Under the pieces are notes generated by a model. That model did no database searches and had not been told where the DNA came from. It was given only the letters and a program-made list of their open reading frames with translations. From Curvibacter sp. PD_MW3 (GTDB taxonomy: Bacteria; Pseudomonadota; Gammaproteobacteria; Burkholderiales; Burkholderiaceae_C), in NCBI GenBank assembly GCA_002633085.1, contig NSIV01000002.1, positions 231,602 to 295,601 of the forward strand: a stretch of DNA of 64,000 nucleotides, written 5' to 3'. Of this stretch, positions 1 to 64,000 are shown piece by piece (positions within the stretch are counted from its first letter, which is position 1; each line of letters starts with the position of its first letter). A program made the position numbers and the translations under genes.

Positions 1-32
1 TCCTCGGCCAGCTTTATCAGGGTCTGGTCTTA

Positions 33-67
33 AGCCCGCAGGTGCTCCTTTCCTGCGGGCTTTTTTA
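33..67 (+). terminator. Rho-independent terminator of an upstream gene outside the window
   Basis: AGCCCGCAGG / CCTGCGGGCT 10-bp perfect stem with 9-nt loop followed by TTTTTTA. Confidence 0.85.
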
Positions 68-93
68 TTGGGCAGCGCGCCAGTGCAACGGGC

Positions 94-468
94 TCAGCGG
101 CGCCAGCCGTCGCCGCGCCCACCTTCCCAACGGCCTTCGCGCCCATGCTCGAAGCGCTCACCCCCGCGCCCGCCATAGGCGTAACCGCGGTCCCAGCCAT
201 GGTGGTGGCGCCAGCCGGGTGGCGGGCCGTAGTACACCGGGGCCGGCGGCATGTAGACCACCGGGCGCGGTGGCGGCATGTAAACCACGGGCGGGTAGGC
301 CACCACCGGCGGTGCACTGGCCGCACCCACGTACACGCCGGGCGAGCCCACGCCGATGGACCAGTAAATGTTGTCGCCGTGCGCGTGCGCCGCGCCGCTG
401 GCACCCAGTGTCAGCGCAGCGGCGCATGCCAACGCGGCAAGGGTTTTGACGGACGTTTTGGCTTTCAT
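94..468 (-). CDS. Small secreted Pro/Gly/Tyr-rich hypothetical protein
   Basis: Signal peptide MKAKTSVKTLAALACAAALTLGASGAAHAHG; low-complexity YMPPPRPVVYMPPAPVYYGPPPGW. Confidence 0.7.
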   Translation of the reverse strand: MKAKTSVKTLAALACAAALTLGASGAAHAHGDNIYWSIGVGSPGVYVGAASAPPVVAYPPVVYMPPPRPVVYMPPAPVYYGPPPGWRHHHGWDRGYAYGGRGGERFEHGREGRWEGGRGDGWRR

Positions 469-611
469 CGCATTTCCTTTGTCGGGGCAAAAAACACAGG
501 CCCCGTACCCGTCAACGCGCAGCGCCAAACAGCGACGACGTCGAATCTGTGAAGAACGTCGCCAAAAGTAACAAGCCCGGCCACCGCCGGGCTGCAGCTA
601 CAGCCGGGGCA

Positions 612-1361
612 TCAGCGCGCCAGGTAACCGCCGTCCACCGGGTAGTAGGAGCCGGTGACAAACGATGCCCGGTCCGAACTCAGCCAGGCCACCAGCTCGG
701 CCACCTCTTCCGACCGGCCCAGGCGGCCGATGGGGTGCGCCGCCACCAGCATGGCGTTCACCGCCGTGTTTTCCTCCAGCGCGCCGATCATGGGCGTGTG
801 GATGAAACCCGGCCCCACCGCATTCACCCGGATGCCCTGCGTGCCGTAGTCCAACGCGGCGGTCTGGGTCAGCCCCAGCACGCCGTGCTTGGCGGCCGTG
901 TAAGCCGGCGAGCCGGAAAAACCGACCGCCCCCAGGATGGACGCCACGTTAACGATGGCGCCGCCCCCGGTCTTGAGCATGGCGGCGGTCTGGTACTTCA
1001 TGCCGTAGAACACGCCTGACAGGTTGATGTTGATCACCTGAGCCCAGCCGTCGAGCGGGTAGTCGGCCAGCGGCGCCTGCGGGCCGCCAATGCCGGCGTT
1101 GTTGCAAGCCATGTCCAGCCGGCCGTAGTGCGCCACCGCCTTGGCCACCAGCGCCTCGTTCTCGGCCGGCTGGCCCACGTCCGCCCGGACGAAGAGAGCA
1201 TCGCCGCCGGCCTTGCGCACCAGCGCCACGGTTTCCTCGCCGCCGGCCGCATTCACGTCCGACACCACCACCTTGGCGCCCTCGCGCGCCCACACCAGCG
1301 CAATCGCGCGGCCAATGCCCGACGACGCGCCCGTGACCAGCCCCACCTTGTTCTTCAACAT
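612..1361 (-). CDS. SDR family oxidoreductase
   Basis: GASSGIGRAIA, NNAG, YTAAK motifs; start at MLKNKVGLVTG. Confidence 0.9.
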   Translation of the reverse strand: MLKNKVGLVTGASSGIGRAIALVWAREGAKVVVSDVNAAGGEETVALVRKAGGDALFVRADVGQPAENEALVAKAVAHYGRLDMACNNAGIGGPQAPLADYPLDGWAQVININLSGVFYGMKYQTAAMLKTGGGAIVNVASILGAVGFSGSPAYTAAKHGVLGLTQTAALDYGTQGIRVNAVGPGFIHTPMIGALEENTAVNAMLVAAHPIGRLGRSEEVAELVAWLSSDRASFVTGSYYPVDGGYLAR

Positions 1362-1521
1362 GACATCCTCCTTTGACTGAACCAAGAACCTCAAAGTCAT
1401 CTTAGTGCCGCCAACTTGACCGCCGTGTGACATGGCACAAGCTTTTCGCCCCGGGACCGCAGGGGGGACGGCTATGAGCGGCCACGGGCGCAAGTCCAGG
1501 CGCCGGGTCTAAAATCGTCCA

Positions 1522-3585
<2,064 letters not shown>

Positions 3586-3611
3586 ATCTCAACACATCAG
3601 GGAGAAGTCAG

Positions 3612-5456
3612 GTGGAATATAAATTCTTTGAAATTGAAAACTTCCGAGGAATCCAAAAACTCCGGCTTGACCTTGATGCAACCCCAAAATCACGATGCTA
3701 CGCCCTGGTAGGACTTAACGAGTCTGGGAAAACCACAGTACTGGAAGCAATAAATCATTTCTCGTACAAGAACGAAACGCTTGACCCACTTCAGATCCCT
3801 GGCTACTCGATCAAGGATCTGCACACCCTAATACCAATCGCGCAACGAGCGAACTTCAACGGCAGCATTAAGTGCCGCCTGGGTCTCGAACTTGACGACT
3901 CGGACGTCTCTGAAATCAGCAAGTTCCTCGTCAAAGAACGCAAGTTCAAGTCCGCCGAGATCGGCAAAGAACTAACGATCGAACACACCCTTGTGTTTAA
4001 GGACTCTAAGAATGTGCCCTCCCTGAACCGCATCATGTGGATATGGACGAAGAAAGGATTGCGGCACGGGAAACGGAAATTTGAATACGTCTCAGGTGAT
4101 GATTGGGTAGAGCTTGCCAAGTTCACTCGCAAGCTAGTTCCGAGCATCCTGTATTTCCCAACTTTCTTATTTGACTTTCCCGACAAGATCTACCTCGAAG
4201 ACGGTGAAGGAGTCGATGAAAAATCGAAGTTCTATCGTCAGGTACTTCAAGATATTCTCGACGCAACAAACACAGGCGCCGACCTGAAGACCCACGTTCT
4301 AGACAGAGCGAAGTCCGGCGATCCTGGGGACAAGAAGAACCTTGACAGCCTGCTGCTTGAGATGGGCCGTAATGTCACGCAGACAGTCTTTGCTGCGTGG
4401 ACGAAGACTTTCAAAACCTCCATATCACAAAGGAATGTTCGATTTATCTTCGACATTGATTCAGGTGGTCGAGTCTACATACAGCTTTTGCTCGAGGACC
4501 TAGATGGTTTCTATCTGCTGAACGAGCGATCACTTGGCTTCCGTTGGTTCTTTGTCTTCCTTCTCTTTACCCACTATCGAGGCTTTCGACAGGGCTCAAG
4601 CAAGAACGTTCTTTTTCTCCTCGATGAACCCGCCTCGAATTTGCATGCATCCGCGCAAGCGCAGCTCCTAAATTCGTTTGATGTAATCAGTCAGCGATGC
4701 ATGATTCTCTACACGACTCACAGCCACCACATGATTGATCCACGCCATCTCGACGCAACATATGTGGTGAGAAATGAAGGATTAGCGTACGACTCGACAG
4801 ACGACGGCTACAGTGCCAAGCGAACCAACATAACTGCCGCCAGATACCGAAAATTTGCAGCCACTCATCCTGATCAGACCAACTATTACAAACCTGTACT
4901 CGACGTTCTCGACTATCAGCCAAGCCATCTTGAAATGGTGCCGCAAGTCGTCATGATCGAAGGAAAAACCGACTTCTATTTGCTCAAATACTTCAGCGAT
5001 GTCGTCCTAGAAACATCATCAGCCAAGAAAAGGAATTTTCTACCTGGCACTGGCGCCGGCAATCTTGATCAGTCTATTCGCCTATATCTTGGTTGGGGAA
5101 GAGAGTTCATTGCCCTTCTCGATGGCGACAATGAAGGCAAAAAACAAAAGGGTCGCTATGACGAAGAATTTGGATTGCTTTGTTCGTCACGAACATTTAC
5201 TCTGGACGATGCGTCGTCCACATGGAAAGGTAAAGCGCTTGAGTCGTTAGTTTCAACAGATGACCGCGTACTTATACAAAAGCATTCGTATCCAGACACA
5301 ACGAAGTATCAAAAGAACCATTTTCACAGAGCGATTCAGGAGGCATTAATGAATCGCTATGTAATTCCAATTTCCCAAGATACTTGCGCTAACTTTGTCC
5401 AGCTTTTTCAGTTTATCGATTCGAAGCTAGCAGAGTTCTCCCAAAAATCGTCATGA
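3612..5456 (+). CDS. OLD-family-like ATP-dependent nuclease (AAA/ABC ATPase plus TOPRIM-like region)
   Basis: Walker A GLNESGKTT, signature-like LNERSLGFRW, Walker B NVLFLLDEP, TTHSHHMID, TOPRIM-like VVMIEGKTDFYLL and LLDGDNEG; GTG start preceded by GGGAGAA; AT-richer than neighbours. Confidence 0.8.
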   Translation: MEYKFFEIENFRGIQKLRLDLDATPKSRCYALVGLNESGKTTVLEAINHFSYKNETLDPLQIPGYSIKDLHTLIPIAQRANFNGSIKCRLGLELDDSDVSEISKFLVKERKFKSAEIGKELTIEHTLVFKDSKNVPSLNRIMWIWTKKGLRHGKRKFEYVSGDDWVELAKFTRKLVPSILYFPTFLFDFPDKIYLEDGEGVDEKSKFYRQVLQDILDATNTGADLKTHVLDRAKSGDPGDKKNLDSLLLEMGRNVTQTVFAAWTKTFKTSISQRNVRFIFDIDSGGRVYIQLLLEDLDGFYLLNERSLGFRWFFVFLLFTHYRGFRQGSSKNVLFLLDEPASNLHASAQAQLLNSFDVISQRCMILYTTHSHHMIDPRHLDATYVVRNEGLAYDSTDDGYSAKRTNITAARYRKFAATHPDQTNYYKPVLDVLDYQPSHLEMVPQVVMIEGKTDFYLLKYFSDVVLETSSAKKRNFLPGTGAGNLDQSIRLYLGWGREFIALLDGDNEGKKQKGRYDEEFGLLCSSRTFTLDDASSTWKGKALESLVSTDDRVLIQKHSYPDTTKYQKNHFHRAIQEALMNRYVIPISQDTCANFVQLFQFIDSKLAEFSQKSS

Positions 5457-5734
5457 AAGCCACCTGGAACAACACCGTCATCGCCGAGAGTGACGACACC
5501 GTGCTGGTGGAAGGCAACCACTACTTCCCCGAGCACACGCTCAAGCGCGAGTACGTCACCTTCAGCAACCACAAGACCACCTGCCCCTGGAAGGGCGAGG
5601 CGCATTACTACTCGCTCATGGTCAACGGCGACATGCTGCCCGACGCCGTGTGGTTCTACCCCGAGCCCAACCCCGAGGCCCATCTCATCCAGGGCCGCGT
5701 GGCTTTCTGGAAGGGCGTGAAGATCGAAGAGTGA
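5453..5734 (+). CDS. DUF427 domain-containing protein
   Basis: 93 aa, KTTCPWKGEAHYYSLMVNG...DAVWFYPEP typical of DUF427; start overlaps upstream stop as ATGA. Confidence 0.85.
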   Translation: MKATWNNTVIAESDDTVLVEGNHYFPEHTLKREYVTFSNHKTTCPWKGEAHYYSLMVNGDMLPDAVWFYPEPNPEAHLIQGRVAFWKGVKIEE

Positions 5735-5782
5735 GGCCTTCCCGACTCGCCGTATGATGCCCCTCATCAAGGGAGTCGACGA

Positions 5783-6589
5783 ATGAGTGCCATCATCTCT
5801 TCTCAGGAAAGCCGTGTCGCAGTCCTCGTTGACTGTGACAACACAACACCAGAAATCCTCGAATTCGCTTTGCGCGTCGTAGCAAAGTACGGTCGCGTTG
5901 TGCTCCGACGTGGCTATGGCAACCACAGCACGCTGGCCAACAAATGGCAGGAAGCATTGGTTCGTCTGGCTTTTACTCCCTGCCTTCAATATCAGTACGC
6001 CGCTGGAAAGAACACGGCAGACATCGCCCTCGCTCTGGACGCCATGGAGGCAATGTTCGACAACCGTGCCGACAGCTTTTGCCTCGTCACGAGTGACTCG
6101 GATTTCGCCTACCTTTGCCGCAAGCTGCGTGAACGCGGCGCAACCGTAAGCATTGTTGGCGAGGGCAAGACACCCGACGCATTGCGCAACGCCAGCGATC
6201 AGTTCTACGAATGGACACCAACTGAGACAGCGTCTGAGCCGGGAGAACAGGGCGATCCAAAATTGATGGCCGCCAAGCTGGAGCAGGCTAAGGAACCGCA
6301 ACAGAAGCCCGGCGTAAAACGGCGACCCAAGTTCGTCATTGAGGCGGTCACGCTTCTGACGAGCGACACATCCGAAGGAAAAGTGAGTCTTGGACATCTG
6401 GGCCAATACTTGAAACGTATGGATCCCGGCTTCTCACCCAATACCTATGGCCACTCGGGCTTGCTCAACATGATCAAGACCTACGACCTTCTTACCTTGA
6501 AGCAGGAACAGGGTGGACATTGGTCGGTCGGTCTCAAAGCCAAGGCAGACGGGATGGACAGCGTCGAGAGTGTTGCCGCATCAGCATGA
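5783..6589 (+). CDS. NYN-domain (LabA/DUF88-like) protein with C-terminal OST-HTH/LOTUS-like region
   Basis: VAVLVDCDNTTPE, KNTADIALALDAM, SFCLVTSDSDFAYLCRKLRERG; C-terminal winged-helix-like VSLGHLGQYLKRMDPGFSPNTYGHSGLLNMI. Confidence 0.85.
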   Translation: MSAIISSQESRVAVLVDCDNTTPEILEFALRVVAKYGRVVLRRGYGNHSTLANKWQEALVRLAFTPCLQYQYAAGKNTADIALALDAMEAMFDNRADSFCLVTSDSDFAYLCRKLRERGATVSIVGEGKTPDALRNASDQFYEWTPTETASEPGEQGDPKLMAAKLEQAKEPQQKPGVKRRPKFVIEAVTLLTSDTSEGKVSLGHLGQYLKRMDPGFSPNTYGHSGLLNMIKTYDLLTLKQEQGGHWSVGLKAKADGMDSVESVAASA

Positions 6590-6686
6590 CGCTCGCGTGA
6601 GCCGAAAAGGCGTCCAGGAGCGCATCTCCGGAACTGTGAAGCCAGCCCTTCGGCAGCAGCATGAGGCTGTGCTCTAAAGTGTCGCC

Positions 6687-7013
6687 ATGCCCCGCCGCAA
6701 GCACCACCACGTCTACGTCATCGAGCTCTCGCCCGACGTGCTGTTCGAGCCCAAGTTCCGCAAGCGCAACCCGGACTACGTGGAAGGCAAGCCCTGCGTG
6801 TACGTGGGCATGACGGGGCTGGACCCGGACGTGCGCTTTGACAAGCACAAGGCCGGCATCCAGGCCAACAGCTATGTCACCAAGTACGGCCTGCGCCTGC
6901 TGCCAGACCTGTACGAGGGCTTCAACCCCATGAGCTACAAGGATGCGCAGGAACGCGAGGTGGAAGTGGGCATCGACCTGCGTTCGGCCGGCTTTGGCGT
7001 CTGGCAGGCCTGA
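6687..7013 (+). CDS. GIY-YIG-like small protein
   Basis: HHVYVIEL...PCVYVGMTGLDPDVRFDKHKAG resembles GIY-YIG core. Confidence 0.6.
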   Translation: MPRRKHHHVYVIELSPDVLFEPKFRKRNPDYVEGKPCVYVGMTGLDPDVRFDKHKAGIQANSYVTKYGLRLLPDLYEGFNPMSYKDAQEREVEVGIDLRSAGFGVWQA

Positions 7014-7089
7014 GTTAACGCTATGCATGCTTATGAGCGTGCTCAATGTCGCATAAACTCACGGTTGCTTCTGCGTCTTCTTCTCCTTC

Positions 7090-8259
7090 GTGCAACTCGA
7101 TCCCACCACCCTGATATTCATCAATATCGCCGACCTGTTGGCGATGTCACTGGCCTTGCCCCTGGTCATGGGGCTCAATCTGAGCCGCGCTGCCAGCCAT
7201 GTTCGCACCTCACTCATGCTCAAGGCCGGGGCCTGGGTGCTGTTGGCGCTCACCACACGCCTGGCGGGGCAGTGGTCCGAACCGGTGCTGGCCACGCTGG
7301 CCCTTGCACTGATGTCGCTGAGCCATGTGCTGATCTTTCGTGCCTTGAGCCTGTGGCTGGGGCCGCGCCCCATGGGCCGGCTGCTGGTGGTGCTGGCCGT
7401 GGTCACGCCGATCGGCTTTGCGCTGAGCTTTCACAACTACCCGGTGCGCGTGGGCTGGATCAGCCTGACGCTGACCGGGCAGTTGTTGATCCAGGCACGG
7501 GCAACGCTGCTGCCCGCGTCCGACAGCCATAGCCGCGGCGGCTGGCGCTACCTGCTGTTCGGCTGCCTGTTCATGATGGCTGTGCTGATGTTCTTCCGCG
7601 GCGTCTTTGGTGCTTTTCTCCCGGAGCTCAGCCCGAACTTCACCACCCCGTCGCCCATCATCGTGCTGACGCTGGTAGCGGCCAATGTCGCACTGGTGCT
7701 GGGCAATATCGCCTTGCTGGCGGCCTGGCGCGAGGAAGCCCAGCAGCAGTTGCGCACGCTGGTGGTCACAGACACGCTCACGGGCCTGCTCAACCGCAAC
7801 GGCTGGGCCGAACAGGCAAGCCAGGCGCTGCGTTACGCGCAACGCCACGGGTTTCCGCTCTCGCTGCTGATGTTCGACCTGGACCACTTCAAACGCATCA
7901 ACGACACCCACGGCCATGAAACCGGCGATGTGGCACTGGCGTTTTTTGGCAACCTGCTCAGGAACAGCCTGCGCGCGGGCGACGTGAACGCCCGCCTGGG
8001 CGGTGAAGAGTTTTGCGTGCTGCTGGTGCACGCCGACACGGCGGCGGCGCAGGCTTTCGACCAGCGCCTGCGCGCCGAACTGGCCCAATCCGCGCCGCAG
8101 GCCATTCCCTGCACCATCGACTTCAGCACCGGCCACGCCCTGTTCAGCGGCAAGGGCGAGACGCTGGAGTCACTCATGGCCCGTGCCGACACGGCGCTCT
8201 ACCGCGCCAAGAACGCGGGCCGCGGCCAACTGGTCACAGCCGAAACGCCGGCGGGCTGA
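7090..8259 (+). CDS. Membrane GGDEF diguanylate cyclase (copy 1)
   Basis: N-terminal TM helices; DTLTGLLNRNG, FDLDHFKRINDTHGHETGD, RAGDVNARLGGEEF (GGEEF with RxxD I-site); GTG start. Confidence 0.92.
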   Translation: MQLDPTTLIFINIADLLAMSLALPLVMGLNLSRAASHVRTSLMLKAGAWVLLALTTRLAGQWSEPVLATLALALMSLSHVLIFRALSLWLGPRPMGRLLVVLAVVTPIGFALSFHNYPVRVGWISLTLTGQLLIQARATLLPASDSHSRGGWRYLLFGCLFMMAVLMFFRGVFGAFLPELSPNFTTPSPIIVLTLVAANVALVLGNIALLAAWREEAQQQLRTLVVTDTLTGLLNRNGWAEQASQALRYAQRHGFPLSLLMFDLDHFKRINDTHGHETGDVALAFFGNLLRNSLRAGDVNARLGGEEFCVLLVHADTAAAQAFDQRLRAELAQSAPQAIPCTIDFSTGHALFSGKGETLESLMARADTALYRAKNAGRGQLVTAETPAG

Positions 8260-8262
8260 CGC

Positions 8263-8496
8263 ATGAGCGCCCTCACCCTGACCCCGGTGAACCCTGATGT
8301 GTACAGCGTGCACATGCCCGACGGTGCGCACGTGGGTTACCTCAAGCGCATTGGTGCAGTGTGGAAGTTCAAGGCCGTTGGCTACGACGCGGCGGGCCAG
8401 ATCGTGCCCGGCGGCGGGCCGCTGACGGACGGGCACAACACGGCGTTGGCCACGCCGGACGCCGCAGCGCTCAGCACCCGGCTGGGCGTGCGCTGA
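8263..8496 (+). CDS. Hypothetical protein between GGDEF paralogs
   Basis: 78-codon ORF immediately downstream of GGDEF copy 1 (3 nt gap). Confidence 0.55.
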   Translation: MSALTLTPVNPDVYSVHMPDGAHVGYLKRIGAVWKFKAVGYDAAGQIVPGGGPLTDGHNTALATPDAAALSTRLGVR

Positions 8497-8562
8497 ACCG
8501 GCGCACACACCGGCGGCAAGTACACTAGACAACAGCCTGCGCCTTACGGGGCCCCGCCTGCC

Positions 8563-9735
8563 GTGCAGATCGATCCCACTTCGCTCATCATCGTCAACGT
8601 TGCCAACCTGCTGGTCATGGCCACGGCGCTGCCGTTCATCATGGGCCAAGGCCTGAGCCCGGCGGCCAGCCATGCGCGGCACTCGCTGTTCCTCAATGCC
8701 GCGGCCTGGATCTGCCTGCTGGCTTCCAGCCTCTGGTACGGGCAGGCACCCGACCTCATTCTTTCCACCTTGGCCATGGCCTTCATCTGCGCCAGCGAAT
8801 GGATGGTGTACCGCGCGCTGGAAGGCTGGCTGGGCCCACGCCCGCTGCGCAGCCTGCTGCGCGTTCTGGTGTGGATCATGCCGGTGGGTTATGCCTTGAG
8901 TTTCTCCAGCTACCCGGTGCGCGTGGGCTGGGCCAACCTGGTGCTGGCGGCGCAGCTGCTCATTGTGGCGCGCGCCTGCCTCTACCCCAGCAGCCGCGAC
9001 TTCGGCCGCCGCGCCTGGCGCTACCCGCTGTTCGGCTGCCTGGCGGTGATGGCGGGCTTCACCGCGGCGCGCGGCATCCTGGGGGCGTGGTTCACCGAGC
9101 TGTACCCCTTCTTCCGTGCGCCCACGCCGGTGAACATTGCGGCGCTGATCGGTGCCAACACGTCACTGGTGCTGGGCACAATTGCCATCCTGGCCGCCTG
9201 GCGCGAGGAGGCCGAGCGCCAACTGCACAAGCTGGCCAGCACCGACACGCTGACCGGCCTGTTCAACCGCCACGGCTGGACGATGCAGACGCGCCACCCG
9301 CTGCGCCAGGCGCAGCGCCACGGGCACCCGCTGTCGCTGCTGATGCTGGACGTGGACCACTTCAAGCGCATCAACGACACGCACGGCCACGAGACCGGCG
9401 ACGCAGCGCTGCAGTTCATCGGCCAGCTGCTGCAGCGCTGCCAGCGCGCGGGCGACGTGAGCGCGCGCGTGGGCGGCGAGGAGTTCTGCGTGCTGCTGCC
9501 CTACACCGACGCCACCGCGGCGCAGGCCTTCGACGCGCGGCTGCGCGCCGAGCTGATGGCCAGCGCAAGTGCTGCCGGCCTGCCCTGCGCGCTGGACTTC
9601 AGCTGCGGCCACGCGTTGTACCGCACCGCGGGCGAGACGCTGGAGTCGCTGATGGCACGTGCCGACGCCGCGCTGTACCGCGCCAAGAACAGCGGCCGCG
9701 GCCGGTTGGTGCTGTACGAGCCGCTGGCCGGCTGA
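8563..9735 (+). CDS. Membrane GGDEF diguanylate cyclase (copy 2)
   Basis: Full-length paralog of 7090..8259; RAGDVSARVGGEEF; GTG start. Confidence 0.92.
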   Translation: MQIDPTSLIIVNVANLLVMATALPFIMGQGLSPAASHARHSLFLNAAAWICLLASSLWYGQAPDLILSTLAMAFICASEWMVYRALEGWLGPRPLRSLLRVLVWIMPVGYALSFSSYPVRVGWANLVLAAQLLIVARACLYPSSRDFGRRAWRYPLFGCLAVMAGFTAARGILGAWFTELYPFFRAPTPVNIAALIGANTSLVLGTIAILAAWREEAERQLHKLASTDTLTGLFNRHGWTMQTRHPLRQAQRHGHPLSLLMLDVDHFKRINDTHGHETGDAALQFIGQLLQRCQRAGDVSARVGGEEFCVLLPYTDATAAQAFDARLRAELMASASAAGLPCALDFSCGHALYRTAGETLESLMARADAALYRAKNSGRGRLVLYEPLAG

Positions 9736-9890
9736 AACAGGCGCTGGGCATTTCATCGTGGGGGCGGCGCGCCATGCTGCGTGCTGCGGCGATGCCGCCG
9801 GGCTGTGCATCAGAAGATGCCGCCCAGCCTGTTTGACGCCCCTGACACCTTGGAACAGAATGAAAACCTGAAGACAGGGAGGGCTCGGCA

Positions 9891-10607
9891 ATGACAATCA
9901 AGAAGCGTGGCCTTGATGGTATGCGCCGGCGCGACGTCCTGGCGCTGACGCAAGGGCTCATCGGTGCCGTGTCGCTGGGGGCCTGCTTCGGCGCCACGCC
10001 CAGCCATGCCGCACCCATCACCTTCACTGAGGCGTCATGTGGAGACAAGAGTCTGGCGAACCAGAAGATACTGGTTGCCTACGCCAGCAAGTACGGCTCG
10101 ACCGGCGGCGTGGCCGAAGCGATCGGGCAGGCGCTGTGCCGCAAGGGGGCGACGGTGGACATTCTCCTAATGAAAAATGTCACGGATCTGAGCGCCTACC
10201 AGGGGGTGGTCGTGGGCAGCCCTGTTTACATGGGCAAGTGGCTGCCGGAAGCGGTGGATTTCATGAAGAGCCATGCCGAGGTGTTGCGCCGGATCCCCCT
10301 GGCTTGTTTTCTGGTGTGCATGACCCTGCACGAGCCAACCCCGGAGAACATGGCCAAGGCACTGGCCTATCTAGACCCGGTGCTGAAGGCGGTGCCGGAC
10401 ATCAAGCCGGTAGGCCTGGGCGCTTTTGCAGGGGCGCTTGACTACAGCCATCTTTCCTGGGCCACGAAGCAAATCATGAAGTCCAAAGGGTCACCGGAAG
10501 GCGATTTCCGCGACTGGAAGGCCATCCGCGCCTGGGCCGAGGCGTCAGCGCTTGCCAACCCCGTTCGCCTAGGTGCAGCCGCGTCGCACTGGCGGCATGG
10601 CGCGTGA
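9891..10607 (+). CDS. Exported flavodoxin-domain protein
   Basis: MRRRDVLALTQGLIGAVSLGACFGATPSHA leader (twin-Arg and lipobox-like); ILVAYASKYGSTGGVAEAIG and VVVGSPVYMGKW flavodoxin motifs. Confidence 0.75.
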   Translation: MTIKKRGLDGMRRRDVLALTQGLIGAVSLGACFGATPSHAAPITFTEASCGDKSLANQKILVAYASKYGSTGGVAEAIGQALCRKGATVDILLMKNVTDLSAYQGVVVGSPVYMGKWLPEAVDFMKSHAEVLRRIPLACFLVCMTLHEPTPENMAKALAYLDPVLKAVPDIKPVGLGAFAGALDYSHLSWATKQIMKSKGSPEGDFRDWKAIRAWAEASALANPVRLGAAASHWRHGA

Positions 10608-10727
10608 AAAAGTCAGGCCGCAACGCGCCGCCTGCCTGACAATCGGAGCGGGGGCCGATGCTGCGCAAGCCGCAAAGACCGGCCCATTTTCTTGAGAACC
10701 CAACACCCTTTTATTCAGAGCCACACC

Positions 10728-10976
10728 ATGAAAAAACTCAACGTCACCATCAATCTTCAGCTGTCCGTGCCGGACGACTGGGAGCTGGTTGAAACTTCCG
10801 AAGGCACGCCGGTGGTGAAGATGCCCAACGGCGTGTTCATGGACCTGGCCATTGAGCCGCTGTTTGCCAGCGACCCCGAGGAAACCTGGAGCAGCACCGA
10901 AGAGGACGATGTGCTCAACGACATCCTGGACATGGTGGAGAGCGAAGAAGTCGTTTACGAGTTCGTCACTCACTAA
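10728..10976 (+). CDS. Small acidic hypothetical protein
   Basis: MKKLNVTINLQLSVPDDWELV..., coding-like composition. Confidence 0.6.
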   Translation: MKKLNVTINLQLSVPDDWELVETSEGTPVVKMPNGVFMDLAIEPLFASDPEETWSSTEEDDVLNDILDMVESEEVVYEFVTH

Positions 10977-11027
10977 CCGTGTTGCCTGCTGCCTGCTGCG
11001 GCAGGCACCGAAGTCTCAACCCGCGGT

Positions 11028-11741
11028 TCATCGGTTTTTTTCCACCGGGTTGGCGGTCAGCCAGTTAGCCGGGTAGGAGCGCATGAACTCCCGCGCCTTC
11101 TCGGGGCGGGCGCTCAGCCAGGCGTCGTAGGCGCCCTCGTTCAGAATAGCCACCATGCGCTTTTCACTGCCGGGCTGCTGGTAGCGGTGCATCAGGGCAT
11201 GGCTGTTCGCGTTCACCGTGAGCAGGGTGTAGCTGGTGATGACCTCACCGTCGGCCCCTTCCCAACGTTCCCACAAACCGGCCACGCCCATGGGTTTGCC
11301 GTCCACCCGGGCAATGCGCGTGGGCACAGCCTTGCCGCTGCGCCAGTCGTCTTCCAGAAACGCCATCATCGGCACAATGCAGCGCTGTCCGGCCAGCCAG
11401 GCATCGCGGAAGTTGTTGGAGGTGGTGACGATTTCCGAGCGGGCATTGACCAGCTTGGTGGAACGCAGCTTGGCGTCCGACGCCGACTTGACCCAGCGCG
11501 GCACCAGGCCGAACTGCCCGGCCACCAGTTCACGCTTTAGCACACGCGGCGGTGCATCAGCGGCGGCCTCTGCTTCTGCCGCCGCTTCAGCCTCGGCCGG
11601 GGCCGAGGCCGCACTCAAGCGGATGAACACACCCGGCTGGCGCGGCCACACCTGGCGGCCCACGGGTTCACTGGGGGCTTCCACATGGAAGGCGTCAGGG
11701 TAAAGGGAGGCGGTTTGCACGCTCTCGTAATGGGAACTCAT
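11028..11741 (-). CDS. SOS response-associated peptidase (SRAP/YedK/HMCES)-family protein with atypical catalytic residues
   Basis: KLVNARSEIV, CIVPMMAFLEDDWRSGKAVPTRI, GVAGLWERW, YTLLTVNANSHALM; N-terminus MSSHYESV instead of MCxxYE. Confidence 0.85.
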   Translation of the reverse strand: MSSHYESVQTASLYPDAFHVEAPSEPVGRQVWPRQPGVFIRLSAASAPAEAEAAAEAEAAADAPPRVLKRELVAGQFGLVPRWVKSASDAKLRSTKLVNARSEIVTTSNNFRDAWLAGQRCIVPMMAFLEDDWRSGKAVPTRIARVDGKPMGVAGLWERWEGADGEVITSYTLLTVNANSHALMHRYQQPGSEKRMVAILNEGAYDAWLSARPEKAREFMRSYPANWLTANPVEKNR

Positions 11742-11858
11742 GCGGCGATGCTAGCGCAATGTCTCTGCGGCCCTGCCCCGCAGCGTTTGACACTTGCCGG
11801 CATCCGTCGCATGCTTGGCACCCAATACGATTTCAGCAAGCCATCCAGGGAGGCTGTG

Positions 11859-13964
11859 ATGAAGATACTTCAGCAATGGTGTGCTCGGCTGGTCGCCGCG
11901 GTCATGGTGCTCGCGTGCCCGATGGGCGTCATCGCCCAACCCTATCCCGGCAAACCCCTGCTTCTGGTTGTTCCCTACGCTGCAGGCGGGGTTACCGACG
12001 GCTTGGCACGCCTGGTGGCCCAGCAGCTTGCGACGCGGCTAGGCCAAGCGGTGACGGTTGAGAACAAACCCGGTGCCATGGGGCAAGTCGGTTTCGAACA
12101 GGTGGCCAAGTCAGCGCCTGATGGCTACACCCTGGTGCTGGGCAACATTGGCATCTTCCCAGGCACAGCAGGCCAGGCCACGCCCCTGGTCGACCTGCAG
12201 CGAGACTTCGTTCCAGTCTCGCTGCTGGCGCAGATGCCTGTTGTGCTCATCGTTGATTCGTCTGTTCCGGCCAACTCGGTCAAGGAGCTGCTGGATTACG
12301 CCGCCGCCCGGCCCGGCCAGGTTTCCTACGGCACTTCGGAAACCGGCAGCTCAAGCCATCGGGCCGGTGAACAGTTCAGACAAGACACGAAAACGACGAT
12401 GACGCGGGCGCCCTTCCGCACGGATGCAGCCACACTCACCGCACTGGCATCCGACAACGTCAAGGTGGCCTTTGCCACCTTGGATGGCGTGGCCTTCTTC
12501 AAACCCAAAGAAAAAATTCGCGCCCTGGCGGTGACAGGCAACCATCGCTCGCCCCTGGCGCCCGGCGTTCCCACGTTCGCAGAAGCAGGCATCAAGGGGG
12601 TTGATGCCTTGTCCCAGTACGCGGTGCTGCTGCCGCGCGGCACGCCACAGGACATCGTGGCAACCCTGAACAAGGAACTCAAGGCGATCGTCCAGTCACC
12701 CGAGTTCCAGGGCCAGATTGCTGACTATGGCATTGAAACGGTTGGCTCCAGCCCCCAGGAACTGGCCGCCATCCTGGAAACGTCGCGAGCTTCGGCTCAA
12801 TGGGCCGCGGTGGTGAAAGATGGCGCAGAGCCTTCTGCAGATCAGCCTAAAGCTGCTCCGGCTACTCCGGTGGTCACGGCGCCGATTGTCATCCCGCCCC
12901 CGCCAAAGCCCGCAGCCATGCCCATACCTTCACCCGTTCCCGCGCAACCGATTCAAGTTGAGTCCTACAAGGTGGTCAAAGTCTTCTTTGGCACGGATCG
13001 GAAGCTGGTCCCCTCGGCCAGTTCACCACGCGACTTCTTTGCATCAGATCGGGGCGGTGCCATCAGCTACGGCAACTGCGAAGTCAGCATTCCGCGGGAT
13101 CACAAGATTGGAGAACTGGAAACACCATCGTTTCTTCGGAGGTATTTCGAAAACCCGGCCAAGCATGTCGTTCTGCTGCGGCTCAACCTGCGCAGCAGAA
13201 ACGAGTTCATGAGCGATCTCAACAGCACGATTGCAGAGAAGAAGACCAACTCGGCGCTGGTTTTCGTCCACGGCTACAACAACACATTCGAGGATGCCGC
13301 CCGACGCACCGCACAGATTGCACACGACATCGAATTCCCGGGGGTTCCCATGTTCTACAGCTGGCCCTCGAATGGCGCCACGCTCTCTTACGTCACGGAT
13401 GGCAACGATGCGGAGCAGGCCATCATGTACCTCAAGGCGTTTCTCAAGGACTTGGCGGTCAATTCGAAGTTCACCTCCATCACGCTGCTGGCGCACAGCA
13501 TGGGGAACCGGGTACTGACGCAGGCCTTCGCCGCACTGAAAAACGACATCAGCGCCACGAAGTTACGGGTGTTCAAGGAAATCATCCTCGCTGCGCCTGA
13601 CATTGACGCTGACGTGTTCAAGAACAATATTGCACCCGCACTTGTGGCGAGCAAAGCCTCGGTCACTTTGTATGCGTCATCTCGCGATGGGGCATTGGCG
13701 GCTGCCAAGAAAATCAATGGTGGCCCCCGGGCTGGCGATTCGGAGGGCGGGCTTGTTGTCGTCAAAGGCATCGAGACCATCGATGCCACCAACGTCGACA
13801 CCAATCTTTTCTGGGGCCTGGGTCATGCTTATGTTGCGGACAGCCGCAACATCCTGTCCGATCTGTCTTATCTCATCGTCAAGGGCCTATCCGCCCCCGC
13901 CAGGTACGGACTGGAGACGGTGCCAGACCCCAGCGGCACGCCATACTGGAAATTCAGGAACTAG
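11859..13964 (+). CDS. Fusion: Bug/TctC-like periplasmic substrate-binding domain + DUF900-like alpha/beta hydrolase
   Basis: Signal peptide then YPGKPLLLVVPYAAGGVTDGLARLVAQQL...GYTLVLGNIG (Bug family); Pro-rich linker; KVFFGTDRKLV, ALVFVHGYNNTFEDAARRTAQI, LLAHSMGNRVL (DUF900); RBS CCAGGGAGG. Confidence 0.85.
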   Translation: MKILQQWCARLVAAVMVLACPMGVIAQPYPGKPLLLVVPYAAGGVTDGLARLVAQQLATRLGQAVTVENKPGAMGQVGFEQVAKSAPDGYTLVLGNIGIFPGTAGQATPLVDLQRDFVPVSLLAQMPVVLIVDSSVPANSVKELLDYAAARPGQVSYGTSETGSSSHRAGEQFRQDTKTTMTRAPFRTDAATLTALASDNVKVAFATLDGVAFFKPKEKIRALAVTGNHRSPLAPGVPTFAEAGIKGVDALSQYAVLLPRGTPQDIVATLNKELKAIVQSPEFQGQIADYGIETVGSSPQELAAILETSRASAQWAAVVKDGAEPSADQPKAAPATPVVTAPIVIPPPPKPAAMPIPSPVPAQPIQVESYKVVKVFFGTDRKLVPSASSPRDFFASDRGGAISYGNCEVSIPRDHKIGELETPSFLRRYFENPAKHVVLLRLNLRSRNEFMSDLNSTIAEKKTNSALVFVHGYNNTFEDAARRTAQIAHDIEFPGVPMFYSWPSNGATLSYVTDGNDAEQAIMYLKAFLKDLAVNSKFTSITLLAHSMGNRVLTQAFAALKNDISATKLRVFKEIILAAPDIDADVFKNNIAPALVASKASVTLYASSRDGALAAAKKINGGPRAGDSEGGLVVVKGIETIDATNVDTNLFWGLGHAYVADSRNILSDLSYLIVKGLSAPARYGLETVPDPSGTPYWKFRN

Positions 13965-13989
13965 ACTCTCTGCAGGCGCAGATCCGCTC

Positions 13990-14044
13990 CTTTTTTGATA
14001 GCATCTTGCGCCTATTTAACGGGGCCCAAGGCTCGTTTTTATAC
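13990..14044 (+). repeat. Copy A of degenerate ~60-nt intergenic repeat family
   Basis: TTTTTTGATAGCATCTTGCGCCTATTTAACGGGGCCCAAGGCTCGTTTTTATAC; aligns by eye with copies at 23608, 35213 (minus) and 44774. Confidence 0.6.
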
Positions 14045-14156
14045 AAACATCTGCCAGCACACCATTCTTCGACCGAACGGGTCTTCGCCCAGCTACCGAG
14101 GCAGGCAATGCCCCTGCCGCCCTGCGCACTGTTGCAGCCGCGGATAATCTCGCCTC

Positions 14157-14624
14157 ATGTTGACCTCTCTCTTTCCCCTGGGCTGGCAGCACTACCTGCT
14201 GGGCGGTTTGTTGATCGGCCTTGGTACCGCGCTGTTGTTCGTCTTCACCGGCCGCATCGGCGGCATGAGCACAGTGTTTTCCAGCACCTGGTCTTACGTG
14301 GTGCGCGGGCCGTTCTTCCAGCAGCCACGCTTCACCGGCTCGCGCGGCTGGCGCCTGGTGTACGCGGCGGGGCTGATCGTGGGCGCGGCCATCTGGTGGC
14401 TGGGCTTCACTGACGGCACGCCGCTGGCCACGCGCGTCCCAGCCTGGCAACTGCTGGTAGGTGGCTTCTTTGTGGGTTACGGCGCGCGCTTGGGCAACGG
14501 CTGCACCTCGGGTCACGGCATCTGCGGGCTGGGTTCGCTGCAATGGCCGTCGCTGCTGGCGGTGTTGACCTTCATGGCCACCGCCTTCCTCACCGCCAAC
14601 CTGGCAGCGAGGTGGCTGGCATGA
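14157..14624 (+). CDS. YeeE/YedE family (sulfur-compound transport) protein
   Basis: GTALLFVFTGRIGGMSTV, GYGARLGNGCTSGHGICGLG. Confidence 0.85.
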   Translation: MLTSLFPLGWQHYLLGGLLIGLGTALLFVFTGRIGGMSTVFSSTWSYVVRGPFFQQPRFTGSRGWRLVYAAGLIVGAAIWWLGFTDGTPLATRVPAWQLLVGGFFVGYGARLGNGCTSGHGICGLGSLQWPSLLAVLTFMATAFLTANLAARWLA

Positions 14625-15055
14625 GCATTCAACAAAACACCTTGCCGCGCGCCTTGGTCACATTGGCCGCAGGCGCCCTGTTTGGCTTTGGCCTCTCGCT
14701 CTCAGGCATGGTGCGGCCCGAGGTGGTGCTGAGCTTTCTGCAGTTCTCCGACTTCGGCCTCATGCTGGTGATGGGCGGTGCCGTGCTGGTGGTGCTGCTG
14801 GCCTACAAAGGCGTTCCGCGCCTGTTGAACCGCCCGCTGCTGGGCGACTACTTTCACACCCACCCGAGCGAATGGAACCGTGACACGCTGGTGGGCGCGG
14901 CGCTGTTCGGCATCGGCTGGGGCCTGTGCGGCGTCTGCCCCGGCCCGGCGATTGCCGGTTTGGGCACCGGCAACCTGGATCTGCTGTGGGCGCTGGCCGG
15001 CATTGCGCTGGGTGCGCTGGTGCAGGGCCTGGTAGCCACACGCAAGGCCCGCTAA
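14621..15055 (+). CDS. DUF6691/YeeE-like second half protein
   Basis: ALFGFGLSLSGMVRPEVVLSFL, GWGLCGVCPGPAIAGLGTG; ATGA overlap with upstream gene. Confidence 0.85.
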   Translation: MSIQQNTLPRALVTLAAGALFGFGLSLSGMVRPEVVLSFLQFSDFGLMLVMGGAVLVVLLAYKGVPRLLNRPLLGDYFHTHPSEWNRDTLVGAALFGIGWGLCGVCPGPAIAGLGTGNLDLLWALAGIALGALVQGLVATRKAR

Positions 15056-15145
15056 AGAGGCCAGGCCGGCGGCGCGTATCGCTTGGGTGACTGCAGCGCC
15101 GGCCGGGCGCAGGCATGCTCGTGCTTCCATCTGGAAGAAGCTGCC

Positions 15146-16273
15146 ATGAATGCCAACACCTGTTTCCGTTTCTGCGTCGGCCGTGCCGACCTGCACGCCA
15201 CCCGCCTGCTGAGCGACCCCGATGCGCCGGCCGCGCGCCCCCTGGCCGAGGGCGAGGTGCGCCTGCGCGTGCAGTCGTTCGCGCTGACGGCCAACAACAT
15301 CACCTATGCCGCCTTCGGCGACAAGATGAAGTACTGGCAGTTCTTCCCCAGCGGTGCCGAGGGCTGGGGTTGCATCCCGGTCTGGGGTTTTGCCGAGGTG
15401 GAGGAGTCGCGCTGCGCCGACGTGGCCACGGGCCAGCGTGTCTACGGCTACCTGCCCATGGGCCGCTACCTGGTGGTGCAGCCTGCGCGCGTGAACCGGC
15501 GCGGCTTCATGGACGGCGCGGCGCACCGGCGCGAACTGGCCGCAGCCTACAACCAGCTGCTGTTCTGCGCCGCCGACCCGAGCTACGACGCCGCACTCGA
15601 AGGCCAGCAAGCTGTCTTGCGTCCGCTGTTCACCACCGCCTTCCTGATCGACGATTTCATGGCCGAGCACGATTTTTTCGGGGCACGCCAGCTGCTGCTG
15701 TCCAGCGCGTCGAGCAAGACCGCCTACGGCACGGCTTTCTGCCTCTCGCGCCGCGGCACCGCCGTTCCCACCGTGCACGGGCTGACCTCGGTCGGCAACC
15801 TGGGCTTCACGCAAGGGCTGGGTTGCTACGGCGCGGTGAGCACCTATGAGCAGGTGGCTGCGCTGGACCCCGGCGTGCCCACGGTGTACATCGACTTCGC
15901 GGGCAATGCCGGGCTGCGCCGCACGATCCATGAACACTTCGGCAGCGCGCTGGCCTACAGCTGCTCGGTCGGCGGCAGCCACTGGGAGTCGCTCGGCGGT
16001 GGCGGCGGCCTGCCCGGGCCGCGGCCCGAGCTGTTCTTTGCCCCGGCCCAGGCCAAGAAGCGCGCCGCGCCGCCGCCCGAGGGCTGGGGGCCCAGTGGCT
16101 TCGAGCAACGCCTGGACCAGGCCTGGCAGGCCTTCCTGCAGGCCGTGAACAACCCTAGCCAGCCCTGGCTGACGATCCGCACAGCCCAAGGTGCCGAGGC
16201 GGTGACCGCCGCCTACCAGCAGTTGCTGGCCGGCCGCAGCGATGCGCGCGAGGGGCTGATGCTGGCGCTCTGA
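15146..16273 (+). CDS. DUF2855 family protein
   Basis: LTANNITYAAFGDKMKYWQFFP, RVYGYLPMGRYLVVQP, LLLSSASSKTAYG. Confidence 0.8.
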   Translation: MNANTCFRFCVGRADLHATRLLSDPDAPAARPLAEGEVRLRVQSFALTANNITYAAFGDKMKYWQFFPSGAEGWGCIPVWGFAEVEESRCADVATGQRVYGYLPMGRYLVVQPARVNRRGFMDGAAHRRELAAAYNQLLFCAADPSYDAALEGQQAVLRPLFTTAFLIDDFMAEHDFFGARQLLLSSASSKTAYGTAFCLSRRGTAVPTVHGLTSVGNLGFTQGLGCYGAVSTYEQVAALDPGVPTVYIDFAGNAGLRRTIHEHFGSALAYSCSVGGSHWESLGGGGGLPGPRPELFFAPAQAKKRAAPPPEGWGPSGFEQRLDQAWQAFLQAVNNPSQPWLTIRTAQGAEAVTAAYQQLLAGRSDAREGLMLAL

Positions 16274-16284
16274 GTGCTCACGCG

Positions 16285-17154
16285 TTACGGCCGTGGCGCA
16301 CTGGCGGCCAGCGCCGGCGCCACAGCAGCCCCTGTGACCAGCTTACGTACCTCCATCAGCTTGGCACGCAGGCGCCGGTGGTTGACCGGGCCGGTGCGGA
16401 TCAGCATCTTCTGCCCGGCAGACAAGGCCTCCAAGCGCGGGTCGGCAAACTCGTAGCGCACCCAGGGGCGCTCGGAGGGCACCGGCCCTTTGACTTCCAC
16501 CAGTTGCACGCTGACCGGACCGTCCTGCACCGGCGCAGCCAGCAGCTTGTCGATCACCGCCACCAGCCGGTCGTTGAAGTAGCGCTTGGGAAAACCCACC
16601 TCTTCATAGGCCTGCTGGAACAGCGGGTACAGGCTGACGTACAGCTTGACGGCCTGCGCCGTGTCCACCGATTCAACGAACAGCACGAACGGGGTGTAGC
16701 GCTGGCTGTTGTCGGGGTGGATGGTCTCGGCACCAGCAGTGCCGCGGGTGCTGAAACGCCCGGGCGTGGGGTTCACCGGCCAGACCATGGGGGGTGCATG
16801 TTCGCGCGCCAGGTTGTCCACCGTGGCCACCACGCGGCGTGCAAAGCTGTCGAGCTGCAGAAAGGTGAGCACGTTCTTCTTGCCCAGCAAGTCGGTCAGC
16901 GCGGCTTGCACATAGGCATCGGAATCTGCCAGTGCCGGCAGAGGCTTGGGCGGCGCCTCGGGCTCGGCGGCGGGCACCGGGTACTGGATGGCAGGCGCGG
17001 ATGCGACCGGTGCAGGGGGCGGCGCGGCTGGCGTGACAACCGGTGGCGCAACGGGTTCGGGTTCCACCTCGCTCTGGCGCAGCCAGCCGAAGTAGGCAGC
17101 ACCCAAGGCCGCCGCCGCCAAGACGACTCCGATCACAACTCTGGATTTGCTCAT
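16285..17154 (-). CDS. DUF3014 domain protein, single N-terminal TM
   Basis: TM anchor then Pro-rich linker; ALTDLLGKKNVLTFLQLDSFARRVVATVDNLARE, RYTPFVLFVESVDTA. Confidence 0.8.
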   Translation of the reverse strand: MSKSRVVIGVVLAAAALGAAYFGWLRQSEVEPEPVAPPVVTPAAPPPAPVASAPAIQYPVPAAEPEAPPKPLPALADSDAYVQAALTDLLGKKNVLTFLQLDSFARRVVATVDNLAREHAPPMVWPVNPTPGRFSTRGTAGAETIHPDNSQRYTPFVLFVESVDTAQAVKLYVSLYPLFQQAYEEVGFPKRYFNDRLVAVIDKLLAAPVQDGPVSVQLVEVKGPVPSERPWVRYEFADPRLEALSAGQKMLIRTGPVNHRRLRAKLMEVRKLVTGAAVAPALAASAPRP

Positions 17155-17270
17155 GCCTTCCCCCTGTGCGCGCTTTTGAAAGAGAGGATTCATGCTAGCA
17201 CCGCCGGCATCGATTGCCGTGGCCGGCAGGCCCACCTACACTTCGGTTGACACATCACAGGGAGGACAAC

Positions 17271-17657
17271 ATGAGTCAGAACTTCAACCCAGTCGGCTGG
17301 TTTGAGCTGTACGTGGACGACATGGCACGCGCCAAGAAGTTTTACGAAGCGGTGTTCCAGCGGCCACTGGCCGACCTGCCTGCGTCGCAGAGCGGCGACA
17401 CGCAGATGGCACTCTTTGCCATGGACATGTCCGTCCCGGGTTGCGCCGGTGCCCTGGTCAAGAGCCCGCGCAACAAACCCGGCGGCGGCGGAACGATGGT
17501 CTACTTCACTTGCTTGGACTGCGCAGTGGAAGCGGCGCGGGCGGCTGCGGCCGGTGGCACGGTGTGCCAGCCGCGCGTGAGCATTGGCGAGTACGGCTTC
17601 ATTGCCATCGTGCAGGACACCGAGGGCAACACCATCGGCCTGCACTCGCGCCAATAA
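17271..17657 (+). CDS. VOC (glyoxalase-like) family protein
   Basis: GWFELYVDDMARAKKFYEAVF...GFIAIVQDTEGNTIGLHS. Confidence 0.9.
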   Translation: MSQNFNPVGWFELYVDDMARAKKFYEAVFQRPLADLPASQSGDTQMALFAMDMSVPGCAGALVKSPRNKPGGGGTMVYFTCLDCAVEAARAAAAGGTVCQPRVSIGEYGFIAIVQDTEGNTIGLHSRQ

Positions 17658-17667
17658 ACTCTGGCCC

Positions 17668-17994
17668 ATGGCCTACGACCTTCATCTGATCGACCTGATG
17701 CGCACAGCCGTCAGGCGGCAGCACGGTTTTACCGAAAAACGCATGTTCGGCACCTGGTGCTGGATGCATAAAGGCCACCTGGTGTGCGGCGCGGGCACGG
17801 GGCGTTATCTGTTCCGTGTGGGAAAGGCGCTGGAGACGCAAGCGCTGGCGCGCCCGGGTGCCACGCGCATGGAGGCCAGCGGCCGGCGCATGAGCGGCTT
17901 CATCTGGGTGGATGCCGATGCCGCGCTGGACGAGGGGCTGGAGAGTTGGATCGAGCTGGCCATGCAGTGCGTGCGCGGCCTGCCACCGAAGTAA
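17668..17994 (+). CDS. TfoX N-terminal domain protein
   Basis: TEKRMFGTWCWMHKGHLVCG...GRRMSGFIWVD. Confidence 0.8.
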   Translation: MAYDLHLIDLMRTAVRRQHGFTEKRMFGTWCWMHKGHLVCGAGTGRYLFRVGKALETQALARPGATRMEASGRRMSGFIWVDADAALDEGLESWIELAMQCVRGLPPK

Positions 17995-18085
17995 GAAAGC
18001 ACGCCGCGGCCGACAAGCCACCGCAGTTTCTGCTTTACCATCCAGCCATCAGGTCCCATCCCGAGACCCAACTGACGGAGGTCTT

Positions 18086-18229
18086 ATGGCCAAAGGCGAA
18101 CAGCGCAGCAACAAGATGGCGAAGAAACCCAAGAAGGACAATTCGCCGCCCAAGCCACCCTCGGGCTCGGATCGCCCCATGCCCCCCATCACCAGCGTGA
18201 TTCCGCGCGGCAAGGACAAGAACAAGTAA
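18086..18229 (+). CDS. Small Lys/Pro-rich hypothetical protein
   Basis: MAKGEQRSNKMAKKPKKDNSPPKPPSGSDRP...; RBS-like ACGGAGG upstream. Confidence 0.6.
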   Translation: MAKGEQRSNKMAKKPKKDNSPPKPPSGSDRPMPPITSVIPRGKDKNK

Positions 18230-18558
18230 GCGGCGGCCTGCACACGGCCATCGGGCGCACGGCAAATTAGAGCGCCTGCCGCCCGCCGGGCACCGCCCCG
18301 GCCAGTGCCGTACGGGGCAAGCAAGCCCTTCCCCTTTTGAACCACATCACGTTGCGGGCGACCGCCGGCTGGCGCTCGTCTTGCCGAACAGCCCGTCACC
18401 CCAATACCTTGGCTGGCGCAAGGGTTATCCCCAATCAATACCCACGCTCGTATGTCGAGATTGAGATGAGCCACCAAAAACAAGCGGCGGGAACAAGGTC
18501 CTTGACGGAGATGTAAGGCATCGACGTTCCCCTGCACACCAACAAAGGGGATCTCGAC

Positions 18559-20529
18559 ATGCGCTTCATTGGGAATCTGAAAGTCATTCATCGCTTTGCC
18601 TTGCTCGGCGCCATTGGGTTTGTGCTGACGCTCGCTCCCACCCTGCTGTACGTGCGGATCGCCTACCAGAACATGCAGGCGGCACAGGTCGAAGCACGGG
18701 GCATTCCGTTCACCAAGGCCATGCTCAAAGTGATCCAGTTGACGCAGCAGCACCGTGGCCTGAGCGCCCTGGCGCTGGGTGGCAATACGACCGCACAGTC
18801 GGACCGCAGCAACAAGCAGACCGAAGCCGACAAAGCCTATCAGGCACTGACGACGCTGATCGAGGGTGAAAGCCTGCTGGAGCCAGCCTTGAAGGCTGAA
18901 TGGCAGTCGACCCAGAAGGACTGGAAGACCCTGAGCAGCCAGGTGGCCGGCGGCAGCATGGTCGCACCGCTGAGCTTTGCAGCCCATACTGTGCTGATTG
19001 AAAAAATGCTCGCGCTGACCGATCGCCTGGCCGATGCCTTTGCCTTGTCGCTGGACCCGGAGGTCGACAGCTACCAGTTGATCCAGTCGGTGATGTATGC
19101 CTTGCCGGTGCTCAGCGAGGAGTTGGGCAAGTCACGCGCACGTGGCAGTGTCATGCTCACCAACAAGGGCGCCTCACCGGCCGAGCGTCAGACGCTGGCG
19201 GTTTTCATGGCACGGGCCCGGGTGGAAGAGGAGCGCGTCATCCTGGCGTACGGCAAGTCAGCCGCCGCCAATGGCGACGTCAAGCGGGCCCTGGATGGAC
19301 AAGTGCAGGAGATGGTGTCGTTGACGCAGCAGGCCATCAAGCTGGCGACGGAGCAGGTGATCACCCCGGAAGAGCTCAGTTATGCCGCGGGTGACTATTT
19401 CACCTTGCTCACCAAGACGATTGATGCCCAGGTCAAGCTCAACGACATGGCGATGGACGTGCTGGGCCAGTTGCTGGACAGCCGCGTCACCAACTTGCAG
19501 CGCCAATTGCTGATGCTGATTGGCGTGCTGCTCACCCTGGGTGTGCTGGGCGCGGTGGTGGGCATCGTGGCGGCACGCTCCATCACGCAGCAGCTGGGCG
19601 GCGAGCCGAGCGAGGTGATGGCGATTGCGGACGCCGTGGCCGAGGGTGACCTCAGCTCCAACATCCAGCTCCAGCCGGGTGCGCAGAGCAGCATCATGGC
19701 GGCGATGGCGGCCATGCAAAGCTCGCTGCAGCAGGTGGTCGGTACTGTTCGCCACAGCTCCGAAGCGCTGGCTTCCGCCAGTGACCAGATTGCCCAGGGC
19801 AACCAGGACCTCAGCGCTCGCACCGAAAGCCAAGCCAGCGCGTTGGAAGAAACGGCGGCCTCGATGGAAGAGCTCGGCTCCACCGTCAAACAAAATGCCG
19901 ACAACGCCCGTCAGGCCAACCAGCTGGCGCAAAGTGCCTCCACCGTGGCTGTCAAGGGCGGTGAAGTGGTGGCCCAGGTGGTCGACACCATGAAGGGCAT
20001 CAACGATTCAAGCCGCAAGATCAACGACATCATCAGCGTGATCGACGGCATTGCCTTCCAGACCAACATCCTGGCCTTGAATGCGGCAGTGGAAGCCGCC
20101 CGTGCCGGCGAACAGGGCCGCGGTTTTGCCGTGGTCGCCAGCGAGGTGCGCAGCCTGGCCGGCCGTAGTGCCGAAGCGGCGAAAGAAATCAAGACCCTGA
20201 TCGACGACAGCGTACAACGGGTGGAGCAGGGCAGTGCCCTGGTCGACCGAGCCGGCACCACCATGACCGAAGTGGTGAGCAGCATCCGAAGAGTGACCGA
20301 CATCATGGGTGAGATCAGCGCCGCCAGCTCGGAGCAGAGCGCCGGTGTGGCCCAGGTGGGTGAAGCCGTGACGCAGATGGACCAGGCGACGCAGCAGAAC
20401 GCATCGCTGGTGGAAGAGATGGCCTCGGCCGCGTCCAGCCTGCGCTCCCAGGCGCAGGAGCTGGTGCAGGCTGTGGCCGTGTTCAAGCTGTCGCAAGGCA
20501 AAGGGCCCGCCTTGCTGGCCGGCGCTTGA
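18559..20529 (+). CDS. Methyl-accepting chemotaxis protein
   Basis: TM-sensor-TM-HAMP; [18 protein letters not shown] and [33 protein letters not shown] hairpin tip. Confidence 0.95.
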
Positions 20530-20654
20530 CGGCCGCGAAGGACCAAGAACGCGCCTGCCGCATCTCGCAACTTCACACTTCTTTGCCGCCCCGAGCCACG
20601 TGGCGATACCTGGCCGGGCTAGCCTCGTGCCAGGTCTCGAGACAAGGAGTGGCA

Positions 20655-21245
20655 ATGAAGAAGACCTTTTTCCTGTGGCCTCTGTTCATGCTGGTGCCCG
20701 TGCTTGGCTGGGCGCAGGCGGATGTGCCGCCTGCAGGCGAACGCACATCGCCGCCGGCATCGGTCAGCGCCCTGAATTACCCGGGCACAGCCGGCAAGTA
20801 CAACAGCACCCTGGAACAGTTGCGCGACAAGCTAACGCTGACGCTGGAACAGCAGGCGCTGTGGCGCGCTTATGAAGGCCGGGTAGACGCCTACACCGGC
20901 CAGCACCAACGGGAAAGGCCGGTGATGCCGTCACCGGAGGAAGCGGCACCCTTGCAGGTGAGCCGCCTGGTACAGAACCTGCAAAACCGCCTGGCCGCGC
21001 TGGAGGACATCGAGCAGGCCGCCAAGCAGCTGTACGCCAGCCTGAACGCAGAACAGCAAAAGACCGCCAACCAGTTGCTGCTCACGACCGTGCCGACCTT
21101 TTCTGCCCCGGCCAATGGGGGCGGCCCGGCAGACAGCCGGCGCTCGAGCGAGCGCTCTGGCAGAGAGGGACCGCGCGGCGGTGGCCCTGGCGGGGGCATG
21201 GGTGGAGGTGTAGGTGGCGGCATGAGCGGCAGAGGTGGCTTCTGA
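20655..21245 (+). CDS. Secreted protein, Spy/LTXXQ-like, Gly-rich C-terminus
   Basis: Signal peptide MKKTFFLWPLFMLVPVLGWAQA; LTLTLEQQALW; GGGPGGGMGGGVGGGMSGRGGF. Confidence 0.6.
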   Translation: MKKTFFLWPLFMLVPVLGWAQADVPPAGERTSPPASVSALNYPGTAGKYNSTLEQLRDKLTLTLEQQALWRAYEGRVDAYTGQHQRERPVMPSPEEAAPLQVSRLVQNLQNRLAALEDIEQAAKQLYASLNAEQQKTANQLLLTTVPTFSAPANGGGPADSRRSSERSGREGPRGGGPGGGMGGGVGGGMSGRGGF

Positions 21246-21288
21246 CGTGAAGCATTGGCCCGTGGCTCGCCTCGCATCCGGCGCGCAC

Positions 21289-21310
21289 TTTACAGAATCT
21301 TTACAGAAGC
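21289..21310 (+). promoter_or_regulatory. Direct repeat 2 x TTTACAGAA, 11-bp period (OmpR/PhoB-type operator-like)
   Basis: TTTACAGAATC TTTACAGAAGC upstream of 21375 CDS. Confidence 0.5.
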
Positions 21311-21374
21311 GAAATCCGCCCACGGAGCCCATCGGGCATGCTGTCCCCATGTGCTCACTGAAAGGTCGAAGCCA

Positions 21375-22031
21375 ATGAAAAAACAAGTGGTACTGAGCGC
21401 TGCCATGCTGGCCAGCGGTCTGTGTCTGGCGCAGGACGTCGGGCGCGTGATTTCCACCACCCCCATCGTGCAGCAGATGGCGGTGCCACGTCAGGTGTGC
21501 ACCACCGAGCAGGTGGCGGTGCAAGCGCCCAAATCGGGTGCAGGCGCCGTGATGGGCGCCATTGCCGGCGGGGCTATCGGCAACTCAGTCGGTAGTGGCG
21601 CGGGCCAGGCCGCGGCCACCATGATCGGCCTCGTTGGCGGTGCCGCCCTCGGCGACAAGATCGAGGGCAACCCCGCACCACAACTGCAAAACGTGCAGCG
21701 CTGCGGCGTGCAGACCGTCTACGAAAACCGCGGGACGATCTACCACGTGGTCTACGAATACGCGGGCAAGCAGTACACAGCCCAGCTGCCCTACGACCCG
21801 GGTCGCACGATTGCCGTCCAGATCACCCCGGCTGGCGCGAACCCAGCAACGGCACCGGTCAGCAACACCATTGCGCAGCAGCCGGTGTATGTACAACAAC
21901 AGCCGGCGCCTGTGGTGGTGGCGCCAGCGGCCTACCCGGTCTACTACCCGCAGCCTTACTACCCGCCCATCGGCATTCAGCTGGGCTTCGGCTATTGGGG
22001 TGGCTACCGGGGCCACCGGCACTGGCACTGA
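21375..22031 (+). CDS. Glycine zipper 2TM domain protein
   Basis: Signal peptide; GAGAVMGAIAGGAIGNSVGSGAGQAAATMIGLVGGAALGDKIEG. Confidence 0.85.
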   Translation: MKKQVVLSAAMLASGLCLAQDVGRVISTTPIVQQMAVPRQVCTTEQVAVQAPKSGAGAVMGAIAGGAIGNSVGSGAGQAAATMIGLVGGAALGDKIEGNPAPQLQNVQRCGVQTVYENRGTIYHVVYEYAGKQYTAQLPYDPGRTIAVQITPAGANPATAPVSNTIAQQPVYVQQQPAPVVVAPAAYPVYYPQPYYPPIGIQLGFGYWGGYRGHRHWH

Positions 22032-22046
22032 GGCACGGCCGCTGGC

Positions 22047-22865
22047 TCAAGGCTGGTGGTAGGCCTGCACCGTCTCCCAGGCCACGGTCTGGAGATGGCG
22101 GGCGATCTCCGGCGACAGGCCGGCGTTGTACTTCAGCCCGACGGGTGACTTCTTGAACAGCGAAGCATAGACCGTGCAGGCCGACAGGTAGGTGCCCGCC
22201 AGGCTGGGATGGCGCTTGTCGGGTGCATACAGGTTGAGTTCAGGCTTCTGTGCGATGGAGCGCGCAAAGGCCAGACCGGCGGGAATGACGAAGACGTTGT
22301 TGTCGTTGCCGGCCTGGGTGTAGGCCTCGGCCAGCTGGGTCGTCATCTCCGGCGCATCCTGGTAGGCCCAGGACATGAAGAACACCGGCTTGGCGCCATG
22401 CTTGCGCACGATGTCGCTGTTCTTTTTGGCGAACTCCGTGAACACGCTCTTGAGCTGGGGATGCAGCGGGCACTGGCTGCAATCCATCATGATGGCGACG
22501 TCGAACAGTTTGTCGAGCTTGTTGAACGAGACGACGTTGTTGGGGCCGAAGGAATAACCGCCGATGGCGTTGGGCCGGAAATACGAATCCACGTCGTGCC
22601 AGTCGAAGCCCGAGCCGCTGATGGTGACCGAGGTGGCACGATGCCGAAAGCCCGGCAGACCTTCGGTTATGAGCTGGCCCACATGGCCGTGCAGGCTGTT
22701 GTTGTAATAAAAGAAGCTGTTGCCGATGTAGATGGCCGATGCCGGGTTGGCGATGCCGGCATCCAGCACTTTGGGCTTGGTCTGGGCGCCAACCTGGCAG
22801 GCGGCCAACGCCAGCAGGGCAAAAGAAAGCAGGCCGCGCAGACGGGCCGGGAACAGTGAAGGCAT
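22047..22865 (-). CDS. Secreted SGNH-hydrolase-like protein
   Basis: Signal peptide; AIYIGNSFFYYNNSLHGHVGQLI; DKRHPSLAGTYLSACTVYASLF. Confidence 0.65.
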   Translation of the reverse strand: MPSLFPARLRGLLSFALLALAACQVGAQTKPKVLDAGIANPASAIYIGNSFFYYNNSLHGHVGQLITEGLPGFRHRATSVTISGSGFDWHDVDSYFRPNAIGGYSFGPNNVVSFNKLDKLFDVAIMMDCSQCPLHPQLKSVFTEFAKKNSDIVRKHGAKPVFFMSWAYQDAPEMTTQLAEAYTQAGNDNNVFVIPAGLAFARSIAQKPELNLYAPDKRHPSLAGTYLSACTVYASLFKKSPVGLKYNAGLSPEIARHLQTVAWETVQAYHQP

Positions 22866-22946
22866 GGTGGTCTCCTGCAGTTTAATTTTTGTGGTGCCTG
22901 AAGGCGCACCCACTCTACTACAGGGCCACCGCCAAGCTCCCCCGCA

Positions 22947-23537
22947 CTAGGATGCCGCCCGCCCCAGTGCACGCATCTTGCCCTGCCACTTCGTCACACC
23001 GGCCTCGCCCAGCTTGTCCACCATGCCGACGAGTGTCTCGTTCACGGGCGCAATGCCGACAAAGCCCAGGATGTTGCGCTCCAGCGACTTGAGGCTGTGA
23101 GCACGGAAGTACCAGCGGTAGACGAGCGCCGGCATGCCCATGGTGACCACCACCCGTGCGCTGCGCCCGGTCAGGCCCTTTCGGCCGAAGGGGTTGTTAC
23201 CCTCGGCGGTGAAGGCAAAGCCGGGCCGCGCCACCTGTTCCAAAAAACCCTTGAGCAGCGCCGGCATGTCGCCCAGCCAGAGCGGAAAGAACAGCACCAG
23301 GTGCTCGGCCCAGGCGATGTCGTCCTGCGCCGTCTGCAGCGTGGCGGGCAGTGTGCCGTGTTCCCAGGCCTGCTGGCTGCGCAGCAGCGGGAAGTCGAGC
23401 CGGGCGACATCGGTCCAGCGCACCTCGTGGCCGGCGGCTTGCGCCCCTTCGGCATAGGCCTCGGCCAGGGTGTGGCACAGGTGCGGGGTCACGGCGTCCG
23501 GGTGGCCCTGGATCAGCAGGATGCGTTGACCAGCCAT
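22947..23537 (-). CDS. NAD(P)H dehydrogenase (quinone), flavodoxin-like fold
   Basis: ILLIQGHPD, WAEHLVLFFPLWLGDMPALLKGFLEQV. Confidence 0.85.
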   Translation of the reverse strand: MAGQRILLIQGHPDAVTPHLCHTLAEAYAEGAQAAGHEVRWTDVARLDFPLLRSQQAWEHGTLPATLQTAQDDIAWAEHLVLFFPLWLGDMPALLKGFLEQVARPGFAFTAEGNNPFGRKGLTGRSARVVVTMGMPALVYRWYFRAHSLKSLERNILGFVGIAPVNETLVGMVDKLGEAGVTKWQGKMRALGRAAS

Positions 23538-23607
23538 GTGTTGCTCCGGCAGTGGATCAGGCGCCATGGTGGCACGACGCGTGCAGCATGTCCATGGTTC
23601 ACCTCAA

Positions 23608-23668
23608 GTGCTATTATTTTGATAGCCTCCTTCGCATACTCCACAAGGACCAAAGGCCAATTTGATGC
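23608..23668 (+). repeat. Copy B of degenerate ~60-nt repeat family
   Basis: GTGCTATTATTTTGATAGCCTCCTTCGCATACTCCACAAGGACCAAAGGCCAATTTGATGCC. Confidence 0.65.
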
Positions 23669-24000
23669 CTCATACAATGGTGCGTCACTTTCCAGCCACG
23701 CCCCGTATGACGCCCAGCGACACGCCCCCCTTCTTCACCGGCCGCACCGAGCCCTTTGACCAGCCCTTCGACGCCTGGCCCCAGCAGCCGCTGCTGCTGT
23801 CGATGGAACAAGGCGGCATCGACTGGCCCAGCTCGTGCCGCAACGGCACCTGCCGCACCTGCATCGGCCAGCTCGTCAGCGGCCAGGTGCGCTACGAGAT
23901 CGAATGGCCCGGCCTCACCAAGGAAGAGCAGGAAGAGGGTTACGTGCTGCCCTGCGTTGCGCACCCGTGCTCGGACGTGGTGCTGCGCGAGGGCTACTGA
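23665..24000 (+). CDS. Plant-type 2Fe-2S ferredoxin
   Basis: PSSCRNGTCRTCIGQLVSG...VLPCVAHPCSDVVL. Confidence 0.85.
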   Translation: MPHTMVRHFPATPRMTPSDTPPFFTGRTEPFDQPFDAWPQQPLLLSMEQGGIDWPSSCRNGTCRTCIGQLVSGQVRYEIEWPGLTKEEQEEGYVLPCVAHPCSDVVLREGY

Positions 24001-24023
24001 CGTCGCCCCCGCATCGACGCCGC

Positions 24024-24938
24024 TCAGGCGTTGAGTGTGCCGCGCAGCAGTTCGGGCAGGCGGTCTGCACTCATGCGGAAACCACAGGCCTGCGCGTGGC
24101 CACCGCCGCCCATGCTTTCGGCCAGCGCAATGCAGTCGTAGTCGCGCTGCGAACGCAGGCCGGCCTTCACCACACCATTGCCGGCGGCGCTCCACATCAG
24201 CGCAAAGGTGCCGCTCTGCTTGGACAGGATGTCACCCACCAGGCTGTGGAACATGCCGGGCGCGTTGACCATCAGGCCTTGCTGGCCGTTGAAGGTGACC
24301 GGCTGTGCACCGGCGGCGATGTCGGCGCACAGCTTGCGGTACTTCTCGTCCATGGCTTGGCCGCGCGCCATGAAGTCGTGCAACTGCACAGGTGAGAAGG
24401 ACGCGATCTCGGCCCAGCGCTCGAACGTCTGCGGCTCCATGTCGAGTGCGGCCAGGAAACCGGCGCTCTCTTCGAACTCCCATTTCCAGATGTCGCGGTC
24501 TTCGATGAAGCGCACCAGGTCGGGCAGCGTGCGATCTTTCTGAAAGAACTCCCAGGCCAGGCGCGAGCCGGACTTGGCCATGTCGAAGTGCACCACCCCG
24601 CAACGGCAGGCGAAGCCGGTGAGCTTCTCGGCAGCGCTCTTGTGATGGTCTAGCATCACCAGCTTGGCGGCGCGTTGTTCAATCTCCCGCATCAGTTCGG
24701 GGTCGAAGGAGAAATCAAGGATGTAGACGGCGCGGCCGTCGAGCGGCGGCAGGTCGGCCACGGATTTGACATCGCCATGGTCCAGGCCGTGGAATTCGGC
24801 GCGGCCCTCATAAAACAGCCAGGCCGCCAGCGCGGCGCCAAAGCCATCAGGGCAGCGGGCGTGATACAGGATGAGGGGTTGGGGATCGTGACGGTCAGGC
24901 GAAATCAGCAGGGCCAACGGAAGAATCGTTTTTTTCAT
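24024..24938 (-). CDS. DHH-family phosphoesterase
   Basis: LILYHARCPDGFGAALAAW, VMLDHHKSA, GGGGHAQACGFRM (DHHA1). Confidence 0.85.
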   Translation of the reverse strand: MKKTILPLALLISPDRHDPQPLILYHARCPDGFGAALAAWLFYEGRAEFHGLDHGDVKSVADLPPLDGRAVYILDFSFDPELMREIEQRAAKLVMLDHHKSAAEKLTGFACRCGVVHFDMAKSGSRLAWEFFQKDRTLPDLVRFIEDRDIWKWEFEESAGFLAALDMEPQTFERWAEIASFSPVQLHDFMARGQAMDEKYRKLCADIAAGAQPVTFNGQQGLMVNAPGMFHSLVGDILSKQSGTFALMWSAAGNGVVKAGLRSQRDYDCIALAESMGGGGHAQACGFRMSADRLPELLRGTLNA

Positions 24939-24980
24939 GCCCCTGATTGTCGCCGCAGTCACCCCCCCTTTTCAGACGCC

Positions 24981-26072
24981 CTAGCGTTTGACCTTGAACG
25001 TCGAAGGCTTGCGCGCCGGGCTGGGGGCCGAGGCTTTGCCAGACGCCTTGCCGGGTGCTTTGGCCGATGTTTTCACCGCGCCCTTGGCCGGCGGCTTGCT
25101 GGCAGTTTTGGCTGGGCTCTTGGTTCCCGGCGCTTTGACCGACGGCTTTTTCACACGGATCAGCCCCTCGCTGGCCAGCGCTTCTTTGCGCAGCTGGCGT
25201 TCGGCATCGAGCTTCTTGCCCGCGGCCAGCCACTGGGCAAACTCGTCAGGGGTTTCCAGGGTGATGCGTCCGAGCCGGCCGGCGCGGAAGTCGGACAACA
25301 CGACCTCGGCCGCCTTTTGCAGGTTGACGCGGGCACCGGCCAGCAGCGCACCGTTCTTGCGGCCGATCTCGGTCAGCAACTGCTCGTCGCTCAGCTCGGC
25401 CACATCGTCAATCTTGTAGCGCGCTGCCAGCAGGCCGGCATAAGGCGCCTTGATGTAGTCCAGCAATTCCAGTGCCACCTCTTCTTCGTCGAAGGCGTTG
25501 CGGCCCACGGCGCCGCTGGCCGCCAGGTTGTAGCCGCTCTTGGCCACAATGATGCGCGGCCACAGCATGCCCGGTGTGTCGTAGAGGTAGAAGTCGCTGG
25601 CCAGCGTGATGCGCTGCTCCATGCGGGTGACGCCGGCCTCGTCGGCCGCCTTGGCGACACGCCGGCCAACCATGGTGTTGATGAGGGTGGACTTGCCCAC
25701 ATTGGGAATGCCGCAGATCAGTACACGCATGGGCTTGGCCATGCCCCCACGCGTGGGGGCCAGCACCTGGCAGGCGGCAATGAGCGCCTTGGCCGGCGCG
25801 GCCATGCCGGCATCGAGCGCCACGGCGCGGGTCTCTGGCAGGCTGTTGTAGTACGCCAGCCATAACGCGGTGCGCTCCGGGTCGGCCAGGTCCTGCTTGC
25901 TCAGGGCCTTGAGCGTGGGCTTGTGCGCCGTGAGTTTGGCCAGCATGGGGTTGGCGCTGGAGCCGGGCAGACGCGCGTCAAGCAATTCGATGACCACATC
26001 GATGTTCTTGATGCGCTCTTCGATTGCCTTTTGGGTCAGATGCATGTGACCCGGGAACCACTGGACGGCCAT
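24981..26072 (-). CDS. ylqF: Ribosome biogenesis GTPase RbgA/YlqF with Lys/Ala/Pro-rich C-terminal tail
   Basis: QWFPGHMHLTQKAIEE, VIELLDARLPGSSANP, GIPNVGKSTLINTM (circularly permuted GTPase). Confidence 0.93.
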   Translation of the reverse strand: MAVQWFPGHMHLTQKAIEERIKNIDVVIELLDARLPGSSANPMLAKLTAHKPTLKALSKQDLADPERTALWLAYYNSLPETRAVALDAGMAAPAKALIAACQVLAPTRGGMAKPMRVLICGIPNVGKSTLINTMVGRRVAKAADEAGVTRMEQRITLASDFYLYDTPGMLWPRIIVAKSGYNLAASGAVGRNAFDEEEVALELLDYIKAPYAGLLAARYKIDDVAELSDEQLLTEIGRKNGALLAGARVNLQKAAEVVLSDFRAGRLGRITLETPDEFAQWLAAGKKLDAERQLRKEALASEGLIRVKKPSVKAPGTKSPAKTASKPPAKGAVKTSAKAPGKASGKASAPSPARKPSTFKVKR

Positions 26073-26171
26073 GGCTTGTTTTTCTTCTGTCTGAGAGGGG
26101 AAAGATCAATTCAACAGGGTGAATTGTGAACCACTGCATAAGCGGGCCGCCACGGCACCGATAATCGGCAC

Positions 26172-26408
26172 ATGGCCCACCCACCCCGCATTCCTTCCCG
26201 CCAGCGCGACAAGAACGCCAACGACCTGCTGATCAAGGGCATCGTCGTGGCCCTGATCGGGCTGGCGGTGCTGCTGGCACCCTACCTCAGCAAGTCGCCG
26301 GAGCTACAAGCCCTCCTGGCCGGCTCAGCGCTGGTCGGCTGGTTCGCGCTGGTGCTGGGCATCGCCTTCATCGTGCAGCACCTGCTGCGCCGCCGCGCCG
26401 GCAAATAG
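26172..26408 (+). CDS. Small two-TM hypothetical membrane protein
   Basis: Two hydrophobic helices, Lys/Arg-rich ends; RRRAGK terminus. Confidence 0.7.
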   Translation: MAHPPRIPSRQRDKNANDLLIKGIVVALIGLAVLLAPYLSKSPELQALLAGSALVGWFALVLGIAFIVQHLLRRRAGK

Positions 26409-27938
26409 GCCGAGCCGCTGGGGCGAGACGTATTCCTGCCGGAAGACCTCGAACGGCATGGTGTCGGCCGCTTCAATCGCTTTCTGATCGCGCCGCGACT
26501 GCTCGGCCAGCGCTTCGAAGCGCGCCTGCTGCGGTGCCGACCACGGCTGTGCCAGCAGCACCTCGCGTGTGTGCCGTGAGCGTTCGCGCGTGAAGCGCAG
26601 GAACGAGTTGTCATGCTCAGCCATGGCCGCCAGCACACGGGCCGACGGCAGTGCCGCGGCATCCTGCAACATGGCCTGGGCCGACTGCACCGCCTGGCTG
26701 TAGTCCTGACCGCCGTGCACCGCGTCCAGCGTTTGTGCCATCGGACCAAAGGCCTGCAACAACTCGCCGCCCCATTCGACCAGTCCCACCTCGCGTCCAC
26801 CGCGCAACAGCGACAGACCGGGCTCACGACCGCGGGCGGCGGTGAGATTCTGGTTGTGCGCCAGTTCGGCGATTTCCTGCGGTGTGTCGGGCGGGCTGTC
26901 GCTCAGCAGGCAATGCAGCAGGAAGACATCGATGAAGCGCATGGTCTGCGCGTTGATGCCCACCGGCTCGAACGGATTCAGGTCGAGCAGGCGCACCTCC
27001 ACGTATTCCACGCCGCGCTCGCGCAGCGCATGCAACGGCCGCTCACCCGGGAAGATGGTGCGCTTGGGGCGGATGTTGCCGTAGAACTCGTTCTCGATCT
27101 GCAACAGGCTGGTGGCGAGCTGGATGTAGTCGCCACCGGGGTTGAGGATGCCCAGGCCTTCGTAGGCCGGCCAGGGGCGCGTGAGGGCGTCGTGCAGCGA
27201 GGCGGCATAACCGTCCAGGCTGTTGTAACTCACCGCCAGCGAGGCCTGCGCGTCGCTCTGGTAACCCAGCCGCCCCATGCGCAGTGAGGTGCCGTGCGGC
27301 ATGTACAGGGTGTTGTTGGTCAGCGGCTGCAGTTCATGCGGCCGGCCGAGCACAAAATTCGAGCACACCGCCGGCGAGGCGCCAAACAGGTACAGCAGCA
27401 AGAAGGCGTGGCGGCGGAAGTTGCGGATCAGCGCGAAATACTGCTCGCTCGTCACCCCGGGCAGCGACCAGTTGTAGTGGATGCCCGAGATGGTCTGCAT
27501 GCGCCGGCCGTAGCGGTGGCCCAGGCCCATGCGGTAAACGCTCTTGGCGCGGCCGATGTTGGACGAACCGTAGCGCCCGATCGGAATGGTCTCGTCGGTC
27601 GGCAGCCCGCAAGGCATGCTGGACACCCAGAGCATCTCGTCGCCAGCCTCGCGCAGCACGCGGTAGGTGTACTGGTGAACCTCGGTCAACTCGTCCAGAC
27701 AGGCCTGCACCCCGGCGTGCACACCGGTGATGAGTTCAAGCTGGGACTCGCTGTAGTCGGTGGTGATGTGCGGGTGCGTGAGGGCCGAGCCCAGCGCGGC
27801 CGGATGCGGCGTCAGTGCCAACATGCCGTCGGGCAGTGCGCGCAGGCTTTCCTTCTCGATACCGCGGCGGATGCCCCGCAAACGCTCGGGCGCCAAAGTG
27901 CCCAGCCGCTCGCCCAAACCCGCATGCGCAATAGTCAT
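26325..27938 (-). CDS. gshA: Glutamate-cysteine ligase (class I)
   Basis: GIRRGIEKESLRALPDG, ITTDYSESQLELITGV, RMGLGHRYGRRMQTISGIHYNWS. Confidence 0.94.
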   Translation of the reverse strand: MTIAHAGLGERLGTLAPERLRGIRRGIEKESLRALPDGMLALTPHPAALGSALTHPHITTDYSESQLELITGVHAGVQACLDELTEVHQYTYRVLREAGDEMLWVSSMPCGLPTDETIPIGRYGSSNIGRAKSVYRMGLGHRYGRRMQTISGIHYNWSLPGVTSEQYFALIRNFRRHAFLLLYLFGASPAVCSNFVLGRPHELQPLTNNTLYMPHGTSLRMGRLGYQSDAQASLAVSYNSLDGYAASLHDALTRPWPAYEGLGILNPGGDYIQLATSLLQIENEFYGNIRPKRTIFPGERPLHALRERGVEYVEVRLLDLNPFEPVGINAQTMRFIDVFLLHCLLSDSPPDTPQEIAELAHNQNLTAARGREPGLSLLRGGREVGLVEWGGELLQAFGPMAQTLDAVHGGQDYSQAVQSAQAMLQDAAALPSARVLAAMAEHDNSFLRFTRERSRHTREVLLAQPWSAPQQARFEALAEQSRRDQKAIEAADTMPFEVFRQEYVSPQRLGLFAGAAAQQVLHDEGDAQHQREPADQR

Positions 27939-28090
27939 GACTGCTATCTCATTCTTCTGATCGGACCCGGAAATTAACACGGACCGACCAAGCCGTCCGG
28001 CGTAAGGTTTTGAGGCAGGTCAGGCATCACGATCCGGGACAGTCGGATCAGAATGAGCGGCGGCAGCGATGCCGGCCGGTCTGGGGGATG

Positions 28091-28390
28091 TCAGGCCTGC
28101 TCGTCGAGCAGGCGTCCCATCATCTTTTTCTCGGTCTGGATGACCTTCAGATTGGCGTCAAAGGCATAGCCAGCGCTCTTTTGATCCACCAAGTCTTTGG
28201 CCAGCGCCTCGCCCGGCACCGATGCCCGGCGGGTATTGGCCTTGACGCCACCCTCGGCCACCTCTTCCTGCGTCACGTCCTCGCGGCGGAAGTTGCTGGT
28301 TTCCACATTCGCAATGTTGTGGGCAGACGAGTCCATGCGACGCTGCGCAGCGTTGAGACCGGATTGGGCGATAGCGGAAGCGACGTTCAT
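28091..28390 (-). CDS. Flagellar basal-body rod-like small protein
   Basis: LNAAQRRMDSSAHNIANVETSNFRRE (rod protein N motif) and FDANLKVIQTEKKMMGRLLD (C motif) with short connector. Confidence 0.75.
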   Translation of the reverse strand: MNVASAIAQSGLNAAQRRMDSSAHNIANVETSNFRREDVTQEEVAEGGVKANTRRASVPGEALAKDLVDQKSAGYAFDANLKVIQTEKKMMGRLLDEQA

Positions 28391-28422
28391 GGCTGGACCT
28401 TGGAACCTATGGCTGCAATTTA

Positions 28423-28473
28423 ACAAACCTGGGCGCTATTCAAGCGCTCAGGTTTGTAACAATTCGTACAAAC
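28423..28473. promoter_or_regulatory. Overlapping inverted repeats in divergent intergenic region
   Basis: ACAAACCTGGGCGCT-ATTCA-AGCGCTCAGGTTTGT (14/15) overlapping GTTTGTA-ACAATTCG-TACAAAC (7/7). Confidence 0.55.
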
Positions 28474-28484
28474 GGACGCCGATA

Positions 28485-28739
28485 ATGGCCGCCGTCGAAA
28501 CCTTGCCCGTACGCGCTGATTTGCTCCCCATGACCGCCCAGCCCAGCCCTCTTGAAGCCACCCAAGCCCTGTTTGCCGAACTGCAACAGCGTGCGCTGGA
28601 CGCCGGCGTGACCCTGCGCCAGCCCCCGCCCGCCCCAACCACCTGTTGCGGACGCGGCTGCAACGGCTGCGTGTGGGAAGGTTTTTATGCGGCGGTGGAC
28701 TACTGGCGTGAGGAAGCGCTGCTGCAGCTGGCGCCCTGA
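28485..28739 (+). CDS. Oxidoreductase-like N-terminal domain protein (PF09791-like)
   Basis: PPPAPTTCCGRGCNGCVWEGFYAAVDYWREEAL. Confidence 0.75.
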   Translation: MAAVETLPVRADLLPMTAQPSPLEATQALFAELQQRALDAGVTLRQPPPAPTTCCGRGCNGCVWEGFYAAVDYWREEALLQLAP

Positions 28740-28751
28740 GGCGCCCAGGCT

Positions 28752-29663
28752 TCAGCCCTGACCGAGTTTGGCCATGGCGCGGCCGACCTCGTGCGTCCCT
28801 TGGGCCGATCCATTGGGCGGCACGGTCTCGCCAGCACGGTCGGTCACCTCGGCCAGCTGGGCTGCCAGCCGTTCGTCCGCATCGTTGCCGAAACCGATCC
28901 AGGCCCCTTGCGTCATGGTGATGTGGGCGGCCTCGAAGCTGCCGGCACCGGCGCACAGCGTGGTGCGGGTCGGCGCATCGGCACTGGCCAGCACTAGCAT
29001 GGCCGGCACCACGGCTTCGGGCTTCAGGGCCTGCAGCACGGCTTCGGGCATCAGGTCCTCGGTCATGCGCGTGGCGGCGGTCGGGGCCAGGCAGTTGACG
29101 CGGATGTCGTGCTTGGCGCCTTCTAGCGCCAGCGTCTGCATCAGGCCGACGAGCGCCAGCTTGGCCGCACCGTAGTTGGACTGGCCGAAGTTGCCGTACA
29201 GGCCGGTGGAGGACGTCGTCATGACGATGCGGCCGTATTTCTGTTCGGTCATGATGGGCCACACTGCTTTCGTGCAGTGCACCGCGCCCATGAGGTGCAC
29301 GTCGAGCACCAGGCGGAAATCAGCCAGGTCCATCTTGGCGAAGGTCTTGTCACGCAGGATGCCGGCGTTGTTGACGAGAATGTCAACGCGGCCCCAGGTG
29401 TCCATGGCCTGCTGCACCATGGCCTGCACGGCAGCGAAGTCGGTCACCGAGGCGGCGTTGGCAATCGCCTCGCCACCGGCAGCACGGATCTCGTCCACCA
29501 CGGCCTGCGCCGCCGAAGCGGAGCCACCGGAGCCGTCGCGGGCGCCGCCAAGGTCATTGACCACCACCCGGGCACCACGCGCGGCCAGTGCCAGCGCATG
29601 CTGTTTGCCCAGGCCGCCGCCGGCGCCGGTCACGATGGCCACACGGCCCTTGAAGTCGATCAT
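28752..29663 (-). CDS. SDR family oxidoreductase
   Basis: VAIVTGAGGGLGKQHALALAARGARVVVNDLGG; NNAG; YGAAK. Confidence 0.92.
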   Translation of the reverse strand: MIDFKGRVAIVTGAGGGLGKQHALALAARGARVVVNDLGGARDGSGGSASAAQAVVDEIRAAGGEAIANAASVTDFAAVQAMVQQAMDTWGRVDILVNNAGILRDKTFAKMDLADFRLVLDVHLMGAVHCTKAVWPIMTEQKYGRIVMTTSSTGLYGNFGQSNYGAAKLALVGLMQTLALEGAKHDIRVNCLAPTAATRMTEDLMPEAVLQALKPEAVVPAMLVLASADAPTRTTLCAGAGSFEAAHITMTQGAWIGFGNDADERLAAQLAEVTDRAGETVPPNGSAQGTHEVGRAMAKLGQG

Positions 29664-29755
29664 GCTGTTTCCTTCCGCTTGGTTAGCCTATGCTGTGAAT
29701 CCTGCAAATCTTAATTCACCCGTTTTTCGAGACCGGTCACCTGTCTGACAGCACC

Positions 29756-30625
29756 ATGCAACTGAACTCCGAAGTCGTCACCGCCCCACCGCGCGCCGCT
29801 GCCACGGTGGTCATGCTGCGCGATGCCCCCGAAGGCCTGGAGGTGTTCCTGCTCAAGCGCCACGGCAACTCGGACGTGCTGGGCGGTGCCTATGTCTTTC
29901 CCGGTGGCAAGGTCGATGCGACCGATGCCGGCCTGGCCGCCCACCTGAACCAGTCGCCTGTCGAGTTGCACGCCGCACTGGGCGAAACCGAGCTGGACCT
30001 GCCGACGGCCACCAGTTTTTATGTGGCAGCGCTGCGCGAAGCGTTCGAAGAGTCGGGGGTGCTGTTTGCCAACGAGGCAGACGCCGCGCAGTTGCAACAG
30101 GCCGCTGTGCTGCTGCGCCAAGGATTGGCCTTCGATGCCATGCTGGCGCAACTGGCATTGCAGCTGGACACACGCAGCGTGCTGCCCTGGTCGCGCTGGA
30201 TCACGCCGCGCATGCCCTCGGTCAGCAACAAGCGCTTCGACACCCGCTTCTTCGTGGCCGCCGTGCCGGCGCAGCAGACGGCGCGCCACGATGACTACGA
30301 GGCAACCGACAGCGTCTGGCTGGCGCCGCGACTGGCTCTGCAACAGTACTGGGATGGGCAGATCTCGCTGGCACCACCGCAGATCATGAGCTTGGCGCAT
30401 CTGGCGCGGCACGCGTCGGTGAGCAGCGTGCTGGCCGAGGCGCAGCGCCGCTTGCCACCCGTGATCCTGCCCGAATCGTTTGATGACAATGGCATGCGCG
30501 TGATCTGCTACCCCGGTGACGAACGCCACCCGGTTTCGCAGCGCGCCCTGCCCGGCCCGACCCGTCTGCACTTTCGCAACAAGCGTTTCGAGCCGCACAG
30601 CGGCTTCGAGGGCCTGTTCGCCTGA
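29756..30625 (+). CDS. NUDIX hydrolase
   Basis: ATVVMLRDAPEGLEVFLLKRH, GGAYVFPGGKVD, AALREAFEESGVLF. Confidence 0.85.
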   Translation: MQLNSEVVTAPPRAAATVVMLRDAPEGLEVFLLKRHGNSDVLGGAYVFPGGKVDATDAGLAAHLNQSPVELHAALGETELDLPTATSFYVAALREAFEESGVLFANEADAAQLQQAAVLLRQGLAFDAMLAQLALQLDTRSVLPWSRWITPRMPSVSNKRFDTRFFVAAVPAQQTARHDDYEATDSVWLAPRLALQQYWDGQISLAPPQIMSLAHLARHASVSSVLAEAQRRLPPVILPESFDDNGMRVICYPGDERHPVSQRALPGPTRLHFRNKRFEPHSGFEGLFA

Positions 30626-30739
30626 GGCAACCCGCACAGCAATACCGGGCGACGAGCGGGCTTGCGCAGACAAAGCGCGGCCACTAGCATGCCCTCCCAC
30701 ACCAGCGGCAAGCAGCCGCGATCCAAAGGGAGGCGCACG

Positions 30740-31612
30740 ATGGACATCAAGGCTCCTTGGGAGTTGCCCGGACTCAGCGGCGGTCTGGCTTCCTACCGTT
30801 ACCGCTTTCTGGCCGAAGGCGATTCCTGGTTTTCGATCGGCGAGCTGCCGCCCTGGGCCACATCCAATCTGCTGTTCGAGCTACGGCAAAGCAGCCTCAA
30901 GAACGATGTCGTCGTCAATTGCGCCCACCAGGGCGACACGCTCACCCACATGGTGGAGATGTGGCACGACGCCAATTTCACCGGCCTGCTGGACGGCCCG
31001 ATCCAGAGGCCCTGGGATGGCATCCTGCTGTCCGCCGGCGGGAATGACCTGATCGATGCCAGTCTGGTGCCCGGCAGCGAGCCCAGCCATAAACGCCTGC
31101 TGCTGCTGCCGCACGAACGGCCGGAACAGCCCAGCTTGGGCAGCGACTATGTGTCCGAAACGGGCTGGCAGCTTTTCCTGTCTTACCTGCAGGCCAACAT
31201 CCAGACCCTGATCGAGCGACGCGATCACAGCCCGAGCCACGCATCGCAGTTGGGCTGGAAGGCGCCGATCTTTCTGCACACCTACCACCAACCCACCGTG
31301 CGCAATGCGCCCGCCGGCCCGTTGGGCCCGTGGCTCTACAAGGCGGTCACGCAGTACCACGTCCCAGAGCCGCACTGGCAGTTGGTCGGTGACGAGCTGT
31401 TCAGCCGCCTGCGCAGCGCTTTGCTCGGCGTGGCGTCGGACAGCGACCGCGTGTTTGTCTTCGACAGCTCTGGCACCGTGACGCTGGCGGCCGCCGTGCC
31501 CGGTTCGACCGGTGCCAGCGGTGACTGGCAGAACGAAATCCACCTCACGCCGCAGGGCTACCGCAAGGTGGCGTCCGCCCTGCTGGCTTTCATCGAAAGC
31601 CACATACCTTGA
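30740..31612 (+). CDS. SGNH/GDSL-like hydrolase
   Basis: YRFLAEGDSWFSIGE, LLSAGGNDLID, NEIHLTPQGYRKVASALL. Confidence 0.7.
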   Translation: MDIKAPWELPGLSGGLASYRYRFLAEGDSWFSIGELPPWATSNLLFELRQSSLKNDVVVNCAHQGDTLTHMVEMWHDANFTGLLDGPIQRPWDGILLSAGGNDLIDASLVPGSEPSHKRLLLLPHERPEQPSLGSDYVSETGWQLFLSYLQANIQTLIERRDHSPSHASQLGWKAPIFLHTYHQPTVRNAPAGPLGPWLYKAVTQYHVPEPHWQLVGDELFSRLRSALLGVASDSDRVFVFDSSGTVTLAAAVPGSTGASGDWQNEIHLTPQGYRKVASALLAFIESHIP

Positions 31613-31619
31613 TGCGGCA

Positions 31620-32048
31620 TCAGCTGTTGGCGCGTCGCTTCAACCAACGCATCAGCCCGCCCACCAGCGGCAGCTTCTCGTACAACTCCTCCGCCGCATC
31701 CCAGTAGTCGCGGTGAAAGCAGATGCGCCCGTCCGGCGCCAGCTTGAGGTGCGTGGCGCCGCGAATGGTCTGCCGCACGTCCGGGCTGAACTTGCGGAAG
31801 CGGAAATGAAAGTCCCAGGTGAGAAAGCATTGCTCGCCATCGACCACGCGGCTGGTGATGACGAAACGCGGCTCATGCAGGTTCTCGTACATGTGGCCAA
31901 AGATGCGCTTCACCTCGCCCAGGCCACGTACCTCGTTGAAGGGGTCCTTGAACCAGGCGTCTTCGGTATAGAACTCGCCGAAGCGCTCGACGCTGTGCGG
32001 CGTCAGCGCTTCGAAGAAGACCACGATGCGTTCGATGGCGTGACTCAT
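31620..32048 (-). CDS. NTF2-like/SnoaL-like protein (cluster member)
   Basis: VVFFEALTPHSVERFGEFYTEDAWFKDPFNEVRG; ATGA overlap with upstream gene. Confidence 0.8.
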   Translation of the reverse strand: MSHAIERIVVFFEALTPHSVERFGEFYTEDAWFKDPFNEVRGLGEVKRIFGHMYENLHEPRFVITSRVVDGEQCFLTWDFHFRFRKFSPDVRQTIRGATHLKLAPDGRICFHRDYWDAAEELYEKLPLVGGLMRWLKRRANS

Positions 32049-32839
32049 AGTCCGGTGAACTTTCGCACAAGTGGGAAGTAAAGGCGATAGGGCAGCAGGC
32101 GCAGCAGCTTCATCCAGCGCGTGAAGCGTTTCGGGTAATGGATGTCGAAGTCGCCGCGTGCCCAGCCCGCCAGCATGGCTTGCGCCGCCTGCTCGGGCGT
32201 GATGAGGCCGGGCATCTTGAATTCGTTCTGGGCCGTCAGCGGTGTTTCGACAAACCCCGGATTGACCACGCTGACGCCGATACCCAACGGCTGCAGATCG
32301 AGGTAGAGCGTCTCGGCCAGGTTGATGAGCGCGGCCTTGGTGGGCCCGTAGGCCAGGCTTTGCGGCAGCCCCCGAAAACCCGCCACGCTGCTGACCAGGC
32401 TGATATGGCCGCTACCCTGAGCCCGCAGCCCCGGCAGCACGGTGTCGAGCACATACAGGGCGCCCAGGTAATTGATACGCTGGTGCGTCAGCATCTCCTT
32501 GAGATCGAAGGCATCTGCCCGTAGCGCGCGGTAATAGCCGGCGCAGTACAGCACCAGGTCGATCGCCTGCCGGGCCTCGATGCTGCGCGCGGCGGCCTGC
32601 ACCTGCGCCAGGTCCGTCACGTCCAACGGCAGGGCCACGGCACGCGAGCGGCCTTGTGCATCGCTGCCCGGGTGCTGCGCCACCCACGCATCCAGAGCCT
32701 GAGCCTGGCGGGCCGAGACGAACACCGTGGCGCCCTGTGCATGCAATGCCGAGGCTGTGGCGCGGCCGATGCCGCTGGAGGCGCCGACCAGCCAGACGGT
32801 CTTGCCGTGCCAGTCGCGCAGAGGCGTGTTGAAGGTCAT
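32045..32839 (-). CDS. SDR family oxidoreductase (cluster member)
   Basis: VWLVGASSGIGRATASALHAQG, YGPTKAAL. Confidence 0.9.
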   Translation of the reverse strand: MTFNTPLRDWHGKTVWLVGASSGIGRATASALHAQGATVFVSARQAQALDAWVAQHPGSDAQGRSRAVALPLDVTDLAQVQAAARSIEARQAIDLVLYCAGYYRALRADAFDLKEMLTHQRINYLGALYVLDTVLPGLRAQGSGHISLVSSVAGFRGLPQSLAYGPTKAALINLAETLYLDLQPLGIGVSVVNPGFVETPLTAQNEFKMPGLITPEQAAQAMLAGWARGDFDIHYPKRFTRWMKLLRLLPYRLYFPLVRKFTGL

Positions 32840-33402
32840 GGCAGTCGCTTGCTGAAGGACAGTGTGACCTCGCCCAGCGTCACGCCCCACTTGCTCATGG
32901 TGGCGCGGTTGAGCATGACGCGGTCGTTCATCAGGTACATCCAGTCGTCGAAGCGCACCTCGATGATGCGGCCATCCACCGGCAGGCTCAGGGTGTAGGC
33001 CCAGTAGAAGGCATTGCCCTGCTCTTCGCCCACGGCCTCGCCCACCACGTCGTCGGCACGGCCGCTGTAGCGGCCCTGCCCGCCCGTACCGGGCTCGCGC
33101 TTGAGACGCCAGATGCGTTTTTGTGTCGTGCCGTCGGAATAGACAAAGTCTTCGTCCAGCACGCCCTCCTCGCGCCCGGCTTCGCCCTGCCAGCTGCATT
33201 GCATGACCACGGTGAAGCGCTTGACCACCTTGCCGGCACGGTCGGTGAAGACGCCGTAGGCATCAACGGTGCCATTGAAGTAGCGCCGCAGATCCAGCGG
33301 CGGGGTCTGGCCGGTGTAATCGCCGATCCTGGGTGAAGCACAGCCAGACAATGAAGCCGCGCCGAGCGCGGCGGTACCGGCGAGGAGGAGACGTCGTTTC
33401 AT
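32836..33402 (-). CDS. DUF3833 family lipoprotein (cluster member)
   Basis: Lipobox LSGC; DLRRYFNGTVDAYGVFTDRAGKVVKRFTV. Confidence 0.85.
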   Translation of the reverse strand: MKRRLLLAGTAALGAASLSGCASPRIGDYTGQTPPLDLRRYFNGTVDAYGVFTDRAGKVVKRFTVVMQCSWQGEAGREEGVLDEDFVYSDGTTQKRIWRLKREPGTGGQGRYSGRADDVVGEAVGEEQGNAFYWAYTLSLPVDGRIIEVRFDDWMYLMNDRVMLNRATMSKWGVTLGEVTLSFSKRLP

Positions 33403-33422
33403 GAGTTGCCTTTCGTGCCGCC

Positions 33423-34679
33423 TCAGCGGCGGATGAAAAACCAATGCAGCAGGCCGGCGGCCAGCAGCTTGAGCAGACAGGGCAGCAGGCCGTAAGCGAT
33501 ACCCAGTGCCTGCAAGGCCTGAGGTTCGCGCGTGCCAGGCGCATAACCGAAGAGACCCAGCAGGGGCAACGCCAAGCCGGCGGCCAGCGCCAGGTTGAGT
33601 TTGGTGGCGAAGTTCCACCAGCCGAAGTAAGCGCCCTGTGCCTGGCCCAGATCACCGGCACGTGCCATCAGGCCGCTGAGCATGGCGCCGGGCAGGGCGA
33701 GGTCCGCACCCAGCGCCAAGCCGGACAGCATGCAGATCAGGACAAAGGGCAACGCGTCGCCGGCCCCCAGCCCGCTGGCCCAGACAAACACGCCGATGGC
33801 CAGCAGCATGCCGGCCAGCCAACAACGCGCCAGGCCGAAACGCCGCACACCGCGCAGCCACAAGGGCATGGACAACGCGGCACACAGAAAATAACTGCCC
33901 AGCACAAGCGGCTCGAGCGAAGGCGGCGCCTGCAAGCGGTCCTGCACGAAAAACAGCACCAACGTGGCCGGCACGGCGCTGGCAATGCCGTTGAGCATGA
34001 AGACCGCCAGCAGACGGCGAAAGGCCGTGCGACGCCAGGGCAGCCACAGTGCCGCCGCCCGCGGCGCTGCGGGCTGGTGCTGCAGCTGAGGTCGCGGCGC
34101 ACGCAGCCAGGCCAACCAGCCCAGCACGAGTGCCAGCCAGAACAGCATCACGGTGGGCGCCAGCCCGAGCAGGACCGGCACCAGCGATGCCAACAGCACG
34201 CCCAGCAGCCCCAGGCCTTCGCGCCAAGCCACCAGCCGGCTTTGCTGCACCGCATCGCCCGCGAGCAGTGCGCCCCAGGACTGGTGCGCCACCATGAGCG
34301 CGCTGTAGCTGGTATAGGTCAGCATCAGCAGCACGGCACTGGACCAGAGCAAGGCCTGCGGTTGCTGGGTCAGCGGAAAAAGCAGCAGCAGAAAACCCAG
34401 CGCCAACAAGACGCATGCCGCCGCCGCCCACGCCAGAACGGTACGCGCCGAGCGACGGAACAGGTGATCACACCAGCGCCCCAGCAGCGGGTCGATCAGG
34501 GCATCGAGCAAGCGGGTTGCCAGCAGCACGGCGCCGAGCGCGGCCAGCGGCACACCGAACTCGCGCGCGTAATGGTTGGGCAGCAGCACGTACAGCGGCA
34601 GGGCGACAAAGGCCAGCGGCAGCCCCATCAGGCCGTAACGCCAGCCCTGGCCCAGCGTGAGCGTGTGTGAGGTGGACAT
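33423..34679 (-). CDS. MFS transporter (cluster member)
   Basis: Multiple TM; GLPLAFVALPLYVLLPNHYAREFGVPLAALGAVLLATRLLDALIDPLLG. Confidence 0.9.
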   Translation of the reverse strand: MSTSHTLTLGQGWRYGLMGLPLAFVALPLYVLLPNHYAREFGVPLAALGAVLLATRLLDALIDPLLGRWCDHLFRRSARTVLAWAAAACVLLALGFLLLLFPLTQQPQALLWSSAVLLMLTYTSYSALMVAHQSWGALLAGDAVQQSRLVAWREGLGLLGVLLASLVPVLLGLAPTVMLFWLALVLGWLAWLRAPRPQLQHQPAAPRAAALWLPWRRTAFRRLLAVFMLNGIASAVPATLVLFFVQDRLQAPPSLEPLVLGSYFLCAALSMPLWLRGVRRFGLARCWLAGMLLAIGVFVWASGLGAGDALPFVLICMLSGLALGADLALPGAMLSGLMARAGDLGQAQGAYFGWWNFATKLNLALAAGLALPLLGLFGYAPGTREPQALQALGIAYGLLPCLLKLLAAGLLHWFFIRR

Positions 34680-34700
34680 GGGATGCGTCGGAACCCGGTC

Positions 34701-35243
34701 TTAGTTGCTGCTGGCCACGGTCTGCCCCAGCAGGGCCTGGCGCAGGCGCGGCTCGGACGTCTTGTCCGACAGCCAGATGCCGAAAAACAGTTGCGCAAAC
34801 TCGGCGTCCATCACCTCGGCCGTCAGGCGGCCGTTGGCCAGGAAGCGCGCACCCTGCCCCGGCAGGTAGATGCCGAGCAGGCGATCGCCGGGCGCCACAT
34901 CGGGAAAGGCTTGCGTCATGGCCTGCAGCCAGGCCTGTGCCTGCGCCTCGGAAAAACGGCCGAGCCGGCGCATTTCGTCGATGGAACGCTGCGCGATGTC
35001 GCGCCCCTTGAAACCCCGCAGGTAACGCAACTCCAGCGCATAACGCTGCCGCGCCAGTGTGGCGCTGTCGAAGCCGGGCTCGACCCACAGACTGGCCTGG
35101 TAGACATCAAAACCCCAGAAGGTGAAGCGCGATGCCCCAGCCAGGCGCGGCTGCGCCAGTTCGCTGGCCACCGGCGCCGGCACGGCAGGTTGCGCCTGCG
35201 CCGCTGATTGCAGGCAAAAAATGGCCGGAACCCATACCAACAA
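34701..35243 (-). CDS. Chalcone-isomerase-like exported protein (cluster member; start codon uncertain)
   Basis: RFTFWGFDVYQASLWVEPGF...FKGRDIAQRSIDEMRRLG; hydrophobic leader LLVWVPAIFCLQSAAQA; only TTG codons (35243, 35240) and an ATG at 35339 inside the upstream gene are in frame. Confidence 0.75.
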   Translation of the reverse strand: MLVWVPAIFCLQSAAQAQPAVPAPVASELAQPRLAGASRFTFWGFDVYQASLWVEPGFDSATLARQRYALELRYLRGFKGRDIAQRSIDEMRRLGRFSEAQAQAWLQAMTQAFPDVAPGDRLLGIYLPGQGARFLANGRLTAEVMDAEFAQLFFGIWLSDKTSEPRLRQALLGQTVASSN

Positions 35244-35270
35244 TGCGCAAGCCGCTATGTTTTTTGTAGC
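35213..35270 (-). repeat. Copy D of degenerate ~60-nt repeat family
   Basis: GCTACAAAAAACATAGCGGCTTGCGCATTGTTGGTATGGGTTCCGGCCATTTTTTGCC on minus strand. Confidence 0.65.
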
Positions 35271-36484
35271 GTGTACTGCACCACGTCGATGTTCGCCTCG
35301 TCGAAGGCTGCTTCGCAGTAAGCCAGGTAGAACTCCCATAAGCGCATGAACCTTTCGTCAAAACCCAGTTGCAGAATGCGGCGTCGCTCGGCCAGGAACT
35401 GATGGCGCCAGCGCCGCAGCGTCTCGGCGTAGTCGGGGCCGAAGGCCAGTTCATCCACCACCTTGAGGCCAGCCGCTTCGGCCTGGCGACGGAACTCGCT
35501 GGGGGATGGCAGGCAACCGCCGGGAAAGATGTACTGTTGGATGAAGTCGGTCGAGTTCACATAGCGTTCGAACAGCGCGTCGTCGATGACGATGCTCTGG
35601 ATGCAGGCACGGCCACCAGACTTGAGCAGGCGGTGCACGGTCTCGAAGTACTGCGGCCAGTACTCGCGGCCCACGGCCTCCACCATCTCGATGGAGCAGA
35701 TGGCGTCGAACGGGCCGTCGTTGATGTCGCGGTAGTCCTGCAGCCGCAGGTCGGCCCGCTGGCCCGCGCCCTGCCCCACCCCCAGCCGGGCCAGGCGCGC
35801 CTGGCCCCAGGCCAGCTGCTCGGTGCTGAGCGTGACGCCAACCATGCTGGCACCGAACTCGGTGCTGGCCATCTCGGCCAGTGCCCCCCAGCCGCAACCG
35901 ATCTCCAGCACGCGGTCGCCCGGCCGCACGCCCGCCATGCGCAGCGCACGGCGCACCTTGGCCTGCTGCGCCGGCACCATGTCACCGTCCAGCCGGCCCT
36001 CGAACCAGGCCGAGGAATAGTTCATGGTCTCGTCCAGCCAGAGCTTGTAGAAGGCGTTGCCGAGGTCGTAATGGGCGTGGATGTTTTTCTTGCTGTTGGC
36101 TTTGGTGTTGCGATGCAGCAGGTGGCGCAGCCGGTACAACAGGCTGCCAAGCCAGCTGCCGTAGATCACGCCCTCGATCTCCTGCCGGTTGCGCACGAAC
36201 AGGCGCAGCAGTTCGGCCAGCTGCGGCGTGCTCCAGTCGCCGGCCATGTAGCTTTCGGCAAACCCGATGTCGCCGGACTTGAGCACCGCACCGAACACGG
36301 CCCAGTTGTGCAGCACCAGGGTCACTGTGGGCTGCTCGCCTCGGCCGAACTGCTGCACCGTGCCGTCGGGCAGGTGCAGGGTGAGCGTGCCGTGGCGCAG
36401 GCGCTGCAACAACTTGAAGACGGTGCGCGCGCTGGCCGGAGCGCCGCGCGGAAGCGTCAGGGACGGTGCGGTGGTGCTGTTCAT
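35255..36484 (-). CDS. Cyclopropane-fatty-acyl-phospholipid synthase family methyltransferase (cfa/ufaM-like)
   Basis: NIHAHYDLGNAFYKLWLDETMNYSSAWF, VLEIGCGWGALAEMA, SIEMVEAVG. Confidence 0.92.
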   Translation of the reverse strand: MNSTTAPSLTLPRGAPASARTVFKLLQRLRHGTLTLHLPDGTVQQFGRGEQPTVTLVLHNWAVFGAVLKSGDIGFAESYMAGDWSTPQLAELLRLFVRNRQEIEGVIYGSWLGSLLYRLRHLLHRNTKANSKKNIHAHYDLGNAFYKLWLDETMNYSSAWFEGRLDGDMVPAQQAKVRRALRMAGVRPGDRVLEIGCGWGALAEMASTEFGASMVGVTLSTEQLAWGQARLARLGVGQGAGQRADLRLQDYRDINDGPFDAICSIEMVEAVGREYWPQYFETVHRLLKSGGRACIQSIVIDDALFERYVNSTDFIQQYIFPGGCLPSPSEFRRQAEAAGLKVVDELAFGPDYAETLRRWRHQFLAERRRILQLGFDERFMRLWEFYLAYCEAAFDEANIDVVQYTLQKT

Positions 36485-37278
36485 GAGGTGGAGGACGTGG
36501 GGTTGGAACGGGTGACGAACTCCGGCGGCGGCGCCGGCTTGGCAAAAAACGGAACGCGCTTGAACCACAGGCGGCAGGCCTGCCAGTGGATGTGCGCGAT
36601 CAGGCCCAGCGTCATGGCCGGGTGCCGCCACAGGGCCTTGCGGATGGCGTGCGGCGTCACCGGTTCGAGCACACCGCTGACGCTGGTCTGCAGCAAGAGG
36701 CCCTGGGCGTCATCGAGGTCGACACGCACCACGGTGTGGGGCACGCCGGCACGCTCTGTGCGCATGAAACGGAAGCGGTAGTCGCCTTCGACACGACAGA
36801 AGGGAGAGACGTGGAATACCTTGGTCGCACGCAGCTCCTGGCCGTAGCGCGGCGCCTCCAGCAAGTAGCAGTGGCGTTCGCCGAAGGTGTTGTTGACCTC
36901 GGCCACGATCGCGCGCAGGCGGCCGTCGGCCGCGTGGCAATACCAGAAGCTCACCGGCTTGAAGGTGTAGCCCAGCACGCGTGGATAGCAGTGCAGCCAG
37001 ACCTCGCCATCGGCGTCTTTGATGCCGTGGCTGCGCAGCAGCTCCTCCAGCCAGCCGAGCGCACCGCCCTGTGCCGCGCCGCGGCCATCGCCGTGGTCGG
37101 CATCAAAAAAGCTCAACCAGCCGGCGCGGTTGAAGGCCAGCGCGCCCCCGCCCTGCTGCCGCATGCTGCGCAAGGGCAGCATGAGAAAAAACGTCGGGTA
37201 AGCAAAAGCATGTCGCGCCGGCCGCAGCCTCGTGTGGCGCACCTGGCCAAAGCCGATCAGCGGGGTGGCCATGCTCAT
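36481..37278 (-). CDS. DUF1365 family protein
   Basis: GQVRHTRLRPARHAFAYPTFFLMLPL, YTFKPVSFWYCH, KVFHVSPFCRVEGDYRFRF. Confidence 0.9.
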   Translation of the reverse strand: MSMATPLIGFGQVRHTRLRPARHAFAYPTFFLMLPLRSMRQQGGGALAFNRAGWLSFFDADHGDGRGAAQGGALGWLEELLRSHGIKDADGEVWLHCYPRVLGYTFKPVSFWYCHAADGRLRAIVAEVNNTFGERHCYLLEAPRYGQELRATKVFHVSPFCRVEGDYRFRFMRTERAGVPHTVVRVDLDDAQGLLLQTSVSGVLEPVTPHAIRKALWRHPAMTLGLIAHIHWQACRLWFKRVPFFAKPAPPPEFVTRSNPTSSTS

Positions 37279-38579
37279 GGGCGGCTCGACTCGCGCAAGG
37301 CGATGTTCACCAGCAGCTGGCGCGCCACGGCCAACCCGGCTTTCAGGCCATCTTCGTGGAAACCGTAACCCATCCAGGCGCCGCAGTACCAGGTGTGCAG
37401 CCGGCCCTGCAGCTGCGGCATGTCGGCCTGGGCGCGGATGGCGGGCACATCGAACACCGGGTGCGCGTAGTCATACGCGCCCACAACATGCTGTTCGGCA
37501 ATGGCCTGCACCGGATTGAGCGAGACGATGACCGGCTGCGCAAAGGGCAAGGGCTGCAACTTGTTCAGCAGGTAGTGCAGGCAGACGCGGCTGTGCTCCT
37601 GCTCGGTGGCCGGTGCGCGTTCGTAGTTCCAGGCCGCCCAGGCACGGCGGCTGGCCGGCAGCACCGCGGCATCGGTGTGCAGCACGGCGCGGTTGGCCTG
37701 ATAACGGATGGCGCCCAAGGTACGGGCCTCCAGTTCGGAGGGGTGACGCAGCAGGCTCAGCGCCTGATCAGAGTGCGTGGCCAGCACCAATTTGTCAAAG
37801 CGCTCGGAGCCTTGGTCCGTCATGACCGTGACGCCATCCGCATCACGCTCGATCAGGCGCACCGGCGTGGCCAACCGCTTGTCGGCGATGCCGTGAATGA
37901 TCTTGTCGACGTAATGGCGGGCGCCGCCCGTCACCGTCCACCACTGCGGCCGGCCGTTGACCTGGATGAGGCCGTGGTTGTGGCAGAAGCGCACCATGGT
38001 CGAGACCGGGAACTGCAGCATCTGGGCGGTGGGGCAGCTCCAGATGCAGGCCATCATGGGCAGGAAGTACCAGTCGCGGAATTCGGGGCTGAAGCCGTGG
38101 GCATCAAGGAACTCGCCCAAGGGCTGCACCAGCTCGCCCTCCTGTCCACTTTCGGCCAGACGGGTGGCCAGTTGGTTGAAGCGCAGCACCTCGCGCAGCA
38201 TCCGCAGGAAACGCGGATTCAGCAGATTGCCGCGCTGGGCAAACACGGTGTTGAGGTTGGCGCCGTTCCACTCCAGCGTGCGGCCACGGGCCGCGTCCGC
38301 CGCCTTGACGGAAAAGGTCATGTCGGTCTTGGCGGTGGCCACCCCGAGTTCGGCCAGCAGCTGGATCAGGTTCGGGTAGGTGCGCTCGTTGAACACCAGA
38401 AAGCCGGTGTCCACGCCCCAGGTGCACAGCCCCTGCGCGGTGGGCAGCGTGACATCGACCGTGTGGGTATGGCCGCCAAAATAATCGGCTGCCTCGAACA
38501 GCGTGATGTCGGCGCGCCCCCGCAAGGCATGGGCCACGGCCAAACCTGAAATACCTGAACCGACAATCGCAATCTTCAT
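37275..38579 (-). CDS. FAD-dependent NAD(P)-binding oxidoreductase (ufaD-like)
   Basis: MKIAIVGSGISGLAVAHAL; DTGFLVFNERTYPNLIQLL; WYCGAWMGYGFHEDGL. Confidence 0.9.
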   Translation of the reverse strand: MKIAIVGSGISGLAVAHALRGRADITLFEAADYFGGHTHTVDVTLPTAQGLCTWGVDTGFLVFNERTYPNLIQLLAELGVATAKTDMTFSVKAADAARGRTLEWNGANLNTVFAQRGNLLNPRFLRMLREVLRFNQLATRLAESGQEGELVQPLGEFLDAHGFSPEFRDWYFLPMMACIWSCPTAQMLQFPVSTMVRFCHNHGLIQVNGRPQWWTVTGGARHYVDKIIHGIADKRLATPVRLIERDADGVTVMTDQGSERFDKLVLATHSDQALSLLRHPSELEARTLGAIRYQANRAVLHTDAAVLPASRRAWAAWNYERAPATEQEHSRVCLHYLLNKLQPLPFAQPVIVSLNPVQAIAEQHVVGAYDYAHPVFDVPAIRAQADMPQLQGRLHTWYCGAWMGYGFHEDGLKAGLAVARQLLVNIALRESSRP

Positions 38580-38647
38580 GGGGTACCTGCAGTTATGGGC
38601 GTCCTGTCGGCCGTCTCGCCCTGCTTCATCGAAGGTATCAAATCAAT

Positions 38648-38664
38648 AATTGACATGGACAAAT
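38648..38664. promoter_or_regulatory. Operator-like palindrome, site A
   Basis: AATTGAC-ATG-GACAAAT; same architecture as site B, 5/7 symmetric. Confidence 0.5.
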
Positions 38665-38710
38665 TTCAAAATAAACGAGTAACATTCGAACAATTGAAGA
38701 AAATTATTGC

Positions 38711-38727
38711 ATTTGTCCTAGACAAAT
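38711..38727. promoter_or_regulatory. Operator-like palindrome, site B
   Basis: ATTTGTC-CTA-GACAAAT, perfect 7-bp arms; centre 63 bp from site A. Confidence 0.65.
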
Positions 38728-38789
38728 AAATAAACCATCTTAAAGACCCCATTTCTGGATCAACCATTGAAGTCCTTGACCTGCCAGCC

Positions 38790-39710
38790 ATGAACGCCCC
38801 CAGTTCACCTGCCGCCCTGCCGATCTCGGCCGTCGAACGCGACACCGGCCTGTCCAAGGACACCTTGCGCGTCTGGGAGCGCCGCTACGGCTTTCCGCAG
38901 CCGGTGCGCGATGCCTTTGACGAACGGGTGTACCCGGCCGACCAGGTGGATCGCTTGCGCCTGATAGCACGACTGCTCAACAGCGGGCAACGCCCGGGCC
39001 GGGTGGTGTCGCTGCCCATGACGGAGCTGCAGCAACTGGTGCAGTTGGCCGTACCAGGGGCAAGCGGTGATGGCGTTGGCAGCACGGAACAGCGCGCCAT
39101 CCTCGAAGGACTCAAAGGGCACGATGTCGTCGGCCTGCGCCGCACCCTCAACCAGGCGGTGCTGCGCATGGGCCTGGGCCGCTTCGTCACCGAATTGCTG
39201 GCGCCTTTGAATGTGCGGGTGGGCGAAGCCTGGGTGCGGGGCGAGATTCAGGTGTTCGAAGAACACATGTACACCGAGAGCGTGACGGCGGTGCTGCGCA
39301 GCGCCATTGGCAGCACGCCCGCAACGCCGCTACCGGGCCGGCCCCGTGTGCTGCTCACCACCTTTCCGCAGGAGCCCCATGCGTTAGGCCTGCTGATGGC
39401 CGAGGCGATGCTGGTGCTGGAAGGCTGTGACTGTGTCTCGCTCGGGGTGCAGACCCCGCTGCTGGAGATTGCACAGGCGGCGCAGGCCAACCGGGTACAG
39501 ATCGTGGGCCTGAGCTTCAGCGCCAGCCTCAACACCAACCAGATGCTGCGCGGCCTCCAGGAGTTGCGCACCAAGCTGCCGGCCGACATCAGGATCTGGG
39601 CCGGCGGCAGTCACCCTGCGCTGAAAAAGCGCGACCTCGACGGCATCACGCCGGTTGCAGATCTGGCCGACATTCAGCCCTTGCTGACACAGTGGCCAGC
39701 TGCGCATTGA
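38790..39710 (+). CDS. litR: MerR-family regulator with B12-binding domain (LitR/CarH-like)
   Basis: MerR HTH LSKDTLRVWERRYGFPQPVRD; W-x9-EH (WVRGEIQVFEEH); EPHALG base-off-type motif; GLSFSASLN. Confidence 0.88.
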   Translation: MNAPSSPAALPISAVERDTGLSKDTLRVWERRYGFPQPVRDAFDERVYPADQVDRLRLIARLLNSGQRPGRVVSLPMTELQQLVQLAVPGASGDGVGSTEQRAILEGLKGHDVVGLRRTLNQAVLRMGLGRFVTELLAPLNVRVGEAWVRGEIQVFEEHMYTESVTAVLRSAIGSTPATPLPGRPRVLLTTFPQEPHALGLLMAEAMLVLEGCDCVSLGVQTPLLEIAQAAQANRVQIVGLSFSASLNTNQMLRGLQELRTKLPADIRIWAGGSHPALKKRDLDGITPVADLADIQPLLTQWPAAH

Positions 39711-40641
39711 GCCACTGCTCAATCAGCACCGGGTCGTTGATGGGGCGCAAGGCCATGAAGGCCTCCTGCGCTTCGGGGTAGACGCGACGCAGGTAGTTGA
39801 GCCACTGCTTCAGACGCCCGGAACGGTGACGGCGCTCGACGCGGCCGCTGACCAGACGCCAGAAATCGGCCAGCAGCGGCAGCAGGGTGGCCCAGGCCAC
39901 CGGCGTGGCTATCCGTGAAGACACGGCGGTATGAACCGCCAACGCCAACCCCGGATCGGCCACCATGCCGCGGCCAAGCATCAGGCTGTCGCAGCCCGTC
40001 ACCTCGCGGCAGCGCAGCGCGTCCTGCACATTCCAGATTTCGCCATTGGCCACCATCGGCACACTGACCCGAGCGCGCAAGTCGGCAATGCGCTCCCAGT
40101 AGGCCGGTGGTCGGTAGCCATGCGCCTTGGTACGCGCATGCACCACCAGTTCATTGGCACCGCTGTCGGCGATGGCCTGCGCACATTCTTCGGCGCGGCT
40201 GTCGTCGTTGAAACCCAGGCGCATCTTGGCCGACACCGGCACCTGCGCCGGCACGGCGCGGCGCACTTCCGACACGATGCGCGCGATCAGCTCCGGCTCG
40301 TCCAGCAGCGCGGCCCCGCCACCATGGCGATTGACCACCTTAGCCGGGCAGCCGAAATTGAGGTCCACTCCTGGCGCGCCAAGCGCAGCCAGGGCAGCCG
40401 CGTTGTCGGCCAGCACGGCCGGGTCGGAGCCCAGCAGCTGCGGCCGCACCGGCACGCCGGCCAGCGTGCGCCCGCCATTGCGCAACTCGGGCACGATGCG
40501 GGTGAAGACCCGGTCCGGCAGCAACCGATCGGTCACGCGGATGAACTCGGAGACGCAACGATCCACGCCGCCCACGCGGGTGAGGATGTCGCGCAACGCG
40601 CAATCGAGCAGCCCTTCCATCGGGGCGAGAAGAATTTGCAT
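39646..40641 (-). CDS. dusC: tRNA-dihydrouridine synthase (DusC-like)
   Basis: LLAPMEGLLDCALRDILTRVG, GVDLNFGCPAKVVNRHGGGAALL, MRLGF. Confidence 0.93.
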   Translation of the reverse strand: MQILLAPMEGLLDCALRDILTRVGGVDRCVSEFIRVTDRLLPDRVFTRIVPELRNGGRTLAGVPVRPQLLGSDPAVLADNAAALAALGAPGVDLNFGCPAKVVNRHGGGAALLDEPELIARIVSEVRRAVPAQVPVSAKMRLGFNDDSRAEECAQAIADSGANELVVHARTKAHGYRPPAYWERIADLRARVSVPMVANGEIWNVQDALRCREVTGCDSLMLGRGMVADPGLALAVHTAVSSRIATPVAWATLLPLLADFWRLVSGRVERRHRSGRLKQWLNYLRRVYPEAQEAFMALRPINDPVLIEQWLNAQLATVSARAECRPDLQPA

Positions 40642-40761
40642 GGCAAGGGAACCCAACGTCAGGCAGAGCCGGCCTATCCTACACGCCGGCTCTGAACCGC
40701 TTCGCGTCGAGGCGGACATCTCTGATCTATGATCGCTCCCATCAGTTTCAGTGGAGTCCAC

Positions 40762-41427
40762 ATGCGCAGCCGCATCACGCTGGCCCTGCTGTGCCTAGCC
40801 AGCACCTTGGCCATGGCGCAGGAAGCGCCAACACCCGCCCGCCCCAACCCACCGCGCTGGCGCCAAACCACAGCCGTCACGGTGGTCATTGGCGCCGATG
40901 TCCCTCCTAATTTTGAGGGGCAACTGCCCCTGACCCGCGTCATCCTGCGCGTGCATGAGCTGAATGCGCTTGCTTCACTGGTTCAGGGGGCTACCGAATG
41001 CGTGATCGAAGCCGACGCCACGGCCAATCTGTCATCGGAACGCATCATGGTCACCCCACGCCTGCAGCGCTGCTTCGACAGCCAGGGCCGGGAACTTCTC
41101 CCAAGCAAGAACATGAGTGGGTTCGCCGTGGATCGTGATGCACGCACCGGCATCAAGGCCAAGATGAGCTGGAGCCCGGAAGCCAAGGAATTGCTGCTGC
41201 TCGGCGTCGGTACACAAGGGCAGCCCGGCTACTTCTCACGCCTGATGTCGCGCAGCCTGAGCTCCGCCTCCATGGGCCTGAGCGATGAGTACTTCAACAA
41301 GGACGACAAAAAACCGGCACCGAGTCCCGATGCCGTGCGCGAGATCCGCGGCATCGAAGCGCTGCTGCCCACCCTGCTGCTGGAGCCCGGCCGCCAGTTC
41401 GACCTGGTGCTGAGCGTGCGCCCTTGA
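40762..41427 (+). CDS. Secreted hypothetical protein
   Basis: Signal peptide MRSRITLALLCLASTLAMAQEA; 222 codons. Confidence 0.7.
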   Translation: MRSRITLALLCLASTLAMAQEAPTPARPNPPRWRQTTAVTVVIGADVPPNFEGQLPLTRVILRVHELNALASLVQGATECVIEADATANLSSERIMVTPRLQRCFDSQGRELLPSKNMSGFAVDRDARTGIKAKMSWSPEAKELLLLGVGTQGQPGYFSRLMSRSLSSASMGLSDEYFNKDDKKPAPSPDAVREIRGIEALLPTLLLEPGRQFDLVLSVRP

Positions 41428-41442
41428 GGGGTGAGGCGGCGC

Positions 41443-41964
41443 TCAGGCCGTGGCGCGCTTGAGGCGGATTTCTTCCAGCCGGAAACCACCCACCGGCACG
41501 GTCTTGGCGGTGGTGAGTTCACGCTTGAAGCCGGCCAGTTCATGGAAACGCAGGGCACGCTCGTTGCCAAGCGGCAACCAGACGGTGACCTGAGTGCATC
41601 CCTCTTCCTGCAGGCCGTCGCGCGCGGCATCCCACAGCGCCAGGCCGGCGCCGGTGTCCCAGTGCGAGGGCAGCACGTAGATGGCCCAGATCTCGCCCAC
41701 CGTCGGCTTGGTGCCTTCGTCGCGCGAGCGGTCGTAGCCGACGAAGCCGATCACCTTGTTGTTCTCGTCGACCGCCACCTGCACCTGCGGCTCGGCGTAC
41801 TCGATGGCTTCGCGCCAGAAGGCCAGGCGCGCATCGGCGCCCTGGGGCTTCAGGAACTCGGCCGGAATGAGCTCGCGGTAGATGGTCTCGCTGGTATTCG
41901 CGTGGATGGTGGCAATGGCCTTGGCGTCGCGCAATGTGGCGGGGCGGATGGTGTAGCTGGACAT
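41443..41964 (-). CDS. GNAT family N-acetyltransferase
   Basis: YTIRPATLRDAKAIATIHANT, GEIWAIYVLPSHWDTGAGLALWDAA. Confidence 0.9.
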   Translation of the reverse strand: MSSYTIRPATLRDAKAIATIHANTSETIYRELIPAEFLKPQGADARLAFWREAIEYAEPQVQVAVDENNKVIGFVGYDRSRDEGTKPTVGEIWAIYVLPSHWDTGAGLALWDAARDGLQEEGCTQVTVWLPLGNERALRFHELAGFKRELTTAKTVPVGGFRLEEIRLKRATA

Positions 41965-42053
41965 GAAAAAGACAAACTCGTTCGAAAAACCGTGCGGCAA
42001 GCGCGCCGCGAAAGCAAGCGGGCGATAATAGCGCACGCGATACCCCCACGCCC

Positions 42054-44123
42054 ATGAGCAACGAGACGCCCCAGAAATCACTGTCCCAGCTGGTCGAGGA
42101 ACTGCGCAGCTACCAGGCCGAGTTGGAAGCCCAGAACGAGGCCCTGCGCTACAGCCGTATCGCCGCTGAAGGCGCCTCGGAACGCTTCGAGTCGCTGTTC
42201 TCCAATGTGCCGCTGGCACTGATGGTGGTGGACGAACTCGGCATGGTGGTGCAAAGCAATGCCATGGCCTTGCGCCTGTTCCGGCCGCAGGAGTACGACC
42301 CGCCGCTGAACTTCCTGCTGCCACTGGTCGACGAGGCGCACCTGGAGCGCGTTGGACGCTGCTTCAACGATGCACGCCGCAACGGCCACAGCGAGGTCAC
42401 CGAAGTGGTCTTTCTGCGCGGCTCGGAAGGCACGCTCACCGGCGACCTGCACATGGCACGCATCGAGTACTCGCAGGACGACGAGATGGCGCACTTTATC
42501 TGCGCCGTCATCGACCAGGGCCCGCTGCTGGCCGAACGCCACGCCCTGCAGGAAAGTGCTGAAGCGCTACGCCAGCGCAACGAAGCCCTGCACCTGAGCG
42601 AGAACCGCATGGCGGCCATCATCAACTCCTCGCTCGACGCCATCATCTGCGTCGATGCCGACCAGCGCATCTCCGTCTTCAACCCGGCTGCCGCCGCGCT
42701 GTTCCAGTGCCCGGCCATGGAAGCCATGAACAGCTCCCTGGCACGCTTCCTGCCGGACGCCATGCCCGCCATTGCCGCCACGCAGGTATCCAGCCACACC
42801 CGGCTCGACGAAGTGAGCGGCCTGACGGCCAACGGCCAGCCGCTGACACTGGAGGTCAGCGTTTCCTGCGAGCGCCATCCCCAGGGCAACATCACCACCT
42901 TGTTCGCGCGTGACCTGACAGCCCGCAAGGCGATGGAGGCGCAGCTGCGCGAGTCGCACAAGATGCAGGCCATCGGCACCATGGCCGGCGGCATTGCGCA
43001 CGACTTCAACAACATCCTGGGCGCCATCCTGGGCAATGCGGCGCTGGCCATGGAAGATGCCGGGCCGGACTCGCCGGCGCAGGTCAGCCTGATCCAAATC
43101 GAAAAGGCCGGCCAGCGCGCCCGTGACCTGGTGCGCCAGATCCTCACCTTCAGCCGCAACGAGGCACCACGCCGCGACTTGGTCAAGCTCGCCGACGTGG
43201 TGCAGGAATGCAAGCGCCTGCTGAAGGTCACGCTGCCGACCAATTTGAAGCTGCAGGCCCAGATCGAGGCCGACACGCCCGATGTGCTGGCCGACTCCAC
43301 CCAGGTCGGGCAGGCCTTGTTCAACCTGTGCACGAATGCCATCCACGCCATGGGCAGCAAACGCGGCACGGTGCGCATCGAGCTGGGGCATGCCCACCTT
43401 GATGCCTTGCAGGCCGAACCGCTCGGGCTGCTGCCCGGCCACTACGCCACACTGACCGTGCGCGACACCGGCACCGGCATCGACCCGGCCACGCTGCAAC
43501 GCCTGTTCGAACCCTTCTTCACCACCAAGCAGGTCGGCCAGGGCACGGGCCTGGGCCTGGCCGTGGTGCACGGCGTCATGCGCACCCACATGGGCACGGT
43601 CGATGTGCAAAGCACACCTGGTGCAGGCAGCGCCTTCACGCTGTACTTTCCGGCGCTTGACGAGGCGGTTGAGGCGGTTGAACCCACATCCGCCAAGCCA
43701 AGGCGTCCGGCCAGCAGCAATACCGCCAGCGGCCATGTCATGTATGTCGACGACGACCAGGCCCTGGTGTTCCTGATGCAGCGCGCGCTGAGCCGCAAGG
43801 GTCTGAAGGTCAGCACCTACACCGATCCGCAGCAGGCTCTGGCCGCGCTGCGCGACAACCCAGGTGATATCGACCTGCTGGTGACCGACTACAACATGCC
43901 AGGCTACAGCGGCGTGGATCTGCTGCGCGATGCGGCCGCCATCCGGCCCGGCCTGCCGGTTGCACTGGCGTCCGGTTACGTCACGCCCGAAATCGAACAG
44001 GCCGCCCAGGCCGCCGGTGCACGGGCCCTGATCCACAAGCCCAATGATGTGGAAGAGATGTGCGAGACCGTGCAACGTTTGCTTCGGGGTGAATCCGCCG
44101 CTGCGCCCGATGCCAACCCTTGA
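42054..44123 (+). CDS. PAS-domain hybrid sensor histidine kinase with C-terminal receiver
   Basis: MAGGIAHDFNNILGAILGNA (H box), DTGTGIDPATLQRLFEPFFTTK, GTGLGLAVVHG, receiver LLVTDYNMPGYSG. Confidence 0.93.
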   Translation: MSNETPQKSLSQLVEELRSYQAELEAQNEALRYSRIAAEGASERFESLFSNVPLALMVVDELGMVVQSNAMALRLFRPQEYDPPLNFLLPLVDEAHLERVGRCFNDARRNGHSEVTEVVFLRGSEGTLTGDLHMARIEYSQDDEMAHFICAVIDQGPLLAERHALQESAEALRQRNEALHLSENRMAAIINSSLDAIICVDADQRISVFNPAAAALFQCPAMEAMNSSLARFLPDAMPAIAATQVSSHTRLDEVSGLTANGQPLTLEVSVSCERHPQGNITTLFARDLTARKAMEAQLRESHKMQAIGTMAGGIAHDFNNILGAILGNAALAMEDAGPDSPAQVSLIQIEKAGQRARDLVRQILTFSRNEAPRRDLVKLADVVQECKRLLKVTLPTNLKLQAQIEADTPDVLADSTQVGQALFNLCTNAIHAMGSKRGTVRIELGHAHLDALQAEPLGLLPGHYATLTVRDTGTGIDPATLQRLFEPFFTTKQVGQGTGLGLAVVHGVMRTHMGTVDVQSTPGAGSAFTLYFPALDEAVEAVEPTSAKPRRPASSNTASGHVMYVDDDQALVFLMQRALSRKGLKVSTYTDPQQALAALRDNPGDIDLLVTDYNMPGYSGVDLLRDAAAIRPGLPVALASGYVTPEIEQAAQAAGARALIHKPNDVEEMCETVQRLLRGESAAAPDANP

Positions 44124-44766
44124 CGGCATCACCCTGCTGCACGCCGACGAGGCCCTGCTGGTGCTCGACAAACCGGCCGGCCTGCTTTCCGTGCCTGGCC
44201 GTGGCCCCGACAAACAAGACTGCCTGAGCGCGCGCGTGCAACGCCACTTTGCCGACGCCCTTATCGTGCACCGGCTGGACATGGCCACCTCCGGCCTGCT
44301 GCTGATGGCGCGCGGCGCGGCCATGCAGCGCGAACTCAGCATCGCCTTTGCCAACCGCGAGGTGCACAAGCGCTACGTTGCGGTCGTCGACGGCCACCTT
44401 GAACCAGCGTCTGACGCCTGGCAGGTGATCGAGCAGCCTATCCTGCTGGACTGGCCCCGCCGTCCGCTGCACATCATCGACCCACGTGGCAAGCCCAGTC
44501 TGACGCGCTGGCGCGTGCTGGCACACGGGAGCGATGCCGCAGGCCAGCCGCAGACCCGGCTGGAACTGGAGCCCGTGACGGGCCGCTCGCACCAGCTGCG
44601 CGTGCACCTGCAGGCGCTGGGCCACGCCATCGTCGGTGATGCGCTTTACGCCAGTGCCGAGGTCCAGGCCCGCAGCCAACGCTTGCTGTTGCACGCCAGT
44701 GCGGTGACACTGCAGCACCCGCTCACCGGCCAGGCTCTGCAACTGAGCAGCCCGCCGCCGTTCTGA
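44110..44766 (+). CDS. RluA-family RNA pseudouridine synthase
   Basis: LVLDKPAGLLSVPG, IVHRLDMATSGLLLMAR, GRSHQLRVHLQALGHAIVGD. Confidence 0.93.
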   Translation: MPTLDGITLLHADEALLVLDKPAGLLSVPGRGPDKQDCLSARVQRHFADALIVHRLDMATSGLLLMARGAAMQRELSIAFANREVHKRYVAVVDGHLEPASDAWQVIEQPILLDWPRRPLHIIDPRGKPSLTRWRVLAHGSDAAGQPQTRLELEPVTGRSHQLRVHLQALGHAIVGDALYASAEVQARSQRLLLHASAVTLQHPLTGQALQLSSPPPF

Positions 44767-44773
44767 AGCAGGA

Positions 44774-44836
44774 TTTTTGCTATAAAACAGTAGCTGCTTG
44801 CGCTCAGTTCACAAGGTCAACGGGCACTTTTGATAC
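44774..44836 (+). repeat. Copy C of degenerate ~60-nt repeat family
   Basis: TTTTTGCTATAAAACAGTAGCTGCTTGCGCTCAGTTCACAAGGTCAACGGGCACTTTTGATAC. Confidence 0.7.
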
Positions 44837-44852
44837 TTAAAGAGAGGTCATC

Positions 44853-45608
44853 ATGTCTCACCCTCATCTGTACATCCTCACTGGCGCCTCGCGCGGCATG
44901 GGACTGGCCATGGCCCAGCAACTGCTGCAACCTGACCATGCCCTGTTGTGCATCGCGCGCCAGACCAGCGACAACCTGGCTGCACAAGCACGGCAAGCGG
45001 ACTGCCAACTGGCGCAGTGGCCGCTGGACCTGGGCCACAGCCGTGAGGCCGCCGCCATGCTGCGCCAATGGTTGGGCCGTCCCGCTGCCCGCTATGCCAG
45101 TGCCACGCTGATCAACAACGCGGGCATGATTCCACGCGTCAGCCCCTTGTCGGCGGCTGATCCGGACGAACTGGCGCAGGTGATGCGCGTGGACCTGGAA
45201 GCGCCCTTGCTGCTGAGCGCCGCCTTTCTCGGCGCCACCGAGGGCTGGGACGTTCCGCGTCGCGTGCTCAACATCTCGTCGGGCCTGGGGCGCCGCCCCA
45301 TGGCCTCGCAAGCCCCTTATTGCGCCGCCAAGGCCGGCATGGACCATTTCACGCGCTGTCTGGCGCTGGAAGAGACGGGCAAGCCGAACGGTGCCAAGGT
45401 CTGCTCATTGGCGCCGGGCGTGATCGACACCGACATGCAGGTGCAACTTCGCAGCGCTGACGCTGCAGCCTTCCCCGACCGCGCCCGTTTCGAGCAGTTC
45501 AAAAGCGAAGGCCAGCTTGACAGCCCGGAGACCGCCGCACGCAAGGTTTTGACTTATCTGGCTCGGCCCGACTTCGGAGCCGAGCCGGTGGCCGACGTGC
45601 GCGGCTGA
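44853..45608 (+). CDS. SDR family oxidoreductase (sepiapterin-reductase-like)
   Basis: LYILTGASRGMGLAMAQQLL, INNAG, YCAAKAG. Confidence 0.9.
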   Translation: MSHPHLYILTGASRGMGLAMAQQLLQPDHALLCIARQTSDNLAAQARQADCQLAQWPLDLGHSREAAAMLRQWLGRPAARYASATLINNAGMIPRVSPLSAADPDELAQVMRVDLEAPLLLSAAFLGATEGWDVPRRVLNISSGLGRRPMASQAPYCAAKAGMDHFTRCLALEETGKPNGAKVCSLAPGVIDTDMQVQLRSADAAAFPDRARFEQFKSEGQLDSPETAARKVLTYLARPDFGAEPVADVRG

Positions 45609-45668
45609 AGTGCACCGAGCTCCGTCAGATGACTCACGTCACCTGACATGAGCCACGCATTCGAAGCG

Positions 45669-45908
45669 TCAGGCTGCTTGCAGCATTTGCACGATCTCGT
45701 CTTTCAGCTTGAGACGCTGCTTCTTGAGATTCTCCAGTGCTTCGTCGGTCATGACGGCGCCACCGGTCTCGACCTTGGTAATGGTGTGGTTCACCGTGTC
45801 GTAGTCGTTGTACAGACGCGCAAAATGGTGGTGCGTCGTCTTCAGAGTATGGATTTTGTCTTTCAGCTGGGGGAATTCAGTGGCGATGTCGTGCTTGAGC
45901 AAATCCAT
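45669..45908 (-). CDS. DUF465 (YdcH-like) protein
   Basis: FPQLKDKIHTLKTTHHHFARLYNDYDTVNHTI...LKKQRLKLKDEIVQML. Confidence 0.9.
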   Translation of the reverse strand: MDLLKHDIATEFPQLKDKIHTLKTTHHHFARLYNDYDTVNHTITKVETGGAVMTDEALENLKKQRLKLKDEIVQMLQAA

Positions 45909-45963
45909 GGGTGATCTCCGGTTTCAGAATGCATCCAGTCTAAGAGACTGCGGCCCGAAAGTC

Positions 45964-45977
45964 ATGATCCAGATCAA
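45964..45977. promoter_or_regulatory. FNR-like box upstream of narX
   Basis: ATGAT-CCAG-ATCAA, 9/10 to TTGAT-N4-ATCAA. Confidence 0.65.
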
Positions 45978-46022
45978 TTTATTCCTGCTTGCAGGGCTGG
46001 CCCAGCAGGCCCTGAAGCTAAG

Positions 46023-47945
46023 ATGCCAGTCATGACACGCCGCAAGCACTGGAGCCTGAGTGCCAAGCTCGCCTTGGTGGCAACGCCATTCCTTCTGCTG
46101 GCCCTGCTGGCCACGGCGGCCACGCTGTGGGTGTCGTGGCAACTCGATGGCGGTGCCGCCGCCGTCAACGAGGCTGGCCGCATGCGCATGCAGGCCTACC
46201 GCCTCTCGCTCTCGCTGGGCACCGGGGAAATGGCGGCCGTGCCCGCCCAGGTGCGTGAATTCGAGGACAGCCTGGCTGTGCTGCGCCATGGCGACCCGGA
46301 ACGGCCCCTGTTCGTGCCGTGGGACGACACCGTACAGAAGCGCTTCAATGTGATTGAGCAAGACTGGAAGGTTTTCCGCTCGCTGGCTGCCATCCCGACC
46401 TCGCCGCAGGAACTGCGCTTTCGGACCATCTCCTTTGTCGAGCACATCGAGGCTTTCGTCCAGGGCATTGAGCACCACATCTCACGCTGGACCGCCATCC
46501 TGCACCTGCTGCAGACCACCATGATGGCCATGGTCGTGCTCGGCGCCCTGGTGCTGCTGTATGCCGGCCATCTGTTCGTGCTGGAGCCGGTGGGGCTGCT
46601 CAAGCAGGCGATCGAAAAGATCCAGAGCGGCGATTTCGACGCCCGGGTGGAGAAACTCACGCGCGACGAATTCGGCACACTGGCCGAAGGCTTCAACGGC
46701 ATGGCCGAGAACCTGCAGTCGATGTACCGCAACCTGGAAGGCAAGGTCGCTGAAAAAACCGCCGAACTGGAGGAAAAGCGCGAGCGGCTGGCGAGCCTGT
46801 ACGAAGTCACGTCGCTGGTGGCACGCGCCACCACCCTCGACGAACTGGCGCAGGGTTTTGCCGGCAGCATCCTGCGCATAGCGCATGCCGACGGCGTGGC
46901 GCTGCGCTGGTCGGACCAGGCCAACCAGCGCTACCTGATGCTGGCCGCCAGCGGCTTGCCGACCGACATGCTGGAAGCCGAGCACTGCATCCACAAGGGC
47001 GACTGCGACTGTGGCTCGCCCGTGGGGCAAGTCAGCCTGCGCGTGATCCCCATCCACACCTTGGGCGACCCCAAGGAGCGGCTGTGCGGCCAGGCCGGCT
47101 TCGAGACCCTGGTCAATGTGCCGATCCGGCTGCATGAGCGGCTGATGGGCGAAGTCGACCTGTTCTTCCACGCCAAGATTTCCCCCTCCGCTGCAGAACG
47201 CTCGCTGCTGGAAGCGCTGGCCAGCCATCTGGCCAGTGCGATGGAAAACCTGCGCCTCAATGCCCTGGAGAAGGAAGCTGCCGTGGCACAGGAGCGCAAC
47301 CTGCTGGCGCGCGAACTGCACGATTCGATTGCGCAGTCGTTGGCCTTTCTCAAGATCCAGGTCCAGCTCATGCGCGATGCACTGGCGGGCGGCGACCAGA
47401 AGGCGATCGAGCAGGTGCTGGAGGAAATTGACGTCGGCGTGCGCGAGAGCTATGGCGATGTGCGCGAACTGTTGCTGCATTTCCGCACCCGCGCCAACAC
47501 CGAAGACATCGAGCCGGCACTGGCCACCACGCTGCGCAAGTTCGAGCACCAGAGCGGTCTGCAAACCCATCTGCAGATCCAGGGCCACGGCCTGCCGCTG
47601 TCGCCCGACCTGCAGATCCAGGTGCTGCACATCATCCAGGAAGCGCTCTCCAATGTGCGCAAGCATGCCCACGCGTCGCAGGTCTGGGTCGATGTGCAGC
47701 AGCAGCCCGAATGGCGCTTCGAGGTGCGCGACAACGGCATCGGTTTTGTCAGCGATCGCCCCCTCGACGAGACCCACGTCGGCCTGCGCATCATGAGCGA
47801 ACGGGCTGAACGCATTGACGCCCGGCTTGACATCCTCTCCACCCCCGGGCGTGGCACCTCCATCGTGCTGACCTTGCCGGCCCAGCTGACGCCCTCGGCA
47901 CCCACGGCAGCAGCCCCCGTGGCCGTGGCGCATGATCTGAACTGA
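46023..47945 (+). CDS. narX: Nitrate/nitrite sensor histidine kinase NarX-like
   Basis: N-terminal TM, P-box-like NEAGRMRMQAYRLSL, HAMP, GAF-like, HisKA_3 LARELHDSIAQSLAFLKIQ; upstream of narL and nar operon. Confidence 0.93.
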   Translation: MPVMTRRKHWSLSAKLALVATPFLLLALLATAATLWVSWQLDGGAAAVNEAGRMRMQAYRLSLSLGTGEMAAVPAQVREFEDSLAVLRHGDPERPLFVPWDDTVQKRFNVIEQDWKVFRSLAAIPTSPQELRFRTISFVEHIEAFVQGIEHHISRWTAILHLLQTTMMAMVVLGALVLLYAGHLFVLEPVGLLKQAIEKIQSGDFDARVEKLTRDEFGTLAEGFNGMAENLQSMYRNLEGKVAEKTAELEEKRERLASLYEVTSLVARATTLDELAQGFAGSILRIAHADGVALRWSDQANQRYLMLAASGLPTDMLEAEHCIHKGDCDCGSPVGQVSLRVIPIHTLGDPKERLCGQAGFETLVNVPIRLHERLMGEVDLFFHAKISPSAAERSLLEALASHLASAMENLRLNALEKEAAVAQERNLLARELHDSIAQSLAFLKIQVQLMRDALAGGDQKAIEQVLEEIDVGVRESYGDVRELLLHFRTRANTEDIEPALATTLRKFEHQSGLQTHLQIQGHGLPLSPDLQIQVLHIIQEALSNVRKHAHASQVWVDVQQQPEWRFEVRDNGIGFVSDRPLDETHVGLRIMSERAERIDARLDILSTPGRGTSIVLTLPAQLTPSAPTAAAPVAVAHDLN

Positions 47946-47953
47946 CCCTCTCC

Positions 47954-48646
47954 ATGGCCTTGCCTGAAACCATCCGCATCCTGGTTGTCGACGACCACAC
48001 CCTGTTTCGTCGTGGCCTGATGGCCCTGCTCTCGCGCGAGCCGCAGTTCGAGGTGGTGGGCGATGCTGCTGATGCTGGCGAAGCCCTGCGCCGCGCCCAG
48101 GAACTGCAGCCCGACCTGATCCTGCTCGACAACCACCTGCCCGGCGTCCGGGGGGTGGATGCCTTGCCCTCCCTGCGCGAGGCCGCGCCCGGTGCCCGGG
48201 TGCTGATGCTCACCGTCAGCGAGGACGAACAGGACCTGGCCGATGCCCTGAAGGCAGGCGCCGCCGGCTACCTGCTCAAGACCATCGAAGGTGACGCCCT
48301 GGCCACAGCGATCCGCCACGTCATGGCCGGCGAAAGCGTGCTGGCACAGGAGATGACCAGCAAGCTGGTCGCCGCCTTCCAGGGCGCCAGCAGCGCCGTG
48401 CGTCCCGCGCCCCCCCCAACCTCGGCTACTGCTCCGACGATGCCTTCCCTGCTGGGCAGCCTGTCGCCGCGCGAGCGCGAGATCCTGCGCGGCATCGCGC
48501 GCGGTGCCAGCAACAAGGAAATCGGCCGCGAACTGGGTATTGCCGAAACCACGGTCAAGATTCATGTGCAGCACGTGCTGCGCAAGCTCGACGTGAGTTC
48601 GCGCGTCCAGGCCGCCGTGCTGGCGACCGAAAACGGCTTGACCTGA
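47954..48646 (+). CDS. narL: Response regulator NarL
   Basis: Receiver IRILVVDDHTLFRRGL; LuxR HTH LSPREREILRGIARGASNKEIGRELGIAETTVKIHVQHVLRKL. Confidence 0.94.
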   Translation: MALPETIRILVVDDHTLFRRGLMALLSREPQFEVVGDAADAGEALRRAQELQPDLILLDNHLPGVRGVDALPSLREAAPGARVLMLTVSEDEQDLADALKAGAAGYLLKTIEGDALATAIRHVMAGESVLAQEMTSKLVAAFQGASSAVRPAPPPTSATAPTMPSLLGSLSPREREILRGIARGASNKEIGRELGIAETTVKIHVQHVLRKLDVSSRVQAAVLATENGLT

Positions 48647-48667
48647 GTCGCCCATCCGGGCTATCTT

Positions 48668-48681
48668 TTGACCTGCATCAA
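48668..48681. promoter_or_regulatory. FNR-like box upstream of narK1
   Basis: TTGAC-CTGC-ATCAA, 9/10 to consensus. Confidence 0.75.
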
Positions 48682-48704
48682 ACAGGCAACGAATTCCAGT
48701 CTCA

Positions 48705-48724
48705 CATAGTTCTTTCGAACTATG
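48705..48724. promoter_or_regulatory. Perfect palindrome at predicted narK1 core promoter
   Basis: CATAGTTC-TTTC-GAACTATG, 8-bp perfect arms; lies where a class II FNR promoter -10/+1 would fall. Confidence 0.55.
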
Positions 48725-48800
48725 CCGCATCTGCCAGCGAAGGATGGCGCCCACGGCGCTTGAACCCTAGAGTCAGTCCATCCTTAAAAGGAGTATGGAC

Positions 48801-50057
48801 ATGGAAAAAAACAGACAAGCGCTATCGGTGCTGATTGCCAGCACACTGGCCTTCACCGTGTGTTTCATGGTGTGGATGATGTTCGGCGTGATCGGCATCC
48901 CGATCAAGAAGACGCTGGGCCTCAACGCTACTGAATTCGGCCTGCTCACCGCCATGCCGGTGCTGACCGGCTCGCTGATCCGTGTGCCGCTGGGCATCTG
49001 GACCGACAAGTTCGGTGGCCGCATCGTCATGACCATCCTGATGGCCATCACCGTGCCGGCCATCTGGTTGATGGCCTACGCCACGCAATATTGGCATTTC
49101 CTGGTGATCGGGCTGTTCGTCGGCCTGGCCGGCGGTTCGTTCTCGGTCGGCACCCCCTACGTGGCGCGCTGGTTCCCGAAAAACCGACAGGGCTTCGCCA
49201 TGGGTGTCTACGGCGCCGGCAACTCGGGCGCTGCGGTCAACAAGTTCATCGCCCCGGCACTGGTGGTGGCCTTCGGCTGGGCCATGGTGCCGCAAGTTTA
49301 TGCCGCCATCATGCTGGGCACGGTCCTCGTGTTCTGGTTCTTCAGCTACAGCGATCCCGCCCATCTGGTGCCCAGCAACGTCAAGTTCATGGACCAGCTC
49401 AAGGCGCTGAAAGACCCGAAAGTGCTGAAGTACTGCCAGTACTACAGCATCGTGTTCGGCGGTTATGTGGCGCTGTCGCTCTGGATGGTGCAGTACTACG
49501 TCGGCGAATACGGACTGGACATCCGCGCTGCCGCGCTCCTGGCCGCCTGCTTCTCCCTCCCCGGCGGTGTCTTGCGCGCGGTGGGCGGCTGGCTGTCAGA
49601 CAAATACGGCGCCCACAGCGTGACCTGGTGGGTGATGTGGGTGAGCTGGATCTGCCTGTTCCTGCTGAGCTACCCGCAGTTCGACTTCACCGTCGCCACC
49701 ACCAACGGTCCCAAGACCTTCCATATCGGCCTCAACGTCTACGCCTTCACCGCCTTGATGTTCATCCTGGGCATCGCCTTTGCCTTCGGCAAGGCCAGCG
49801 TGTTCAAGTACATCAGTGACGACTACACCGGCAACATCGGCACCATCAGCGGCATCGTCGGTCTGGCGGGCGGTTTGGGCGGGTTCGTGCTGCCCATCAT
49901 GTTTGGCGCGCTGGTGGACCTCACCGGCATCCGCTCCAGCGCCTTCATGCTGATGTACGGCGTGGTCTGGGTCTCGCTGATCTGGATGTACTGGACCGAA
50001 GTCCGTCGTGCTGAAGTCATGGGCGCTCATGCCAAGGACTTCAGCCTGCAAGGCTGA
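48801..50057 (+). CDS. narK1: Nitrate/nitrite MFS transporter (NarK1-type)
   Basis: MFS with FGVIGIPIKKTLGLNATEFGLLTAMPVLTGSLIRVPLGIWTDKFGGR; GxxGxxxG nitrate signature region GVYGAGNSGAAVNKFIAP. Confidence 0.93.
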   Translation: MEKNRQALSVLIASTLAFTVCFMVWMMFGVIGIPIKKTLGLNATEFGLLTAMPVLTGSLIRVPLGIWTDKFGGRIVMTILMAITVPAIWLMAYATQYWHFLVIGLFVGLAGGSFSVGTPYVARWFPKNRQGFAMGVYGAGNSGAAVNKFIAPALVVAFGWAMVPQVYAAIMLGTVLVFWFFSYSDPAHLVPSNVKFMDQLKALKDPKVLKYCQYYSIVFGGYVALSLWMVQYYVGEYGLDIRAAALLAACFSLPGGVLRAVGGWLSDKYGAHSVTWWVMWVSWICLFLLSYPQFDFTVATTNGPKTFHIGLNVYAFTALMFILGIAFAFGKASVFKYISDDYTGNIGTISGIVGLAGGLGGFVLPIMFGALVDLTGIRSSAFMLMYGVVWVSLIWMYWTEVRRAEVMGAHAKDFSLQG

Positions 50058-50086
50058 GCCTCCCCCTTCAATACCAAGGACGCAAT

Positions 50087-51727
50087 ATGAACACGACAAG
50101 CAAAGCAGTCCAGAACAGCGGCGCCGACATCACCGACTGGCGCCCCGAGGACGAACAGTTCTGGGAAAGCACCGGCAAGAAGGTCGCCTACCGCAACCTG
50201 TGGATCTCGATTCCCGCCCTGCTGTGTGGTTTCGCGGTCTGGGGCATGTGGGGCATCATCACCGTGCAGATGCTCAACCTGGGTTTTCCCTTCACCCAGG
50301 CCGAACTCTTCACGCTGACCGCCATTGCCGGCATTGCCGGGGCCACCATGCGCATCCCGGCCTCCTTTCTGATCCGTCTGGCCGGTGGTCGCAACACCAT
50401 TTTCCTGACCACGGCCATGCTACTGGCGCCGGCCATCGGCACCGGCATCGTGCTGCAGCACCCCGAGTGGCCGCTGTGGGCCTTCCAGTTGATGGCACTG
50501 TGGTGTGGCGTGGGCGGCGGCAACTTTGCCTCCAGCATGTCCAACATCAGCACCTTCTTTCCCAAGCGCCTGCAGGGCACGGCGCTGGGCCTGAACGCCG
50601 GTTTGGGCAACTTCGGCGTGACCACCATGCAGATCGTGATCCCGCTGGTGATGACCGTGCCGCTGCTGGGCGCCCTCGGTGGCGAACCCATGACGCTGGC
50701 AAAGGATAGCGGGTGGATATTCGGCAAGATTGCCGCCGGCACATCCACTTGGATCCAGAATGCCGGCTTTGCCTGGGTACTGTCGCTGGTACCGCTGTCC
50801 ATCCTGTGCTGGTTCGGCATGAACAACCTGAAGACGGTTACGCCCGACAGCGGCAACCCCATTGTTGCCTTCGCCAAGATTACCTGGCTGTATACGCTGG
50901 CCTTCATCCCCTCGATGCTCGGCCTTTATCTGTACTTGCCCAAGCCCACGGGCCTGGGTTTGATCAGCATGTGGGTGGCGATCCCATTGGACGTGGTCAG
51001 TGCCCTGCTGATCATGAAACTCGCAGCCTTCGGCCCGATGAAGGAAAACGTTGCCAAGCAGTTCGCTATTTTCAAGGACAAGCACACTTGGTCGTTGACG
51101 GCGCTGTACATCGTGACCTTCGGCTCCTTCATCGGCTTCTCGATGGCACTGCCGCTGGCAATGAAGGTGATTTTCGGCAGCACCCACGTGTTCAACCCGG
51201 CCACCAATGCCTGGGTTCATGCCAACAACCCGAACGCGCCGACCGTGCTGGCCTATGCCTGGATCGGGCCCTTCGTCGGCGCGGCCGTGCGTCCCATCGG
51301 CGGCTGGATCTCCGACAAGGTCGGCGGCTCCATCGTCACCCAGATCATCTCGGCCGTGATGGTGGCGGCCTCGGTCGCCGTGGGCTACGTGATGATGCAG
51401 GCCTACGGTTCAGCCACGCCGGAGCAGTACTTCCCCATGTTCCTGGGCCTGTTCATCGTGCTGTTCTTCGCCAGCGGCATCGGCAACGGCTCGACCTTCC
51501 GCACCATCGGCGTCATCTTCGACCGCACCCAGGCTGGCCCCGTGCTCGGCTGGACTTCGGCCATCGCTGCCTACGGCGCCTTTGTCGCACCCATTGTGAT
51601 CGGCGACCAGATCAAGGCCGGTACGCCGCAATACGCGATGTACGGCTTCGCCATTTTCTACGCCCTGTGCCTGATCCTGAACTGGTGGTTCTACCTGCGT
51701 AAGAACGCCTACGTGAAGAACCCCTGA
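50087..51727 (+). CDS. narK2: Nitrate/nitrite antiporter (NarK2-type)
   Basis: NLWISIPALLCGFAVWGMWGIITVQMLNLGFPF; GNGSTFRTIGVIF. Confidence 0.93.
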   Translation: MNTTSKAVQNSGADITDWRPEDEQFWESTGKKVAYRNLWISIPALLCGFAVWGMWGIITVQMLNLGFPFTQAELFTLTAIAGIAGATMRIPASFLIRLAGGRNTIFLTTAMLLAPAIGTGIVLQHPEWPLWAFQLMALWCGVGGGNFASSMSNISTFFPKRLQGTALGLNAGLGNFGVTTMQIVIPLVMTVPLLGALGGEPMTLAKDSGWIFGKIAAGTSTWIQNAGFAWVLSLVPLSILCWFGMNNLKTVTPDSGNPIVAFAKITWLYTLAFIPSMLGLYLYLPKPTGLGLISMWVAIPLDVVSALLIMKLAAFGPMKENVAKQFAIFKDKHTWSLTALYIVTFGSFIGFSMALPLAMKVIFGSTHVFNPATNAWVHANNPNAPTVLAYAWIGPFVGAAVRPIGGWISDKVGGSIVTQIISAVMVAASVAVGYVMMQAYGSATPEQYFPMFLGLFIVLFFASGIGNGSTFRTIGVIFDRTQAGPVLGWTSAIAAYGAFVAPIVIGDQIKAGTPQYAMYGFAIFYALCLILNWWFYLRKNAYVKNP

Positions 51728-51758
51728 ACGTACCGAACCTGATTGACTGGAGACCAAC

Positions 51759-54700
51759 ATGAGTCACTTTCTCGACCGACTGAGCTACTTCTCGCAGCCG
51801 AAGGAATCGTTCTCGAACGACCACGGCATCACCACGGGCGAAGACCGTACCTGGGAAGACGCCTACCGAGACCGCTGGGCGCACGACAAGATCGTGCGTT
51901 CCACCCACGGTGTGAACTGCACGGGCTCCTGCTCGTGGAAAATCTACGTCAAGGGCGGCATCGTTACCTGGGAAACCCAGCAGACCGACTACCCGCGCAC
52001 CCGCTGGGACATGCCCAACCACGAGCCACGCGGCTGTGCCCGCGGCGCCAGCTACAGCTGGTACCTGTACAGCGCCAATCGCGTCAAGTACCCCATGGTG
52101 CGCGGTCGCCTGCTCAAACTCTGGCGTGAAGCGCGCCTCTCAAACGACCCGGTCGATGCCTGGGCCTCGATTGCCGACAGCAATGCCAAACGCAAGGAAT
52201 ATCAAAGCGTGCGCGGCTTGGGCGGTTTCGTGCGCTCCAGCTGGGACGAGGTCAACGAGATGGTGGCCGCAGCCAACATCTACACCGTCAAGAAGCACGG
52301 CCCGGACCGCGTGATCGGCTTCTCGCCGATCCCGGCCATGTCCATGGTGTCGTATGCCGCCGGCAGCCGCTACCTGAGCCTGATGGGCGGCGTCTGCATG
52401 AGCTTCTACGACTGGTACTGCGACCTGCCGCCGGCCAGCCCGCAGATCTGGGGTGAGCAGACCGACGTGCCGGAATCGGCCGACTGGTACAACTCCAGCT
52501 ACATCATCGCCTGGGGCTCAAACGTGCCGCAAACGCGCACGCCGGATGCCCACTTCTTCACCGAAGTGCGCTACAAGGGCGCCAAGACGGTGGCCATCAC
52601 ACCCGACTACGCCGAGATCTCCAAGCTGGCCGACATCTGGATGCACCCCAAGCAGGGCACGGACGCTGCTTTGGCCATGGCCATGGGCCATGTGATCCTC
52701 AAGGAGTTTTACTTCGACAAGCGCAGCGTCTACTTCGACGACTACGCCCGCCGCTACACCGACCTGCCCATGCTGGTGATGCTCAAGGAGCAGAAAGCAC
52801 CGAGCGGCGAAACCATTCTGGTGCCGGACCGCTACGTGCGTGCCAGCGACTTCAATGGCAAGCTCGGCCAGGCCAACAACCCCGAGTGGAAAACCGTGGC
52901 CTTCAACGAGGACGGCAAGGTGGTGCTGCCCAACGGCGCCATCGGCTTCCGCTGGGGCCCGGACGGCCGTGCCGATGCCGGCCAGTGGAACCTCGAATCC
53001 AAGGAAGCGCGCCACGGCGGTGACGTCAAGCTCAAGCTCTCGGTGCTCGAAGGCGAGAACCCCAGCAGCGAGACCGCCCGGGTGGGATTCCCCTATTTCG
53101 GCGGCATTGAATCCGAGCACTTCCCGAACAACACCACAGGTGCAGCCAGCAACAACGTGCTGGTGCGCACCGTGCCGGTCCAGCGCATTGCACTGGGCAA
53201 GGAAGGCGAGAAACGCGAGGCCCTGGTGGCCACCGTGTTCGACCTGCAAGCCGCCAACTACGGCGTCGCCCGCGGCATCGCCGGCGAGCTGGCCGCCAGC
53301 AGCTTTGACGACGACACCCCCTACACCCCGGCCTGGCAGGAGAAGATCACCGGTGTGCCGCGCCAGCAGCTCATCACCGTGGCACGCCAGTTCGCCGACA
53401 ACGCCGACAAGACCAAGGGCAAGTCCATGGTCATCATCGGTGCGGCCATGAACCACTGGTACCACAGCGACATGAACTACCGCGGCGTCATCAACATGCT
53501 GATGATGTGCGGCTGTATCGGCCAGAGTGGCGGCGGTTGGGCCCACTATGTGGGTCAGGAAAAGCTGCGCCCGCAGACCGGCTGGACCGCGCTGGCCTTT
53601 GCGCTGGACTGGATCCGTCCGCCGCGCCAGATGAACTCCACCAGCTTCTTCTACGCCCACACCGACCAGTGGCGCTACGAGAAGCTCGGCATGGAAGAGG
53701 TGCTCTCGCCGCTGGCCGACAAGAAGCTGTACGGCGGCAGCATGATCGACTACAACGTGCGTGCCGAGCGCATGGGCTGGCTACCCTCTGCCCCGCAACT
53801 GCAGACCAACCCGATGCAGGTGGTGAAGGACGCCGTGGCGGCCGGCATGGACCCGAAGGACTACACGGTCAAGGGCCTGAAGGACGGCTCGCTCAAGATG
53901 AGCTGCGAAGATCCGGACCATCCGGCCAACTGGCCGCGCAACATGTTTGTCTGGCGTTCCAACATCCTGGGCTCCAGCGGCAAAGGCCATGAGTACTTCC
54001 TCAAACATTTGCTGGGCACCAGCCACGGCGTGCAGGGCAAGGACCTCGGCAAAGACGACGCCAAGCCGACCGAAGTGGTATGGCACGACCAGGCACCGGA
54101 AGGCAAGCTCGACCTGCTGGTCACGCTGGACTTCCGCATGAGCACCACCTGCCTGTACTCCGATATCGTGCTGCCCACCGCCACCTGGTACGAGAAGAAC
54201 GACCTCAACACCAGCGACATGCATCCCTTCATCCATCCGCTGTCCACTGCGGTGGACCCGGCATGGCAGAGCAAGAGCGACTGGGAAATCTACAAAGGTT
54301 TCGCCAAGAAGTTCAGCGAGCTGTGCGTCGGCCACCTCGGCGTGGAGCGCGAAATGGTGCTGTCGCCGCTGATGCACGATTCACCCGGCGAACTGGCGCA
54401 GCCTTTCGGCGTGCAGGACTGGAAGAAAGGCGAGACCGACCTCATCCCGGGCAAGACGGCACCCAACATGATGGTGGTCGAGCGCGATTACCCTAATCTG
54501 TACAAGCGCTTCACCGCCTTGGGCCCCTTGATGAACAAGGTGGGCAATGGCGGCAAGGGCATTGCTTGGAACACGCAGACTGAGGTCAAGCAGCTCGGCG
54601 AGCTCAATGGCCTAGTGAAGGCCGAAGGCGTGACCTGCGGCATGCCGAAGATCGAGACCGACATCGACGCTTGTGAAGTCGTTCTGCAACTTGCACCAGA

Positions 54701-55562
54701 GACCAATGGCCACGTGGCCGTGAAAGCCTGGGATGCTCTGAGCAAACAGACCGGGCGTGACCACAAGCACCTGGCCCTGTACCGCGAGGACGAGAAGATC
54801 CGTTTCCGTGACATCCAGGCCCAGCCGCGCAAGATCATCTCGTCGCCAACCTGGAGCGGCATCGAGAGCGAAACGGTGTCCTACAACGCCGGCTACACCA
54901 ACGTGCATGAGCTGATCCCATGGCGTACCCTGACGGGTCGCCAGCAGTTCTACATGGATCACCCGTGGATGACGGCTTTCGGTGAAAACTTCACCAGCTA
55001 CCGTCCGCCGGTGGACCTGAAGACCACTGCCGGCATCCATGGTGTCAAGTCCAACGGCAACACCGAGATCCTGCTGAACTTCATCACACCGCACCAGAAG
55101 TGGGGCATCCACTCCACTTACACAGACAACCTGATGATGCTCACGCTGAATCGCGGCGGCCCGGTGATCTGGCTGAGCGAGGACGACGCCAAGAGCGCCG
55201 GCATTGTGGACAACGATTGGGTCGAGCTGTTCAACATCAACGGTGCCATCGCGGCGCGGGCGGTGGTGAGCCAACGCGTCAACCCGGGCATGGTCATGAT
55301 GTACCACGCGCAGGAGAAGATCATCAACACCCCGGGTTCTGAGATCACCGGGGCACGCGGCGGCATCCACAACTCGGTGACACGCATCGTGTTGAAACCC
55401 ACGCACATGATCGGCGGCTACGCGCAGTTCAGCTACGGCTTCAACTACTACGGCACCATCGGCACCAACCGTGACGAATTCGTCGTGGTGCGCAAGATGA
55501 ACAAGGTGGACTGGCTGGATGGCACCGCCGCCACGTCCACCAGCACTGGCGCACACGCCTGA
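51759..55562 (+). CDS. narG: Respiratory nitrate reductase alpha subunit
   Basis: HGVNCTGSCSWKIYVKGGIVTWETQQTDYPRTRWDMPNHEPRGCARGASYSWYLYS; 1267 aa. Confidence 0.98.
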   Translation: MSHFLDRLSYFSQPKESFSNDHGITTGEDRTWEDAYRDRWAHDKIVRSTHGVNCTGSCSWKIYVKGGIVTWETQQTDYPRTRWDMPNHEPRGCARGASYSWYLYSANRVKYPMVRGRLLKLWREARLSNDPVDAWASIADSNAKRKEYQSVRGLGGFVRSSWDEVNEMVAAANIYTVKKHGPDRVIGFSPIPAMSMVSYAAGSRYLSLMGGVCMSFYDWYCDLPPASPQIWGEQTDVPESADWYNSSYIIAWGSNVPQTRTPDAHFFTEVRYKGAKTVAITPDYAEISKLADIWMHPKQGTDAALAMAMGHVILKEFYFDKRSVYFDDYARRYTDLPMLVMLKEQKAPSGETILVPDRYVRASDFNGKLGQANNPEWKTVAFNEDGKVVLPNGAIGFRWGPDGRADAGQWNLESKEARHGGDVKLKLSVLEGENPSSETARVGFPYFGGIESEHFPNNTTGAASNNVLVRTVPVQRIALGKEGEKREALVATVFDLQAANYGVARGIAGELAASSFDDDTPYTPAWQEKITGVPRQQLITVARQFADNADKTKGKSMVIIGAAMNHWYHSDMNYRGVINMLMMCGCIGQSGGGWAHYVGQEKLRPQTGWTALAFALDWIRPPRQMNSTSFFYAHTDQWRYEKLGMEEVLSPLADKKLYGGSMIDYNVRAERMGWLPSAPQLQTNPMQVVKDAVAAGMDPKDYTVKGLKDGSLKMSCEDPDHPANWPRNMFVWRSNILGSSGKGHEYFLKHLLGTSHGVQGKDLGKDDAKPTEVVWHDQAPEGKLDLLVTLDFRMSTTCLYSDIVLPTATWYEKNDLNTSDMHPFIHPLSTAVDPAWQSKSDWEIYKGFAKKFSELCVGHLGVEREMVLSPLMHDSPGELAQPFGVQDWKKGETDLIPGKTAPNMMVVERDYPNLYKRFTALGPLMNKVGNGGKGIAWNTQTEVKQLGELNGLVKAEGVTCGMPKIETDIDACEVVLQLAPETNGHVAVKAWDALSKQTGRDHKHLALYREDEKIRFRDIQAQPRKIISSPTWSGIESETVSYNAGYTNVHELIPWRTLTGRQQFYMDHPWMTAFGENFTSYRPPVDLKTTAGIHGVKSNGNTEILLNFITPHQKWGIHSTYTDNLMMLTLNRGGPVIWLSEDDAKSAGIVDNDWVELFNINGAIAARAVVSQRVNPGMVMMYHAQEKIINTPGSEITGARGGIHNSVTRIVLKPTHMIGGYAQFSYGFNYYGTIGTNRDEFVVVRKMNKVDWLDGTAATSTSTGAHA

Positions 55563-55578
55563 GACTAGGAGAACGAAC

Positions 55579-57102
55579 ATGAAAATCCGCGCTCAAATCG
55601 GCATGGTGCTCAACCTGGACAAGTGCATTGGCTGCCACACCTGTTCCGTCACCTGCAAGAACGTCTGGACCAGCCGTAAAGGCATGGAATACGCCTGGTT
55701 CAACAACGTCGAAACCAAACCCGGCATCGGTTACCCCAAGGAATGGGAAAACCAGGACAAGTGGAACGGTGGCTGGGTCCGCAAGGCCAACGGCAGCATC
55801 GAGCCGCGCCAAGGGGCCAAGTGGAAGCTGCTCATGCGCATCTTTGCCAACCCCAACCTGCCGCAGATCGACGACTATTACGAGCCCTTCACCTTCGACT
55901 ACGACCACCTGCAGTCGGCGCCGGAAATGAAGGCGGCTCCCACGGCCCGCCCGCGCAGTCTGATCACCGGGCAGCGCATGGAGAAGATCGAGTGGGGCCC
56001 GAACTGGGAAGAAATTCTCGGTGGTGAATTCAGCAAGCGCTCGAAGGACAAGAACTTCGACGACGTGCAGAAGGACATCTACGGCCAGTTCGAAAACACC
56101 TTCATGATGTACCTGCCACGCCTGTGCGAGCACTGCCTGAATCCGGCGTGCGTGGCATCGTGCCCCTCGGGCTCGATCTACAAGCGCGAGGAAGACGGCA
56201 TCGTGCTGATCGACCAGGACAAGTGCCGCGGCTGGCGCATGTGCGTCTCGGGCTGCCCCTACAAGAAAATCTACTACAACTGGGAATCAGGCAAGGCCGA
56301 GAAGTGCATCTTCTGCTACCCGCGCATTGAGGCCGGCCAGCCAACGGTCTGCTCGGAAACCTGTGTCGGCCGCATCCGCTACCTCGGTGTGCTGCTGTAT
56401 GACGCCGATCGCATCCAGGAGGCAGCCAGCGTCGAGCACGATCGTGACCTGTACCAGGCGCAGTTGGACATCTTCCTGGATCCGAACGATCCCAAGGTGA
56501 TCGAGCAGGCCCGCATTGACGGTATTCCAGATGCCTGGATGGACGCCGCCCGCAAGAGCCCGGTCTACAAGATGGCGGTGGACTGGAAGATCGCACTGCC
56601 GCTTCACCCCGAGTACCGCACCCTGCCCATGGTCTGGTATGTGCCGCCGCTCTCGCCCATCACGGCCGCCGCCAATGCCGGTGACATCGGCATCAACGGC
56701 GAGATTCCAGACGTCAAACAGTTGCGAATCCCGGTCAAGTACCTGGCCAACCTGCTGACGGCCGGCGACACCCTGCCGGTGGAACGCGCCCTGGAACGCA
56801 TGCTGGCCATGCGTGCCTACCAGCGTGAAAAACACGTCGAGGGCCGCATCAACACCACGGCGCTGCAACAGGTACAAATGACGCAAGCCGAGGTGGAGGA
56901 CATGTACCAGGTGATGGCGATTGCCAACTACGAAGACCGCTTCGTCATCCCCAGCTCGCACCGCGAGTATGCCGAGAACACCTTTGACATGCGCGGCGGT
57001 TGCGGCTTCTCGTTTGGCAATGGCTGCTCCGACGGCGCCAGCGAAACCAGCCTGTTCGGCGGCTCCAAACGTCGCACCATCCCCATCAAGGCAGGAGTCT
57101 GA
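55579..57102 (+). CDS. narH: Respiratory nitrate reductase beta subunit
   Basis: LDKCIGCHTCSVTCKNVWTSRKGMEYAWFNNVETKPG; CEHCLNPACVASCPSGSIYKREEDGIVLIDQDKCRGWRMCVSGCPYKKIYYNW. Confidence 0.98.
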   Translation: MKIRAQIGMVLNLDKCIGCHTCSVTCKNVWTSRKGMEYAWFNNVETKPGIGYPKEWENQDKWNGGWVRKANGSIEPRQGAKWKLLMRIFANPNLPQIDDYYEPFTFDYDHLQSAPEMKAAPTARPRSLITGQRMEKIEWGPNWEEILGGEFSKRSKDKNFDDVQKDIYGQFENTFMMYLPRLCEHCLNPACVASCPSGSIYKREEDGIVLIDQDKCRGWRMCVSGCPYKKIYYNWESGKAEKCIFCYPRIEAGQPTVCSETCVGRIRYLGVLLYDADRIQEAASVEHDRDLYQAQLDIFLDPNDPKVIEQARIDGIPDAWMDAARKSPVYKMAVDWKIALPLHPEYRTLPMVWYVPPLSPITAAANAGDIGINGEIPDVKQLRIPVKYLANLLTAGDTLPVERALERMLAMRAYQREKHVEGRINTTALQQVQMTQAEVEDMYQVMAIANYEDRFVIPSSHREYAENTFDMRGGCGFSFGNGCSDGASETSLFGGSKRRTIPIKAGV

Positions 57103-57104
57103 CC

Positions 57105-57794
57105 ATGGCACTCACCAATGCAACACTCAGCCTGCGGGTGCTGGCGCGCCTGCTGTCCTACCCGGATGCCGATCTGCGCGCTCACCTGCCGGAAATGCGC
57201 GACGCGCTGCACAGTGAAGCCGCCCTGGGCGCGAAGCGTCTGGCCGAGCTTGACGCTCTGATACGCAGTTTGACAGCACAAGATGCGCTGGAAGTGGAAG
57301 CTGAATACGTTCAGTTGTTCGACCGCGGTCGCGCCACATCGCTGCATCTATTCGAGCACGTGCACGGCGACTCACGCGACCGTGGCCCGGCCATGATTGA
57401 TCTGGCCAAGACCTACGAGCAAGCCGGCCTCTACCTGGCCGAGGGCGAGTTGCCCGACTACCTGCCGGTGGTGCTGGAGTTCGTCTCGACCCAGCCGCCG
57501 AAAGAAGCCCGCGACTTCCTCGGCGAGATGGCGCACATTCTCAATGCCATCTTCAGCGCGCTGGTGAAACGCCAAAGCCACTACGCCAGCGTATTGGGTG
57601 CATTGCTGGAAATCGCCGGCGAAAAAGCCCAAGCCGTCAAGGTGGCCGAGGACGAACCGCTGGACAAAAGTTGGGAAGAACCGGCTGTCTTCGGCGGCTG
57701 CTCCACGGAAGGCCAGGCCAAGCCGGGCCAGCCCCAGCCGATTCGCATCGTCAAAAACGAAGCCCAACGCCACAACGTTGCGCAAGGAGTGTGA
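57105..57794 (+). CDS. narJ: Nitrate reductase molybdenum cofactor assembly chaperone
   Basis: LFDRGRATSLHLFEHVHGDSRDRGPAMIDL. Confidence 0.96.
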   Translation: MALTNATLSLRVLARLLSYPDADLRAHLPEMRDALHSEAALGAKRLAELDALIRSLTAQDALEVEAEYVQLFDRGRATSLHLFEHVHGDSRDRGPAMIDLAKTYEQAGLYLAEGELPDYLPVVLEFVSTQPPKEARDFLGEMAHILNAIFSALVKRQSHYASVLGALLEIAGEKAQAVKVAEDEPLDKSWEEPAVFGGCSTEGQAKPGQPQPIRIVKNEAQRHNVAQGV

Positions 57795-57796
57795 TC

Positions 57797-58531
57797 ATGA
57801 GCTACCTCAACCAGTTTGTCTTCGGCATCTATCCCTACATCTGCCTCACGGTCTTCCTGCTGGGCAGCCTGATCCGCTTCGATCGCGACCAGTACACGTG
57901 GAAGAGCGACTCCTCGCAATTGCTCAAGATGGGACAGTTGCGTCTGGGCAGCAATCTGTTCCATCTGGGCATCCTGTTCCTGTTCTTCGGCCATACCGTG
58001 GGCATGCTGACGCCGCACTTCGTCTATGAGGCTTTCATGACGGCCGGTGCCAAGCAGTTGATGGCCATGGTTTCTGGCGGTCTGTTCGGTCTGCTGGGAT
58101 TCATCGGTGTCACGCTGCTGCTGCACCGTCGTCTGGCCGAGCCACGCATTCGCGCCACCTCCAAGACCAGCGACATCGTGTTGCTGATCTTGTTGTGGCT
58201 TCAGTTCGCGCTCGGTCTGGCCACCATCCCGTTGTCGGCCCAGCATCTGGACGGCGGCATGATGCTGCTGCTGGCTGAATGGGCACAGCGCATCGTCACC
58301 TTCCGTGGTGGAGCGGTGGAACTGCTGACCGAAGCCAGCTGGATCTTCAAGGCGCACATGTTCCTCGGCATGAGCATTTTCTTCATCTTCCCGTTCACGC
58401 GACTGGTTCATGTCTGGAGTGGTTTTGCCTCGGTCGCCTACCTGGTGCGCCCCTACCAGGTGGTACGCAGCCGTCGACTGAACCTGCCGGCCGGCCACAA
58501 CATGCCGCGTCGCCCAGGCGCCGGCGTCTGA
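57797..58531 (+). CDS. narI: Respiratory nitrate reductase gamma subunit
   Basis: FGIYPYICLTVFLLGSLIRFDRDQYTWKSDSSQLL; HMFLGMSIFFIFPFTRLVHVWSG. Confidence 0.97.
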   Translation: MSYLNQFVFGIYPYICLTVFLLGSLIRFDRDQYTWKSDSSQLLKMGQLRLGSNLFHLGILFLFFGHTVGMLTPHFVYEAFMTAGAKQLMAMVSGGLFGLLGFIGVTLLLHRRLAEPRIRATSKTSDIVLLILLWLQFALGLATIPLSAQHLDGGMMLLLAEWAQRIVTFRGGAVELLTEASWIFKAHMFLGMSIFFIFPFTRLVHVWSGFASVAYLVRPYQVVRSRRLNLPAGHNMPRRPGAGV

Positions 58532-58542
58532 AGGAGTACGCC

Positions 58543-59373
58543 ATGAGCACATCTTGCTCTCCCACCTGTGGCTGCGCCAGCGCTGAGACCAGTGTGGCAG
58601 CCATCACAGACAACATCGTGGCCCGCATCAATGGCGTAGCACTGCACAGTGCGGATCAAATGCTGTCGGTTGACGAACTGCGTCAGCGGGCTTACACCGA
58701 ACTGCTGCGTCAGGCCGCTCAGAGCCGCGGCCTGCTGGCAGCGGACGATGTGGCAGCGGCCGACGGCATTGCCAGTGAGGCTGCGAGCAGCGCGATCGAG
58801 CAGTTGCTCGAGCAAAGCCTGCAGGTTCCCGAGCCCTCAGATGAAGCCTGTCGCCGCCATCACGCCGCTCATGCCGCCAGCTACCGGGTGGGCGAACGTG
58901 CCAACGTGCGTCACATCCTCTTTGCCGTCACGCCGGGGGTGGATGTCAAGGCCTTGCGTCTGCGCGCTGAAAGCGCTCTGCTTGACGTGCGCAGCCACGA
59001 CGGCCAGGCTGACCCTTTTGCCGACGTGGCACGTCAGCTCTCCAACTGTCCGAGCGGGCAGGAAGGCGGCACACTGGGCTGGCTGACAGCGCAGGACTGT
59101 GCACCCGAGTTCGCACGCGAAATCTTCGGCCACGCAGAAGTCGGTGTACTGCCGCGCCTGGTGCACAGCCGCTTCGGCCTGCATGTGGTTGAGGTGCTGG
59201 AGCGCGACGCAGGTGAAGATCCACCCTTTGAAGCCGTGCGCGGTGCGGTGGCCATGGCGCTTCGCCAGCAATCCTATGTGACCGCACTACGTCAGTTCTT
59301 GAGCCTGTTGGCCGGGCAGGCTCATATGGAAGGCGTGGACCTTGACGGCGCTGACACACCGCTGGTGCAGTGA
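58543..59373 (+). CDS. PpiC-type (parvulin) peptidyl-prolyl isomerase, nar-associated
   Basis: NVRHILFAVTPGVD...CPSGQEGGTLGWL...FGLHVVEVLER; no signal peptide; N-terminal CSPTCGC. Confidence 0.88.
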   Translation: MSTSCSPTCGCASAETSVAAITDNIVARINGVALHSADQMLSVDELRQRAYTELLRQAAQSRGLLAADDVAAADGIASEAASSAIEQLLEQSLQVPEPSDEACRRHHAAHAASYRVGERANVRHILFAVTPGVDVKALRLRAESALLDVRSHDGQADPFADVARQLSNCPSGQEGGTLGWLTAQDCAPEFAREIFGHAEVGVLPRLVHSRFGLHVVEVLERDAGEDPPFEAVRGAVAMALRQQSYVTALRQFLSLLAGQAHMEGVDLDGADTPLVQ

Positions 59374-59380
59374 TATGGCA

Positions 59381-59470
59381 CGCCCCCAGGCTGCGCTCCC
59401 TACGTTTGCTACGCCACCCTCCTTGCAGGGGGCAACGCCAGCGGCTCGGCAGAGCCGGTTCCACGGCGTT
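59381..59470. repeat. Intergenic nested-hairpin repeat-like element
   Basis: GCCCCC...GGGGGC, AACGCC...GGCGTT enclosing CGGCTC-GGCA-GAGCCG; sequence style typical of Comamonadaceae intergenic repeats. Confidence 0.55.
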
Positions 59471-59540
59471 CTGCGGCTAAGCTTCCTCATGCAAAACGTA
59501 GTGGAAGCAGCCAGTCGCACACTCTCAGACCCATTGATCC

Positions 59541-60281
59541 ATGCCTGACGAACTGCTGGAGCGCCTGCGTCGTTTTCACGACCACACGTTTCCTGGCATC
59601 CAGGAACAGTTCCAGGATCTGGTGACGCAGGGACAACACCCGACCATTCTTTTCATCGGCTGCTCCGACTCGCGGCTGGTGCCCTATCTGCTGACTGGTA
59701 CCGGGCCAGGCGACCTGTTCATAGTGCGCAATGTCGGCGCCTTCGTGCCACCCTACGATGGTTCAGCCGGCTTTCACGGCACCGCCGCTGCCATCGAGTT
59801 TGCTGTCATCAACCTGCAGGTCTCGCACGTTGTGGTGTGCGGCCACAGCCACTGCGGCGGCATTCGCGCACTTTACGAAGGTGCCCCAGCCCAAGCCATC
59901 AATCTGTCGGCCTGGTTGGAGCTGGGCCGCGAAGCGGCGCTACCGGTCCAGGTCACCCCCGAAGCCTTACGCCGCACCGAGCAGCGCGCCGTCATTCTTC
60001 AGCTGGAGCGCTTGATGGGCTACCCCATGGTGCGTGAACGGGTTGAGCAGGGCAAGCTGGCCCTGCATGGCTGGCATTACGTGATCGAAGAGGGTGAGGT
60101 TCACGTGTTCGACGTCAAGAGCGGCGAGTTCGTGCCAGCTTCCAGCGCCTTGCACAGCGGCACCGGCCCGTATGCCATGCCGGAGGACACCATGTCCAGC
60201 CCGCTGTTCAACGAGATCGACGAAAGCTACCACCAACTGCAGCCAGTCACCAAGTCTGACTGCTCATGCGGCAAAGCCTGA
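59541..60281 (+). CDS. Beta-carbonic anhydrase
   Basis: ILFIGCSDSRLVPYLLTGTGPGDLFIVRNVGAFVPP, VVVCGHSHCGGIRAL. Confidence 0.95.
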   Translation: MPDELLERLRRFHDHTFPGIQEQFQDLVTQGQHPTILFIGCSDSRLVPYLLTGTGPGDLFIVRNVGAFVPPYDGSAGFHGTAAAIEFAVINLQVSHVVVCGHSHCGGIRALYEGAPAQAINLSAWLELGREAALPVQVTPEALRRTEQRAVILQLERLMGYPMVRERVEQGKLALHGWHYVIEEGEVHVFDVKSGEFVPASSALHSGTGPYAMPEDTMSSPLFNEIDESYHQLQPVTKSDCSCGKA

Positions 60282-60481
60282 ACCTGTTCAAAACCTGGGT
60301 GGCCGTGCGTCCCGAAGCTACGGGCCACGTTTGTACGGCCGCACGCAGCAGTTGACACGGCAGCCCGCCAGAGACTGGCCTCTTCGGGCAACGGCTCTTT
60401 CTTGATCTGTGTCATGCAAGCGGCATGAGAACGCGCTATGCTTGATTCGGATTCTCACCCTGTCACTTACGGAGAACGAAC

Positions 60482-60793
60482 ATGCCCCAACTCACCAGCG
60501 CCCACAAAGATAAATTGATGGCCGACCTGCACGTCATGATTGCCGATGCGGAAGAATTGCTGCGCGTGACGGCCGACCAGGCCAGCGGCAACGCTGCCGA
60601 AGTGCGCGGCCGCATCCAGGGCCGCCTGCAGCAGGCACGCACCGAGTTGGCCCAGTTGCAAGGTGCGGCGGTGGCTCAGGTCAAGGCGGCAGGCCATGCT
60701 GCTGATGAGTTCGTGCACGAAAACCCCTGGAAATCGGTCGGCGTTGCTGCCGGCATCGGCTTGGTGATCGGCCTGTTGATCGGCCGTCGCTAA
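60482..60793 (+). CDS. DUF883/ElaB/YqjD-like protein
   Basis: VHENPWKSVGVAAGIGLVIGLLIGRR C-terminal anchor. Confidence 0.92.
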   Translation: MPQLTSAHKDKLMADLHVMIADAEELLRVTADQASGNAAEVRGRIQGRLQQARTELAQLQGAAVAQVKAAGHAADEFVHENPWKSVGVAAGIGLVIGLLIGRR

Positions 60794-60798
60794 ACGCC

Positions 60799-61200
60799 AT
60801 GGCAAACGCTGACGGGGGGTTGTTTGCTTCGGTCCGCCAGTTGCTGGCAACCGGGGTCGAGACCCTGCGCGTCCGGCTGGAGTTGCTGAGCACCGAAGTT
60901 GAACAGGAAAAAATTCGCCTGTTCGATGCCGTGCTCTGGGCCGGTCTGGCCCTGCTGCTGCTGGGCATGGGACTGCTGTTCCTGTGCGGTTTGATCGTGG
61001 TCCTGTTGTGGGATCAGCATCGGCTGCTCGCCCTCGGCGGCCTCACCGTGGTCTTTCTTGGCAGCGGTTACTGGGTGTTGCAGATCGCGCGCACGAGACT
61101 GCGCGCGCCTGGTGGTCTGTTCGCCAGCAGCGTGGCCGAACTGGAGCGTGACCGCTCCGAATTGGCCCGCGAACGTGCCGGCCTGGATGAGGCGGAATGA
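60799..61200 (+). CDS. YqjE/phage-holin-family-like membrane protein
   Basis: LLSTEVEQEKIRLFDAVLWAGLALLLLGMGLLFLCGLIVVLLWD. Confidence 0.85.
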   Translation: MANADGGLFASVRQLLATGVETLRVRLELLSTEVEQEKIRLFDAVLWAGLALLLLGMGLLFLCGLIVVLLWDQHRLLALGGLTVVFLGSGYWVLQIARTRLRAPGGLFASSVAELERDRSELARERAGLDEAE

Positions 61201-61201
61201 C

Positions 61202-61519
61202 ATGTCCGGTGCGGCACGTTCACGTGAAGCGGAACTGGCGGCACGCCAGCAGCAACTGCTGATCCGCAGCGCCGAACTGCGCGTCACCTTGGCACATCAA
61301 TCTCAAACCTTGCAAGGGCCGTTGGCCTTGGCCGACCAGGCCGTCAGCAGCGTCCATTGGCTGCGCAGCCATCCACAGTGGCCGTTGGGCGCCCTGTTGC
61401 TGCTGGCCGTATTACGCCCACGCCGGGCGCTGGTCTGGGCAGGCCGGCTGTGGTGGGGCTGGGGCCTGTACCAGCGGACACGCAGCTGGCTGGCACGCGG
61501 CGAGCGCAAAGCCCCATAA
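61202..61519 (+). CDS. YqjK-like hypothetical protein
   Basis: Follows YqjD/YqjE; RSREAELAARQQQLLIRSAELRVTLAHQSQ. Confidence 0.7.
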   Translation: MSGAARSREAELAARQQQLLIRSAELRVTLAHQSQTLQGPLALADQAVSSVHWLRSHPQWPLGALLLLAVLRPRRALVWAGRLWWGWGLYQRTRSWLARGERKAP

Positions 61520-61536
61520 CGGCTGCGACCGGCGCC

Positions 61537-61941
61537 CTATCCCAAACGCACCGGCAACCCTTGCGCATCAAAAGGCAGGTAACTGCCCAGCACCCCGCGC
61601 TTGACGTCTTCCACCATGCGCTGGAGCAGCGTATCGGCATCCTGGCTGCTGGGTGCACGACCACCACTGCCCGACATGCCGGCAACGAACACGAGCACCC
61701 AGGGCTGACCGAACTGACGTGCCTCTTCGGCCAGTGCCGTAAACGAGACAATTTCTTCCGGTGTCTTGTCCACGCACATCAGCGGCACCAACGCGCCACC
61801 TTGACCCGCCTCAAATTTGGCCGCCTGCTCAGGTGTGCTGTCTTCCGGCAATTCAGCCGAGGCAAAAACGAAAAGCAGACGCTGTGGCTCGGGCTGTTGC
61901 CGTGCAACGGCGAGCAGGTCATCAAAAGAGGAGATATTCAT
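61537..61941 (-). CDS. Conserved hypothetical protein, divergent from class II RNR gene
   Basis: MNISSFDDLLAVARQQPEPQRLLFVFASAELPEDSTPEQAAKFEAGQGGALVPLMCVDKTPEE. Confidence 0.75.
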   Translation of the reverse strand: MNISSFDDLLAVARQQPEPQRLLFVFASAELPEDSTPEQAAKFEAGQGGALVPLMCVDKTPEEIVSFTALAEEARQFGQPWVLVFVAGMSGSGGRAPSSQDADTLLQRMVEDVKRGVLGSYLPFDAQGLPVRLG

Positions 61942-61943
61942 AC

Positions 61944-61957
61944 TTGATTTTCGTCAA
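61944..61957. promoter_or_regulatory. FNR-like box in RNR divergent promoter region
   Basis: TTGAT-TTTC-GTCAA, 9/10 to consensus. Confidence 0.65.
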
Positions 61958-62090
61958 GGCAGTGCCACACTTACACAATATCTGCCGCAAAACGGGCTGT
62001 GCGCACTAGGCGCACAAGGTTTGTGGCAGGTCAAACAGCAAAGCTGACCTGACTTTAGCATCGTGCAGAAATGACGAGGAGTAATGATTC

Positions 62091-64000
62091 ATGACCGACA
62101 CCACGCAGAGCCCGCAAGTCAGCACCCAGACCCTGCCCCCCCAGTCCATCAGCGAAGAAGTGCTGCTGGAGAAATACGCCAAAGGCGATGAACACAGCAT
62201 CCTGCAGGTCAACCAGCGCGTGGCGCACGCACTGGGAGGGCCGTTTCCTGCATGCCCTGCAGCAGGGCTTTTTGCCGGCCGGACGCATCCAGTCTGCAGC
62301 CGGCACGGACCTGACGGCCACGCTGATCAACTGCTTCGTGCAACCGGTGGGCGACTCGATCGCGCACGACGACGAAGGCCACCCCGGCATCTACGTGGCG
62401 CTGATGGAAGCGGCCGAGACCATGCGCCGCGGTGGCGGCGTGGGCTATGACTTTTCCCGCATCCGCCCGCGCGGCGCCTGGGTGGGCAGCACGCAAAGCA
62501 GCGCCTCCGGCCCGGTGAGCTACATGCGCGTGTACGACCGCTCCTGCGAGACGGTGGAGTCCGCCGGCAGCCGGCGTGGCGCGCAGATGGGTGTGCTCCG
62601 TTGCGACCACCCCGACATCGAGGAATTCATCCACGCCAAGGACAGCGGCGATCTGCGGAACTTCAACATTTCGGTCGGCGTGACCGACACCTTCATGCAG
62701 GCGGTAGAAAACGACACCGAATTCGAGCTGGTGCACCGCGCGGAAGCTGGCATGGCCCAGAAAGATGCTGGCGCCTATTACGCCAGTGAACGTGGCCTGT
62801 GGATCTACCGCAAGGTGCGCGCACGCGACCTGTGGGAGCAGGTGATGCGCTCCACCTATGACCACGCCGAACCTGGCGTTCTGTTCATCGACACCATCAA
62901 CCGCGACAACAACCTCTCCTACTGCGAGGCCATTGCCAGCACCAACCCCTGTGCCGAACAGCCCTTGCCACCTTATGGTTGCTGCTGCCTGGGCTCGATC
63001 GACCTGACACGCTTCATACGTGAACCCTTCGACGACAAGACCCATTTCGACTTTGCCGGCTTCTCGGAGCTCTGCCGCATCGCCACGCGCATGCTTGACA
63101 ACGTGCTGGACGTGACCGTCTGGCCGCTGCCGCAACAGCAACAGGAGATGCGCAACAAGCGTCGCATCGGTCTGGGCTTCACCGGTCTGGGCGATGCACT
63201 GGTCATGCTGGGCCTGCGCTACGACAGCCAGCCGGCGCGCGACATGGCACGCAAGATTTCCGAAACCATGCGGGATGCGGCCTACGATGCCTCCAATGAA
63301 CTGGCGCGCGAACGCGGCGCCTTCCCACTCTTCAACGCCGACATGTACCTGAGCAGCCCGCGCTTTGCTTCACGCCTGCCGGCGGCGCTGAAGGAGAAGA
63401 TCCGCAAACACGGCCTGCGCAACTCGCACCTGTTGTCCATCGCACCGACCGGCACCATCAGCTTGGCCTTCGCCGACAACGCCAGCAACGGTATCGAGCC
63501 GGCTTTCAGCTGGCATTACACGCGCAAGAAGCGCATGCCCGACGGCAGCCTGAAGGAATATGCGGTAGAAGACCACGCCTGGCGCCTGTACCGTCACCTC
63601 AAGGGTGAAAACGCCCCGTTGACACCGGCCTTCGTCACGGCACTGGAGATGAGCGCGCAAGACCATGCCGCGATGGTCGCCGCGGTGGCGCCGTGCATCG
63701 ACACCGCCATATCCAAGACCGTCAACGTACCGGCCGACTACCCCTATGCCGATTTCCAGGATCTTTACCTACAGGCCTGGAAATCGGGGCTCAAGGGCTT
63801 GGCCACCTACCGGCCCAATGCGGTGCTGGGCTCGGTGCTCAGCGTCACGCCCACGGCCGCACCGCTGCAGATCGATGATGCCAACCAGCGGCTGGCGCTG
63901 GAGCGCCTGCCGGCACCGGTCTTGTCTTCCCTGCGCTGGCCAGGCCGGCCCGAGTTGCCTGGCGGCAACCCGGCTTGGAGCTTCATGGTGCACCACCCCT
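62091..64000 (+). pseudogene. Adenosylcobalamin-dependent (class II) ribonucleotide reductase; frame change near 62233; truncated by window end
   Basis: Frame of ATG 62091 encodes [29 protein letters not shown]; the +1-offset frame from 62233 encodes [42 protein letters not shown]...[24 protein letters not shown]... open to the window end. Confidence 0.75.

Follow-up and report, generated by a model that had tools for sequence, protein, structure and literature searches.

Positions 11859-13964 of the window (the whole 64,000-nucleotide stretch of Curvibacter sp. PD_MW3 DNA that was analysed) hold one unbroken open reading frame on the forward strand, which runs from an ATG at 11859 to a TAG at 13962-13964 and encodes 701 amino acids. 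A sequence-only reading had described a single frame with a ribosome-binding site and a signal peptide that encodes a complete Bug (TctC) solute-binding domain, a Pro/Ala-rich linker and a DUF900 hydrolase, and all of these elements were recovered, the first two by inspection and the rest from Pfam and the sequence:

11846-11852, + strand: Shine-Dalgarno-like AGGGAGG, about 6 nt 5' of the ATG (read from sequence)
11859-11936, + strand: Bug-like signal peptide, residues 1-26, with GVIA before and QPYP after the predicted cleavage point (sequence inspection)
11940-12824, + strand: TctC/Bug solute-binding domain, residues 28-322 (Pfam, PDB sequence matches, AlphaFold, Foldseek)
12825-12974, + strand: Pro/Ala-rich linker, residues 323-372 (sequence; C. 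delicatus alignment)
12975-13961, + strand: DUF900 alpha/beta hydrolase, residues 373-701, Pfam core 448-666 (Pfam, AlphaFold)
13497-13499, + strand: Ser547, predicted nucleophile in AHSMG (invariant in a 61-sequence alignment)
13686-13688, + strand: Asp610, predicted acid after strand 229-234 of the hydrolase model (invariant; AlphaFold model)
13824-13826, + strand: His656, predicted catalytic His in GLGHAY (invariant in a 61-sequence alignment)

Pfam matches TctC at residues 50-319 (176.8 bits against a cut-off of 27, E value 8.6 × 10−52) and DUF900 at residues 448-666 (157.9 bits against a cut-off of 20.5, E value 3.6 × 10−46), both far above chance level, with no third domain in the 701-residue protein, and a search of NCBIfam assigned the fusion protein to no family. 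Folded separately with AlphaFold, a check that the earlier reading had suggested, both halves gave confident models (pLDDT 88 for the Bug half and 94 for the hydrolase). The frame stays open 5' of 11859, with an earlier ATG at 11685; the signal peptide, the Shine-Dalgarno-like sequence and the orthologue described below favour the start at 11859. Cys20 lies within the signal peptide (VLAC; AIAC in the orthologue), where inspection suggests that a weak lipobox is possible.

Conservation and distribution of the fusion

Curvibacter delicatus NBRC 14919 (NZ_BCWP01000004.1) encodes the same fusion in 696 amino acids with the linker kept, the two proteins being 88% identical over the whole length, 88% in the Bug half, 78% in the linker (45 of 50 positions aligned) and 92% in the hydrolase. 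The fusion is therefore seen in two independent assemblies from two species (genome G015 in our set is the same genome as the C. delicatus one). Relatives in which a stop separates the halves had been named as a sign of misassembly or frame error, and this is not what the clade holds, as C. delicatus has the intact fusion. That such an error joined two genes, as the rarity of an architecture found in two genomes only might suggest, is ruled out for all practical purposes by the presence of the same fusion, linker included, in a separate assembly of another species.

Between the two orthologues, dN/dS (NG86) comes to about 0.16 over the whole gene, about 0.25 over the Bug half and about 0.08 over the hydrolase, with dN 0.017 against dS 0.24 in Bug-half codons 201-280; the ratios of the two halves indicate that purifying selection keeps both. 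Synonymous divergence reaches 0.54 in the hydrolase half but only 0.25 in the Bug half, a difference that we do not interpret since flanking genes span 0.23-0.50.

Two of the 26 genomes of the genus carry the fusion and the other 24 lack it. We used the hydrolase half as query in samples at family, order, class and phylum level and in a scan of the collection (one genome per species, with loci retrieved for the better matches only), and scanned the reading frames of the retrieved loci with a TctC profile built in this analysis. Among more than 150 DUF900 reading frames from several phyla, none beyond the two Curvibacter genomes has TctC in frame, and a distant second fusion may exist elsewhere. 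Among plasmid records, none matches as much as 80% of the full-length protein, and an exact search of viral contigs for the linker codons found nothing. A phage origin was rejected, the fusion protein having no match in phage records (one IMG/VR contig encodes a lipoprotein relative), as were a defence system (PADLOC gave the protein no match) and a recent parent Bug, the unfused Bugs of 251 family genomes being ~43% identical at best. The literature searched contains no description of a Bug/TctC and DUF900 fusion, which agrees with the earlier reading, whose author was aware of none.

In both species, with names read from the sequence, the fusion gene is preceded by two GGDEF-type genes and one flavodoxin-like gene and followed by a YeeE/YedE-like pair and a DUF2855-like gene. 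Between the YedK-like gene and the YeeE-like one, a sister genome (G270) has NYN-like and DUF938-like genes instead, and genome G257 has DUF938-like and GGDEF-type genes. The adjoining GGDEF-type proteins of the window (7090-8259 and 8563-9735) are paralogous, carry a GGEEF motif and are paired in C. delicatus too. GC content is 0.57 in the hydrolase part, 0.63 in the Bug part and 0.63-0.70 in the flanking genes measured, a difference compatible with a foreign origin but no proof of one.

The DUF900 hydrolase and its relatives

DUF900 has been called a family of unknown function, and a Rhizobium member has a low-probability lipoprotein signal (PMC11878206); we found no characterised member in the literature searched. 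Hydrolase positions 175, 238 and 284 (Ser547, Asp610 and His656 of the fusion) hold a Ser, an Asp and a His that are invariant in 61 aligned sequences and are predicted to form the catalytic triad, the roles of Asp and His being assigned from position and invariance. A PDB sequence search with this half gave no match, and Foldseek with its confident alpha/beta-hydrolase model retrieved generic alpha/beta hydrolases only (best E value 6 × 10−5, TM-scores up to about 0.5). The earlier proposal of an exported protein that joins a complete Bug domain to a predicted serine hydrolase is supported, with export and catalysis as inferences.

The nearest relatives of the hydrolase (45-54% identical) are stand-alone proteins of exported type, often lipoproteins; a strict lipobox pattern alone picks out 58 of 130 DUF900 relatives, and among the closest ones from proteobacteria are lipoproteins whose short linkers are of Pro/Ala or similar type. 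Because so many carry a lipoprotein-type signal, the envelope is probably where a large part of the family works. Stand-alone proteins from Shewanella sp. HN-41 (L069), a Cellvibrionaceae genome (L071) and Klebsiella variicola (NZ_CP026016.1) share the triad and ~50-54% identity with the hydrolase over its full length, and the two chromosomal lipoproteins (L069 and L071) also resemble the fusion in having an exported N-terminus with a linker. They differ in having no Bug domain and, at the N-terminus, a lipoprotein signal or another region.

The Klebsiella gene (86813-87901, L246; 53.8% identical) is flanked by an integrase and an M15 peptidase on a conjugative plasmid, and by eye no operon partner is conserved with DUF900 among 11 loci, so that none hints at a pathway; this plasmid copy and the lack of conserved neighbourhoods are in keeping with horizontal spread. 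The hydrolase tree leaves the sister group unsettled (support 0.075 and 0.135). A lipoprotein relative, 49% identical, is encoded at 3001-3966 of an IMG/VR contig predicted to be viral (L245).

A congener (G256) encodes a DUF900 protein at a locus that differs from the fusion site (L163 on contig C1, 4148-6487, − strand), in a 780-residue frame with a lipoprotein signal, a very long Ala-Pro repeat, an OmpA-like region and DUF900. As in the fusion, a Pro/Ala linker and a C-terminal DUF900 follow an envelope module, but the hydrolase is just 41% identical and the module is OmpA-like by eye.

The Bug half and the proposed role

The Bug half is modelled as an open TphC/Bug27-like protein, with Foldseek E values of 1 × 10−30 to TBP and TphC. 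It has the fold and the GG-xxD in common with TphC (7ndr), Bug27 (2qpq) and BugD (2f5x) at ~31-33% identity (TphC 33%); whereas those are single-domain proteins, here the Bug is joined to an enzyme and has Thr at the TphC G178 position. The P-F/Y-x-A-G-G-x-x-D motif is present as PYAAGGVTD (residues 39-47), with the GG-xxD clamp kept. In both fused proteins Thr188 replaces the pocket glycine (TphC G178, PYKG loop), which is a conserved rather than family-defining feature of Bugs; the position is Gly in 42 and Ser in 2 of the 44 other Bugs of this genome. In the window's protein Asp189 comes next, and both residues adjoin the carboxylate-clamping loop, and a further loop (residues ~100-112) is divergent from characterised Bugs. 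Measured against conserved Bug positions, this half differs at 11 of 54 columns, and at 6 of 29 when compared with the other Bugs of its genome, among which unfused ones differ at 0-8. Given these differences, G188T included, it may fail to bind an ordinary ligand, and binding may even be lost. Contacts of TphC with its ligand include P86, Q150, T155 and T242/A242 (PMC8556258); mapped with an offset of +10 taken from alignments, the P86/Q150/T155/T242 signature becomes N96/S160/S165/S252 (S165 being P in C. delicatus), replacements that indicate that this is not a terephthalate site.

The fusion is real and lineage-restricted, and puts a new module at the N-terminus of an envelope hydrolase of known type. 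The most economical reading takes the hydrolase as the part that is conserved and sees the Bug domain as the new module, since constraint is stronger on the hydrolase and its relatives use different N-terminal parts to get to the envelope. On balance, we lean towards a serine hydrolase of the envelope in which a Bug module, serving to place the enzyme or to collect ligand, has taken over from the usual anchor. The protein would be exported by Sec to the periplasm, with the Bug/TctC domain standing in for the N-terminal lipoprotein signal and linker (sometimes an OmpA-like module) of its relatives; the C-terminal domain would cleave an ester, amide or thioester bond via Ser547-Asp610-His656, while the Bug domain on its flexible linker would localise the enzyme or gather a small ligand, substrate or product, and product might pass to a TctA/TctB transporter encoded elsewhere. 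We infer the anchor replacement from the architecture, and the Bug half may contribute envelope placement, a gathered ligand or mere export.

In a tripartite tricarboxylate transporter system the binding protein is encoded with TctA/TctB, which the fusion is not, both TctA genes lying on other contigs (C4 and C5). As the genome has 47 TctC genes and only 2 TctA genes (and 1 DUF900), a Bug without a dedicated transporter is normal here.

Two other accounts of the Bug half are each unlikely. In one, it captures an ester- or amide-linked substrate by its carboxylate and passes the substrate to the hydrolase. Characterised Bugs do bind carboxylates (PMC8556258, PMC11452294), both halves are conserved and confidently modelled, and among the closest Bug structures are TphC and TBP, which bind terephthalate and so deal with a product of ester hydrolysis. 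However, the altered TphC signature leaves no terephthalate site, G188T and D189 sit beside the clamping loop, and TphC, at 33% identity, is a poor guide to the ligand; a carboxylate-ester substrate, taken from the domain names, is speculation. In the other, the Bug half is just a carrier for secretion and solubility or a degenerate passenger and the hydrolase acts by itself, in line with the raised divergence at conserved Bug positions, the unusual pocket residues and a dN/dS higher than that of the hydrolase, but purifying selection persists, codons 201-280 included, and the GG-xxD motif is intact.

DUF900 has no known function, and most Bug proteins are orphans. Their natural fusion hints directly, and in a way open to test, that certain Bugs act together with envelope hydrolases, and it provides a construct whose ligand screens and substrate screens can inform each other. 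It is quite improbable that the fusion represents a new type of periplasmic enzyme, in which a binding protein of the tripartite tricarboxylate transporter type would supply or sense the substrate of a covalently attached hydrolase and so couple cleavage outside the cytoplasm to uptake.

A locus in genome G1426 (L225, − strand) has a separate TctC gene (3072-3953) directly upstream of a DUF900 gene (1492-2853), an arrangement that may be due to chance.
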